The position numbers and the translations under genes were made by a program. DNA of 64,000 nucleotides from Neoarius graeffei (Eukaryota; Chordata; Actinopteri; Siluriformes; Ariidae). This document shows positions 1-64,000 of the stretch, piece by piece. The notes beneath the pieces were generated by a model. It made no database searches. It was not told the origin of the DNA and saw only the letters and a program-made list of their open reading frames with translations. Where the stretch lies: NCBI RefSeq assembly GCF_027579695.1, contig NC_083583.1:22961099-23025098 (forward strand). The letters are read 5' to 3'. Positions within the stretch are counted from its first letter, which is position 1. Each line of letters starts with the position of its first letter.

Positions 1-1004
1 AATGACTGGCCATAGATCCTATCAAAAGTTCGATCTAAATTGACCATGGTTGCAAAATATTGGCCAAAAATACGCAAACACTACGAAATATGAAAGTAAG
101 ATGAAAAAGAAACATTCTATTGCCTTATACTGCAAGACTAAAACCAAATAAAACTGTCAAAACTCACTTTTTCAGTGATGACGTCCGAACAGATCACCCA
201 CGTAACAGAAAGGCCACAAATGGAAGCACGATCAACTTCTAACTGTTGGAGTGGAAAATTCCATTCTACACATGCAAATTGTTAATGTGTGTCCTTCCCC
301 GCACACAAATAACACGCTACGGTAAAAAATAGACCACAACTCATTTTATAGCTTGGAAATTCATACAAGACCAGCTACCATCGTAACATATTCTGTAAGA
401 AACATATTCTATACCTAAATTTCAACTTTCATTTTAAAAAACAAAATCGCAGATTTATAACTAAATTTTTATATGGCGTAGTGATTTTAAGTTACTACTT
501 TTGGTGAGGTAGTGACCTTGACCCTGAGGCTTTCCATTTAGACCAAAACACACGATCGTATTGGTTTTGGGTCTGCGGAAAATGGAGTTACAACGGTGAT
601 CAAATATTTTGCATGATGTTTTATTACAGTTATGATTATTCTGTGAGCGCACCAATCCTTAGGTGTATAAAGTTACAACTTAAAATACAATTCGTGATAA
701 CTGTAGACTTTTCAGTGGACTACAACCTTTTTAAGGGAATGCGATGTAGTCAACCATTTATCATGTCCCAGATCAAGCCGCCATTTTTTCACAAATTTGC
801 AGAATTTTTGCCAAATTCTGAATATTCACATCAAAGATTTAGTTTTATCTGTATTATTTCTTTCATTATTTTATTTCAAATTAAAACCAACATCATCATT
901 CAAAACCGTATCGTTTATTGACTGTGAGTATATTTAGTGGGGTACCCCCACAGTACCCAGTTTCTGAGACAGACCCATATATACATCCTCCAAATATATT
1001 ACAT
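1..1004. other. A/T-rich intergenic DNA, nothing recognised
   Basis: No open reading frame with a recognisable domain and no terminal repeats or SINE boxes are visible here. The short frames are what A/T-rich DNA gives by chance. It is followed by the first copy of a degenerate tandem unit. Confidence 0.5.
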
Positions 1005-1081
1005 CCTCTTAACTAGCTAATAATAACATTCACATTATGTTATTGAGTTAGCTTTCAATGTGAATGTTGGCTAGTTATTTC

Positions 1082-1946
1082 CAGACTTGTCTTACTTGAG
1101 TCCGACTCGTGTCCTAATTTTAAGGACTCATGACTCGACTTGGACTTGAGCACTGATGACGGACTTGGACTTGGAATCATGCATTAACTGCATTCGGACT
1201 CGTAAATTGGAGACGAGGACTCTGATTTTTTTTCTTTATTTTTTGTAACATGCCATAATAATTTGGCATAAGATATTCATATCTACATTCATTTTTGTAC
1301 TAATTTCATGCAAGAGTGTCACACGTGCGTGCTTTGGCGCGGGCATCAGATAGACTCTCGGGCGTGCTCTGGACAGTGCACGCGCCAAGCGGATTCTCAC
1401 ACGCGCACCGTAAACGACTCGCACCTGCACAGGATTAAGGCGCGATCAGCGCACCTATATAAAAACTGTGAAAACACACTTACTTTGCGAAGTATTTAGT
1501 TGTGTTGCTGACACATTACCGAGCCTTATTTCCTTGTTTGGTTTCCTGATTCCTGATTTCTTGTTTCTCATCTACGATAGCCTGTTTGTGCCTCACTCAA
1601 CCTATTGCCTGTTTCACCGTTTTACGATTTTGCCTGCCGTTCTGGATTGTTTACTTGCATTAATAAACACACCTTCTGCACTTACATCCATCTCCCAACC
1701 ATCTCTGACAGAATACTTTGCACTCCCTGACAAACAGAATGCACATTCACCTGTTCATACATCATGTTCAGGAACAAAGTAATGTTAATGGCGCTAAAAC
1801 AGCCACCGTCAAATGGTGCGGTTGGAGTCTTGTTCTCGGACTCGACTCGAAATATGTTTTAATGACTTGGACTCGACTTGGACTTGAACACTGGGGACTC
1901 GAGACTGGACTCGGACTCAAGGTTTAGTGATTCGACTACAACACTG
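1082..1946. mobile_element. Non-autonomous hAT element (865 bp) with 8-bp TSD
   Basis: The exact 8-bp direct repeat GTTATTTC flanks the element (1074-1081 and 1947-1954). The ends are CAGACTTGTC and the complement of CAGTGTTGTAG, each followed by arrays of ACTCGACTCGGACTTGG-like words in opposite orientation. The 8-bp duplication and C-A-G ends are hAT hallmarks. No transposase remains. The middle (about 1313-1718) looks like part of an LTR. Confidence 0.75.
1313..1718 (+). mobile_element. Possible solo or partial gypsy-type LTR inside the hAT element
   Basis: The segment begins TGTCACACG and ends near CTCTGACA, has a TATA-like CTATATAAAAAC at about 1453, a pyrimidine-rich region, and a polyadenylation-like ATTAATAAACAC near 1660. 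This order resembles LTRs of fish gypsy elements. I found no convincing 5-bp target duplication and no internal domain, so the boundaries are approximate. Confidence 0.4.
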
Positions 1947-2974
1947 GTTATTTCCAAACATTAGCTACATAACAAGCTACCTGCCAAGTGGCTGTAGTTT
2001 CAAGTCTTGTCTTTTGCTCAGCCCTCAAATGGCTCCAGAGCTCATTTTGAAAAGGGAGGACATATTTCACTCTTCTCTTACATGTTGTAGCTTAACAGCC
2101 TAAATATATATTACGTATTCCTAGCTAGCTCATAAACTACAAAATATGTTTGTTAGCTATCTCTCAATGTGAATGTTTGGTAATTCTTCCAACATTAGCA
2201 ATAAACGTGGTGATTTTATGCATATGTAACCACGCATACATACACTGACGTAATCACACATACAGTGATTTGTTTTATGTTGATGATGTATTGATTTAAA
2301 TACAGTTATATTGATTTTTATATTGATTAAAGAGTAAATGAAGTTTATTCTACTTAAAAATAAATTACAAGCAGATTTGTTCAAACATTATATTTGAACC
2401 GAACTTTGAATCATGTATAAAATCAGAATAAAGTCTGTTGAAGTTAGTTTTGTTTTGTTTTGTTTTTTGTGAGCTCAGTGTGGCCTTGGAAATATTGGTA
2501 GAGCGAGACCTGAAAGTGTCATTTTTTAAAAAATGACATCAGTGCCACACTGGAAATATTGGTGGAGACCAAATTGTGAGGGTTTGTGTGGACCGATAGA
2601 AAATATTGGTGGAAGAGAGGTCTAGTGTGGTGAGATGTGTGAACCAATCAGAATTCATTATAATTGGTAAATTGTATCAAACACTATGTTAGAACAGTAT
2701 GAAAATGAATTCTTTGTGACTTGGGGTCAGATCACTCTGCAGACTGACTCGGCTTTTGTTATTGATTTAATAAAAGTCTAAACTTTTCTGCAAACCCTTT
2801 GACTTTGGATTATTCTTGTTCGAGAGAGTTTCCACAACACAAGCTAGCTACCAAATGCTACAACAGTGGCTGTATTTCAAGTTTGCTAATTCAAACAGTT
2901 TCACAGTGGAATCAGAAAAGAAAGGACATTCCTCAACATTTGCTTACAATTAGCTAAACAGCCTACAACTTATT

Positions 2975-3302
2975 GCCACGAGTTGGCCTAGTGGTTAGTA
3001 TGTCCGCCTCTCGATCGGGAGCTCGCGAGTTCTACTTGCAGTCGGGTTATACCAGAGACTATCATAAAAATGGTACTTACTGCCATCTGGCAAGGCATGC
3101 TGCAATACGGATGTGAGTGGAGAAGGTAAACGCTCGTGGTTACCAGAGGACTAGCCCCCTACTGTAACCCTATAGGCAAGAGGCTGAGGGCTATCGAAAT
3201 AGAGATCGGTGCTGTACCTATACGCCTCAAAGAGCTGGGACAGGTGACTGCCTGGGAAGACCAGATTCTGGCATGAGAGGGACCTTGATTTTATTTTTTG
3301 AC
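2975..3302 (+). mobile_element. tRNA-derived SINE (family 2)
   Basis: The head has Pol III box A (TTGGCCTAGTGGTTAG) and a degenerate box B (GAGTTCTACTTGC) at tRNA spacing, followed by an unrelated body and a T-rich end. It is flanked by TACAACTTATT (2964-2974) and TACAATTTATT (3303-3313), an 11-bp target duplication with one mismatch. Confidence 0.7.
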
Positions 3303-3323
3303 TACAATTTATTACATATTTTT

Positions 3324-3700
3324 CTCATCTCATTCATCTCATCTCATTATCTCTAGCCGCTTTATCCTTCTACAGGGTCGCAGGCAAGCTGGAGCCTATC
3401 CCAGCTGACTACGGGCGAAAGGCGGGGTACACCCTGGACAAGTCGCCAGGTCATCACAGGGCTGACACATAGACACAGACAACCATTCACACTCACATTC
3501 ACACCTACGGTCAATTTAGAGTCACCAGTTAACCTAACCTGCATGTCTTTGGACTGTGGGGGAAACCGGAGCACCCGGAGGAAACCCACGGGGAGAACAT
3601 GCAAACTCCGCACAGAAAGGCCCTCGCCGGCCCCGGGGCTCGAACCCAGGACCTTCTTGCTGTGAGGCGACAGCGCTAACCATTACACCACCGTGCCGCC
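3324..3700 (-). mobile_element. tRNA-derived SINE (family 1), copy 1
   Basis: Read on the minus strand it starts GGCGGCACGGTG, carries box A (TAGTGGTTAGC) and box B (GGTTCGAGCCC), a conserved body, and ends in a CTCAT/ATGAG-type simple tail. Flanked by the exact 13-bp repeat ATTACATATTTTT (3311-3323, 3701-3713). It landed beside the family-2 SINE. Minor internal loss of the motif after GGAAACCCAC. Confidence 0.9.
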
Positions 3701-3790
3701 ATTACATATTTTTGGTTAGCTAATATATTTCACAATTTGTAATTAAATTAGCTTTCAACATGTACACTTCATACTTATTTCCAAATGTTA

Positions 3791-3957
3791 AAAGGGAAGC
3801 CATGGCCTAATGGTTAGAGAAGTAGCTTTGGGACTAAAAGGTTGCTGGTTTGATTCCCTGGACCAGCAGGAATGGCTGAAGTGCCCTTGAGCAAGTCACC
3901 TAACCCTGTGCTGCTCTGGGTATGTTGTATGTTACTCTGGATAAGAACGTCTGTAAT
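3791..3957 (+). mobile_element. tRNA-derived SINE fragment (family 3)
   Basis: Starts AAGCCATGGCCTAATGGTTAG (21-mer region 3796-3816, box A) and has box B-like GGTTTGATTCCC, followed by GAGCAAGTCACCTAACCC. A longer relative is at 60,079-60,338. The 3' half is truncated. Confidence 0.65.
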
Positions 3958-4202
3958 GTAATTAGCTAAATAACAAGCTAGCTGCTGGTGTTGCGTCAAT
4001 GGCTTTAGTTTCAAATCTTGTTTGCTAATTTGCCCTAAAAAAAAAAAAAATCTCCTGAACTGATTCTGCACCCTTTGTTTACTGCTAGCTTGACAGAATT
4101 TTTATCCATATTCTTAGCTAGCTAATAACTTTTACAGTGGGTTATTAAGTTAGCTTTCGATGTAAATGTTTGCTAGTTATTTCCATGAACAAGCTAGCTG
4201 CC

Positions 4203-4580
4203 GAGCGCTGTGCCAGTGCTGATAGTTTCAGAGTGCCGAAAAGGCGTATACAAGTCTGTTACTGAGGTAAAGGATGGTCGAGTCAGGCCTTCCAAATCTC
4301 TGGTGCTGGTTAGTGAACGCTCACACAAACAAAACGAAGCATTTCTATTGAAACCTTTTTTTCAGTGGGGAGTCAAATTAGATGCAGCAGCACTGATTCA
4401 TTCATCAGCAATGTCTCAGTTTCATTACAGAGAGCTGCACATTAAACAGATGGGCTTAGCTGCATGAGAAGAGGAAGATAGTGAGATGTCCTCTCTAAGA
4501 GCCTCTTTCGGCACTTTGCATTTGTGATTAGTTTAGAAAACTTGCTTTACTTATTACTTATCACTTACTACACACACGCG

Positions 4581-4641
<61 letters not shown>

Positions 4642-5052
4642 CCCCATCCTCCTCCTCCTCTCCTTTCCATCACACTGGAAAAACAAACCCGGTTACAGTC
4701 AGACGCTTCAAAGCCCTGCATGTTGCAGATAAAGACATCAAAGGGTTCTTTCACATGCAAATTGGTGCGCTGCGCTCACGGGTTTGAAAGTAAACATGTT
4801 TCAGCATCATCACAATTATTCATCAGCACTGCACTTTCACAATGAGACAGTGGATTATGGGAGGAGGAGAGGGAACAACACTCGTTGACTGAAGTGGCTG
4901 GATCCGGTTTGAAGCATGGACATGATCTTGGAAAGTCCCACTGACCCTTGTGTGATACTGAACCAAAATACTTTAAAATATTTTATTATACCACAGTGCT
5001 GTTGAATTCCCAATACTAACTGATCAAGAAGGTGTTGATTAAGTAAGAGTTA
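4203..5052. other. Unassigned DNA with a CA microsatellite
   Basis: Apart from the dinucleotide run at 4570-4640 I see no gene or element signature. The frames crossing the CA run are low-complexity artefacts. Confidence 0.5.
4570..4640. repeat. (CA)n microsatellite
   Basis: About 35 CA units beginning with two CG interruptions (ACACGCGCACGC). Confidence 0.95.
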
Positions 5053-6760
5053 TTATAAGGCACGAGCTACTTCCAGTAAAATCGTGCGCTCTGATTGGTT
5101 CCTTGGTGGGCAGAATGTTCCCATAATGCCCGTGGGTAATTACGGACGTTGTTTCCAAGGCGCCAGCTTTCGATGTTGCAAAAAACAAACAAAAGCAAAA
5201 CGACAAAAACAAATTAACTGGAAATCAAAACAGAATCAAAAATGGCTGAAACACGCAAGGCAGACGAGAGTCGCTGAGTTATTCACGAAATGAGCAACGA
5301 AGAGCGTTCAGAAACTGCTAACCGCTAACCGAAATTCAGTTTTGAAACCGCTAGCTGTTTATTCTGTATGCATGACTCAACTATGCTAAAAATATGACGT
5401 GACTGAAAGCAGCGTCACGCTTCATTATAATGACCATCTATTTTAACCTTAGAAATAAAAAAGCCATATAATAAACTCCTTATTAACCTCACTTGCTCTG
5501 TCTTTACGGGAAAATATCAGACCTCGGTCTTTTTGTATATACGGACTCGTACTGTCAAGACCTCGCGCTCAGTTAATAATGTACAGTGAGCCAGTCATTA
5601 TGGACCGGTTCATGTCAGGGTCCTGCATCACCCTGTCAAGGTTTATTTCTCGATAATGACCAGCTTGCTGTACAATTCCCCACTTAATACATGACTACTT
5701 ACTAAATAATCAATAATTTGATGCAAAACATTGATTTAAAGATTATTTTAATGCTACCGCCAGGGGTGCCGCCAGAAATTTTGGGCCCCATGAAAGATTA
5801 GAATTTTGGGCCCCCCAACTTTCAACAAAAGCAGCAATCCTAAAGCATTTATGGGTTGTACTGCTGCTTACCTCCTTCTCCAAAGGGGGGTTCAGTGGTT
5901 TGGTAGGGCGGAGGTCCCCCTGAGGCTGAATCTGTGCATATTTAGGGCACCCCATTAGTTATGAAACTGGTTATTAACACTAGTTATTAGCACCAGCATA
6001 ACGTAATATTTCATCTTGTTTATCACACAAGTCAGTTCAGTTATTAAAATGGAAAAAATATCACTGTACAAACTGTAAAAGTGTTCTCTTGATAGGCTAA
6101 TCCAACCACGTTCATACTGTTCATTTACCATTCGCTAATATTTTGAACACACATGTGAGCGATAGCTACCTTTCTTTGGGAAAAACTGAGTGACCAGTTG
6201 CCTGCCTCTCCGGTCCCTCTCGGCTTTCAGCTGCCTTTCTTTACGTTTTTGACAGCCACTCTTCATATTTAGCGATCATAGACTGTACGCACTCCACTGC
6301 TGGCTGGCTGGCTGCTGCACCGCAACACAGCAGCAAGTAGCGTTGCACTGATCAGCACACAGATTTAACGCATCGCGCTTCTACCAGAACTGGACCGTAC
6401 CATTTTGCAAAAGGGGGAGGGTTAAATGACAATATGTTGAAGAACTCAAGAAATAGACAACCTTGTTCAATTAGCTCATTTTACCAGATGGAATATTGCA
6501 TTGTTGTTATTCCAAAAGTCTTATTAAAATCATTAAAAGCATATTATCAGCCCCTTAAAGGGCCCCATGGCAGTGCTGGGCCCCTAGAATTGTTCTAACC
6601 TTTCCCCCCCTGGCGGCGCCCATGGCTACCACTAATGATGTGGTCCGTTGCAACGGTCTGGTATTCATAGCAATGGTTTGTTATAACTGACCGTAGCATG
6701 CTGTGATCGACCAATCAGAATCGAGTATTCAGCAAGCGCGCATAATAATTTTCTATAACA
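5053..6760. mobile_element. Possible old inverted-repeat element carrying a nested hAT MITE
   Basis: The left side contains TTATTATAAGGCACGAGC and GCGCTCTGATTGGTTCC. The right side on the opposite strand contains ATTATTATGCGCGCTTGC and TTCTGATTGGTCG. That is a diffuse inverted resemblance of the two ends. No target duplication was identified, so both the element status and the limits are tentative. The remainder is non-coding. Confidence 0.3.
5761..6624. mobile_element. Non-autonomous hAT element (864 bp)
   Basis: Left end CAGGGGTGCCGCCAG and right end (complement) CATGGGCGCCGCCAGG form inverted repeats continued by GGGCCCC words. Flanks GCTACCGC (5753-5760) and GCTACCAC (6625-6632) match 7 of 8, as expected for a hAT duplication. 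No transposase remnant was recognised. Confidence 0.7.
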
Positions 6761-6771
6761 GCATGTCTGGT

Positions 6772-7140
6772 GGCGGCACGGTGGTGTAGTGGTTAGCGCT
6801 GTCGCCTCACAGCAAGAAGGTCCGGGTTCGAGCCCCGTGGCCGGCGAGGGCCTTTCTGTGTGGAGTTTGCATGTTCTCCCCGTGTCCGCGTGGGTTTCCT
6901 CCGGGTGCTCCGGTTTCCCCCACAGTCCAAGACATGCAGGTTAGGTTAACTGGTGACTCTAAATTGACCGTAAGTGTGAATGTGAGTGTGAATGGTTGTC
7001 TGTGTCTATGTGTCAGCCCTGTGATGACCTGGCGACTTGTCCAGGGTGTACCCCGCCTTTCGCCCGTAGTCAGCTGGGATAGGCTCCAGCTTGCCTGCGA
7101 CCCTGTAGAACAGGATAAAGCGGCTAGAGATAATGAGATG
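6772..7140 (+). mobile_element. tRNA-derived SINE (family 1), copy 2
   Basis: Full-length 369-bp copy: GGCGGCACGGTGGTGTAGTG head, box B GGTTCGAGCCCC, body, and tail AGATAATGAGATG. Exact 12-bp target duplication AGCATGTCTGGT (6760-6771, 7141-7152). One of the best-preserved copies. Confidence 0.92.
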
Positions 7141-8793
7141 AGCATGTCTGGTAGGAGCGCTGTTAAGAACTGATATAAGAGGAATAAAATGCCTTAGGGA
7201 CGTGCTGTAAAAAAAAACGAAAAAAAACAATCAATCCACCTTGCTGTTGATTATTTTCCCTATAACAGCAGACGGTGTTGTGTTTTATTCCTTACACATT
7301 TGATATGTCATTAATCATTACTTATCTGTTTAAGTAAGTCAAGTTGACATTATCCTTCATTACAGAAAAAGAGTGCAGATTAAAAGCTTACTGTTACATT
7401 AAGCCAGCAAATAGCAGTAGTGTCTGTCTCCACATACAGCATTGGCATTTCTCTGAAGCTCAAGTTGGCACATAGTGAAGCTGCTTAGGCAGCCTTTTTT
7501 CTGCAACTTGCTCGAGACCATGGCATCTGTCACCTGTCTCGTATGACAGGGTGGAGGACTCATGGCTGGCCAGGATCTCTGTAACTCAGCCCGGTTGCAG
7601 GGGTATCAACTGGTTTGCCCTTTTAGTGTCCTCTGGTTGGCTGCGTTTCCCTTGTTACCTTCACTAACAGCTGACACCCTGGAGCTTGGGGGAAGGAATG
7701 ATGCTAGTCTGGTGTATTTTAAGATTTCAGGTTTGTATTTTAGGACAGCTGTAGCCTACAACATTCATCACATTCCCAGGTGGATGAAAATAAACAAACA
7801 AAGCCTGGGTTACTGAAGGATGCAGCTGGTGAGGATGAGTAGACTCTTAAAGGGACACACTGGCAGGTCCCGCCGTGTTGATGACTCGCCATGAAAATAG
7901 CTGCTCCTTCTCCAGTGCATGCTTATTATTATTAGAGCTATCACAGTTATGCAGATACAGTGCAATACATGACCCTGCACAAGGGTATGATAATACTAAG
8001 ATACAATGAACTCGTTAAACCCTTTGGATCCTTGCGAAGATCATTTCAAACACACTCTAGCGTAGTCTAAATAATGTGTCAGTAGTTGCACCACCTGTTT
8101 AGCACTGCAATGTGTGTTGTTGTGTTCACCATAAAAAGTTTCCAAGAATAATTCCTCTCTGCGTCTGTACCAAAAGTGTTGCATGCGTCAGCATGCGTTC
8201 CAGGCTCACGTGGTGTTGCTGCTTGCCCATGACCTTGGCTGAGCACCTGGAGAGATTGTATAAAATTGTGTAAAAAAAGAAGAAGAAACAGCAAGGCTGA
8301 CAGCTGCCTCCTGTTACTGCGCCTTCGCCCTCCTTCTCTTCTTTATCACTACACAAATAACACAAATCACACCTGTGTCATATCAATGGCTGTCAATAGC
8401 GGTGGGGAGAGACAGGCGCCAGATGTTGGGCTGCCCCTGGCATGGGTGGGAGGACTGCGTTGAAAGTGCTGAAAGATCACTCAACAGAGGCCGAATGGCA
8501 AATTGGGCGTGAGGGGGCCTAAGAAATGTTGTGCTTTTCTCTGTGTTTGGAGGGCAAGGAATGAGACTTGGAAAAGGGGTGGGATTACATCATCAGAGAA
8601 CTCGGCTCTTTCTGTAGGAGGTGCCCAGCCCCCGGCCATGTAAACAGGAAACGAGAACAGCCAGATGATGAATGTGTGGAAGGAGAGGGGAAAAAAAGAT
8701 CAGCGCCTTTCATCATTTGAGTATTTCCTGAGGCGAGCTTCAGGCGGGGAGTGTGGGGGGGGTAGGGGAGGGGGGAGGAAGGAACACGGAGCG

Positions 8794-8797
<4 letters not shown>

Positions 8798-8838
<41 letters not shown>
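8798..8838. repeat. (GA)n microsatellite
   Basis: About 20 GA units. Confidence 0.95.
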
Positions 8839-8843
<5 letters not shown>

Positions 8844-11793
8844 GGGAGGCAAAGTAAGTGCAACTAAACTGGAAATGTTTTCCAAAAGCTTGCATTCCCA
8901 AACTTGCTCAGAAAATATGGCCTCGGGCTTGTGCCAACGTATTCATCTGAGTCTTGACCTGAAACAAAAGCTTCAAAGTCTTGGAACACAATATGCAGGC
9001 AGAAGAATTTGGCATAAAATACATCCTGCATACTTCAGCAGTATCATACAGGCTGCTGCAAAACTCTTAGAGTGAGCGTCAGTTTGAGGGCAAATATATT
9101 TTTCAGGAGTTAAGTCCTGGCTATATATATATATATATAACTTTCCAAAACCCCTGCTATGTGTCTCAAAAATAATTTCCAGCTCTACAACTGGCACACG
9201 TTTCACATTTTCCCTTTAATAAAAACAAGTGTGTACATGTGGAAACCGCTTTCCCTGTTCATTGGAGACCTCGAGGCCCTGTTCCATCTCCGAGCAGCCC
9301 CCTCATCTCCAGTTTCACAGGCTGAAGGCCGCGCTGATGGGAAACTCCACTGCAGCCGACTAATCCCCTGCCGATGTGTCTGCAGAGGCCCTGCGAGTCA
9401 CTGCAGAAAAGTGATGGAGTGTAAACCTAATCCTCCTCGCACTCTTTGAAAACCGTTGAGTGTAGAAAGAAGCCTCGTGCTGGATGATGCCCAATCTGGG
9501 GCCTGCATCTGCCAAATTTTTGTGTGCTGCAACAGAGTAGCACATTCCGACCAGATCCACGCTAATCGTGCCTCAGCCCATTTTTAAAAACCAACGACAA
9601 GATAAAAGAATGGTTTTCTCCATTAATGACTATTCGTGGGTCTTTAATCATTGGATTTAAGCAATCCCGATATAATTTGAAGGGAGTTCAAAAGGCTTAA
9701 TTGGTATGCTCGGATGTGCCCACACGTGATCAATGCCTGTCTCTTCTCAAAGGCTTTAATCAGATCCATTGCAGGCGGAGGCTACATGCTGAGCATCAAT
9801 CCCGGGCCATCTGCAGCACCACTGACCCTTGCCAAGGCGCTCGGGTTGATGTGCCTGGCTGGCCAATGCTAATGGCAGGAAGAAAAAGCGGCCGAGCAGG
9901 TGCAGATCAACACTCCTCTCCTGTCTGTCTGATAACATGACATGAATTTTGTACACCTCAAAGATTCCATCTTGGACAAAAATCTATGACCATGAGAGCT
10001 CTGTAAAATGCATCACGTTGGGATATGTCCAGCAGACAGAAAGACAGATCCCAGTGGAACCAGTGCCAGTAAATAAAAACGGGCTGATTTATAAGTGAGC
10101 AGAATTATAGTCTTCGATCTTTCAAGGAAAAATTATGTGTGGTCATACCAAAGAATTCCTACGAGCAGTATTTAATGATGATTTTATAAAATTTAATATG
10201 CAGTTTGTTATATTATTGGCTCACGTGGATTATTCTAATGGAATAGAAAGCAAGCTGAATTTTTGACCTGACGACGAACCAAAAAAGACTTCAGTTACTT
10301 CGATTCTGTCTGTTTTTGCTGTTACTAAATGGTATTGCCTTATCGGTCATTATTTGTAAACCTTGACCACACCGTTCTTTAAGATGTGTGTACATGCTTG
10401 TTGGATGAGTGTAGGTTAGTGCAGCAGCTACCCCTACTGAAAGAAGACAGCCTGTGTCCACCTTGTCAAACGAGCTCTGTCCCAACAAGACAAGCTATGA
10501 ATGCAAGTGAAAAGGAAAAAAAACACTCTCTCTCTCTCTCTCTCTCTCAAGTGAGGGTGGGAGGAATAAGCATTTGTGTTTTCACCTCCTGTGACCTGAG
10601 CCGCTGAAAACTGTGATTTGAGTTGGGGAGTGGAGAGTTTGCTGAGAGAGAGAGAGAGAGATCCACTGTTTACTGACCGTGAAAACCACTGTCGCCAAGC
10701 GCGGGGCCAGCAGCTGGAACACAGCGGCCTAATGGGCTCCCCAGGCCAAAAACACGCCAGCACTAGAAAAAAAAATCCCTTACACACTCTCCCTCTCAAG
10801 CTTTTTCTCCATTTCCTTGCTCAAAGCAGCTTTGCGATCAACCCACATGACCCCATTCCAGGTTCCACTACGTGTTCCTCCTTGAAAACACATCGGATGA
10901 CATCGTTTTTGGAAGTCAAACGAGTCACTCCGAGTTCATGGAAAATACAGAGTCTGCTTGCCACAAGGGCTTTAGCTGGACGTTCCTGGGCAGTGACTCA
11001 AAAGTGGTGTATATTGTTCCAGTCGTAAGAACGAGGGGGATTTTTTCAGTTCCTGTCTCCTGGAGCGGATCCATTGCTGCACTGCGCCTGCCAAAGTTCA
11101 CATAAAGCAGCTGCAGCCTGGGTAAAAAATAATTACACTTCTGTTCGGTCTGAAGAGGAGGGAGAGGCAGAGTGTGTGTGTGTGTGTTGTGTGTGTGGGT
11201 GGGGCATCTCCTTCCAAACCTCCCCAACTAAACCATTCATACAGGAATCACGTGGCAGCCACAACCATAGCCTGATATTTATTGTCATGTGATGTGTAAC
11301 AAGCATGTCTGCTCCTCTGGTGCTTTAGTTGCTCTTCCCACATGGTCACACACAGCCATTTTTTTTCTCCGCTACAGAGCGTCTTCTGATGCCGTGTGTC
11401 AATTCGGTGAGTGACCGAGCCGAGCCGAGCCGAGCCGAGGCGAGACGGCCGAGTGCCACCTGGCCGATTTGCAGTACAGCAGCATTGAAGATTACAAAGC
11501 GAAAGATAATTGCATCAGCCTTGAAGAAGCAAGGCGGCAAGCCAGGTTACTGCAAATGTGCTGACTCAGCACTCTTCTGCAGAAATAGCACCCTCTTCAT
11601 TCAGCTACAGCTGCACTCACACTCTGCAAAGGGTATATTTCAGAAAATAACACACTTTTACACTGTGGCTTATCGTGTTACGCATAACACAGTAGCACAT
11701 CCTGGACATACAGTTCACTATGGGGTTTCCCTTATTGATCCAAACACGGCTCTTCTATTGCCCTTGCACTTACTTGACTTGAAGATCCCTGTG

Positions 11794-11795
<2 letters not shown>

Positions 11796-11827
<32 letters not shown>
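11796..11827. repeat. (CA)n microsatellite
   Basis: About 16 CA units. Confidence 0.95.
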
Positions 11828-11830
<3 letters not shown>

Positions 11831-12406
11831 GAGCAAATACAGGAACTGGTAATTTGAAAGTCGGCAAATGTGTCTGGAATGTACGTTACTCAAACACATC
11901 CACTATTCTGACTCAGGGAGTTATTAGTTTTCTGGAAGGGAGGGAGTTGGTGAAGTCAGGGCATGTAAAAACAACTTCCAGGAACAGTGTGATAATAAAG
12001 CAGCGGTTAAGCTGCTGTGATGTCTGACTGTAAGGACAGACACCCGGAAAGAGAGAAACTTGGCTCACACAAAGATTGTGATGTGATAAGTTGCTATCAG
12101 ATCGAGTAACAAACACACACACACAATTATGCCTTTCATATAACTCACACAAACAGGTCCAGTGTTCTACATAAGCTAATACTGAATTCTTCGTATAACT
12201 GAAGATGGATGTTGTAAAATGTTTACAGTAAACAGTGTAAACTGCCTGTTGGCAAAAAAAATAATTGATTAATAATAATAATAATAATAATAATCACCTA
12301 GCTAGCAGGACTTCCTCATTTATTTCCCAGTCAGTAATTAGCATACAGCATCTCAATATTTAATTGAGGAAATTACATTAGCACATTGCTAACAACATCT
12401 AACTTG

Positions 12407-13106
12407 GGCTACGTTTACATTAGACCGTATCTGTCTCGTTTTCTTCGCGGATGCACTGTCCGTTTACATTAAACTGCCTGGAAACACCGGGAAACGGGAA
12501 TCCGCCAGGGTCCACGTATTCAATCTAGATCGTGTCAGCTCCGGTGCTGTGTAAACATTCAGAATACGCGGATACGCTGTGCTGAGCTCTAGCTGGCGTC
12601 TCATTGGACAACGTCACTGTGACATCCACCTTCCTGATTCGCTGGCGTTGGTCATGTGACGCGACTGCTGAAAAACGGCGCGGACTTCCGCCTTGTATCA
12701 CCTTTCATTAAAGAGTATAAAAGTATGAAAATACTGCAAATACTGATGCAAATACTGCCCATTGTGTGGTTATGATTGTCTTTAGGCTTGCCATCCTTCC
12801 ACTTGCAAGTGGTAAGTGATATGCGCTGGGATCACACACACAGCGGCTCAGTCCCGAATCACAGCTTGTGCACTTCACTCGCGCGCTGTGTGAGCTGCGC
12901 AGGGCCGGAGTGCGCACCCTCCAGAGGGCACTCGCTGTTCAGGGCGGAGTGATTTGGAGCGCAGGATGCCTGCGGAGCCGAGCGTATCCGTGTATTGGTG
13001 TTGCTGTGTGCACACAAATCGTGTATTGGTGTTGCTGTGTGCACACTAATCGTTTTAAAAACGTTAATCTGATGATCCGCTGATATGGTCTAATGTAAAC
13101 ATGGGC
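12407..13106 (+). mobile_element. 700-bp PIF/Harbinger-like MITE, copy A
   Basis: Ends are GGCTACGTTTACATTAGACC and the complement of GCCCATGTTTACATTAGACC. Flanks are TTG and TTA; the sister copy at 47,961-48,660 has exact TTA/TTA flanks and the same 700-bp length in the opposite orientation. A 3-bp TWA duplication is typical of PIF/Harbinger. No transposase is encoded; frames inside are incidental. Confidence 0.75.
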
Positions 13107-13143
13107 TTAGGTACATCTCAAACTTAGTAGCCTAATAGAATCT

Positions 13144-13511
13144 CATCTCATCTCATTATCTCTAGCCGCTTTATCCTGTTCTACAGGGTCGCAGGCAAGC
13201 TGGAGCCTATCCCAGCTGACTATGGGTGAAAGGCGGGGTACACCCTGGACAAGTCACCAGGTCATCACAGGGCTGACACATAGACACAGACAACCATTCA
13301 CACTTACGGTCAATTTAGAGTCACCAGTTAACCTAACCTGCATGTCTTTGGACTGTGGGGGAAACCGGAGCACCCAGAGGAAACCCACGCAGACACAGGG
13401 AGAACATGCAAACTCCGCACAGAAAGGCCCTCGCCGGCCACGGGGCTCGAACCCGGACCTTCTTGCTGTGAGGCGACAGCACTAACCACTACACCACCGT
13501 GCCGCCCCCCC
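13144..13511 (-). mobile_element. tRNA-derived SINE (family 1), copy 3
   Basis: Antisense copy with CTCAT tail, body, box B complement GGGCTCGAACCC and head. Exact 10-bp target duplication AATAGAATCT (13,134-13,143 and 13,512-13,521). The head is followed by a short C-run before the duplication. Confidence 0.9.
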
Positions 13512-14062
13512 AATAGAATCTAATGTTAACTATTTGTACACTATCACACTAGCATATATACCATGTATACTTGCACACTAGCATTGACATATTAGCATGC
13601 TTGTGCAACAGCATACTACTAGCATACGAACATCCTTGCATGCTAGTAGGCTACATTGTATTGGTAGACCAGCTTGCACATTAGCATGTTATCACATTAG
13701 CCCACTAGAACACCTGTATATCGGCATACAAGCAATATTTTACTCCTGCGTTTGCGGTCTTACAAACTAGCATGTTAGTGTGTTACTGTTAACCAGAATA
13801 CTTGCACACAAGCATAATAGCACTGGAGCGCAATACCATATTAGCATATTAGAATCTTTATTATGTTTACTAGCTAGTATTCATACACACTGGCATGCTA
13901 GCATATTAGTACATTAGCCTACTTGCATAGCATTACAATAGAATACTTGTAGACTAGCATCCGTCTACAATAACGTGTTTGCAAAATTGTCCGCTAGCAT
14001 GTTAGCATAGTATAAGCCAGCATACTAGCACTCTAGCATAGAGGCATACTAGCATTCTTGTA

Positions 14063-15712
14063 CAGTTAGGTCCATATATATTTGGACACTGACACAAATT
14101 TTGTTTTTTTACCTGTTTACTGAAACATATTCAAGTTATAGTTATATAATGGACATGGACATAAAGTCCAGACTTTCAGCTTTCATTTGAGGGTATCCAC
14201 ATTAAAATTGGATGAAGGGTTTAGGAGTTTCAGCTCCTTAACATGTGCCACCCTGTTTTTAAAGGGACCAAAAGTAATTGGACAATTGACTCAAAGGCTA
14301 TTTCATGGGCAGGTGTGGGCAATTCCTTCATTATGTCATTCTCAATTAAGCAGATAAAAGGCCTGGAGTTGATTTGAGGTGTGGTGCTTGCATTTGGAAG
14401 ATTTTGCTGTGAAGAAAACATGTGGTCAAAGGAGCTCTCCATGCAGGTGAAACAAGCCATCCTTAAGATGCGAAAACAGAAAAAAACCCATCTGAGAAAT
14501 TGCTACAATATTAGGAGTGGCAAAATCTACAGTTTGGTACATCCTGAGAAAGAAAGAAAGCACTGGTGAACTCATCAATGCAAAAAGACCTGTATGCCCA
14601 CAGAAGACAACAGTGATGGATGATCGCAGAATAATTTCCATGGTGAAGAGAAACCCCTTCACAACAGCCAAGCAAGTGAACAACACTCTCCAGGAGGTAG
14701 GCCTATCAATATCCAAATCTACCATAAAGAGAAGACTGCATGAAAGTAAATACAGAGGGTTCACTGCACGGTGCAAGCCACTCATAAGCCTCAAGAATAA
14801 AAAGGCTAGATTGGACTTTGCTAAAAAACATCTAAAAAAGCCAGCACAGTTCTGGAAGAACATTCTTTGGACAGATGAAACTAAGCTCAACCTCTACCAG
14901 AATGATGGAAAGAAAAAAAGTATGGCAAAGGCATGGTACAGCTCATGATCCAAAGCATACCACATCATCTGTAAAACACGGTGGAGGCAGTGTGATGGCT
15001 TGGGCATGCATGGCTGCCAGTGGCACTGGGTCACTAGTGTTTATTGATGATGTGACACAGGACAGAAGCAGCCGGATGAATTCTGAGGTATTCAGAGACA
15101 TACTGTGTGCTCAAATCCAGCCAAATGCAGCCAAACTGATTGGTCGGCGTTTCATGATACAGATGGACAATGACCCAAAACATAAAGCCAAAGCAACCCA
15201 AGAGTTTATTAAAGCAAAGAAGTGGAATATTTTTGAATGGCCAAGTCAGTCACCTGATCTCAACCCAATTAAGCATGCATTTCACTTGTTAAAGACTAAA
15301 CTTCAGAGAGAAAGTCCCACAAACAAACAGCAACTGAAAACCACTGCAGTAAAGGCCTGGCAGAGCATTTAAAAGGAGGAAACACAGCGTCTGGTGATGT
15401 CCATGAGTTCAAGACTTCAGGCAGTCATTGCCAACAAAGGGTTTTCAACCAAGTATTAGAAATGAACATTTTATTTACAATTATTTAATTTGTCCAATTA
15501 CTTTTGAGCCCCTGAAATGAAGGGATTGTGTTTAAAAAATGCTTTAGTTCCTCACATTTTTATGCAATCATTTTGTTCAACCCACTGAATTAAAGCTAAA
15601 AGTCTGAACTTCAACTGCATCTGAATTGTTTTGTTCAAAATTCATTGTGGTAATGTACAGAACCAAAATTAGAAAAATGTTGTCTCTGTCCAAATATTTA
15701 TGGACCTAACTG
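14063..15712 (+). mobile_element. Tc1-like DNA transposon (1,650 bp), full-length
   Basis: Terminal inverted repeats CAGTTAGGTCCATATATATT (left) and its near-complement TGGACCTAACTG at the right end, flanked by TA (14,061-14,062 and 15,713-15,714), the obligate Tc1/mariner target. It carries one transposase gene with disabling changes. Confidence 0.92.
14420..15459 (+). pseudogene. Tc1-family transposase, frameshifted and catalytically altered
   Basis: Homology starts at the ATG at 14,420 and ends at TAG 15,457-15,459, the normal size (about 345 codons) for Tc1 transposase, which cuts and pastes the element in the nucleus. The N-terminal paired-like HTH part and the DDE domain lie in different frames: shifts occur near 14,515 and between about 14,880 and 14,945. 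The first catalytic Asp (WTDETK) and the second (MDNDPKH) are present. The third acidic residue is replaced: the family motif NPIEHAF reads NPIKHAF, with AAG at 15,271-15,273. So the copy is dead both by frame and by active site. Confidence 0.88.
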
Positions 15713-15949
15713 TATATTACCATACTTACAAACTTGCACACTAGTATTCATGCATGCTAGCATGTTATACTACTATATCTGTACACGAGCAACATTACAT
15801 ACTCATATTAGCAAACTATCATAACGGCGTCATGCCACACTAGCATACTTTCAATCTTGTATATTAGAATACTAACATAACTGCATACCAGTACACTAGT
15901 ACAGTAGCGTATTTCAGCACTAGTACACTTACATGTTATTGTACCAACA

Positions 15950-17018
15950 TACACTGACCAGCCACTTTATTAGGAACACCCATGCACCTGCTGCTCTCTT
16001 TTATGCAGTTGTCTAATCAGCCAATTCCTTGACAGCAGCACAATGCACAAAATCATGGCAATACAAATCAAGAGTTTCTGTTTATGTTCACGTCAAACAT
16101 CAGAATGGGGAAAAAATGTGATCTGGCATGGGTGTTGGTGCCAGATGGACTCGCTTGAGTATTTCAGAAACTGCTGATCTCCTGGAGTTTTCACACACAA
16201 CAGTCTAGAGTTTACACAGAATGGTGCGAAAAACAAAATAACATTGAGTGAGAGACAGTTCTGTGGCTGGAAATGTCTTGCTGATAAGAGAGGTCAGAGG
16301 AAAACGGCCAGATTGGTTCGAGCTGCCAGGAAGGATATAGCAACTTATACACTACTGTTCAAAAGTTTGGGGTCACTTTGAAATTTCCTTATTTTTGAAA
16401 GAAAAGCACTGTTCTTTTCAATGAAGATCACTTTAAACTAATCAGAAATCCACTCTATACATTGCTAATGTGGTAAATGACTATTCTAGCTGCAAATGTC
16501 TGGTTTTTGGTGCAATATCTCCATAGGTGTATAGAGGCCCATTTCCAGCAACTCTCACTCCAGTGTTCTAATGGTACAATGTGTTTGCTCATTGCCTCAG
16601 AAGGCTAATGGATGATTAGAAAACCCTTGTACAATCATGTTAGCACAGCTGAAAACAGTTTAGCTCTTTAGAAAAGCTATAAAACTGACCTTCCTTTGAG
16701 CAGATTGAGTTTCTGGAGCATCACATTTGTGGGGTCGATTAAATGCTCAAAATGGCCAGAAAAATGTCTTGTCTATATTTTCTATTCATTTTACAACTTA
16801 TGGTGGCAAATAAAAGTGTGACTTTTCATGCAAAACACAAAATTGTCTGGGTGACCCCAAACTTTTGAACGGTAGTGTAGCAACTCTTTACAACCGTGGT
16901 GAGCAGAAAAGCATCTCAGCATACAACAACAGAAGAGCACATTGGGTTCCACTCCTGCAGCCAAAAACAGGACTCTTAGAATCAAGAACAAGGTCCTATT
17001 AAAGTGGCCAGTGAGTGT
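15950..17018 (+). mobile_element. Tc1-like relic with nested 528-bp MITE
   Basis: Left end CACTGACCAGCCACTTTATT and right end CCTATTAAAGTGGCCAGTGAGTG are inverted repeats flanked by TA on each side. The interior is short, with no intact transposase. The 528-bp MITE at 16,350-16,877 is inserted at a TA within it; limits are accurate to a few bases. Confidence 0.7.
16350..16877 (+). mobile_element. 528-bp Tc1/mariner MITE, copy A
   Basis: Ends CACTACTGTTCAAAAGTTTG and the complement of CACTACCGTTCAAAAGTTTG, flanked by TA (16,348-16,349 and 16,878-16,879). A copy of identical length lies at 44,083-44,610 in the opposite orientation. No coding capacity. Confidence 0.88.
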
Positions 17019-19256
17019 AATTGTGTTCTAGGATATGAGCCCACTCGCATGCTTGAGTAGGGAGTGAGAGTAAGTATACAGTTACTTTCCATCATACTAC
17101 TATTCATAATGATGTCACAATGATGCAAAATCAAACTAAAACAGCTGACTTTCTGTTTTTCTTTCTGACCGTATAGTGCAATCCTTCATCATTGAAAAAC
17201 ATTGCACATTTACACTGTGAATCCTTCATACTGTCCCAGCTCTGACTGCAATCTTCAGGTACTAGCATACGTCAATCTTTATATCAATGAATCTAGCCAT
17301 ATGGTTTTAGGAGACCACTTCACGGCCTGCACGGACCAATCAGAAATGTCCACCAGCTTACGCAGATATTGGTACAACCAATGAGATGTTAATCAAGCGT
17401 AAGCTTAGCGATGCTGAAAAGAAAAGAGCTTGTCAGCCGCCCATATGGCTGCATCAGAAAAATATCTCATGTTTAGTTCTCTCTCTACTGTTTAGCATCT
17501 GAACTGAATATTTAGATTCATTATTATTTAAAAAAGTATATCAATAGTTTATGTGCACAGAGCTTGTTAAATAAACACAAAACAGATCCAGTATTAAGCT
17601 TCCTGTATGCCAGCTGGAAGAGTACAAATGTCCTACACACCCCTGAGCAGCTCCCCATAGAAAACATGTGGTTAATGACGACATGCAGTCAGTCAGCCAT
17701 CCCTTTAATAAAGGATGACCACAACAGCTGCACACACACACACACACACACACACGTTGATGGAATGGAAGCTGGTGGTGCTGGGTTGGGCTCTGTCTCA
17801 ATCCCACATAAATGTTGTTCACTGCTCCTAATTAGCACTTCTGCTAAACAAACAAACAAACTCTGCACTAAAGTACTATGATTGAAGTCTCCACAAATGG
17901 AGTAACGCTACGTATTGTGAAATCTTAAAAATTGTTTTTGGCAGCTTGCATATTAAAACATATCCTTGGACACCCACTGTGCCTGATATTATTTATTCCC
18001 AACCTTGCCTTCACTATCAAATGATTTTTTACTATTGTTATGACTAGCTGAATCAGAGTGTGCGAGAAGTCAAGGTTAAGCTTTGTGGTTAATTCACCAT
18101 GGCTTACTACTGCCATCCAATGGCGATGTTAAAAAAATACACCAAGGGCACATGCCAGAATTATTGGCACCCTTCGTGAAAATGAGTCATTGTTTGATTG
18201 ATTGATTTTATTCAGTAAATTCAATGTAAATACATACAAACAATTGTAAATACATTAAAAAATACATGGATGACACAAGAAATTGAAAACACTTATTTCC
18301 ATTGTGGTCCATAAAATCAAGTGACAAAATGAAGGGAAAATATAGAATGTAATAAACAACATGAGTAGTATAAATAAATATAAATGAATATGATAATTAT
18401 ATAAATATAAAAAGATAATACGAGTAAACAAATACCTGTATCAAAATTCAAATTCAAATTGTATTAAAATTCTAAATTATTATGTAAGAAGAATAACCTT
18501 TAGAATAAGTGATATATTGAGTTCAAACATGATGAGACTTTGTAGAGTTTTATTTTCACTTGTTCAGATTAGTGTTTTTTGAGAATACCAGTATTGAGAA
18601 TATTACCAGTGCTGTGGATTTGATTATGGCGCAATCAGACGACAAGAATTCAACCTGATTTTGTTGTGGCTGACAAATTTCCAAGATCAGGTCTGAATAT
18701 GAACGTTGGGGAAGATGAACAGGCCTTGTAGTGTGGCACAATCAAAGAACAGCGATGTGGTGTCTGGGACACCCCACAATGAAAAGTCCAGGATGTTGTT
18801 ATGTGTAGATTTGTAGTCCTGTGACGTTTAATGTAGCATCATGGTCCTGGAGAAATGTTGTTTCATTTTAACTGTGTACTGTACCAACTGTATATGATTG
18901 AAATGACAATAAAAAGTCTTGACCTTGTCAGATTTTTTTTGTATTTTCTCGCCTAGTTTGACAACTCCTATGACATGTTCCTTGGCGTTCCTTCTGTTGC
19001 CATGATGAACAATTTCTTGCCCCTCTTCCCTGATGACATGCAGAATGTGAATGATGATTGGTCGGGGTCAAACTTGTAGTCTTCCAGTTTCCAGACCAAT
19101 TTATAGCACTATGATTGTCTAATCTGACATGGTGATTATTGTGAAAGACAAAATATTGTGTAGTCTGATTCTGGCATGAAAAAGACTTGTGACTTTATTT
19201 GGACTTGAATCCTCTGACTTGGAAAGACTTGATATTTTTTCAAACCAAAGATAATA
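17019..19256. other. Unassigned DNA with probable LINE 3'-end fragments
   Basis: No domain-bearing frame. GATTGATTGATTTTATTCAG at 18,195 is, on the minus strand, a CAATCAATCA-type LINE tail. ATGACAATAAAAAGTCTTGACC near 18,902-18,923 looks like the sense tail of another LINE or SINE. (CA)n lies at 17,731-17,755. The rest of the interval is unrecognised. Confidence 0.4.
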
Positions 19257-20740
19257 CAGTGGTGCTTGAAAGTTTGTGAACCCTTTAGAATTTTCTATAT
19301 TTCTGCATAAATATGACCTAAAACATCATCAGATATTCACACAAGTCCTAAAAGTAGATAAAGAGAACCCAGTTAAACAAATGAGACAAAAATATTATAC
19401 TTGGTCATTTATTTATTGAGGAAAATGATCCAATAGTACATATCTGTGAGTGGCAAAAGTATGTGAACCTCTAGGATTAGCAGTTAATTTGAAGCTGAAA
19501 TTAGAGTCAGGTGTTTTCAATCAATGGGATGACAATCAGGTGTGAGTGGGCACCCTGTTTTATTTAAAGAACAGGGATCTATCAAAGTCTGATCTTCACA
19601 ACACATGTTTGTGGAAGTGTATCATGGCACGAACAAAGGAGATTTCTGAGGACCTCAGAAAAAGCGTTGTTGATGCTTATCAGGCTGGAAAAGGTTACAA
19701 AACCATCTCTAAAGAGTTTGGACTCCACCAATCCACAGTCAGACAGACTGTGTACAAATGGAGGAAATTCAAGACCATTATTACCCTCCCCAGGAGTACA
19801 AAGATCACTCCAAGAGCAAGGCTTGTAATAGTTAGCAAGGTCACAAAGGACCCCAGGCTAATTTCTAAGCAACTGACGGCCTCTCTTACATTGGCTAATG
19901 TTAACGTTTATGAGTCCACCATCAGGAGAACACTGAACAACAATGGTGTGCATGGCAGGCTTGCAAGGAAAAAGCCACTGCTCTCCAAAAAGAACATTGC
20001 TGCTCATCTGCAGTTTGCTAAAGATCACGTGGACAAGCCAGAAGGCTATTGGAAAAATGTTTTGTGGACAACTGAGACCAAAATAAAACTTTTTGGTTTA
20101 AATGAGAAGCGTTATGTTTGGAGAAAGGAAAACACTGCATTCCAGCATAAGAACCTTATCCCATCTGTGAAACATGGTGGTGGTAGTATCATGGTTTGGG
20201 CCTGCTTTACTGCATCTGGGCCAGGACAGCTTGCCATCATTGATGGAACAATGAATTCTGAATTATACCAGTGAATTCTAAAGGAAAATGCCAGGACATC
20301 TGTCCATGAACTGAATCTCAAGAGAAGGTGGGTCATGCAGCAAGACAACGAGCCTAAGCACACAAGTCGTTCTACCAAACAATGGTTAAAGAATAAAGTT
20401 AATGTTTTGGAATGGCCAAGTCAAAGTCCTGACCTTAATCCAATCGAAATGCTGTGGAAGGACCTGAAGTGAGCAGTTCATGTGAGGAAACCCACCAACA
20501 TCCCAGAGTTGAAGCTTTTCTGTACGGAGGAATGAGCTAAAATTCCTCCAAGCCGGTGTGCAGGACTGATCAACAGTTACCGGAAACGTTTAGTTGCAGT
20601 TATTGCTGCACAAGGGGGTCACACCAGATACTGAAAGCAAAGGTTCACATACTTTTGCCATTCACAGATATGTAATATTGGATCATTTTCCTCAATAAAT
20701 AAATGACCAAGTATAATATTTTTGTCTCATTTGTTTAACT
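19257..20740 (+). mobile_element. Tc1-like transposon, 3' end truncated
   Basis: Begins TA|CAGTGGTGCTTGAAAGTTTG at 19,257. Near the 3' side the sequence stops after TTTGTCTCATTTGTTTAACT at 20,740, where the sister element at 33,428-34,968 continues with GGGTTCTCGTTATC. The right inverted repeat is therefore missing, replaced by unrelated sequence. Confidence 0.88.
19624..20634 (+). pseudogene. Tc1 transposase, dead by stops and catalytic substitution
   Basis: Runs from ATG 19,624 to TGA 20,632-20,634 without frameshift (337 codons, full family length). It begins MARTKEISEDLRK, with HTH region in residues 1-110 and DDE domain in about 145-290. In-frame stops occur at 20,272-20,274, near 20,470 and near 20,534. 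The first catalytic Asp (family WTDETK) is Thr (ACT at 20,071-20,073). The second Asp (QQDNEPKH) and the Glu (NPIEMLW) remain. No activity is expected. Confidence 0.88.
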
Positions 20741-21183
20741 GTTGGGAGCTGGAGGACGCTCTGGACTCTTGCAGTGGTGCTTTTGTGGCTGGGGACTGCA
20801 GTTGACTTGCTGACTTTAGGACTGCAGTTGACTTGCTGACTTTGGGACTACGGTTGTCGTGAACAGTTTTGTGCTTGGGTTTCCGTCGTTGGGGGGTTTA
20901 TAGCATCAACGAAGCTAACTTTGTTAGGACTGTTAATGTTATAGTCATGTTCTCTGTTGTTGCCTGTATGGGGATGAGTTCCCTTTTGAGTCTGGTTCCT
21001 CTCGAGGTTTCTTCCTCGTGTCATCTGGGGGAGTTTTTCCTTGCCACCGTTGCCACAGGCCAGCTCATTGGGGATAGATTAGGGATAAAATTAGCTCATA
21101 TTTTAAGTCGTTCAAATTCTGTAAAGCTGGTTTGCGACAATGTTTATTGTTAAAAGTGCTATACAAATAAACTTGACTTGACT
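20741..21183 (+). mobile_element. LINE 3'-UTR fragment (L2-like tail)
   Basis: Ends AAAGTGCTATACAAATAAACTTGACTTGACT, a tail form shared with the L2 element at 55.4-57.05 kb (GTGCTATATAAATAAACTTGCC). It contains the block GAGGTTTCTTCCTCGTGTCATCTGGG common in fish LINE 3' regions, and a short internal duplication GGACTGCAGTTGACTTGCTG (20,797 and 20,819). The 94-codon frame inside is not a real gene. Confidence 0.55.
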
Positions 21184-22370
21184 AGTTTCATCTGTCGGAA
21201 CTAAAGGACAAATATTGCATAAAGCGCAACAAACTGTGACCATTTTATCAAGGGTGGTGTTGTGTTCTCCATCTGGTGTGCTGCACAGAGAAGGAGGGAT
21301 GGTGCTCTGCAAAATCATGTATTTGTTCCTGACCAGGCCAATTCCTCTCTCGACATGGATCTGGACTAGCCTGGGAAATCCCATGCTGCTTTGCACAATC
21401 GTTCCGATCTGAAAAGACATTTGTGATATGGTCTGGTGTTAACCAGACTAGATCTGGACAGCAGCAAGTCCTGTCATTTCATCCAGCTCAAGTGGACATA
21501 GTTGCAGTTTACCTTTTGTGAATGCCTGTATCTTCAAATCAGTGGAGTCCAAACCTACGCTTTCTTTAATATTAAAATGTACATCAGCTAGTATTACATC
21601 TCCAACTGATGGCTTGTCTAGATATCCAGATCTTTCAGTTACTTCCTTGCCACTTGTCTGACCTTCCAAGCCCTTTGATATGCATGATACAACCCCCTGT
21701 GGTGTGACAGATATCAAGTATTTAACCGTGTTGTGATTCTTGTTTTTTGGTTTTTCTAGACATATTTCCAAACAATCAATAATAGAGGTACAATTGTTAA
21801 ACGTTGCTCTAAAACGCATCGGTAGACTAATCTGGATTTGTTCTTTACCTGGTCAAACTATTAACCTCGAAAGTCTTTGATGCATTACATCCAAAGTGTG
21901 GTTAAACACTTCAGTAACTGTCGACTGTGTCACACTGAACACGTCCAAAAAAACATAACGGCAAATTTAATCTCATCCTCATTAAAGTAATTAAAAAACA
22001 CTGAAAATTTGTCAAGCCTGAACTGGCTTTCAGAAATCCTGAGACTAATGAGAACACAATCATGAATTTTGCATAAGATGCCAGACCGGTGCGTTCTTGC
22101 ACCATTTCATTGTTATCTCTGAAAGATTCTTGTGTGAGGGATAAGTTAACAACTTTTTCTTTGAGCTGCATAATCTCTGCTCAGAGTGCTGCACATTCAT
22201 CAGTTAATGCTTTCACTGTGGTTGGCAGGCCGTGCTCATACAATGTTTGACTGACTGGAGAGACTGCACATTAGCCAAAGTGCTGAGTTCAGCACCCCAG
22301 CCTTTCTCCAAGTCTGTGGCATCGCTCTCTTCAGTGCTGATGACAGGTGCTTCATCTGCACCACAGGACC
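21150..22370 (-). pseudogene. DDE_Tnp_4-type transposase relic
   Basis: Minus-strand blocks in order, from 22,171 downward, match the HTH_Tnp_4 plus DDE_Tnp_4 architecture found with THAP domains in fish transposons: NLSLTQESFRDNNE, an LRLNLP segment, CFRATF-like, IIDCLEICLEKP, HNTVKYLISVTPQGVVS, then VGLDSTDLKIQAFTKGK and HVERGIGLVRNKYMILQST, ending in KMVTVCCALCNIC. It is split by several stops and frameshifts (two main open pieces 21,819-21,448 and 21,420-21,112). The Asp after LAD in the RGF-type motif region is kept (ILADVHFN). An N-terminal extension with basic residues may continue to about 22,860 beyond a SINE. A non-functional remnant. Confidence 0.7.
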
Positions 22371-22710
22371 CATACATCCATTATCTGTAGCTGCTTTATC
22401 CTGTTCTACATGGTCACAGGCGAGCTGGAGCTTATCCCATCCGACTATGGGTGAGAGGCGGGGTACACCCTGGACAAGTCGCCAGGTTATCACAGGGCTG
22501 ACACAGAGACAAACAACCATTCATACTCAATTTAGAGCCACCAATTAACCTAACCTGCATGTCCTTGGACTGTAGGGGAAACCGGAGCACCCAGAGGAAA
22601 CCCACGCAGACATGGGTAGAACATGCAAACTCCACACAGAAAGGCCCTCACCGGCCACTGGGCTCGAACCCAGGACCTCCTTGCTGTGAGGCAACAGTGC
22701 TAACCACTAC
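22371..22710 (-). mobile_element. tRNA-derived SINE (family 1, diverged), copy 4
   Basis: Antisense; the 5' head is shortened (ends ACCACTACACCAC). Flanking repeats CCACAGGACC (22,361-22,370 and 22,712-22,721) fit a target duplication. More diverged than copies 2, 7 and 11. Confidence 0.8.
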
Positions 22711-23573
22711 ACCACAGGACCTCTTTCTTTTAATTGGCACAATTTGCTCACACCTCTTCGGGTTGGGCAGATTTCTTTGGCCCTGTTCAACCGAAGTGTG
22801 TGCAAACTGAGAGCTTAAATCAGGACTTCTAGGGTTCTCATCTGGGGAAAATAATTCATAGCAAATAACAGGTAAGAATAGCAAGACTAAGTACCATCCA
22901 TGCCCTTAGATGTGATTCAGGGAATTCTGACATCCTGCCATTTAGTGTTCAATTAAAAGGTGTGTTAGATTAGGTCTCTAAAGCTGCTTTTACACTGGCA
23001 CTTGTGGCGGAAGAAGTTGCCACGGCACAACCGCCCGTCTAAACACGATTTGTTCAGGAACATCTTTTCCAGGCGCAGCTTGTTCCCGCCTACCATCTAA
23101 ACACAATCGATGGCCAGTAGAAGGGCTTGCACGTGTGTGGTAGTGTTCATCCGGGTCATTTATCATCCCAACAAGACCACTTCACAGCAAATTCAATGGT
23201 CAGTTCTTCTCAAGTGCTTTTCCTTGTCAAACTTCTCCACCTTTAAATGATGGAGTCAAGCGATTCCCAAGCCAATCGCACTGATAACTGGATTTCTTAC
23301 CCTCATCCAGTTGTGGGGAGATGCAGATATCTAGTTAGATTTGGAGAAATTGGGATGCAATGAGCTGATTTGCCAATGAATCACTGAGCATTTAAACAGA
23401 AACGAGCAGCGAAAGGATGATAAAGCAAGTTAAAAACAAGCTTCTGATCACAGATTTGCGCATGCATACTTTTGTGTTTACCTCCAGTTTCCCACCAATA
23501 GAGAGTGAGCATGTAAATGTTCCAGGTCAAGTGGAATTTCTCAACCTAGATTAGAATTTTTAACCCAGTTCAT

Positions 23574-24629
23574 CCATCCATCCGTTACCGCTTATCCTGT
23601 GCAGGGTCGCAGGCAAGCTGGAGCCTATCCTAGCTGACTATGGGCAAGAGGTGGGCTACACCCTGGACAAGTCGCCAGGTCATCGCAGGGCTGACACATA
23701 GAGACAAACAACCATTCACACTCACAATCAATTTAGATCCACCAATTAGTCTAACCTGTATGTCTTTGGACTGTGGGGGAAACCGGAGCACCTGGAGGAA
23801 ACCCACACAGACACGGGGAGAACATGCAAACTCCACACAGAAAGGCCCTCACCGGCCGCTGTCATACATGTCAACCTTTGGTCAATCAAACCTGTATAAC
23901 CAAAATCCGTATTTCCCTTATAAAATCCGTATAAGATGCAAATTAAAATAATTTACCTAAAATTTGAATGATAATTAACAATGATATATCCAAGTTACTT
24001 TTTATTCAATATTAATAACAATAAACCTTCAGAATGAATACAAAGCATCAATGTTTGACAAAAACACAAAGTGTCACTCTAATGTTCTGAATTGTACTCC
24101 ATGACAGCTTTTTTAGCAGTCTGCACCAATACCTCACAAGGTGCATGTCACAGCAAGTGTCTGTGTTGATCTTGCCGGAGTGCCCATTCAGAATCTTTTC
24201 AGTCACTATTGAAAGTCGCTCAGGTGGAAATACACGTTTCAAACAAAATGTTACTTCCCGGTTGGCGGGATTCTCGCAATGCGGTGTGCGCATGATCAAA
24301 AGTGGAACGAAGTCTCGCTACCACAAGATAACGCGCGATTTCATAAGACTCTTTACTGGCTGTTTGTGCTTTCTGTGGTGTACAGTACGTTTGTAAATGT
24401 TATGCGCTCTTTTATCATCGTGGGAATTGATCATAGCTCTAAATAAATATTGAAGTTTTTTTAAAGAATCCGTATAACTTTATTTGTACGCCCGTATACT
24501 ACGTTTATTGAATCAAATCCGTATAAAATACGGACAGTCCGTATAGGTTGACATGTATGCACTGTGCTCAAAGCCAGAACATTCTTGCTGTGAGGCAACA
24601 GTGCTAACCACTACACCTCCATGCTGCCT
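23574..24629 (-). mobile_element. tRNA-derived SINE (family 1), copy 5, split by a TIR element
   Basis: Target duplication AACCCAGTTCAT, exact 12 bp (23,562-23,573 and 24,630-24,641). The SINE body ends at ACCGGCCGCTGT and resumes at CACTGTGCTCAAAGCC, with the 697-bp element between. The tail is CCATCCATCC rather than CTCAT. Confidence 0.9.
23863..24559. mobile_element. 697-bp TIR element inside SINE copy 5
   Basis: Perfect 14-bp inverted ends CATACATGTCAACC / GGTTGACATGTATG, followed inward by repeated AATCCGTAT words on both sides. Flanks CGCTGT and CACTGT suggest a 6-bp or longer imperfect duplication; the superfamily is unclear. No coding domain was recognised. Confidence 0.75.
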
Positions 24630-24698
24630 AACCCAGTTCATAATTTGCTAATTGCATTAGGGAAATGTACTATATCTAGGGTTAGGTTTAGGATTTGG

Positions 24699-24731
<33 letters not shown>

Positions 24732-24908
24732 GTTTATTCATCACACGTACACTTGTGAAATTCCTCTCTGCATTTAACCCACCTGAAGCAATGAACACAC
24801 ACATACTGTATACACACACATACCCAGAGCAGTGGGTAGCCATCCCAACAGCACCCGGGGAGCAGTTGGGGACTCTGTATTTTATAATAAAACATAAAGT
24901 ACCTTGGG

Positions 24909-25251
24909 CAGCACAGTGGTGTAGTGGTTAGCACTGTCACCTCACAGTTAGAAGGTTCTGGGTTTGACCCCAGTGGCTAATGGGGCCTTTATGTGTAGAG
25001 TTTGCATGTTCTCCCCATGTCTGCGTGGGTGTGCTCCAGTTTCCCCCACAGTCCAAAGACACGAAGGTTAAACTAATTGGTGGCTCTGAATTGACTGTAG
25101 GTGTGAATGGTTGTGTGTCTCTATGTGTCAGCCCTGTGGTGACTTGTCCAGGGTGTACCCCACCTCTTGCCCATAGTCAGCTGGGATAAGCTCCAGCTTG
25201 CCTGCAACCCTGCACAGGCTAAGTGGTTACGGATAATGGATGGATGGATGG
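24909..25251 (+). mobile_element. tRNA-derived SINE (family 1), copy 6
   Basis: Box B is GGTTTGACCCC, diverged; tail (GGAT)n. Exact 15-bp target duplication ATAAAGTACCTTGGG (24,894-24,908 and 25,252-25,266). Confidence 0.9.
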
Positions 25252-25376
25252 ATAAAGTACCTTGGGGTTAAGGTTTGCAAAGACTTTGTATTTTATTTTA
25301 AACTACTTGATGACATAATAACCCTGGACTCATTAATAAATTCAAAATATATATCATACCTTCCATTACAGTTGTT

Positions 25377-25445
25377 ACTGGTCTAGTAGTTATGGTGCTG
25401 GGTTAAGAATCAGAAGGTTCTGGGTTCAAATCCTGGTTAAGTATG
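25377..25445 (+). other. tRNA-like segment (Pol III boxes)
   Basis: GGTCTAGTAGTTATGGTGCT resembles a box A region and GGTTCTGGGTTCAAATCCTGG contains a box B match (GGTTCAAATCC). It sits in mobile-element DNA and lacks the expected SINE body, so it is either a SINE head or a tRNA pseudogene. I could not draw a convincing cloverleaf. Confidence 0.35.
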
Positions 25446-25849
25446 AAAAAAGATATGTTAAAAATGCTAATTACGTAGATGGGACTAGACAGAGAAGAGG
25501 AAATACTAGGTTGGTGTAGACAGAGATGAAGTGGCTGGAAGAAAGAGAGACAAAAGAAGTAATGGAAAGTCCCTTTTAAGAATCTTAGAAATTTTACCAA
25601 GGTTGGAACTTATGGATTAGGTTAAAAATTTTAACCCAGGTCAAAAAAACCCCCACCTAGATTGCATTTTTTGACCTGTAACATAAACACGAAGGAAAGT
25701 ACGCACAACTTGTTCCCGCTGCCCGTGTAAAAGCAGCTTAAACGTTAAACAAAATTTGAATGATTTTTAACTCCTGAAATCCACCACCTTTCCCACCCAT
25801 GTACACAAATGGTCAGATGTTCACATGTGGCCTGACTTCACTAATCCTC

Positions 25850-26024
25850 TTATGGCTGAATGAGCACAAATCCACACAGCTTCAAAATTGAGTGGAAAAT
25901 CTTCCAGAAGAGTGGAGGTTATGATCAGAGTAAAGGGGAATTAAATCTGGAATAGGATGTTCAACAAGCATATAGTACAGGTGTGAAGGCCAGGTGTTCA
26001 CAAACTTTCGTCCATATAGTGTAC
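25850..26024 (+). mobile_element. Tc1-like 3'-end fragment
   Basis: TGTTCAACAAGCATATAGTACAG then GGTGTTCACAAACTTTCG and CCATATAGTGTA match the right-end arrangement of fish Tc1-like relics. The left part is lost. Confidence 0.45.
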
Positions 26025-26081
26025 CTCAGACAAGTCTATACAGTAGGGCTGTAATGACACGGTGATGTGATCAATTACGTC

Positions 26082-26883
26082 CTGGGTGCGATTTGCTGGG
26101 GGGGATGGTGGGGATCATCCCCCCCTCTGGTTTTTATCTCTGCTGAAAAAAAATCCTCGGGGACAACCCCGTCAATAAAACAAACAAACCAAAAAAAAAA
26201 AAAGTTGACATGACAGGCATGTTGTGACACAGTTTTCTATGGTCTACATTCCACTCACTTTCAAAATGACCCGAAGTGGCAGCTTTGATGTTCACGAACG
26301 TCCCCAGCAAATAGATACATTGTAGATAATAACAATATCCAGAGTGTGAACATGGATTTAGCGCCATGAATCACATCCTTACTGATGAGCGCAACAGAAT
26401 GAATGTATCCACACTGACAGCCTTCTTTTCCTCACTGTCAATGGGTCAGACGTGCGTTCCTTCCCTGCTGAGAAATTCGCAGAAATGTGGATTAAAGAAG
26501 GGCGAAACGCGGCGGATAGCGCACCGACGGGAAAGCAGAAAAGGCCACATGAACTGCGCCATCAGAGCAAACTGTTCATTTAATATTCATGTATTTTAGT
26601 GATTTTCGAGTCACTGTCCATTTAATCCGGAGGGAGAGAAACATCACAGCAACGCGACAAGCAATGCGAACTTTGTTGTGTGTTAGTGTTCGTGTATTTA
26701 GTCAGAGAGATAGGAAGATGAATTTACTATCTCTGGTTTAGTGTTCGTTTTCATTTAGTGTTATTCATTTGATATCATCGGATGTTATTGAGCTGTTAGC
26801 CTACTGTTACCTTAATTTTGTGACGTTTCATGATTAAAAAAAACCCCATCCCCCCTTCTGTTTTTTTGACAAATCGCACCCTG
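26082..26883. mobile_element. Non-autonomous hAT element (802 bp)
   Basis: Exact 8-bp duplication ATTACGTC (26,074-26,081 and 26,884-26,891). Ends CTGGGTGCGATTTG and complement CAGGGTGCGATTTG are inverted, followed by G-rich GGGGGATGG words. No transposase. Confidence 0.82.
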
Positions 26884-28186
26884 ATTACGTCAATTATGTA
26901 AATACGTCTGTTTGTGTGGAATGCATCAGTGTGGTGCACTGTATACATTAATCCCTAATTTTTGCAGCTCCCGTTCCCGGACATGCTGAAAATGAGACTT
27001 TATCCCTAAAGGCCTGAACCCGATTGTCCAGTGTGTGGAAATTCTTTAAACACAGACCTAAAATGGTGCTCTTGTATGCTTTATAAAACCAAAATGGCCT
27101 CCCATGACAGCCATGCTTGAGGTTCTTCAGATGCAGTGTTGTTTTTGGCAGCCATTTTTGATTTAGTTTTAGTCTTAGTCTTTTGGACGAAATGCTTATT
27201 AGTTTTAGTCACATTTTAGTCAATTCCATCCTTGACAGTTTTGGTCTAGTTTTAGTCCAGTTTTAGTCATTCATTTTAGTTGAAAAAATAATTACTTTAA
27301 AACATTAAATTAGGCCAATACAGAGATAGGAAATTGTAATTGAGGTTGACAGGTTGTGCATAACATACTCTCAAAACAGTGTCTCAAAACAAACTTGTTT
27401 CACTTGAACGTAAAAAGTATGTCAAATATTTGGGTTTAATAATCGCTGACAATCTTTCTTGGAAGCCTCATACTGATTTTATTTGCAACAAAATAAGCAA
27501 GGTTGTCGGCCTTTTGGCCAAGCTTAGACATTTTATTCCACTATGACATTATATCGATCTCTGATTCAACCTTATTTAACATATGGTCTTAGTTCTTGGG
27601 GACAGGCTTGTAAAACTCATATAAATAAAGTATTAATCCTACAAAAACGAGCTTTAAGATTAATCCATTTTGTTGATAATAGAGAAAGTGCCCTTCCATT
27701 GTTTCCCAAAACCAATATTTTACCAGTAAATCTTCTTTTCTATGAATGTATTTCTAAATTAATGTACGTATGAGGTTGTTAATCAAAGTGCACCCTCAAA
27801 CATTTGTAAATTATTTTCTTCTATTTCTAGTAACCATTCTTATAACACTAGGTCATCTTACTCCAAGAACTTATATACTCAGTATTCTCGTACAAATCTA
27901 CAAAAGAACTCATTTTCCCATGTTGGTGTTAGGGTATGGAACCAGATTCCAACTTCTATAAGATCTTCATCTAAATTGTCGTTCAAGAAAAAAGTCAGAC
28001 ACCACCTTTTTTCTGATTTAAGTAGATATGGATATGATGTTGACATCTCCAAACTCTTTCTTTCTACATAACTTTATTTCTATATATAATTAAGAGCTAT
28101 ATACATTTATTTATTTATCTTAGTTTTAACTTTAAATATTATTTAATACCATGCATGAATTATTATTATCAGTATGACAAGTATAC

Positions 28187-28190
<4 letters not shown>

Positions 28191-28248
<58 letters not shown>
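28191..28248. repeat. (TC)n(TA)n compound microsatellite
   Basis: CT run followed by TA run within the LINE 3' region. Confidence 0.95.
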
Positions 28249-28252
<4 letters not shown>

Positions 28253-28370
28253 TTTTTTCAATGTTATTGAATGATATATTACTGTACCTTTATATCGAAG
28301 AACAAGTATTGTCTCCTCATTTTCTTTTTGTTACTAAATAGTTGTTAATTTGTCAAGTATGTTTTATTAT

Positions 28371-28737
28371 GGCGGCACAGTGGTGTAGTGGTTAGCGCTG
28401 TCGCCTCACAGCAAGAAGGTCCGGGTTCGAGCCCCGGGGCCGGCGAGGGCCTTTCTGTGCGGAGTTTGCATGTTCTCCCCGTGTCCGCGTGGGTTTCCTC
28501 TGGGTGCTCCGGTTTCCCCCACAGTCCAAAGACATGCAGGTTAGGTTAACTGGTGACTCTAAATTGACCGTAGGTGTGAATGTGAGTGTGAATGGTTGTC
28601 TGTGTCTATGTGTCAGCCCTGTGATGACCTGGCGACTTGTCCAGGGTGTACCCTGCCTTTCACCCGTAGTCAGCTGGGATAGGCTCCAGCTTGCCTGCGA
28701 CCCTGTAGACCAGGATAAAGTGGCTACAGATAATGAG
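28371..28737 (+). mobile_element. tRNA-derived SINE (family 1), copy 7
   Basis: Full length with head GGCGGCACAGTGG and intact box B GGTTCGAGCCC. Exact 12-bp duplication ATGTTTTATTAT (28,359-28,370 and 28,738-28,749), which shows it landed in the LINE 3' UTR. Confidence 0.92.
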
Positions 28738-28866
28738 ATGTTTTATTATCTTTTTCATACATATTTAAGTATTATATTAATTCATATAAAATATTTTTTT
28801 TCTTTGTAAACATGAGTCTGCCTTGATTAGCAGTGCGCTATTTGCAGACTTGTGTAGTCTATTATA

Positions 28867-30445
28867 CAACCCCGATTCCAAAAAAGTTGGGACAAAGTAC
28901 AAATTGTAAATAAAAATGGAATACAATAATTTACAAATCTCAAAAACAATCGCATAATCTAGGTCGCGTAGCTCGATTACGAGAAATCCAGTTCGGTTCG
29001 ATTTCAGCTGAGCTAAGGTGTTTCCATGGCATTTAGAACTTCGATTTCAGTCGAGCTACGGCAGAAATTCGATTTTCTCTATGTGTATGTAAACGCACTG
29101 TGTGTTAGCCCAGCAATAGACTAGCAACCTGTCCAAGGTGTAATGATGTGGAAGTTTCAAAATTCTTGTCTAATGTAGGATTCTAGTTGCTCAACTGTCT
29201 TAGGTCTTTTTTGTCGTATATTCCGTTTTATGATGCGCCAAATGTTTTCTATGGGTGAAAGATCTGGACTGCAGGCTGGCCAGTTCAGTACCCGGACCCT
29301 TCTTCTACGCAGCCATGATACTGTAATTGATGCAGTATGTGGTTTGGCATTGTCATGTTGGAAAATGCAAGGTCTTCCCTGAAAGCGACGTCGTCTGGAT
29401 GGGAGCATATGTTGCTCTAGAACCTGGATATACCTTTCAGCATTGATGGTGTCTTTCCAGATGTGTAAGCTGCCCATGCCACACGCACTAATGCAACCCC
29501 ATACCATCAGAGATGCAGGCTTCTGAACTGAGCGCTGATAACAACTTGGGTCGTCCTTCTCCTCTTTAGTCCGAATGACACGGCGTCTCTGATTTCCATA
29601 AAGAACTTCAAATTTTGATTCGTCTGACCACAGAACAGTTTTCCACTTTGCCACAGTCCATTTTAAATGAGCCTTGGCCCAGAGAAGACGTCTGCGCTTC
29701 TGGATCATGTTTAGATACGGCTTCTTCTTTGAACTATAGAGTTTTAGCTGGCAACAGCGGATGGCACAGTGAATTGTGTTCACAGATAATGTTCTCTAGA
29801 AATACTCCTGAGCCCATTTTGTGATTTCCAATACAGAAGCATGCCTGTATGTGATGCAGTGCCGTCTAAGGGCCCGAAGATCACGGGCACCCAGTATGGT
29901 TTTCCAGCCTTGACCCTTACGCACAGAGATTCTTCCAGATTCTCTGAATCTTTTGATGATATTATGCACTGTAGATGATGATATGTTCAAACTCTTTGCA
30001 ATTTTACACTGTCAAACTCCTTTCTGATGTTGCTCCACTATTTGTCGGCGCAGAATTAGGGGGACTGGTGATCCTCTTCCTATCTTTACTTCTGAGAGCC
30101 GCTGCCACTCCAAGATGCTCTTTTTATACCCAGTCATGTTAATGACCTATTGCCAATTGACCTAATGAGTTGCAATTTGGTCCTCCAGCTGTTCCTTTTT
30201 TGTACCTTTAACTTTTCCAGCCTCTTATTGCCCCTGTCCCAACTTTTTTGAGATGTGTTGCTGTCATGAAATTTCAAATGAGCCAATATTTGGCATGAAA
30301 TTTCAAAATGTCTCACTTTCGACATTTGATATGTTGTCTATGTTCTACTGTCAATACAATATCAGTTTTTGAGATTTGTAAATTATTGCATTCCATTTTT
30401 GTTTACAATTTGTACTTTGTCCCAACTTTTTTGGAATCGGGGTTG
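28867..30445 (-). mobile_element. Tc1-like transposon, internally rearranged
   Basis: Inverted ends CAACCCCGATTCCAAAAAAG with TA on both sides. Its relative at 51.39-54.07 kb shows that the sequence between the 3' coding end and the right subterminal region (about 28,955-29,145) has been replaced by unrelated DNA with GTAGCTCGATT/CGAGCTACGG words, and the last about 35 codons are lost. Confidence 0.85.
29157..30092 (-). pseudogene. Tc1 transposase, truncated, start codon lost
   Basis: Same family as the copy at 51,758-53,859. The expected ATG is ATA, an in-frame stop follows WAQEYF (about 29,797), and the C-terminus is cut near 29,157. The DDE residues are present: [17 protein letters not shown] and SPIENIW. 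Not functional because of the breaks. Confidence 0.88.
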
Positions 30446-30520
30446 TATGTTTATATGTAATTGAAACAAAAGATTGATTGATTGAAGTGTGCATGCTCTC
30501 TACATAAACACTGTCTAGTG

Positions 30521-30871
30521 CAGACATCCCAAGTCTCCCGGAAGTTCCGGGAGTCTCCCACATATTGATAGTGGCTCCCTGATACCCGCAAATTGGATAA
30601 TATCTCCTGGAATCTAGAGCAAGCAAGCAAGAGCGTGCATGTGAAACATTAATGTCTGCATCGCGCATATGACGGAGTGCACGAGGGAGAGCGAGAGAGA
30701 CTGCGTGTGTTCCTGTTCATGTAGCGCATGCTAGACAAACAGCATCCTGATTGGTTTACAGACATCCAAACTCATTTCAGGGAGGTGTCATGACCCCCCC
30801 CCGCTGATGGGGAAAAAAGTCATGCGTCACGACACCTCCCTGAAATGAGTTTCTGCAGGTTGGGATGTCTG
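30521..30871. mobile_element. Small hAT-like TIR element (351 bp) with internal hairpin
   Basis: Starts CAGACATCCCAAG and ends CAGGTTGGGATGTCTG (complement CAGACATCCCAACCTG). Flanks GTCTAGTG and CTTGTGTG match only 5 of 8, so the duplication is doubtful. The right third (30,759-30,871) is itself a long inverted repeat. Confidence 0.5.
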
Positions 30872-31394
30872 CTTGTGTGTATGCTCCATTGTTCACAGAC
30901 TCGTGTTTCTGCCTCCGTTTAATATGTCACAATGCGCTGATAGAGCACAAACATGTCATGATGAACACACAACTAGAAGATGACCACGCTGTCCATTAAT
31001 GTAAATATGATGGCTAAACGTGCTGCTAACGTTAGGGCAGCCAGGTGTGCTGCTGCTCATTTAGACACAGCAACAGGTCTGAAAAGCTACATTTCCCCCC
31101 GTATGTTTCACAGTAACTCAAATATGCGTCAGTATATGACAAAGCATTCAGTTGCTGTCCCACCAATAATCCCTGCAGGACAAGTTTTACTCATGACATA
31201 TTAATTGAATTTAAGTTAGCTTAACCAAGCCAACTTTAGCATGAAGCTAGCGGTCCCATTCATTTTCGCCAGGTCACGGTGTTTTGGAAAACTTCATAGG
31301 AAATTCATCACAGACCGATTGTTGAGTGACATTAACCAAAGCTAGCAAACGTATGCATGATCTGTTAACAGGACTTCTTGTAATGTTAACTTAC

Positions 31395-31604
31395 CGTCGC
31401 AGAAATAGCAGCATGGTGAGCCTTTAGATGTCTCTTGAGGTCGGTCGTATTCTTGCCACGTAGTTTATAGCCACAGCTTGTACCTCTGTCTCCCACTACA
31501 AGGCATTCCGTTTTATTTTCTGCTGGATTATGTGTAAAGTATGTCCGTAAATCATCGCGTCTTTTCCGCCCACCAAGCCCTTGGGCTGGCATTGCCGCCG
31601 CCAT
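31395..31604 (-). pseudogene. hAT transposase BED zinc-finger exon
   Basis: The 70-codon exon reads DLRTYFTHNPAENKTEC, then C-G-YKLRGKNTTDLKRHLKAHH, with the Cys pair and HxxxH of a BED finger, the DNA-binding N-terminus of hAT transposases. It ends at a canonical splice donor (ACG then GTAAGT, minus strand, 31,394-31,389). No downstream catalytic exons are left in the element, so it is an orphan. It lies 340 bp inside the 5' end of the 27,134-31,944 hAT. Confidence 0.75.
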
Positions 31605-32446
31605 GGTCCATGAACTGTGTGGCTGCCCCGGTGTGCACTATGCCTGGTGGGCGTGGCCAAACAAGGACAGGATGCAGGTGCATTGCTGATATTTTCAGCA
31701 TTTGGCAGACAGGTTGTACGCGCCGTTGAAGGAAACGCCATGCATTTTGATAGTCCTATAGCCAACCCACTAACATTTTCGTCTCGTCTCGTCTCGTCTC
31801 GTCAACGAAAACAACAGATACGTCTCGTCATATTTTCGTGATCAAAGAGTTATGTTTAGCTCGTCACTGTCTCGTTTTAGTCATGAAAAAAGGTGCGTTA
31901 ACGAAATCATTTCGTCATCGTCATCGTTAACGAAAACGACACTGTTCAGATGTTGTCTGTTTACACCTCTTTTCGACCAACAGGGAACGGGTTCTTGAAC
32001 CAATTCCGTTCAGGACTCTTTGAACCTTGGTGTCAGTTGGTAAACCAGCCCACGTTTTCACCGGAACCGTTATAATCAAGGATGAGCTGTACAATGCCAC
32101 TGTATAACTGTGGTACACTGTCTTACCATGTATACTGTATCCTTAACTCAGGTGCAATATATGTATATAGGAATCATTGTATATAAAATCACTTCATTTT
32201 GCTTTTAGTTAAGTTATTGAACTTATTTAAACTTATTTTATTTTATTTATTCTTTTTTCAGACGATTTTATCTTCTATTTTTAGACATGTTTACTTCTCT
32301 GATTCAGGAGCTTGGTAGCAAATTTGAATTTCCCTCCGGGGATTAATAAAGTAATTCTGATTCTGAGTCATAAACGGAGGGTATTGCACAACAAGAGTAA
32401 CCAGTAGTAGCAAGATGGCAGTGCACATTGATTACCTGTGATTTTT

Positions 32447-32824
32447 CTCATCTCATCTCATTATCTCTAGCCGCTTTATCCTGTTCTACAGGGTCGCAGG
32501 CAAGCTGGAGCCTATCCCAGCTGACTACGGGTGAAAGGCGGGGTACACCCTGGACAAGTCGCCAGGTCATCACAGGGCCGACACATAGACACAGACAACC
32601 ATTCACACTCACATTCACACCTACGGTCAATTTAGAGTCACCAGTTAACCTAACCTGCATGTCTTTGGACTGTGGGGGAAACCGGAGCACCCGGAGGAAA
32701 CCCACGCGGACACGGGGAGAACATGCAAACTCCACACAGAAAGGCCCTCGCCAGCCACGGGGCTCGAACCTGGACCTTCTTGCTGTGAGGCGATAGCGCT
32801 AACCACTACGCCACCGTGCCGCCC
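32447..32824 (-). mobile_element. tRNA-derived SINE (family 1), copy 8
   Basis: Antisense full-length copy with CTCATCTCAT tail; flanks CCTGTGATTTT (32,435) and CCTGTGATATT (32,825) form an 11-bp duplication with one mismatch. Confidence 0.9.
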
Positions 32825-33427
32825 CCTGTGATATTATTTATTTATTTATTTATTTTACTACAGATATTTTTTTAGTCTATTTTTTCTGAAGATGTATCCT
32901 TTTCCATTGTATTTTCCATCACTGCACTCTGTTTCCTATCCAAACTAATGACACACCCACTGATGTCATCATGGTTCATGCGTTATATTTTGGCTCCATC
33001 TGGGAACTAACGTTTCAGGTATCAAACCAATTGATTTTTGGTCAAAATGCTCTAAACAGTTCAAGATGTGTGTGAACAAGAATGTAACCTGTTCCTTGTT
33101 GTTTGAAAAGGGGTATGTGTGGAGTAATGCTCATCCACAACTTCTTCAAAGCTGTTTTTAATTTGTTTATTTTCTTTCCTGTCTCTCTAGTCCTATGGCA
33201 AGATTGCACTGCTTGAGGTTTACACATTCTCTGTTCTATTTCTATGTGAATGTTATGCAGGGCTCGACTTTAATGGTAGTCTGACTGTCCGGGACAACCA
33301 AACGTTTGGTCCAGAGACGTCAAATCTGAATCTGCCTGTCTGATGGGATGAGTTAAATATTTGTTGAAAATCCCCATTTTTATAGTAATTATTCAAGAGT
33401 TACATCAATAAAGTTCCAACAAAACTA
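32825..33427. other. Unassigned DNA
   Basis: Includes a short (TTTA)n run at 32,837-32,855. CAGGGCTCGACTTTAA at 33,258 resembles a hAT left end but no partner end was found. No gene seen. Confidence 0.4.
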
Positions 33428-34968
33428 CAGTGGTGCTTGAAAGTTTGTGAACCCTTTAGAATTTTCTATATTTCTGCATAAATATGACCTAAAACATCAT
33501 TAGATATTCACACAAGTCCTAAAAGTAGATAAAGAGAATCCAGTTAAACAAATGAGACAAAAATATTATACTTGATCATTTATTTATTGAGGAAAATTAT
33601 CCAATATTACATATCTGTGAGTAGCAAAAATATGTGAACCTTTGCTTTCAGTATCTGGTGTGACCCCCTTGTGCAGCAATAACTGCAACTAAACGTTTGT
33701 GGTAACTGTTAATCAGTCCTGCACACCGGCTTGGAGGAATTTTAGCCCATTGCTCTGTACAGAACAGCTTCAACTCTGGGATGTTGGTGGGTTTCCTCAC
33801 ATGAACTGCTCGCTTCAGGTCCTTCCACAACATTTCGATTGGATTAAGGTCAGGACTTTGACTCGGCCATTCCAAAACATTAACTTTATTCTTCTTTAAC
33901 CATTCTTTGGTAGAACGACTTGTGTGCTTAGGGTCATTGTCTTGCTGCATGACCCACCTTCTCTTGAGATTCAGTTCATGGACAGACGTCCTGACATTTT
34001 CCTTTAGAATTCACTGGTATAATTCAGAATTCATTGTTCCATCAATGATGGCAAGCTGTCCTGTCCCAGATGCAGAAAAATGGGCCCAAACCATGATACT
34101 ACCACCACCATGTTTCACAGATGGGATAAGGTTCTTGTGCTGGAATGCAGTGTTTTCCTTTCTCCAAACATAACGCTTCTCATTTAAACCAAAGTGTTCT
34201 ATTTTGGTCTCATCCATCCACAAAACATAAAATAGCCTTCTGGCTTGTCCACATGATCTTTAGCAAACTGCAGACGAGCAGTAATGTTCTTTTTGGAGAG
34301 CAGTGGCTTTCTCCTTGCAAGCCTGCCATGCACACCATTGTTGTTCAGTGTTCTCCTAATGGTGGACTCATAAACATTAACATTAGCCAATGTGAGAGAG
34401 GCCTTCAGTTGCTTAGAAATTACCCTGGGGTCCTTTGTGACCTCACCAACTATTACACGCCTTGCTCTTGGAGTGATCTTTGCTGGTCGACCACTCCTGG
34501 GGAGGGTAATGGTCTTGAATTTCCTCCATTTGTACACAATCTGTCTGACTGTGTATTGGTGGAGTCCAAACTCTTTAGAGATGGTTTTGTAACCTTTTCC
34601 AGCCTGATGAGCATCAACAACGCTTTTTCGGAGGTCCTCAGAAATCTCCTTTGTTCAGGCCATGATACACTTCCACAAACATGTGTTGTGAAGATCAGAC
34701 TTTGATAGATCCCTGTTCTTTAAATAAAACAGGGTGCCCACTCACACCTGATTGTCATCCCATTGATTGAAAACACCTGACTCTAATTTCACCTTCAAAT
34801 TAACTGCTAATCCTAGAGGTTCACATACTTTTGCCACTCACAGATATGTAATACTGGATCATTTTCCTTAATAAATAAATGACCAAGTATAATATTTTTG
34901 TCTCATTTGTTTAACTGGGTTCTCGTTATCTACTTTTAGGACTTGTGTGAAAATCTGATGTTTTAGAT
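33428..34968 (-). mobile_element. Tc1-like transposon, cut at one end by a hAT insertion
   Basis: Left end TA|CAGTGGTGCTTGAAAG; same family as 19,257-20,740. Its right inverted repeat stops at GATGTTTTAGAT (34,968), where the hAT end CAGTAGTTCTCAAACTGG begins. So this Tc1 is older than the hAT. Confidence 0.85.
33648..34663 (-). pseudogene. Tc1 transposase, interrupted
   Basis: Minus-strand homology from the ATG at 34,663 to 33,648. Codon 3 is TGA (Arg CGA in the sister copy), followed by a small deletion near 34,227 that shifts the frame, and a stop near 34,010. Pieces MYKWRKFKTITLPRSG, WMDETKIEHFG and QQDNDPKHTSRS keep the first two catalytic Asp, and NPIEMLW keeps the Glu. Inactive through stops, not through active-site loss. 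Confidence 0.85.
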
Positions 34969-36152
34969 CAGTAGTTCTCAAACTGGGGGGCGCGGACACT
35001 CGGCGAGTGGGGCGTGTGGTAACAGACCGCTCAGTGGCAAATGCAAGGGGCTGGTTTACAGTTGCACCAACAAATAACGAACGTCTTCGTCTTCAGTCCA
35101 GCCAATGGAGAGTTATTATTTGAAATCTCAGCAAGGAACTTTTATAGACACACCTCAAGTACATAAGAGATCACAGACATCAGAAACACACCACTGTGCA
35201 ATCGAGTCAAACTCGTACCATTGCAGCTTTCATATAGCCTACTATTAGCGTTTCAATTACCTTTTACCAACAGCCTTTTAAAAGCATATATAGCTAGCCT
35301 TCCAGCACTGCTATTGCAGTAATAATTTAAACAGTCTTTTTAAAGACTATTTCAGCCCTCTTTTCTCGCTTTAAAACTCCATTTAAATCCAATCTTACCA
35401 TCTCTCTTTCCTACTTGTCAACTTACTTTCTCCTTTGTCTCCTTTGCCTACTTGTCAACCTACTCTTTCTCCTTTCTTTAATCTTTCTCCTACTTCTTTC
35501 CTCTCTTTCCTCCACCTTTTTTCTTCAGTTAAAAATTGTAAGGTCCAACACCATATCACAGTTAATTATATTTTAACTTAATTACATTAAGCACAGTTTG
35601 TAGATTGCTCATTTTAGTGGAGCTAAGTCTGGAACGTGGTGGTAAGGTGCTAGCATTCTTAGCTGAGCAAGTCCCTTTGCTATGCTCACAGTTACAGCAT
35701 AACGATCTTTTATTGGGTTAATAAACAATATGGACAAATTTCTAATTTATAAAAAAAGAGATAGTCCCACTGATGCACCAGTTCCCAAAAAACCAAACCT
35801 CCGCAAATATGACAAAAGTTATTTACAATATGGTTTTTCTGTTACTAGCACACTGGAACCACATCCTCAATGTGTTATTTGTGCGGCGGTGCTTGCCAGT
35901 GACAGCATAAAACCATGCATAGGCATTTGGACACCAAGCACCCTGACATGAAAAACCAACCAGTGGATTATTTCAAAAGAAAGCGTGATGCCCTTCATCT
36001 ACAAAAGTCCATCATAACCAAACATACCACCGTGTCTAGTCAGTGTCTCGAAGCTTTGTACGTGGTCTCCCAAAGAATAGCTAAACTTGGGAAGCCACAT
36101 ACTATAGCCGAGACACTGATTTTGCCTGCAGCACAGGATATTTGCAGAATAA

Positions 36153-36477
36153 AGCCTAGGTCACAACCCAACGTACGATTTTTTGGCCGTGCGATTTTTG
36201 CCGTTTCCCAAATTGCTGCGTTTTTTTTTGTTCATGGAGAAAGACGCACGTTGGCCGTAAGTTTGTCTTGCAACCTGAAAAAAACGTAAGGGCCCGTAGA
36301 GTTTGTTTGACATGACAAAGAACCTCTGCGGCCGGTCTGCGGCCAGTCTACGGCTCGAAAATCAGCACGTCACACGCGCGCCCTCCATGCATTTCACGCG
36401 CGCCCTCCGTGCGTTTCTTGCGTTTTTTGCACGTAGACCGGCCGTAGGAGCACGTATGGCCGGTTGTGACCGAGGCT
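36153..36477. mobile_element. 325-bp PIF/Harbinger-like MITE in the hAT transposase
   Basis: Ends AGCCTAGGTCACAACC and complement AGCCTCGGTCACAACC, exact TAA duplication (36,150-36,152 and 36,478-36,480). Interior is rich in GGCCGTA/TACGGCC words. The codons before it and those after one TAA join in one reading frame (ICR then IMLGES), showing a precise insertion. Confidence 0.85.
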
Positions 36478-37364
36478 TAATGCTGGGGGAAAGCGCCACC
36501 ACTAAACTTAGTGACATTCCACTATCCAATGACACTGTAGCTTGCAGGATCTCTGATTTGGCCAGTGATGTTAAGGAGCAATTGCTCCAACTAGTTAGAC
36601 AGAGTCCTTTGCAGAGTCATTGCAGTTAGATGAGTCGACTGATATTGCTGGGCAGGCTCAGGTGCTTACCTACGTAAGGTTTGTGAAAGACCAGGGTATT
36701 GAAGAGGATATTCTGTTTTATCTTCCTCTTCAAACCCGTACAACTGGGGGAGCAATCTTTCATCTTACTGACTCGTTTGTCAAAAATGCAGAATTGATCT
36801 GGGAGAAGTGTGTTGGTATTTGTACCGATGGGGCGCGATCAATGACAGGACGTGAGAGTGGCCTAGTGACACGCCTTCCACAAGCAGCTCCGTTAGCAAG
36901 ATGGACTCATTGCATGATCCATTGTGAGGCACTTGCAGCTAAAAAAAAATGCAGACGCTCCTCCAGTCTATGCTTCAAAAGGCAGTTCAGTTAAGTCGGG
37001 TCCATTGAACTCACGGTTATTCAGGGTCCTCTGTCAGGAAATGGGTTCTGGGCATGAACAGCTGCTCTTGCACACAGAGGTTCACTGGCTTTCCAGAGGG
37101 AGAGTGTTACAGCACTTGTATAAGCTGCGAGAAGAGGTGAAGTGGTTTTTGACCAAAAGCAATTCGGAACTGGCCAAGTACCTCCATGATTCCCTGTGGC
37201 TAGCTTCCTTGTTGTATTTGGTTGACATATTTGATAGACTGAATAGTTTGAATCTGTCTTTGCAAGGCCGAGATTCCAGCGTGTTGGTCCTTGCTGACAG
37301 AGTGGGTGCTTTCATCCAAAAACTTGTCCTCTTGCATGTCCGCATAATTGTCGGAAATTGTGAC

Positions 37365-37689
37365 TGTGGCAGCGGGGGCGTGGTCAAGCGCCGGTCTGTG
37401 GCAGGAGGGCGGAGCCAGGGAAGGTGAGTGGCAGAATCACTACACCTGACGGTAATTAACCTGTGTTTTGTGTGTTTTCCCAGTAACCGCGCCCTATTTA
37501 AGGAGGCAGAGGGAGAGCAGAGGAGAGCTCATCCCGGGCCAAGAACACAGTGTGTGTGTATGTGTGTGACGCTAGCAGATTAAGAACTGGCGAATATACT
37601 GAAAAGTCTGGGAATAAAAAGCCTTGTTTGCATCTGAAGCGTTGTCCTGCCATCCTCTGTGCTCCACCCACACTTCAAAGAGCTCTACA
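37365..37689 (+). repeat. 5' LTR of the Gmr1-like element
   Basis: TG...CA ends (TGTGGCAGC to GCTCTACA). A TATA-like CCTATTTAAGG at about 37,491 and a polyadenylation-like GGAATAAAAAGCC at about 37,611 are visible, consistent with U3-R-U5 order. By eye it differs from the 3' LTR at 7 of 325 positions. Confidence 0.92.
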
Positions 37690-37690
37690 G

Positions 37691-37709
37691 TGGTGCCGAA
37701 ACCCGGGAA
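37691..37709 (+). other. Primer-binding site of the LTR element
   Basis: TGGTGCCGAAACCCGGGAA starts one base after the 5' LTR. The leading TGG matches the CCA 3' end of a tRNA. I did not assign the tRNA. Confidence 0.75.
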
Positions 37710-37734
37710 GGTGGAGCACCAACCTTGCAGCCCC

Positions 37735-39159
37735 ATGGAATCCTCCCCGTTCGCGGACCTGGTCCACGCCCTCGCCACGGCTCAGCAAAGCCAGCACCAG
37801 GCGCTCGTCACGCTCCGAAAGGAGCAAGAGCGGCGCTTCGAAGCCCTGGTGCTGGCCCAGCAGGAAGATTGCGAGGCGTTCCGGCATCTCCTCGCGTCGG
37901 CGGGGTCCACTAGCGCCCCGGCCGTGGGCCTGTCTCCCCTCACCGTGACCAAGATGGGCCCACAGGACGACCCCGAGGCATTTCTCACCTTGTTCGAGCA
38001 GGTCGCTGAAGCCTCGGGGTGGCCGATGGAGCAGCGCGCGGCGCGCCTCCTCCCCCTCCTGATGGGAGAGGCACAGCTGGGCGCGCTACAGCTCCACGCC
38101 GACCGCCGGCTGGCCTACGCGGACCTTCGCCGGGCCGTCCTCCAGCGCGTGGGGCACACGCCAGAACAACAGCGCCAGCGCTTCCACGCGCTGCGGTTGG
38201 AGGAAGTCGGCCGGCTGTTCGCGTTCGGCCAGCAGCTCCGGGACGCCTGCTGGCGGTGGCTGAGGGCCGAAGATCGCGACGCCGAGGGAATCATCGATCA
38301 GGTGGCGCTGGAGCAGTTCATCGCATGCTTACCAGCCGGAACCGCGGAGTGGGTCCAGTGCCACCGCCCGGCGTCGCTGGATCAGGCAGTAGGACTGGCG
38401 GAGGATCATTTGGCGGCTGTTCCGGCGGCAGGACGGCCGACGACGTCTTCTCTTCTCTCCTCTTCTCTCTCTCTTTCTCCCCTCCCTTCTGTGTCCTGTC
38501 CTCGCCCCATTCCCCCACCACGGAGGCGGGGGCCGGCTCCACCCCAGCCGGCCCGCCGCACCCATGGTGCCCTCCCGTTTCTCCCTTCTGTGTCTGTCTC
38601 TCCCCCCCCTCAGGTGAGTGAGCCCCAGAGCACAGGTGCAGAGGGAAGGCCCGGGCCAGTTTACTGGCGCTGCAGGGAGCCGGGCCACCTGCAACAACAG
38701 TGCGCAGCAATGGAGGTGGGCGCGGTGGTACGGATCCCCGACACGCCAGAAGCTGCCCTCGATCGGGCTGGAGCGTATCGCATACCGGTGAGTGTACAAG
38801 GGGCTACATATCAGGCATTGGTGGATTCTGGTTGCAATCAGACCTCGATCCGCCAAAGCCTGGTGCAAGACGAGGCATTGGGGGGAGCACAGGGGGTGAA
38901 GGTGTTGTGTGTGCACAGGGATGTTCACAGCTACCCTTTGGTGTCGGTCCACATATATTTCAGAGGGGAAAAATCTATAGTGAAGGCGGCGGTTAATCCT
39001 CGCCTTACCCACTCTTTAATTTTGAGGACTGATTGGCCGGGATTTCGGGGGTTAATGACGCGCCTAGTAAAGAGTGGGTCCTGCCATTTGACAGGGGGAG
39101 GTCCCGGTGTCGCTTTGGCTGGAGCTGCTGTCGCAGAGCCGTCTACGTCATCTCCGTGA
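37735..39159 (+). pseudogene. Gag (SCAN-like capsid), zinc knuckle and protease of the Gmr1-like element
   Basis: 474 codons from the first in-frame ATG 45 nt after the LTR (an upstream ATG at 37,624 is within the LTR). Order: a coiled-coil-prone N-terminus (residues about 5-50), a SCAN-like capsid region (about 85-235; EEVGRLFAFGQQL, DACWRWL, VALEQFIACLPAG), a Pro/Ser-rich linker, a CCHC knuckle and a retropepsin (LVDSGCNQTSI, catalytic Asp at residue 364, GAT 38,824-38,826). The knuckle has lost its first Cys (YWRC, TAC at 38,662-38,664). Ends in TGA after the protease; integrase follows in the same frame. Gag packages the RNA; protease matures the polyprotein. Vertebrate SCAN domains are thought to derive from this kind of Gag. 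Confidence 0.85.
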
Positions 39160-40395
39160 CAGAGTGAGGAGCCGCCGGCTCCTCCTCTTTCTGTTGGGGA
39201 ATCCCTCGCAGATTTCCCATTAGAACAATCGCGAGACGAGACTCTGCAACATGCGTTTGACCAAGTGAGAGTAATCGATGGTCAAACGCTCCAGCCGAAT
39301 GCCACCCCATCCTTCCCCTATTTTTCTATTATGAAGGATAGATTATACCGAGTGACGCAGGACACTCAGACGAAAGACCGAGTCACACAGCTGTTAATTC
39401 CAAAGAGCCGCCGGGAATTGGTATTTCAGGCGGCTCACTTTAATCCCATGGCTGGATACCTAGGGCAGGATAAGACACTAGCCCGGATAATGGCCCGATT
39501 CTATTGGCCGGGGATTCGTGGCGACGTCCGTAAGTGGTGTACGGCGTGCCGCGAATGCCAGTTAGTAAATCCAGCGGCCATTCCAAAAGCGCCTTTGCAC
39601 CCCCTACCATTAATCGAGACCCCGTTCGAAAGAATTGGGATGGATCTCGTCGGGCCATTAGATTGGTCAACACGAGGGTACCGCTTTATATTAGTTCTGG
39701 TGGACTATGCAATGCGATACCCGGAAGCGGTGCCTCTTCACAATATCTCAGCACGCAGTATTGCAGAGGCCCTCTTCCACGTCATCTCCCGGGTTGGAAT
39801 CCCGAAAGAGATTCTGACTGACCAAGGCACCTCGTTTATGTCATGAACACTGAGCAAACTGTATGGGCTATTGGGTATTAAGCCGATCCGCACCAGCGTT
39901 TATCACCCACAAACGGACGGTTTAGTTGAACGGTTCAATCGCACCCTCAAGAATATAATTAAAAAATTCGTAAGTGAGGACGCACGTAACTGGGATAAAT
40001 GGCTCGAACCCTTGTTATTTGCAGTGCGAGAGGTCCCCCAAGCCTCCACGGGGTTCTCCCCGTTTGAATTATTATACGGGCGTAAGCTGCGCGGCATCTT
40101 AGATGTGCTGCGGGAAAATTGGGAGGAGGGACCTTCACAGAGTAAAAACAAAATTCAGTACGTTATGGACCTGCGCGCAAAACTCCACACGCTCACCCAC
40201 CTAACTCAGGAGAATTTGCGGCAGGCCCAGGAACGGCAAGCCCACCTGTACAACAAGGGCACGTGCCTTAGAGAGTTCACTCCGGGAGATAAGGTACTCG
40301 TACTGTTGCCCACGTCGAGCTCCAAATTAATCGCCAAGTGGCAAGGACCCTTTGAGGTCACATGGCGAGTCGGGGATGTCGACTATGAGGTAAGG
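39160..40395 (+). pseudogene. Integrase of the Gmr1-like element, interrupted by TGA
   Basis: Same frame as Gag and reverse transcriptase. The HHCC zinc domain (first His codon 39,436-39,438; Cys pair in WCTACREC at about 39,535) has Tyr for the second His (TAC 39,457-39,459). The catalytic core has D in GMDLVGP (39,643-39,645), D in LTDQG (39,820-39,822) and E in VERFNRTLK (39,928-39,930). A TGA at 39,844-39,846 separates the second D from the E, and another at 40,396-40,398 ends the domain after WQGPFEVTWRVG. Both TGA contexts fit loss of a CGA Arg codon by C to T change. The enzyme would insert cDNA into host chromosomes; this copy cannot be made whole. Confidence 0.85.
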
Positions 40396-40398
40396 TGA

Positions 40399-42096
40399 AC
40401 GGACAGGGAGGGGGCGCTACAGATCTACCACCTCAATCTGCTTAAACTCTGGAACGAGGAGGTCCCCGTGGCGTTGGTGTCAGTAGTTCCGGAGAAGGCG
40501 GAGCTGGGGCCGGAGGTTCAAAAAGGGACATTGGCATCACGTACCTCTCTGGTCCCCTGTGGAGACCACCTCTCCCCGACCCAACTCACGGAGGTTGCCC
40601 AGTTGCAGGCCGAGTTTTCGGATGTGTTCTCGCCCCTGCCCGGTCACACTAACCTCATAGAACACCACATAGAGACGCCCCCAGGGGTGGTAGTGCATAG
40701 CCGCCCTTACAGGCTACCCGAACACAAAAAAAAGGTGGTTCGGGAAGAACTTCAGGCCATGCTCGAAATGGGCATCGTCGAGGAGTCCCACAGTGACTGG
40801 AGCAGCCCGGTGGTCTTGGTACCCAAGGCCGACGGGTCGGTCCAGTTCTGTGTGGACTATAGAAAAGTCAACGCAGTGTCTAATTTCGACGCATACTCAA
40901 TGCCTCGTATTGATGAGCTGCTCGATCGACTAGGCACAGCTCGCTTTTACTCGACACTGGATTTGACGAAGGGATATTGGCAGATCCCCTTGACTCCATT
41001 ATCCCGGGAGAAAACGGCCTTTTCCACACCGTTCGGCTTACACCAATTCGTCACACTTCCGTTTGGGCTGTTTGGGGAGCCCGCTACGTTTCAGCGGCTG
41101 ATAGACAGGGTCCTCCGGCCCCACGCCACCTATGCGGCCGCATATCTGGACGACATTATCATTTATAGTAATGACTGGCAGCGGCACCTGCAACACCTGA
41201 GGGCCGTCCTTAGGTCGCTGAGGCGGGCGGGTCTCACTGCCAACCCAAAGAAGTGTGCGATTGGGCGGGTGGAAGTACGGTATCTGGGCTTCCACTTGGG
41301 CAACGGGCAGGTGCGTCCCCAAATTAATAAGACAGCAGCGATTGCGGCCTGCCCGAGGCCCAAGACCAAAAAGGGGGTGAGACAGTTCCTGGGGCTGGCT
41401 GGCTACTATTGTAGGTTTATACCTAATTATTCGGACGTCACCAGCCCGCTGACTGACCTCACTAAAAAGGGGGCGCCAGATCCGGTCCAGTGGACGGAGC
41501 AGTGCCAGCGGGCTTTCTCTGAGGTAAAGGCTGCACTGTGTGGGGGGCCACTTTTACACTCCCCTGACTTCTCTCTCCCTTTTATGTTGCAGACGGATGC
41601 GTCGGACAGAGGGCTGGGAGCCGTTTTGTCCCAGCAGGTGGAGGGGGAGGATCGCCCCGTCCTGTACATTAGTAGGAAGCTGTCGGTGCGTGAGGGGCGC
41701 TACAGCACCATTGAAAAGGAATGCCTGGCGATCAAGTGGGCGGTCCTCACCCTCCGTTACTACCTGCTGGGGCGCCCTTTCACCCTCTGTTCGGACCACG
41801 CGCCCCTCCAGTGGCTCCACCACATGAAAGATGCCAACGCGCGGATCACCCATTGGTATCTGGCACTCCAACCCTTCAATTTCAAGGTGGTCCACAGGCC
41901 GGGGGCGCAGATGGTCATGGCGGACTTCCTCTCCCGTCAAGGTGGGGGGGAGTCGGCTGCAGGCCGGACGGACGCCCGGCCTGAGTCGGGCGGTGGGGGT
42001 ATGTGGCAGCGGGGGCATGGTCAAGCGCCGGTCTGTGACAGGAGGGCGGAGCCAGGGAAGGTGAGTGGCAGAATCACTACACCTGACGGTAATTAA
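40399..42096 (+). CDS. Reverse transcriptase and RNase H of the Gmr1-like element
   Basis: Open without stops for about 565 codons (first ATG 40,468) and ending inside the 3' LTR. Reverse transcriptase motifs in order: KKVVREELQAMLEMGIV, SSPVVLVPKADGS, RFYSTLDLTKGYWQIPL (catalytic D), LPFGLFGEPATFQ, and AYLDDIIIYS (YLDD box 41,143-41,154). The connection includes GVRQFLGLAGYY. RNase H residues are in LQTDASDRGLG, STIEKECLAI and LCSDHAPLQWL. Domain size and motifs look normal, so this half may be enzymatically sound, but upstream TGA codons prevent its normal translation as part of the polyprotein. Confidence 0.9.
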   Translation, partial: TDREGALQIYHLNLLKLWNEEVPVALVSVVPEKAELGPEVQKGTLASRTSLVPCGDHLSPTQLTEVAQLQAEFSDVFSPLPGHTNLIEHHIETPPGVVVHSRPYRLPEHKKKVVREELQAMLEMGIVEESHSDWSSPVVLVPKADGSVQFCVDYRKVNAVSNFDAYSMPRIDELLDRLGTARFYSTLDLTKGYWQIPLTPLSREKTAFSTPFGLHQFVTLPFGLFGEPATFQRLIDRVLRPHATYAAAYLDDIIIYSNDWQRHLQHLRAVLRSLRRAGLTANPKKCAIGRVEVRYLGFHLGNGQVRPQINKTAAIAACPRPKTKKGVRQFLGLAGYYCRFIPNYSDVTSPLTDLTKKGAPDPVQWTEQCQRAFSEVKAALCGGPLLHSPDFSLPFMLQTDASDRGLGAVLSQQVEGEDRPVLYISRKLSVREGRYSTIEKECLAIKWAVLTLRYYLLGRPFTLCSDHAPLQWLHHMKDANARITHWYLALQPFNFKVVHRPGAQMVMADFLSRQGGGESAAGRTDARPESGGGGMWQRGHGQAPVCDRRAEPGKVSGRITTPDGN

Positions 42097-42326
42097 CCTG
42101 TGTTTTGTGTGTTTTCCCAGTAACCGCGCCCTATTTAAGGAGGCAGAGGGAGAGCAGAGGAGAGCTCATCCCGGGACAAGAACACAGTGTGTGTGTATGT
42201 GTGTGACGCTAGCAGATTAAGAACTGGTGAATATACTGAAAAGTCTGGGAATAAAAAGCCTTGTTTGCATCTGAAGCGTTGCCCTGACATCCTCTGTACT
42301 CCACCCACACTTCAAAGAGCTCTACA
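42002..42326 (+). repeat. 3' LTR of the Gmr1-like element
   Basis: 325 bp, same length as the 5' LTR. Preceded by a G-rich stretch (CGGTGGGGGTA) that may be the polypurine tract. The differences from the 5' LTR are all substitutions, no indels. Confidence 0.92.
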
Positions 42327-43123
42327 GTGACATGTTCCCCAGCCTCACAGACTTCATCACTGAGGCACGCAGCAGTGATTTCTCCTCTACTTTTCAATCA
42401 GCTGCAGATCACCTGTCTGGGCTTAAGCAGCAGTTAATTTCTTATTTCAAGGAGGACTACCGGTCATTTTCATGGGTTCGGGACCCATTTGTTTGCACCG
42501 CAAACGATTTGTCACTGCAAATGCAAGAGCAGCTTATTGAGCTGAAGAGTGACAGCGGGCTGAAGCACCTTTTTAGCATCTGTTCTCTTACATCCTTCTA
42601 GGTAACACTGATGCAGGAGGACCCCCGGCTCTGCGATGTTGCCTTAAAAATTCTCCTGCCTTTCACGTCAACATACTTGTGTGAGGCAGGCTTTTCAAAA
42701 CTGACCGCGCTCAAAACTAAGTACTGCAATCGCACACAGATTGAGGATGACCTGAGGCTGTGTTTAACTAAAATTGAGCCGAGAATTCGAGAACTCTGCT
42801 AAACAAAGCAGGCTCGTGTGTCACGCTGAGACATTCGTTAACACTACCTCTGGTACTCTGGGAGAGTTTGTTTGTTCATTCATGTGTTTGTTTGTTAGCA
42901 ACTTTGCAGAAAAAAATGTACAGATGGATTTTCATGAAAATTTTACTAGCTACGTGTCTTGGCCCAATGAAGAACTTAAATTGTGGAGGTGATCCGGAAC
43001 CACATCTGGGTCCAGAAATTTTTAAAAGGATATAGGGCAAAATTTAACATTTTCAGTCTCTGACTGTGTTGTAACATTGTAATAATACAATAATACAATA
43101 ATACACATCAATAAAGAAAGCCC

Positions 43124-43127
<4 letters not shown>

Positions 43128-43169
<42 letters not shown>

Positions 43170-43312
43170 GCTTATCTATCTTTTTTCGGGGGGGGGGGGG
43201 GTGTGTCAAAGTACACTTGCTACAGTCAGGGGGGGCCCAGATCGCAAATGTGTTTGTTTGTTTGTTTGTTTGTTTGTTTGTTTGTTTGTTTGTTTGTTTG
43301 TTTGTTTGTTTT
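43128..43312. repeat. Simple-repeat cluster: (TAA)n, G-run, (TTTG)n
   Basis: (TAA)n at 43,126-43,169, a poly-G run at 43,188-43,200, and about 15 TTTG units at 43,250-43,311. It lies between the hAT remnant and the 3' end of an antisense LINE, so may mark a rearranged junction. Confidence 0.9.
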
Positions 43313-43487
43313 GTGGAACAGTGTCAATAACTTTTTTCCCAAAAAAACTTTATTTAGAACATATAGTACAAACAAACAAGGCACTTCAAAGTCACATACA
43401 ATTCCTTCTTTTGGTTGAGCAAAATAAAAAATAATAATAAAATAAAAAAGTAAAATAAACAAACAAAATATAAAGGGCTTTCTCATA

Positions 43488-44054
43488 TTAACTTAAAGGT
43501 ATCGAGTAATGAAAACAATTTAAGGGCTTTTTTTTATCATTAATCTGCTTTAACGACTTACTTAAGACCTTAAGCTCATTCCTCCACCTAATCAGACAGG
43601 GTTTTGTTTTAAAATACCTGCATTTATGTATAAAGAATTTTCCAAGTATTAATAAAACATTAACAACAAAATCTAGATTTCTATCATCAATAAACACACC
43701 AAATTTGACCATGTTTACAGTCAGAGGTGACAAATCAATGTTTTTGGACTGCAGCCAGCTTTGCATATCATTCCAAAAGGGTTGTACTAAGTTGCAATTG
43801 AAAAATACACGTTCCAGATCCTCAGTTTCTTTCTTACAGAATACACAATTATTTACATCAAAGTTAAATCTTAATCTTAGGAATTGGTTTGTCAGATAGA
43901 TTTCGTTTAAGGTTTTAAAATTTACTTCTTTAATTTTCGGGGGAAGAGGAAATGACAAATATTTTGTTCTTATTTTCTTTACCTCTTCAACTTCAAATCC
44001 TTTGAGAATATGAAATCTTCTGATTAGATTGGGATGACATTCCTGCATCAGCAT
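43488..44054 (-). pseudogene. LINE ORF2 C-terminal part
   Basis: 188 open codons ending the LINE protein. Contains FNFDVNNCVFCKKETEDLERVF, a Cys/His cluster seen at the C-terminus of L1/Tx1-type ORF2, then FWNDMQSWL and IHKCRYFKTKPC. Such C-terminal regions assist RNA binding in target-primed reverse transcription. No start of its own; a remnant. Confidence 0.7.
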
Positions 44055-44082
44055 GTATCTGACAACCTTATTGGGACATTTA

Positions 44083-44610
44083 CACTACCGTTCAAAAGTT
44101 TGGGATCACCCAAACAATTTTGTGTTTTCCATGAAAAGTCACACTTTTATTTACCACCATAAGTTGTAAAATGAATAGAAAATATAGTCAAGACATTTTT
44201 CTGGCCATTTTGAGCATTTAATCGACCCCACAAATGTGATGCTCCAGAAACTCAATCTGCTCAAAGGAAGGTCAGTTTTATAGCTTCTCTAAAGAGCTAA
44301 ACTGTTTTCAGCTGTGCTAACATGATTGTACAAGGGTTTTCTAATCATCCATTAGCCTTCTGAGGCAATGAGCAAACACATTGTACCATTAGAACACTGG
44401 AGTGAGAGTTGCTGGAAATGGGCCTCTATACACCTATGGAGATATTGCACCAAAAACCAGACATTTGCAGCTAGAATAGTCATTTACCACATTAGCAATG
44501 TATAGAGTGGATTTCTGATTAGTTTAAAGTGATCTTCATTGAAAAGAACAGTGCTTTTCTTTCAAAAATAAGGACATTTCAAAGTGACCCCAAACTTTTG
44601 AACGGTAGTG
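44083..44610 (-). mobile_element. 528-bp Tc1/mariner MITE, copy B
   Basis: Same ends and length as 16,350-16,877 but inverted; TA at 44,081-44,082 and 44,611-44,612. Only a few substitutions are visible in the compared ends, so the family amplified relatively recently. Confidence 0.9.
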
Positions 44611-44814
44611 TATAGTCACAGAAATCAACACCCTCAATGCAAAGCTGTCTTAGTCGCAGACAGACCTTTGAATAAACAATGTCTTCTTTGACCATTGACC
44701 TCAGAGAAAGTGGTATGGCTTTTATAATCTTATTATACAGTTTAACTGTGCATTTGAATAGAAATTTCTGAAAAAAATTCTCCATGTTGTAATACATTTC
44801 CATTGTCATCCAAG

Positions 44815-45135
44815 AAATGACCTTAACCTTTACCTTATCCTCTTCTTCCCTGGTGGGAAATAAGGCCCCAACCCAGTGACGCCATTCTTGGAGATCCTTC
44901 ACTACTTTTTGGGCTTCACCCCATGTAAGGCCCGTCTCTTCAAGCTCGGCCTGGACTGTTCTTCGCCAGGTTGTTTTGGGTCGTCCAGGCCTACGCATCC
45001 CAGCAGGGGTCCACTGTAGTGATGTCTTTGGTATGCGCCCTTGCTCCATTCTTAAAACATGTCCCACACATTTCAGGCGACGGCGCTTAATTTCCAGTAT
45101 GATGTTGTAGCAGCCTGTGTATCTATAGAGTTCTT
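44815..45135 (-). pseudogene. C-terminal fragment of a second LINE (RTE/craniofacial-development-protein-2-like)
   Basis: The minus-strand peptide RRRLKCVGHVLRMEQGRIP, then GRPKTTWRRTVQAELEETGL and WRHWVGALFPTREEEDKVKVK matches the C-terminal end of a fish LINE protein often mis-annotated as craniofacial development protein 2-like. It interrupts the L1/Tx1-like relic. Only the last 100 codons are present, consistent with 5' truncation at insertion. Confidence 0.65.
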
Positions 45136-45606
45136 CATTTGACACTTTCTGTGGCCAAAAGAAAGTGAGCAATTGCCCAAATCCAAGAAATGAGCAATTG
45201 CCCAAATCCCTTTTGACCCCCATTCTTCAAAATACAAGGATTTTCTGCCAAGTAATATGTATCCGTTATTCCAAATTGGTGTATTATGTGGAGTGAAGTT
45301 ATGTTTATAGATTAGCTTCCAAAAGAGTAACATTTACTGATGAAAAGTAGAAAGTTTAACTGGTACTGAGTTAATGTCAAAATCACATCGAAGAAAGAAG
45401 TCTGTTCCCCCATTTTCTAAAAAATTCCATTTGGGATAATAAACCAAAAAGAGTGCCTATTCCTAATAAATGTTTGTAACCATTTTAATTTTAGAACCCC
45501 ATTCATAATATTAAAGTCAATTGCTTTAACACCCGCCTCTTCATAATTTTTAACCATGCCATTTTTCCTAATGTAATGACATTTGTTTCTCCATATGAAA
45601 TTAAAG

Positions 45607-46000
45607 TTATATAGATAAAGAGAAATATGGATAAATAAGTCCAGACAGACCATCCATTTTGGTCAATAACACTCTACCAAAGATCGTAATGTCTCTTTGC
45701 AACCACCTACTCATAGTTGATTTACATTTATCTAAATTCTTCCCAATATTTAAATCCTCAATTGTTGTTTTATCCTTAGAAATAACCATACCTAAGTACT
45801 TAACCTCTTTCTTAATCCTTATATTGTATAAAGGTTGCAGGGGATAATCATGTAAAGTTAATATTTCACATTTGTCTACATTCAACTGTAGTCCTGATGC
45901 TTTTCAGAATATATTTATCAACTGTAAGGCTATAGGAATTTGAGTTTCATTTTTTAAAAATAAGGTTGTATCATCTACGTTAATTGACTAATTATTATTT
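45607..46000 (-). pseudogene. LINE reverse-transcriptase core fragment
   Basis: Contains the VDD-T catalytic box and the downstream KCEILTLHDYPLQPLYN and VKYLGMVISKDKTTIEDL segments. A TGA follows LINIF (about 45,905). Cut at its N-terminal side by the hAT nest whose duplication is AAAATAGA. Confidence 0.65.
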
Positions 46001-46377
46001 GACTTCCAAATATATTTGGGCCTTCAATTTCACTATTTTTGATCAAAATAGACAGAGGTGGACAGTAACGAAGTACATTTTCTTGAGTACTGTACTTAAG
46101 TACACTTTTTGAGTATCTGTACTTTACTTGAGTATTTTTTGTGGAAACTTATGACTAACTTCACTACATTTGAAAGACAAATATTGTACTTTTTACTTCT
46201 ATCAAGGTCCTCGTTACTCATTACTATGAAGCAGCTTTGAAAGTGAATTTTTTTCTTTTCTTTTCTAAAACATGATTTGGTTTTTTCGTAGGTGACACTG
46301 AGACAGACTATCAGTAATCACTAGGGTCTTCTGGGGAATGCACGCACCCATGGCCATACCGAGAACCCATGTCTCAG

Positions 46378-46493
46378 TTTTCTGAAAGGATTAAAGATTT
46401 GTTTCGTTTTAAACATTTGCTTTGTTTGCCGAAAATGAACCACATCGCGGCCTACAAAAACTCGCTGTCTGACCTACGGAAGCATATTGAGGT
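46378..46493 (+). pseudogene. BED-like exon of the outer hAT
   Basis: Encodes FRFKHLLCLPKMNHIAAYKNSLSDLRKHIE, that is a Cys, the YKNS-S-LRKH core and His of a hAT-type BED finger (one Cys appears lost), followed by GAG then GTATAT, a weak splice donor. No downstream exon remains. Confidence 0.5.
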
Positions 46494-47277
46494 ATATAAA
46501 CGTTTTATTCCAAGAGAAAGCTTGCAATGAAGTTGTCTGTGCTTTTAAAGCTAGCGATAACGATGCAATAGCTATGCAGTCTGGTTAGTCAACTGACTTT
46601 CTGTGGATTTGCCCGCCAAGTTGCCGTAGTCTTGTCCACAGCTATCGTTGGACACAGTTAGCATGTAAAAATGGAGTAACGCTAACATGAATCACGTTAA
46701 CTTATCTGAAGTGCTTTCAGAAATACATTTTAGCATAATCTTGCCAAATAACCAGAATGTAGAAATCATTCTTTGCTAATAACGTTAGCTACCCAATATG
46801 ATTTCAAGTTTGAAAAGTGTTTGTTAGCATGTCAGGTGGAGCTTCACTAGGGTGACCAGATTTCCCCAGTCTGAAACCGGGACACTTTTGCGCGCGACCA
46901 TGCTCGTGCACGCACACCTTTTTTTTACGTAAATGTGACACTCAGAGAGGTGCTCTTATCATTTTGTTGAAGCTCACATTTATCAACATCTCACATGAAA
47001 TAAAACAAACAGGAATTTTGTTATCTAGTAGCATAGTGGTATACAGATCAGTTAAATTATGGTCAGACAACAGATTTTGTAATGGCTGAGAATAGGCCAG
47101 GCTATGTCCATAGGCCAAATTTAAACTGATTTATTTCACCTGTTTGTGAGAACACCTAGAAGAATGCATATGCACATGTAGGCAGGGCCGCTGACAGCTT
47201 TGGCTGGGCCCGGGACAAAATGCTCTGAATGTGCCCCCCCCCTGGGCCAACCCACACACCCACCCACCTCTCTTATC

Positions 47278-48782
47278 CAGTGTTGGGCACGTTACTTTCA
47301 AAAAGTAATTAGTTATAGTTACTAGTTACTTTTCCCAAAAAGTAACTGAGTTAGTAACGGAGTTACTTTGTCATAAAAGTAACTAATTACCAGGGAAAGT
47401 AATTATTCCGTTACATTTTGTTCCCCCTCAAAAAAAAATCAAATTCAATTAGTGTAATCATAATAAAAGTGAATGTTAAATGTGTTTAATGACTGAAATG
47501 GACACTTAACAGAACCAATTAGTAACGTTATCTACACTATATTAATATTTTTGTGGGACAATGTGAGATAAGACATCTATCAAATTTAATATATTTTTGT
47601 AGTTATTAAAATTGTTACTAATTACTGGCCACTGACGAGGACAAACGCTTTGTTCCTCGACATAATGTGCATTGCACATAGACATTTTTGCCTTTTATTT
47701 CAAGTAATGAAAAGTAATGGCTGTATTTCCAGTGTGAAAACGCAGTGTTGGGCTGACCGCTCGCCATCGCTGTGTCTTCCGATTGAAAGAGCATGCAGTA
47801 GGCGTGGCCTACCTACGTATGTTGTCCAAATCTACTCTGATTGGCTTACTGTGCCGTTGTCTCGCGTCTCCCCGCCCCACACTAAAGCAGAGTAAAGAAA
47901 GGCTGAACGAGCAGCGTGCCAGATGAGAACAGCTTTAATAAAGTAACGCATAGTATTTTAGCCCATGTTTACATTAGACCGTATCAGCGGATCATCAGAT
48001 TAACGTTTTTAAAACGATTAGTGTGCACACAGCAACGCCAATACACGATTTGCGTGCACACAGCAACACCAATACACGGATACGCTCGGCTCCGCAGGCA
48101 TCCTGCGCTCCAAATCACTCCGCCCTGAACAGCGAGTGCCCTCTGGAGGGTGCGCACTCTGGCCCTGCGCAGCTCACAGAGCGCGCGAGTGAAGTGCACA
48201 ACCAGTGATTCGGGACTGAGCCGCTGTGTGTGTGATCCCAGCGCATATCACTTACCACTTGCAAGTGGAAGGATGGCAAGCCTAAAGACAATCATAACTA
48301 CACAATGGGCAGTATTTGCATCAGTATTTGCAGTATTTTCATACTTTTATACTCTTTAATGAAAGGTGATACAAGGCGGAAGTCAGTGCCGTTTTTCAGC
48401 AGTCGCGTCACATGACCAACGCCAGCGAATCAGGAAGGTGGATGTCACAGTGACGTTGTCCAATGACGATGCCAGCTAGAGCTCAGCACAGCGTATCCAC
48501 GTATCTCAATGTTTACACAGCACCGGAGCTGACACGATCTGGATTGAATACGTGGACGCTGGCGGATTCCCGTTTCCCGGCGTTTCCAAGCGGTTTAATG
48601 TAAACAGACAGTGCATCCGCGAAGAAAACGAGACAGATACGGTCTAATGTAAACTTGGCCTTATTATAAATAACAGGAACGGCGTTATAACGATGTAAAA
48701 AGTAATTAGATTACTCGTTACTAAAAAAAAGTAACGCCGTTAGTAACGCCGTTTATTTCTAACGCCGTTATTCCCATCACTG
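47278..48782. mobile_element. hAT-like MITE, layer 4 of the nest
   Basis: Ends CAGTGTTGGGCACGTTACT and complement CAGTGATGGGAATAACGG, followed by AGTAACT/GTTACT and AACGCCGTTA words. Flanks TCTTATCC and GTTTATCC agree at 6 of 8. It lies near the left end of layer 3 and contains the 700-bp MITE. Confidence 0.75.
47961..48660 (-). mobile_element. 700-bp PIF/Harbinger-like MITE, copy B (layer 5)
   Basis: Exact TTA duplication (47,958-47,960 and 48,661-48,663). Ends GCCCATGTTTACATTAGACC and complement GGCCAAGTTTACATTAGACC. Same length as 12,407-13,106 in inverse orientation. It is the innermost and therefore youngest insertion of the nest. Confidence 0.85.
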
Positions 48783-49202
48783 TTTATCCCAGTCTCTACT
48801 CACTCCAACCCTTAAATGACAGGTATTCAAAAACCATTCAACCGGTCAACAACCATTTCATTTTAGCATTTCAACATTTTTACAGTTTTAACATTTTAAC
48901 ATTTCCTTAGTCTGCAACTATTCAGGTGCGAAATGCAATGCGCTGGACTTTTGTTGTGCGTGCGTGCGTACTGTCCAGTGTGAAAAGCAGGAGAAGAACA
49001 CACCGCTCGAGAAACGGCGGGATATGATTGCGGGCTAATGTGAATATTCTTAGCTTCAATCAGATATATGAAACACAATGTTATTAAGCCGTTGTGGTTA
49101 TGAAATGATTCAATGCCCTGTGCATTTGATATGGTGTTCAGTGTGACTTGCTCTCCCCTCGTTTGTAACATGAATTGCGTGCCGCGCGTGCCTTGGTTGG
49201 GG

Positions 49203-49388
49203 TTACTTTACGGGGCTGGAAAAAGTTGGCTGTGTCTTACCTGGCTCAGCTGCCCCACTGCCTTTGCTAGTACCTGCTGCATCATCCGAATCTTTTTTTA
49301 AATATTTATGCAGTGAGCCCCTGAGTCTCTTGGTTTCTTCCTCTCTTTTCTTTTCTTTTCTGTGCTCCTGACTTGTGCATGTTGGCAA
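49203..49388 (-). pseudogene. N-terminal exon remnant of a ZMYM1-like hAT transposase
   Basis: Encodes the basic segment KSGAQKRKEKR and LRGSLHKYLKKDSDDAAG, split between two frames by a shift near 49,345. This S-G-(A/S)-xKRKxKK then LxxFL pattern opens many TTF-type hAT transposases. A possible donor GTAAAG follows at about 49,206. The catalytic part is absent. Confidence 0.5.
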
Positions 49389-50169
49389 ATGGCACGCACG
49401 CTGATTGTCGAAGCGCTATGATCGAACGATGTCGTTTTTTTCCCCTTAATCCAAGAGTCAGACCAAACCATTTTTGTATTAGCGGTGGTAGGGGGTTCTT
49501 GACGACTTTTTCAAAGACAATAAAGGCAAAAGATCTAGAAATCATTTATTGAATGCAAATATAGCACATTTCTCCCCCAAATCAACACATTTTGAAATGA
49601 AATAAAATAATCGCAACTTCATTAGAGCCCAGTTCTGGGGTCCCCCCCCATTCCTGGGCCCCCCTCCCCCATTCCTGGGCCCGGGACAACATACCCGTTT
49701 GTCCCCCCCTGTCGGCGGGCCTGCATGTAGGCTATATATCTAAAATTGTATGCACTATAGCATGAACTTAAAAAGTAGATATGTGACCTCAACATAGCCT
49801 AGGTCAGAATCAACCTTACTCACCATTCCCCACAACTGAATGAATAAAGCAAGAAGATGTGTACAAAAGTGAACACTTTAATGGAAGGTGCAACAAGCTG
49901 TTCAACACAGCAATATGGCCAAACTGTCAGAATGTTATGTTAAAGAGAAACAAAAAAGAGACAAGTGATTTGAGAATATACACTCAAACAAAACAGCAAT
50001 AAAGGAGGAGAGGGGCGACAGCCTGAGGAAAGCCCCCACAGGAGTGCACATCATTTGCAACATAGGCTACCCAACTCAGTACAAGAACAAAGCACAGGAA
50101 CAAAGCTAAGGCAACCGTCAATCCACCCAACTTGTGTTTAGCTGTTTTAATGTGATCCTGTATATCGGC

Positions 50170-50304
50170 ATTACCACCGTGGGCTACGGAGAAGGAACAC
50201 TTACAGTGTGTGCAGTAGGCTTCATGCGCATTGTTCTGCACCTCTCGGAGGAAGGGGTAGGTGCCCTGTAAATCTTTGGAAAAGGTACATTTTCTTTTCG
50301 GCAT
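50170..50304 (-). pseudogene. Zinc-finger N-terminus of hAT layer 2 transposase
   Basis: Starts MPKRKCTFSKDLQGTYPFL and has YCTHCKCSFSVAHGG then DIQDHIKTAKHK, a CxxC plus HxxxxxH BED-type finger. The open frame runs on to 49,984 but the residues after the finger are probably intronic or degenerate. Confidence 0.7.
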
Positions 50305-51019
50305 AATTGCTGCGGCATTACTGCTGCTAGTTGCTAGACAAAGAACATTCGCGCCAGTTAATGTTTATTTTATTGTTGCATGGCAACACGTTCTGTTGTC
50401 TGGAATAATGTGACTAAATAAACACCCATGCCACAGGGTCAGGGGGCAGTAACCAGGAAAGTTTGCGATTCCTGTCAATTCATCAAAATAATAAATGCAG
50501 ACATTTCTCCGCTAATGATTCCCATGCTGCTCAGTCGCAAACGTCGCGAGTGGCGAAAACCGGGACATATCTGTGTCCCGACAGACTTTTGTCAGGACTC
50601 AGGACACACAACCCCAAATCGGGACCGTCCCGGTAAAACCGGGACGTCTGGTCACCTTAAGCTTCACTGACTATCTAGCTTAACGTTAAACCACCATGAT
50701 GGCACAGCATGTGTTCATTTTCTGAATTCACATTTCTGTCTTTGGTAATGATGTCAGGTTTTGTAAGTGTTATGGCAATAATACAAAGATGCATTGACAG
50801 AAAATATACTTTTAATACATAAGTATTTTTTAAAGCAAGTACTTCAGTACTTTAACTTAAGTAAAAATTTGACTGGACAACTTTCACTTGTATCAGAGTA
50901 ACATTTGACCAGTGGGATCTGTACTTTGACTTAAGTAATGAAGTTGGGTACTTTGTCCACCTCTGGAAATAGATAGCATTTATTCAAAGACATGCGGTTA
51001 CGTAGGTTAATATGGGACG

Positions 51020-51250
51020 GCCTTGGGCAGAGGTGGCCTTGAGCGAGGCACCTCACTCCCAACTCGCTCCCTGGGTGCTGTTAGCATGGCTGCCCACTGC
51101 TCTGGGTATGTGTGCGTGCTCATTGCTCACGTGTGTGTGTTCAAGTCAAGTCAAGTTTATTGTCAAATATGCTATATATGCTCGAAATACAGCACAGATG
51201 AAATTTCAGTCCTCTCTGATCCACGGTGCAAACAGGCAATGCAATAAATA
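51020..51250 (+). mobile_element. Family-3-like SINE 3' part and LINE-type tail
   Basis: GAGCGAGGCACCTCACTCCC and CTGCCCACTGCTCTGGGTA match the body of the SINE at 60,079-60,338 without the tRNA head; it is followed by CAAGTCAAGTCAAGTTTATTGTC, a repeat tail in antisense sense. Boundaries are approximate. Confidence 0.45.
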
Positions 51251-51329
51251 AAAATAGAATAACTGAAATAAACAATATAAACAGCATAAACACTCTAGAT
51301 AAGAAAATAGACATAGACTAAACACTCAC

Positions 51330-51331
<2 letters not shown>

Positions 51332-51394
<63 letters not shown>
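51332..51394. repeat. (TA)n microsatellite
   Basis: About 30 TA units; adjoins the left end of the Tc1 element, whose first bases it may have replaced. Confidence 0.95.
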
Positions 51395-51399
<5 letters not shown>

Positions 51400-51757
51400 C
51401 CCGATTCCAAAAAAGTTGGGACAAAGTACAAATTGTAAATAAAAACGGAATGCAATAATTTACAAATCTCAAAAACTGATATTGTATTCACAATAGAACA
51501 TAGACAACATATCAAATGTCGAAAGTGAGACATTTTGAAATTTCATGCCAAATATTGGCTCATTTGAAATTTCACGACAGCAACACATCTCAAAAAAGTT
51601 GGGACAGGGGCAATAAGAGGCTGGAAAAGTTAAAGGTACAAAAAAGAAACAGCTGGAGGACCAAATTGCAACTCATTAGGTCAATTGGCAATAGGTCATT
51701 AACATGACTGGGTATAAAAAGAGCATCTTGGAGTGGCAGCGGCTCTCAGAAGTAAAG

Positions 51758-53859
51758 ATGGGAAGAGGATCACCAATCCCCCTAATTCTGCGCCGACAAA
51801 TAGTGGAGCAATATCAGAAAGGAGTTCGACAGTGTAAAATTGCAAAGAGTTTGAACATATCATCATCTACAGTGCTTAATATCATCAAAAGATTCAGAGA
51901 ATCTGGAAGAATCTCTGTGCGTAAGGGTCAAGGCCGGAAAACCATACTGGGTGCCCGTGATCTTCGGGCCCTTAGACGGCACTGCATCACATACAGGCAG
52001 GCTTCTGTATTGGAAATCACAAAATGGGCTCAGGAATATTTCCAGAGAACATTATCTGTGAACACAATTCACCGTGCCATCCGCCGTTGCCAGCTAAAAC
52101 TCTATAGTTCAAAGAAGAAGCCGTATCTAAAGGCCCGGTCCCACTGGCCGATGGACACAAAACGTATGCAAAAAGGACACAGCGGACGAGCAAAATTTCA
52201 GGGGTGGCTCTATCCGTTTTCATCCGCTCCAGAAATGGACAAAATTGGCGAAAATTTGCGAAAACAGAACGGAAAAGAACGGACGTGGGTAGTATATAGC
52301 GGGGATGTTAAACGCATGTTCATAGGAAGCCTAGCGGATGAAAGCGGATGGAAGTGGATGACAGCTCCGAAGGGGTTACCGGTGATAACTGAGAAGCGGA
52401 CGCATAGCAGAAAGAGCGGATGCATAGCGGATGAAGGGGATGCATCACGTACGCCTAACGGAAACAAAAGGGATGTTGTGCGGATGTATATCGGATGCAG
52501 ACCGTTCACTGCGCATGCGGGGGGTATGAATTGCGTCTGCTCCGCGGATATAAAGGGATGCAGCACGCACGCCGTCAGCATAAAGCGGAAAGACGTGCTG
52601 GCGGCTACATCGATACATCTCTACTGAGATCCAGATGATTTTCTCCCCCTTTTTATACAAAATATCGATTGTCCGCTAGGTGTCCTTCTACATACTCTAG
52701 ACATACTCCAGACATCCTAAATATACGAGATACATCCCAGATATAAACGCTTTGTCCGTTTTGAATACTTTATATACGAGATGCATACGCTTACATCCTT
52801 TCTATTTCCGTGCTACTAATGATGAATAGATGTTTCATGTACCTTATCTTTCCTCCCTCTTTCCATTTTCAGCTGCAGCGGATGTGAGTTGCGAGGATGC
52901 CCAGAGGATGCAGAGAGGATACAGCAGACGTTTAACGGATGATAACGGACATAGAACGTTTGTTGCTCGTATATGTTGCGGATTTACATCGTACACGGCG
53001 GAAAGTTCATCCGTTCTAAAAGTTTTGTGCAGCTCAAAACTTTTTGCGCGGATGAAATCACAGTGGACGGATGCTCGATGGATAGAGCGTATGAAGCACG
53101 TATGCAATGAGTACACAACGGATGCATAGCGTTTTCCAACGGATGGCAAAGATTTTTTTACGTTTTACATCCTCTTTGCATCCGTAAGTGCAGTGGGACC
53201 GGGCCTTAAACATGATCCAGAAGCGCAGACGTCTTCTCTGGGCCAAGGCTCATTTAAAATGGACTGTGGCAAAGTGGAAAACTGTTCTGTGGTCAGACGA
53301 ATCAAAATTTGAAGTTCTTTATGGAAACCAGGGACGCCGTGTCATTCGGACTAAAGAGGAGAAGGATGACCCAAGTTGTTATCAGCGCTCAGTTCAGAAG
53401 CCTGCATCTCTGATGGTATGGGGTTGCATTAGTGCATGTGGCATGGGCAGCTTACACATCTGGAAAGACACCATCAATGCTGAAAGGTATATCCAGGTTC
53501 TAGAGCAACATATGCTCCCATCCAGACGACGTCTCTTTCAGGGAAGACCTTGCATTTTCCAACATGACAATGCCAAACCACATACTGCATCAATTCCAGC
53601 ATCATGGCTGTGTAGAAGAAGGGTCCGGGTACTGAGCTGGCCAGCCTGCAGTCCAGATCTTTCACCCATAGAAAACATTTGGCGCATCATAAAACGGAAG
53701 ACACGACAAAAAAGACCTAAGACAGTTGAGCAACTAGAATCCTACATTAGACAAGAATGGGTTAACATTCCTATCCCTAAACTTGAGCAACTTGTCTCCT
53801 CAGTCCCCAGACGTTTACAGACTGTTGTAAAGAGAAAAGGGGATGTCTCACAGTGGTAA
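51758..53859 (+). pseudogene. Tc1 transposase interrupted only by a 1,076-bp MITE
   Basis: N-terminal 124 codons (ATG 51,758; MGRGSPIPLILRRQIVEQY, paired-like HTH with ISSSTVLNIIKRF and a GRKT linker) are separated from the DDE domain by the MITE at 52,131-53,206. Without the MITE and one TAA, the distance from ATG to the stop is exactly 1,023 nt (340 codons), normal family length, with no other break seen. Catalytic residues are all present: [24 protein letters not shown], with 34 residues between the second and third (DD34E). So this was a good gene before the MITE arrived. Confidence 0.9.
52131..53206. mobile_element. 1,076-bp PIF/Harbinger-like MITE inside a Tc1 transposase
   Basis: Ends AGGCCCGGTCCCACTGG and complement AGGCCCGGTCCCACTG, exact TAA duplication (52,128-52,130 and 53,207-53,209). 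Interior is filled with dispersed GCGGATG and CATCCGC words in both orientations and has no domain-bearing frame. The uninterrupted relative at 28,867-30,445 reads straight through the insertion point. Confidence 0.9.
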
Positions 53860-54074
53860 ACATGGCCTTGTCCCAACTTTTTTTAGATGCGTTGTTGTCA
53901 TGAAATTTAAAATCACCTAATTTTTCTCTTTAAATGATACATTTTCTCAGTTTAAACATTTGATATGTCATCTATGTTCTGTTCTGAATAAAATATGGAA
54001 TTTTGAAACTTCCACATCATTGCATTCCGTTTTTATTTACAATTTGTATTTTGTCCCAACTTTTTTGGAATCGG

Positions 54075-54445
54075 CTCTAACACAAACTAACCGGAAATAC
54101 ACAACCGGAAGTGTTATATAAAAATAGACCGAGTTTATTTTAGTCTACGCTAAAAAGGTGAAAAACACCATGCAAACTAAAAAAAAAAAAATACACAATG
54201 ATCCTACTCATACGACAATAAAATTTAAACCACACAGAACCTATCGCTAATTCTATTCCTTTTTTTTTTTAAACAGGCACTAGTACAGACAGGTTTGCTG
54301 TGACGTCATATGACGCGCATACTGCGCCGGGGTCCTTCCTCTCCTCGTCAATCTGAGGGTCATGTACAAAATCGAATAGCGATCTTGTGCTCGAAAATAA
54401 GTCCTGCTTTAACTCGGTGGATTGAGTGGTACGTTGTTTGAAGAT
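54075..54445 (+). promoter_or_regulatory. tomm20 upstream and 5'-UTR region
   Basis: Between the Tc1 and the start codon. Visible are an ETS-type site CCGGAAGTG at 54,105-54,113, an exact CRE palindrome TGACGTCA at 54,301-54,308, and GCGCATACTGCGCC at about 54,316-54,329, which resembles an NRF-1 site with a 2-bp expansion. ETS/GABP, CRE and NRF-1 sites are typical of promoters for nuclear-encoded mitochondrial proteins. The transcription start is not determined. Confidence 0.5.
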
Positions 54446-54569
54446 ATGATGGGCGGCAGGACGAGTGCGATAGCGGCAGGAGTCGGAGCGGCGCTTTTTG
54501 TCGGTTACTGTATTTATTTCGACAGGAAGCGAAGGAGCGACCCAAACTTCAAGAACAAGCTGAGAGAAC
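54446..54569 (+). CDS. tomm20: TOM20 mitochondrial import receptor, exon 1
   Basis: Encodes 41 codons plus one base: MMGGRTSAIAAGVGAALFVG, then YCIYFDRKRRSDPNFK and NKLRE. This is the N-terminal membrane anchor (residues about 7-25) and the following basic segment of TOM20, which sits in the outer mitochondrial membrane with its receptor domain in the cytosol and recognises presequences for the TOM complex. The segment GYCIYFDRKRRSDPNFKN is nearly invariant in vertebrates. The start is the first of two adjacent ATGs (54,446 and 54,449); an upstream in-frame TTG is not used as a start in animals. The exon ends C|GTGAGT, a canonical donor with split Arg codon, at the place expected for this gene. 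The remaining exons (TPR-like domain) are not in the window. The presence of the intron argues against a processed copy. Confidence 0.93.
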
Positions 54570-55142
54570 GTGAGTGTTGGAGTGTAGAGCTCCAAACGGC
54601 CCTGGTTTAGACATGTAGGTCACTAGATAGTGGGTGAAAGCTGTTCTTTTGTCCCCTGTGTAGTGCTCTGATGTAGCAGGCAGGTTGGGGATTGAGTCAC
54701 GGTTTTCTTGTGAGATGATTTTTATTTTAAACCGTGAAACGGCCTCGCGCGTGGCCTTGTCATTCAAACTGTATGATTCATGTTAAACGTGTTTTGGGGG
54801 AAAAACGCAGATAAACACGACAAATGAGCTGTAATAGGTTATAAGCTTATAGACTATATCCTAAATACTGTAGCTCTCTCAGTAGTGAGGAAATGTAACA
54901 GAATCAGAATCAGGTTTATTGGCCATGAATGTTCACACTCTCTAACACACAAGGAATTCACTTCCGGTATTTGGTTTCTCTCTAGCAATACAGAGAAGTT
55001 TAAAAAAAAAAAGTGAATACATGTATAGACCCCTTTCACATGACGTCACCGCGCCGCGACATTTTGTTAGGCGCCATATTGGAAGACCAAGTACATGCAC
55101 TCACAATATAAAACAAAGTACGAGCGAGAGTAAAGTGACACG

Positions 55143-56723
55143 ATGGCTGATAATTCTGGTTATGTGAGTACATTACCAGCTGCAGAAAGGGCACGGTATG
55201 TGGAGAAACTGGCTGTGATTGATGGGCTTGACCCATATGATAAGACTCGGGGCAAGGGAGAATGGAAACATAAGGAGGACCTGACCCCAATTCTGCCATC
55301 TGTTTGCTACCCAGACATTGTAAACTATTTGTTGTTTACACCCAGTGCCTACACTGCTGATGACTTAGGCCCAATCCCAATTAATCTGGATCCTTCAGTG
55401 TTAAATAATTACAGGCCAATATCAAATCTACCATTTATCGGGAAAATCCTGGAAAAAATTGTCTTCAATCAATTAACTGCCTTCTTGATATCAAACAGCC
55501 GTTTTGATAATTTTCAGTCAGGATTTCGTGCCAATCATAGCACTGAAACAGCGCTGATTAAAGTTATAAATGACATACGTCTTAATACTGATGCAGGCAA
55601 AACATCGGTCCTGGTATTACTGGACCTCAGTGCAGCTTTTGATACTGTTGATCACAACATACTGCTATATCGACTTGAACACTGGGTTGGATTGACTGGT
55701 AAAGTTATCAATTGGTTAAAATCATACTTAAAAGATAGAAGCTTCTTTGTTACCCTGGGAAATTGTTCCTCAACGTCAATGCCCTTGACCTGTGGTGTCC
55801 CCCAGGGGTCGATTCTTGGACCATTACTTTTCAACCTTTATATGCTCCCACTTGGGCAAATTATCAATAAAAATTCAATTTTGTATCACTGCTATGCAGA
55901 TGATACCCAAATTTATTTTGCTCTATCACCAAATGATTATGCCCCCCTTGAATGTCTCTACCAGTGTATCGATCAAATCAATAGCTGGATGTCACAAAAT
56001 TTTCTTCAGCTGAACACAGATAAAACAGAAATAATTCTATTTGGAAAAAAAGATGAAAGACTCAGGATTACCACTATTCTTGACACAAAAGGGATTAAAA
56101 CTAAAGAAATGGTTAAAAATCTTGGTGTTTTCATTGACAGTGAGCTAAACTTTGACAGTCACATGAAAGCAATCACTAAAACGGCATTTTATCACCTAAA
56201 AAACATTTCCAAACTAAGAGGACTTATGTCAAAACATGATTTGGAAAAACTAATACATGCCTTCATCTCTAGTAGGGTTGATTACTGCAATGGCCTTTTC
56301 ACAGGCCTGCCAAAAAAGACCATTAAACGACTTCAGCTGGTTCAAAATGCAGCGGCGAGGGTTCTCCCACGAACAAAAAGAACAGAGCACATTACTCCAA
56401 TTCTAAGGTCCCTTCACTGGCTTCCAGTAAGCTACAGAATTGACTTTAAAGCATTGCTGCTGGTGTACAAATCTCTAAATGGTACAGGGCCCAATTACCT
56501 CTCTGATATGTTGCAGCGGCATAACCCAATCAGATCTACCAGATCGCAACAGAAAAATGTAATATTAAAACCAGTTGTTAAAACAAAGTGTGGTGAAGCA
56601 GCTTTTAGCTACTATGCAGTACAGCTATGGAACCAACTGCCAGAGGACATCAAAAATGCTCCTGCTGTTGGCAGCTTTAAATCTAGGTTAAAGACCAAGC
56701 TGTTTTCAGATGCTTTCTGTTAA
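55143..56723 (+). CDS. Chimeric frame: transposon protein N-terminus fused to L2 reverse transcriptase
   Basis: 526 codons without a stop. Residues 1-75 (MADNSGYVSTLPAAERARYV, then KLAVIDGLDPYDK, YPDIVNYLLFTPSAYTADDL) belong to the accessory protein of the THAP transposon. From about residue 81 the frame enters the L2 LINE: LNNYRPISNLPFIGKILEKI, FDNFQSGFRANHSTETALI, LLDLSAAFDTVDH (catalytic D), CGVPQGSILGPLLF, CYADDTQIYF (YADD 55,893-55,904), LGVFIDSELNFDSH, then the C-terminal LQLVQNAAARVL and LPEDIKNAPAVGSF. The junction is through MITE bases that happen to keep frame. The RT lacks its endonuclease and N-terminal fingers, so a functional retrotransposase is unlikely. Confidence 0.75.
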   Translation: MADNSGYVSTLPAAERARYVEKLAVIDGLDPYDKTRGKGEWKHKEDLTPILPSVCYPDIVNYLLFTPSAYTADDLGPIPINLDPSVLNNYRPISNLPFIGKILEKIVFNQLTAFLISNSRFDNFQSGFRANHSTETALIKVINDIRLNTDAGKTSVLVLLDLSAAFDTVDHNILLYRLEHWVGLTGKVINWLKSYLKDRSFFVTLGNCSSTSMPLTCGVPQGSILGPLLFNLYMLPLGQIINKNSILYHCYADDTQIYFALSPNDYAPLECLYQCIDQINSWMSQNFLQLNTDKTEIILFGKKDERLRITTILDTKGIKTKEMVKNLGVFIDSELNFDSHMKAITKTAFYHLKNISKLRGLMSKHDLEKLIHAFISSRVDYCNGLFTGLPKKTIKRLQLVQNAAARVLPRTKRTEHITPILRSLHWLPVSYRIDFKALLLVYKSLNGTGPNYLSDMLQRHNPIRSTRSQQKNVILKPVVKTKCGEAAFSYYAVQLWNQLPEDIKNAPAVGSFKSRLKTKLFSDAFC

Positions 56724-57835
56724 ATAATTAATATTTTTACATTTTTTTATAATCTTTTTCTCTGCATGTTTTAAATTTATTTTAACTTTATTCTATTTTA
56801 TTCTGCTAGGTTTTTTTTTTTTTTCCTCTCTCTTTCTCCTTTTTCTTTTTGGCATTTTAATATTTTATTTCTACTATTGTTTAATTCTTATTTTCTTTTA
56901 ATTCTTTTAATTAATTATTTTAGAATAAAGATAAAATTATTTTATGTAATTTTATTTCTCTATTGTTTACTGTTTTTGTTTTTACTTCTGTAAAGCACAT
57001 TGAACTGCCATTGTGTATGAAATGTGCTATATAAATAAACTTGCCTTGCCTTGCCCAATTCTAATTTCTACCCCTCCCCCTTCCCCTTGGCCCTTCCCCT
57101 TGAAACTGAGCTACAAGGGATAGGGCTTGAAATTCAACCCTTACGTATTGGGATAGCCCTTCAGCGATCGCATACGTCATCGCGTACCTCCGTCAGCGTT
57201 TACGTTAGCAAAACGCGACCAAATGCGTCATTGGCTGCGACCAGCCGCTACAGTCAGAGGCAGAAATCTCTGCTGGCAGGGTGTGATTTGTTAACTAACA
57301 CCACTGAATGGGATATCTTTGGCGCTTCGTGCACCACATCCGACAGAATGAGGTGTCAGAACACTCATGTAAACAATAAAAGCGAGAATAACAGAACAAA
57401 ACGTACGCAGTAAAGCAACCGAAAACAATACTCACTCCCAAAGCTTTTTAGCAGCAGCTTGGATTTCAGAAATCGCTGCTCATTCTCAGCTCGAAAGCGA
57501 ATCAAGCGGCGTGTTTCCTCTGGATAACAACTTAAAACACGTAAATAATGGAGAAAATACATTTATGACAATCTTTCGCCGCGGGAACCGCCATCTTTCT
57601 GAAATCCGCATGAAATCTCGCTGAAATCCGCATGGCATTGTGGGAAATCACTCAAACCCCTTCGTTCGAAGTCAGCTCCAGGAAAATCTCCGTTTGGAGG
57701 GGTACAGAAGCCCTACCCCTTCCCCTACCCCTCCGCGTTAACTGGGATTGGGATACCCCTACCCCTTCACGTGAACGCGCAAAATGGAGGGGAAGGGCCA
57801 AGGGGTTGGTCCAGGGGGTGAAATGGGATTCGGCC
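55368..57835. mobile_element. PIF/Harbinger-like MITE split by the L2 insertion
   Basis: Left end GGCCCAATCCCAATT and right-end complement GGCCGAATCCCATTTCACCC; flanks TTA (55,365-55,367) and TTG (57,836-57,838). The transposon protein continues after it (KAYKGLQAYNYVVSGLV, from 57,839), so the MITE sits inside that exon. Its own length without the LINE is about 800 bp, rich in CCCCTTCCCCT words. Confidence 0.65.
55383..57053 (+). mobile_element. L2-type LINE, 5' truncated
   Basis: Reverse transcriptase from mid-domain to stop at 56,723, a T-rich 3' UTR with polyT, and the tail GAAATGTGCTATATAAATAAACTTGCC(TTGCC)n. Flanked by CCCAATCCCAATT (55,370-55,382) and CCCAATTCTAATT (57,054-57,066), a 13-bp target duplication with two differences. 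The long open frame suggests a fairly young insertion. Confidence 0.85.
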
Positions 57836-57838
57836 TTG

Positions 57839-58018
57839 AAAGCCTACAAAGGGCTACAGGCTTACAATTATGTTGTTAGTGGCTTGGTTCGTGATATTAC
57901 AGCTGTTATTAAGAATAACCTACACATAGTTATGGGAGGAAAATTAAAACGAAAGAAAGAAATGAAATATAACATAAATGTGATAAAATTAAGGATGTTT
58001 TTATTCACTAAACATTAA
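57839..58018 (+). pseudogene. Continuation of the THAP-transposon accessory protein
   Basis: Peptide KAYKGLQAYNYVVSGLVRDITAV continues the exon that begins at 55,143 and is separated from it by the MITE and LINE. In fish relatives the AYK-AY-(F/Y)V-G-V pattern precedes a YqaJ-type nuclease. That domain is not visible here. Confidence 0.55.
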
Positions 58019-58052
58019 AAAAAATGTTCAACACTCTAGCCTAGTGACTTAC

Positions 58053-58275
58053 CAGTAACAAAATGGTCTGAACATATTCTGTATTGCTGGAGACGAGAAG
58101 TATTCAGATCCGCTCTGCATAAAGCAGCTAGATACTCTCTCTGTCTCCTGGCAGAAAGCTCCTTGGTTTGCTCCCCTTGTGTCTCAATCACAGCTGGTAT
58201 TCTGAAGAAAGACTTCTTTTCACCTTTCCCATCAGCTTTGTTGGAACACCCTAACACAGCACAAAAGTTTACCAT
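58053..58275 (-). pseudogene. THAP zinc-finger exon of a DNA transposon
   Basis: Starts MVNFCAVLGCSNKADGKGEK, then FFRIPAV, REYLAALCRADLN and CSDHFVTGKSL. It has the CxxxxC...CxxH zinc ligands and the conserved FP/P and HF features of a THAP domain (about residues 5-78), the DNA-binding N-terminus of several animal transposases. The exon ends ACTG|GTAAGT, a canonical donor. The following transposase exons are missing in this element; the DDE_Tnp_4 relic at 21-22 kb shows what kind of catalytic part such proteins carry. Confidence 0.82.
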
Positions 58276-58476
58276 TGTAGGTTTTTGATTTTCGTGGGTT
58301 TAAATTCCGCGCGCTGCCGTTATTTCCCCCTAATCAGGAGTGTGTTGGTCTTCCAATGTGGCGCAGGGCTTGTTTACTTCCGGTTTCGGGTGACGTCAGT
58401 GAAAGGGGTCTATATGAAAGTTATGTATATGTAATATAAAAAAAGTGTGTGTGCACACAATATAATAAATATGCAG

Positions 58477-58715
58477 GGCGGCACGGTGGTGTAGTGCTTA
58501 GCACTGTCACCTCACAGCAAGAAGGTTCTGGGTTCGAGCCCAGGGGCTGACGGGCCTTTCTGTATGGAGTCTGCATGTTCTCCCCGTGTCTGTATGGGTT
58601 TCCTCCGGGTGCTCCGGTTTCCCCTACAGTCCAAAGACATGCAGGTTAGACTAATTAGTGGTTCTAAATTGACCGTAGGTGTGAATGGTTGTTTGTCTCT
58701 ATCCCTGTGGTCAAA
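58477..58715 (+). mobile_element. tRNA-derived SINE (family 1), copy 9, 3' truncated
   Basis: Head GGCGGCACGGTGG, box B GGTTCGAGCCC and the body through GGTTGTTTGTCTCTATCCCTGTG, then stops, just before a TIR element. No target duplication can be read because the 3' part is lost. Confidence 0.85.
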
Positions 58716-58723
58716 ATCACTCA

Positions 58724-59222
58724 TGCCTCTTTTCCACCAAATCAGTTCCGGGGCTGGTGCTGGTTCACAACTGGTTCAACTTGCGAGCCAGCTGAGAACC
58801 AGTTTGCTTTTCCATAGCTCGCGGTGCTAAGTGAAGACACGTCATTACCTCGCTGTATACGTCAGTTATGGCGCTACGTTTGCATAAACCTTGGCGCGAA
58901 TATCGAAGCAAAAACAACATGGAAGAAGCAGCAGCAACAACAATAATAATAATGGATGACTTTGCGTTTGTACAGCTGCAGCTTCTCGTCGCTTAAAAAT
59001 GGCGATCTTTCGCGGTCTTGTTATTGTTGTTGGTCTTAACAACTCCGCCCCCCGCTGACGTAAGCGGTTCTTTCCTCTGGCCCAGCAGAGAGTTGGTGCT
59101 AGCCTGGAACTGGTTTTTCTGGCCCCAGAGCCAGTTCTTTGTCAGTGGAAACAGAAAACCCGGTTCCAAACTAAGCACTGGCCCCGAACCAGCCCTGGAA
59201 CTGCTTTGGTGGAAAAGGGGCA
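58724..59222. mobile_element. 499-bp TIR element
   Basis: Ends TGCCTCTTTTCCACCAAA and complement TGCCCCTTTTCCACCAAA continue inward as GCAGTTCC(G/A)GGGCTGGT. Flanks TCA (58,721-58,723 and 59,223-59,225), a possible 3-bp duplication. Superfamily uncertain; it resembles the TWA-target group in size and symmetry. Confidence 0.7.
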
Positions 59223-59225
59223 TCA

Positions 59226-60078
59226 GTGTATAGGGCACCATATAGTGGGGACGCCGTTTTGTAGTGCTGTCCGAAACCTTAGCGAGGATTATTTACACCC
59301 TATACAGGCCTAGAAATTCATATATATATATTTTTTTTTTCACCAGCCAGCCGGACTAGTTCCCTTCCAAAGTAACTCGCCAAACAGAAAATCAACTCGC
59401 CAAAATTTGTTCATGTATGAATTTTACTTCTGTCAAAAACAACACAAAAGAGAGTAGTTACCATTTTGTGTAGTTACCATTTCCACTTCAGTGGCGACTA
59501 TGATATTGCATTAATTCAACAAAGTGTAAATTCAATATCATAGTCGCCACTGAAGTCAGGGAGCGCAAACGAGAAAGCTGGAATCGCAACCAAAATAAAT
59601 TACGTCAAGCAAAACTGAGAAAGACGCGGAACAAAAATAAAAGGTTTCTGAAGAGTAGTAGACTGATATTTTGCATGATTACATGAATAATTTGTTTGCC
59701 AGTCTAAAAAAATTTACTTTTTTTTTTTGTATTTTGATTTGTCGTTTTTTGTTTGATATTTCAAAAGTATTGTATGAACATTTTGGCACAAAATTGATTC
59801 CATAGATGTGAACCATGGTTGATTATTGAAAGTGCAGTAGGTCTTGGTTGGTACAAGCATGTCTTCACAAAAGCTGATCTAGGATGTCACAGTGTCTGTC
59901 AGTTCATCCAAGTTGTCAGTTGCAGCTCCAAAAATACTCTGATCAGTACATTCAAAACCGTCTTGCAGTTCGTGTTTTGCCTCGCTGGTCCATTTCTACA
60001 GTTTTCGCTACAGGTTTTGCAGATTTTAATTTTTGCCTGTAGGTTGGGATGAGATGGACTAAGCAGTGTAACCATGCA
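59226..60078. other. Unassigned DNA with a hairpin and poly-T runs
   Basis: Holds a perfect 24-bp inverted repeat (59,485-59,556) and TATATAT(T)n at 59,321-59,340. No gene recognised. Confidence 0.45.
59485..59556. repeat. Perfect 24-bp inverted repeat with 24-nt loop
   Basis: Arm 1 (59,485-59,508) begins ACTTCAGTGGCGACTATG and arm 2 (59,533-59,556) is its exact complement, ending CATAGTCGCCACTGAAGT. It would fold into a strong hairpin in DNA or RNA. Confidence 0.9.
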
Positions 60079-60338
60079 TGGGGCAGCCATGGCCTGAAGG
60101 TTAGAGAAGCAGCCTTTAGCCCAAAGGGTCACCGGTTCAATTCCCAGGGCCGGCAGGAAAAATGTGAGGGTGGTTGAGTGAGTGAACAGCACGTTCCCCT
60201 CCATCTCTCTCATGGCCGAAGTGCTCTTGAGCAAGGCACCTAACCCCCAACTGCTCCCCCGCGGTAACATGGCTGCTCACTGCTTCAGATGGGTTAAATG
60301 CAGAGGAGGAATTTCACTGTCCACGTGACAAAGTTGTC
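60079..60338 (+). mobile_element. tRNA-derived SINE (family 3)
   Basis: GGCAGCCATGGCCTGAAGGTTAG (box A), GGTTCAATTCCC (box B), GAGCAAGGCACCTAACCCCC, GGGTTAAATGCAGAGGAGG and a terminal GTGACAAAGTTGTCG. More complete than the copy at 3,791-3,957. Confidence 0.75.
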
Positions 60339-60494
60339 GTCTTTTAATATGGAGTCATTTGGGGTTCAGCCTGTCCCTGTGTCTGAAATTGCTCACTCGT
60401 TCACTACTCCCTATATAGGGAATTACTATATAGTGAGCTCATTGGTAAAATGAAAAAACGCTTTCGGACACTAGTCTGTAGCGCTGGTATTTAC

Positions 60495-61552
60495 TAGGGA
60501 TGTGACTTTTGATCAAAAACACTATTCGAAATTTGCTAAAAGATATTCGAAATTCGATTCGAAAATCGACAGAACCCCGCCCGCCCCACCCAAACGCGTG
60601 CACACGTGACAGACAGGGTGAAAGTGGTAACGGTTTAATGAGTCATCAAAAAACAAACTTCCATTCACCTCACATAGCCTACAGTATCAAACAATAATAT
60701 AGGCTTCCAATTTTATTGTACATTTCTATGCAGCCACGACTATTTTCGTCTGTTGGAAGGAACCGCGGGTGAAACTGCCCGTTTAGGAAACGATAATGAA
60801 AGCATTCGAACAGTCAGAGCAGAATAAACTTAAGATATATTTTTGTTCAAAAAAATTAACATGTCGACGTGGTCGGGATGGAGACGGGTACGCAGCCTAT
60901 TGACAATTAGACCGGCTGCGGAGAACACACGCTCCAATGGCACGGACGTTGCAGGCACACACAGGTAGGCGCTGGCCAACTTTGCCAGGCGAGGGTATTT
61001 CTGTTGATTGCCTTTCCACCATGTCATCGGGTCAGTGTGGAGCGGTGGGCATGTATCCTGGCAGTACTGAGTCAATTCAGTCACGCATGTTGCCCTCTCT
61101 GTGCTGTAATCCTCGCCAAATATGACGGCAATTGCTGCTGTTAATGGGCCATCCTTTCGGGAATGTTTCGGTTCACTGGGCCCTTCATGCGATTCCGCCG
61201 CCTCTCCGGCCTCTTCATCTGCCATGGACAGAAGGTTTCTCACCTCGGCCTGCACTGTGTTTCTCACCTCGTCAGTTGCGAACCTCAGGTGTTTGTGTCT
61301 GGGATCCAAAAATGAGGCAATGTATGCGACCTTGCGTGCGCTGCTGGCATTTGACTACCTTTACTGTACGATAGCGGCACCCTCTGGCCGAATTAATGCA
61401 ACAGAGTATGTTAGGAACAAGGAAACGCCTTTCCGCGCTCATTTTTTTTTTTAGTTGAATGTAACGTAAGCCAAAACGGCATTCGAAATTACTATTCATT
61501 ATTCGAACTCGTCACGAATATTCGACTATTCAAAAATCATGTCCCATCCCTA
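60495..61552 (-). mobile_element. hAT-Ac-like element (1,058 bp), deletion derivative
   Basis: Exact 8-bp duplication GTATTTAC (60,487-60,494 and 61,553-61,560). Ends TAGGGATGTGACTTTTGATC and complement TAGGGATGGGACATGATTTT, with ATTCGAA words on both sides. Retains only the C-terminal coding part, on the minus strand. Confidence 0.88.
60830..61309 (-). pseudogene. ZBED1/ZBED4-like hAT transposase C-terminus
   Basis: 159 open codons: DPRHKHLRF, an acidic linker, DPMTWWKGNQQKYPRLAKLA, YLCVPATSVPLERVFSAAG, then NRLRTRLHPDHVDMLIFLNKN. This is the hAT C-terminal dimerisation domain with its LAKLA and S-ERVFS-AG cores. The DNA-binding BED finger and most of the catalytic core are absent through internal deletion, so it is a remnant; the frame itself has no visible break. 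Confidence 0.85.
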
Positions 61553-62119
61553 GTATTTACGTCATTACTGTCGCACAATTAAAACGCGCCAGATCAGTCA
61601 GCTGGTGGGTTTTCAAAATAATAAATACATGCATGTATTTTTGTGATAAATGCGTATTATACTGACCGCATTTCCTACATTAATAAATACAAAGTACCTG
61701 CATCTTTTTTTTTTTTTTTTTAAATCAAGGCTGAATACTTTTCTTCTTTGCTGCTGTCTTTTTTTTTTTTTTTAATTAAATCAAATTTTAGTAGCCTGGA
61801 AAGCCAGACTAAATGTGAATATTTAGTCTGGCCTCGATCCGTAGACATTTCTGAAGGGGGTAGGAGGTAGGGGTGTGCAAAAATATCGATACGGTGATAT
61901 ATCGCGATACTTTGTCTTCCGATTCAATATCGATACTCAAAATTTGAATATCGATATTTTTTTCAAATAATAAATCATGTTTCAGACGGGTTGTAAATCC
62001 AGTACGACTTCCGCACCTCCGCTCCGCGAGGTGTCGCTGTGCCGCTCCCTCACTGCAAGGCACTCTTCGTCTTCTCTTTTTTTCCCGGTGGTTGCAGTGA
62101 GGAAAAAAAACAAGCAAGC

Positions 62120-62809
62120 ATGGCTGTTAACGTAAACCTAGAGACGCCGCCGAACTTTAAGGCAGATGTTTGGAGGCACTTTGGATTCCAAAGGAAAGGA
62201 GGAAAAAAAAAACAGTGAGCCGGACAAAGAGTACTCATCTCATCTCATTATCTCAAGCCACTTTATCCTTCTACAGGGTCGCAGGCAAGCTGGAGCCTAT
62301 CCCAGCTGACTATGGGCGAAAGGCGGGGTACACCCTGGACAAGTCGCCAGGTCATCACAGGGCTGACACATAGACACAGACAACCATTCACACTCACATT
62401 CACACCTACGGTCAATTTAGAGTCACCAGTTAACCTAACCTGCATGTCTTTGGACTGTGGGGGAAACCGGAGCACCCGGAGGAAACCCACGCGGACACGG
62501 GGAGAACATGCAAACTCCACACAGAAAGGCCCTCGCCGGCCCCGGGGCTCGAACCCAGGACCTTCTTGCTGTGAGGCGACAGCGCTAACCACTACACCAC
62601 CGTGCCACCCCAAAGAGTACTCACTTTGCAAAACCTGTTTCGCTCCAATTAGATATTCAGGTAACACAACAAACTTGCGAACTTACTTAGCACGACACCA
62701 CCCCGACATATTAGCTCAGCCGGAGCCACCGAAACCCGACCCGAAGCAAACTACACTGGACAGCGCCAAAGTCCTCCCGTCTACTTCAGTGATGTGTGAC
62801 TTACTGTAA
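62120..62809 (+). pseudogene. ZBED-type BED finger split by a SINE
   Basis: ATG at 62,120. Upstream half: PNFKADVWRHFGFQRK; downstream half from 62,612: KEYSLCKTCFAPIRYSGN then LRTYLARHHPDIL, giving the CxxC and HH ligands of a BED finger, the DNA-binding domain of hAT-Ac transposases. SINE copy 10 sits between, and the A-run at 62,200-62,212 shifts the frame to an early TGA. A stop at 62,807-62,809 follows a proline-rich tail. No catalytic domain remains. Confidence 0.8.
62238..62611 (-). mobile_element. tRNA-derived SINE (family 1), copy 10
   Basis: Antisense full-length copy; exact 12-bp duplication AAAGAGTACTCA (62,226-62,237 and 62,612-62,623). Confidence 0.92.
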
Positions 62810-63353
62810 CTGTGAACTTAATTTTGTCATTTAAGACCAAAGGCAAGAAGCTGCACTTTATTTTGCATTTTCAATTTTAGTGTGTGTGAGAGACTGCATT
62901 TTATTTTGAGTATTTACTCAAAGTTCAGAAGAAACGTGATTCACTGAGGTTTCAGTTCAGTTTCAGTGTGTGGACACTGACCCACACTGCACTTTGTTTC
63001 ATAATTGTGCTCAGGGAGACTAAGATGCCCACTGCACTTTTCAGTGTGTTCCAGACAGTGTGTTGTTCCTGCAAAATAAGCACAAGTTAAATGTTCTCAA
63101 GTTTACAAAGAACAAATTGATATTAGTGTTAGCACTGAAATGTATGTGCAGTCTGCAGTGCAAGTTTTAAGTTTTCATAAAACAATTTGATTCTGCTTGT
63201 TAAGCAGCACTGATGTGTCCATGCTTACAGAAAAGTTGAGAATACTAGCACAGAAATGGGAATTTTCTGTATGTTGTAGTGAAGTAACTCTTGGTTTTGC
63301 CAGCAGTGGAATAGAGACAAATACATGTCTGGCAAGAGTGTGTAGTTATGTAT

Positions 63354-63727
63354 CTCATCTCATTATCTGTAGTCGCTTTATCCTGTTCTACAGGGTCGCA
63401 GGCAAGCTGGAGCCTATCCCAGCTGACTACGGGCGAAAGGCGGGGTACAACCCTGGACAAGTCGCCAGGTCATCACAGGGCTGACACATAGACACAGACA
63501 ACCATTCACACTCACATTCACACCTACGGTCAATTTAGAGTCACCAGTTAACCTAACCTGCATGTCTTTGGACTGTGGGGGAAACCGGAGCACCCGGAGG
63601 AAACCCACGCGGACACGGGGAGAACATGCAAACTCCGCACAGAAAGGCCCTCGCCGGCCACGGGGCTCGAACCCAGACCTTCTTGCTGTGAGGCGATAGC
63701 GCTAACCACTACACCACCGTGCCGCCC
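63354..63727 (-). mobile_element. tRNA-derived SINE (family 1), copy 11
   Basis: Antisense full-length copy; exact 12-bp duplication GTAGTTATGTAT (63,342-63,353 and 63,728-63,739). Confidence 0.92.
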
Positions 63728-64000
63728 GTAGTTATGTATGTGAAATGTAATTTTACAGTGGTCAGTAAATTCTGATTTTCTTCAGTGACAGATATCGTGA
63801 TGTGGTTGAAATTTCTTGCAATATATCGATTACCGCAGAATCGCTGTACCGTGATATTATCGTTATCGTGGGCAACATATCGCCATAGTATCGTATCGTG
63901 AGGTATCTGGTGATACCCAGCCCTAGTAGGAGGAACAACCTGCTGTCTTTCAAACTGTCTCTGTGCATATAGGCCAACGCTCTGACCAATCAGCGCAACA

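Follow-up and report, generated by a model that had tools for sequence, protein, structure and literature searches.

A nest of five short, dead DNA transposons within an old, probably L1-like retrotransposon

How many insertions are stacked in the middle of this 64-kb window (the whole stretch of DNA that was analysed), and can their nesting be read as an order of arrival or even as a clock? The preliminary description had seen here five DNA transposons, one inside another. We re-read all five layers from the sequence of the 64-kb window, and their ends, duplications and nesting bore out this claim: each layer lies wholly within the next-outer one (Table 1), and the nest of five short dead DNA transposons in an old retrotransposon is confirmed as real. 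When each element was removed together with one copy of its duplication, the host halves abutted in the resulting empty-site joins. Four of the five layers are legible by eye, with duplications of at least 7/8 or, in one case, TTA/TTA; the description of readable duplications at nearly every level thus applies to layers 1, 2, 3 and 5, but the duplication of layer 4 is weak. A body-versus-body comparison revealed no substantial similarity among the layers, and with both ends and bodies unrelated the three hATs come from different lineages, as had been proposed. The locus is very probably best explained as a decayed L1-like LINE which was struck successively by five DNA transposons, each inside the previous one.

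Table 1. Positions of the nested elements, their target duplications, exon remnants and host within the window
Feature	Coordinates	Strand	Remarks
Layer 1 (hAT1), non-autonomous hAT, Tol2-like first eight bases CAGAGGTG	46053..50965	+	own sequence 1,093 bp
hAT1 duplication, left copy	46045..46052	.	AAAATAGA
hAT1 duplication, right copy	50966..50973	.	GAAATAGA (7/8)
Layer 1, possible first-exon remnant	46318..46527	+	open frame; BED-like by eye only
Layer 2 (hAT2), non-autonomous hAT, ends TAGGGTGACCAGA	46848..50659	-	own sequence 1,263 bp
hAT2 duplication, left copy	46840..46847	.	AGCTTCAC
hAT2 duplication, right copy	50660..50667	.	AGCTTCAC (8/8)
Layer 2, putative first-exon remnant	50125..50304	-	zinc-finger-like Cys/His spacing, pattern seen by eye
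Layer 3 (hAT3), non-autonomous hAT, ends CAGGGCCGCTGACAG	47183..49723	-	own sequence about 1,028 bp
hAT3 duplication, left copy	47175..47182	.	CATGTAGG
hAT3 duplication, right copy	49724..49731	.	CATGTAGG (8/8)
Layer 3, putative first-exon remnant and upstream part	49209..49545	-	independent relative in public contigs
Layer 4, hAT-like MITE, ends CAGTGTTGGG/CAGTGATGGG	47278..48782	+	own sequence 802 bp; duplication weak
Layer 5, PIF/Harbinger-like MITE	47961..48660	+	700 bp; duplication TTA/TTA
Independent copy of layer 5, outside the nest	12407..13107	-	96.7% over 702 columns
Host L1-like LINE, left (3') part, decayed, itself interrupted	43488..46052	-	zf-RVT, RVT_1 and L1 ORF2 matches
Host LINE, short right-hand continuation (thin evidence)	50966..51025	-	empty-site join

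Any single short end is common, and the nest might on that account be a chance pairing of end-like sequences. The 64 kb were scanned for hAT-type ends with restricted start and end triplets, an inverted repeat of at least 10/12 and a duplication of at least 7/8, lying 100-8,000 bases apart, and 20 first-order Markov windows served as the chance control. The real window gave six pairs, among which this blind scan recovered the three outer hATs of the nest in strictly concentric position, whereas the simulated windows gave three pairs over all 20, never more than one per window (mean 0.15 per window), indicating that the nest is not due to chance. Furthermore, layer 5 has a genuine second copy (see below), which also argues against chance pairing, and we assign this explanation a practically negligible probability. 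Layer 4 was missed by the scan because its duplication is weak. Apart from the three in the nest, the pairs lay at 27,134-31,944, at 60,011-62,637 and, within the latter, at 60,495-61,552.

The pair at 27,134-31,944 has hAT-type ends CAGTGTTGTTTTTGGC and an exact 8-base duplication TTCAGATG, and it encloses a member of an about 370-bp repeat family that recurs through the window. The pair at 60,011-62,637 and the one at 60,495-61,552 that is nested in it are both of hAT type, with duplications of 7/8 and 8/8, and within the inner pair a hAT dimerisation domain lies at 60,830-61,354 (E 3e-22). In all, the window contains two cases of hAT-in-hAT nesting.

The two ends of the outermost element of the nest, hAT1, share their first 12 bases (CAGAGGTGGACA, 12/12). 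Like Tol2, a member of the hATs, hAT1 carries the eight bases CAGAGGTG first on both ends and an 8-base duplication; unlike Tol2, it has other bases after the eighth and is without a transposase, and it is Tol2-like in its ends only. The Tol2 end sequence is included in a primer of one study (PMC4818426). The ends of hAT2, TAGGGTGACCAGA/TAAGGTGACCAGA, match at 12/13. This element had been placed at 46,849-50,660 with an exact duplication; the duplication stands, but the best frame begins and ends one base to the left and is nearly equivalent, the slip being due to the 9-base common string AGCTTCACT. The third hAT has CAGGGCCG ends, and its two ends agree at 13/15.

None of the open frames of at least 60 aa listed in the nest (25/25) gave a Pfam match above the cut-off, in agreement with the earlier statement that nothing catalytic is retained; two Pfam matches below the threshold, one to ORC3_ins (E 0.021) and one to SpdB (E 0.076), were taken as chance. 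A hAT transposase or dimerisation domain was absent from layers 1-3 in the same Pfam search of these 25 frames, and layers 1, 2 and 3 are therefore filed as non-autonomous hAT-like elements only. It had also been proposed that each hAT keeps a remnant of its own N-terminal DNA-binding exon. Protein relatives were found for hAT2 and hAT3, but none for hAT1. In the protein collection, two of the four candidates for the layer 2 remnant were relatives, P0001 (E 1.4e-14) and P0002 (E 1.1e-13); against the window DNA, P0001 aligned at 53% over 60 aa (E 1.5e-20) and P0002 at 52%. The single candidate for the layer 3 remnant (1/1) was P0003 (E 2.3e-20), which aligned with the window at 49,209-49,325 (82% over 39 residues) and, with a stop, in the preceding stretch at 49,297-49,545 (43%); from these two alignments to layer 3, P0003 probably represents the translation of a copy from the layer 3 family. 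For the layer 1 peptide the protein collection held no candidate. Neither the three remnants nor P0001-P0003 had a Pfam match above the cut-off, and structure-sequence matches of the hAT1 and hAT2 peptides were set aside as chance matches only. The layer 2 remnant may be DNA-binding, judging from its Cys/His pattern seen by eye, whilst those of layers 1 and 3 are presumed to be so by resemblance. The five elements are non-autonomous, with bodies of about 0.7-1.3 kb each. Because each is short and without catalytic domains, each would have been moved by a transposase made elsewhere, that is, by trans-mobilisation.

The duplication of layer 4 had been given as 6 of 8. The ends of this layer do match (10/12, with related subterminal repeats), but the duplication agrees at 3/8 in register and at 6/8 only after a one-base shift, and the shifted reading was also reached by 0.01794 (1.8%) of 200,000 random window-position pairs. 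It could thus be argued that these ends do not bound one single insertion, in which case the nest would comprise four clean layers together with a MITE-like stretch in hAT3 that is older or rearranged. The weak duplication would fit such a reading, as would the recurrence of the 10-base end CAGTGTTGGG inside layer 4 at 47,743, where no matching duplication was seen. However, the agreement of the ends, the related subterminal repeats and the position of both ends inside hAT3 speak for one insertion, and we consider the four-layer reading very unlikely.

The innermost layer has arms of 26 bases that are 92% complementary, and the exact TTA reported earlier was found on both sides (3/3). It resembles PIF/Harbinger MITEs in its 3-base TTA duplication, its long inverted ends and its lack of coding capacity, an assignment made by ends and duplication, with no transposase partner identified here. 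Within the window only this layer has another copy, and the alignment of the two breaks down at both element ends. Over 699 aligned columns they differ by 14 transitions and 7 transversions (K2P 0.031), with 10 of the 14 transitions in CpG context. The second copy is flanked by TAA/CAA, as read by eye (2/3). Layer 5 contains a tandem duplication of 31 bases (48,014-48,078) that is shared by the second copy and is therefore a feature of the family.

On the left of the nest, a zf-RVT match lies in 43,488-44,084 (E 1.6e-06, above the cut-off), and the frame-joined peptide of this flank matched RVT_1 below the cut-off (E 1.3e-05). Human L1 ORF2 made up five of the six PDB sequences matched by the frame-joined LINE peptide, with a best E of 4.8e-06. 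Across the joined empty site the sequence reads on LINE-like, with about two to four right-flank residues in the stretch aligned to L1 ORF2, and another repeat starts at about 51,026, to the right of the LINE. That the nest sits inside a LINE is thus well supported on the left, where the minus-strand flank is L1-like, but thinly on the right, where the flank is brief.

Several other repeats were seen around the host. The repeat at 51,026-51,117 has partial copies at 60,214-60,284 (78%) and 24,812-24,870 (90%). A 534-bp repeat with inverted ends (TACACTACCGTTCAAAAG) occurs in two copies that are 98.5% identical, at 44,081-44,614 and 16,346-16,879; one interrupts the host LINE, and on either side of the other TAGCAACT can be read by eye. 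The copy at 44,081-44,614 was rejected as a possible clock for the LINE because it is an insertion in its own right and not LINE sequence. Between the host LINE parts, a stretch with an open frame at 44,820-45,090 may be the tail of a different LINE, which it resembles.

Target DNA is cut by hAT transposases with a stagger of 8 bases and by PIF/Harbinger transposases with one of 3 bases, and repair of the gaps gives rise to the duplications. By this mechanism, the decayed L1-like LINE would first have been hit by the hAT whose ends are Tol2-like. Layer 1 would then have received a second hAT, with TAGGGTGACCAGA ends, layer 2 a third, with CAGGGCCG ends, and layer 3 the hAT-like MITE; the PIF/Harbinger-like MITE would have landed last, inside layer 4, with staggered target cuts and gap repair leaving the duplications at each step. 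Since the layers are fully enclosed and their host halves abut, each element was inserted after its host existed. The strict insertion order claimed before therefore holds for each element and its immediate host, but an outer element may have arrived already loaded. Because an element that moves by cut-and-paste can take a passenger along, an inner element need not postdate the arrival of the outer one at the locus. We infer that each insertion occurred at this locus.

The nest could instead have been assembled in part elsewhere, if an outer hAT transposed carrying one or more inner elements and so arrived after the inner insertion. The sequence is compatible with a pre-loaded arrival, the elements measuring only 2.5-4.9 kb when loaded. 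Layers 2 and 3 have intact duplications and layer 4 has not, which would also suit such a history. Furthermore, a high cargo capacity is described for Tol2 derivatives (PMC4818426). However, the window showed no further copy of any element in its loaded form, and we regard assembly elsewhere as unlikely. The same low probability applies to the corollary that at least one outer hAT entered its present host pre-loaded and that nesting depth and age are opposed at this locus. Successive insertion at the locus remains our preferred reading.

As for age, the CpG observed/expected ratios of the own parts of layers 1-3 were 0.58, 0.57 and 0.64 (window 0.62), and those of layers 4 and 5 were 1.17 and 1.01. 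The value of layer 4 was reached by 20 of 1,264 overlapping 802-bp pieces of the window and that of layer 5 by 90 of 1,266 overlapping 700-bp pieces, nest pieces included in both counts. The higher CpG of layers 4 and 5, against values near that of the window in layers 1-3, is consistent with younger inner layers, as though these two had so far escaped decay, although family composition confounds the comparison. The duplication of layer 4 has decayed further than those of the enclosing layers 2 and 3, which runs opposite to a simple clock, with sites too few to weigh. These two age hints from within the window disagree or are weak. The internal clock proposed for this nest is plausible and known in principle. 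TinT reconstructs the order of activity from nested insertions (PMC3014933), and REANNOTATE works out which of the elements in a nest came first, with the remark that nesting is found throughout eukaryotes (PMC2672092). The principle is the same, but these methods use genome-wide counts, whereas a single locus yields one order only.

The preliminary description had also called the nest rare, and this did not hold. On wheat chromosome 3B, nests reach 8 layers among the 30,199 nested insertions reconstructed there (PMC4290129), and a second hAT-in-hAT pair is present in our own window. Those nests are likewise element-in-element; the present one consists only of short DNA transposons, spans about 5 kb and lies in an animal-like genome. 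hAT and L1 are among the elements described as predominant in fish genomes in a further study (PMC7599744). Judged by its repeats, the window would come from a ray-finned fish. Nesting of this sort is common in repeat-rich genomes, and the present nest, unusually legible as it is, adds one more case to a well-known kind, ordinary yet clean. The literature searched, with searches not aimed at the nest by name, contained no paper on it. Searching the window against Rfam and for tRNAs yielded no hits. Exact end patterns were absent from the viral (five patterns) and prokaryote genome (two patterns) collections searched; animal DNA is not expected in either, and this result therefore has no bearing on copy number.

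The nest leaves the known facts on the families involved unchanged. It is a clean teaching case, and it could be used to test software that resolves nests and to ask whether cut-and-paste elements move with passengers. If composite movement were true, nested DNA transposons would not need to be a clean clock.
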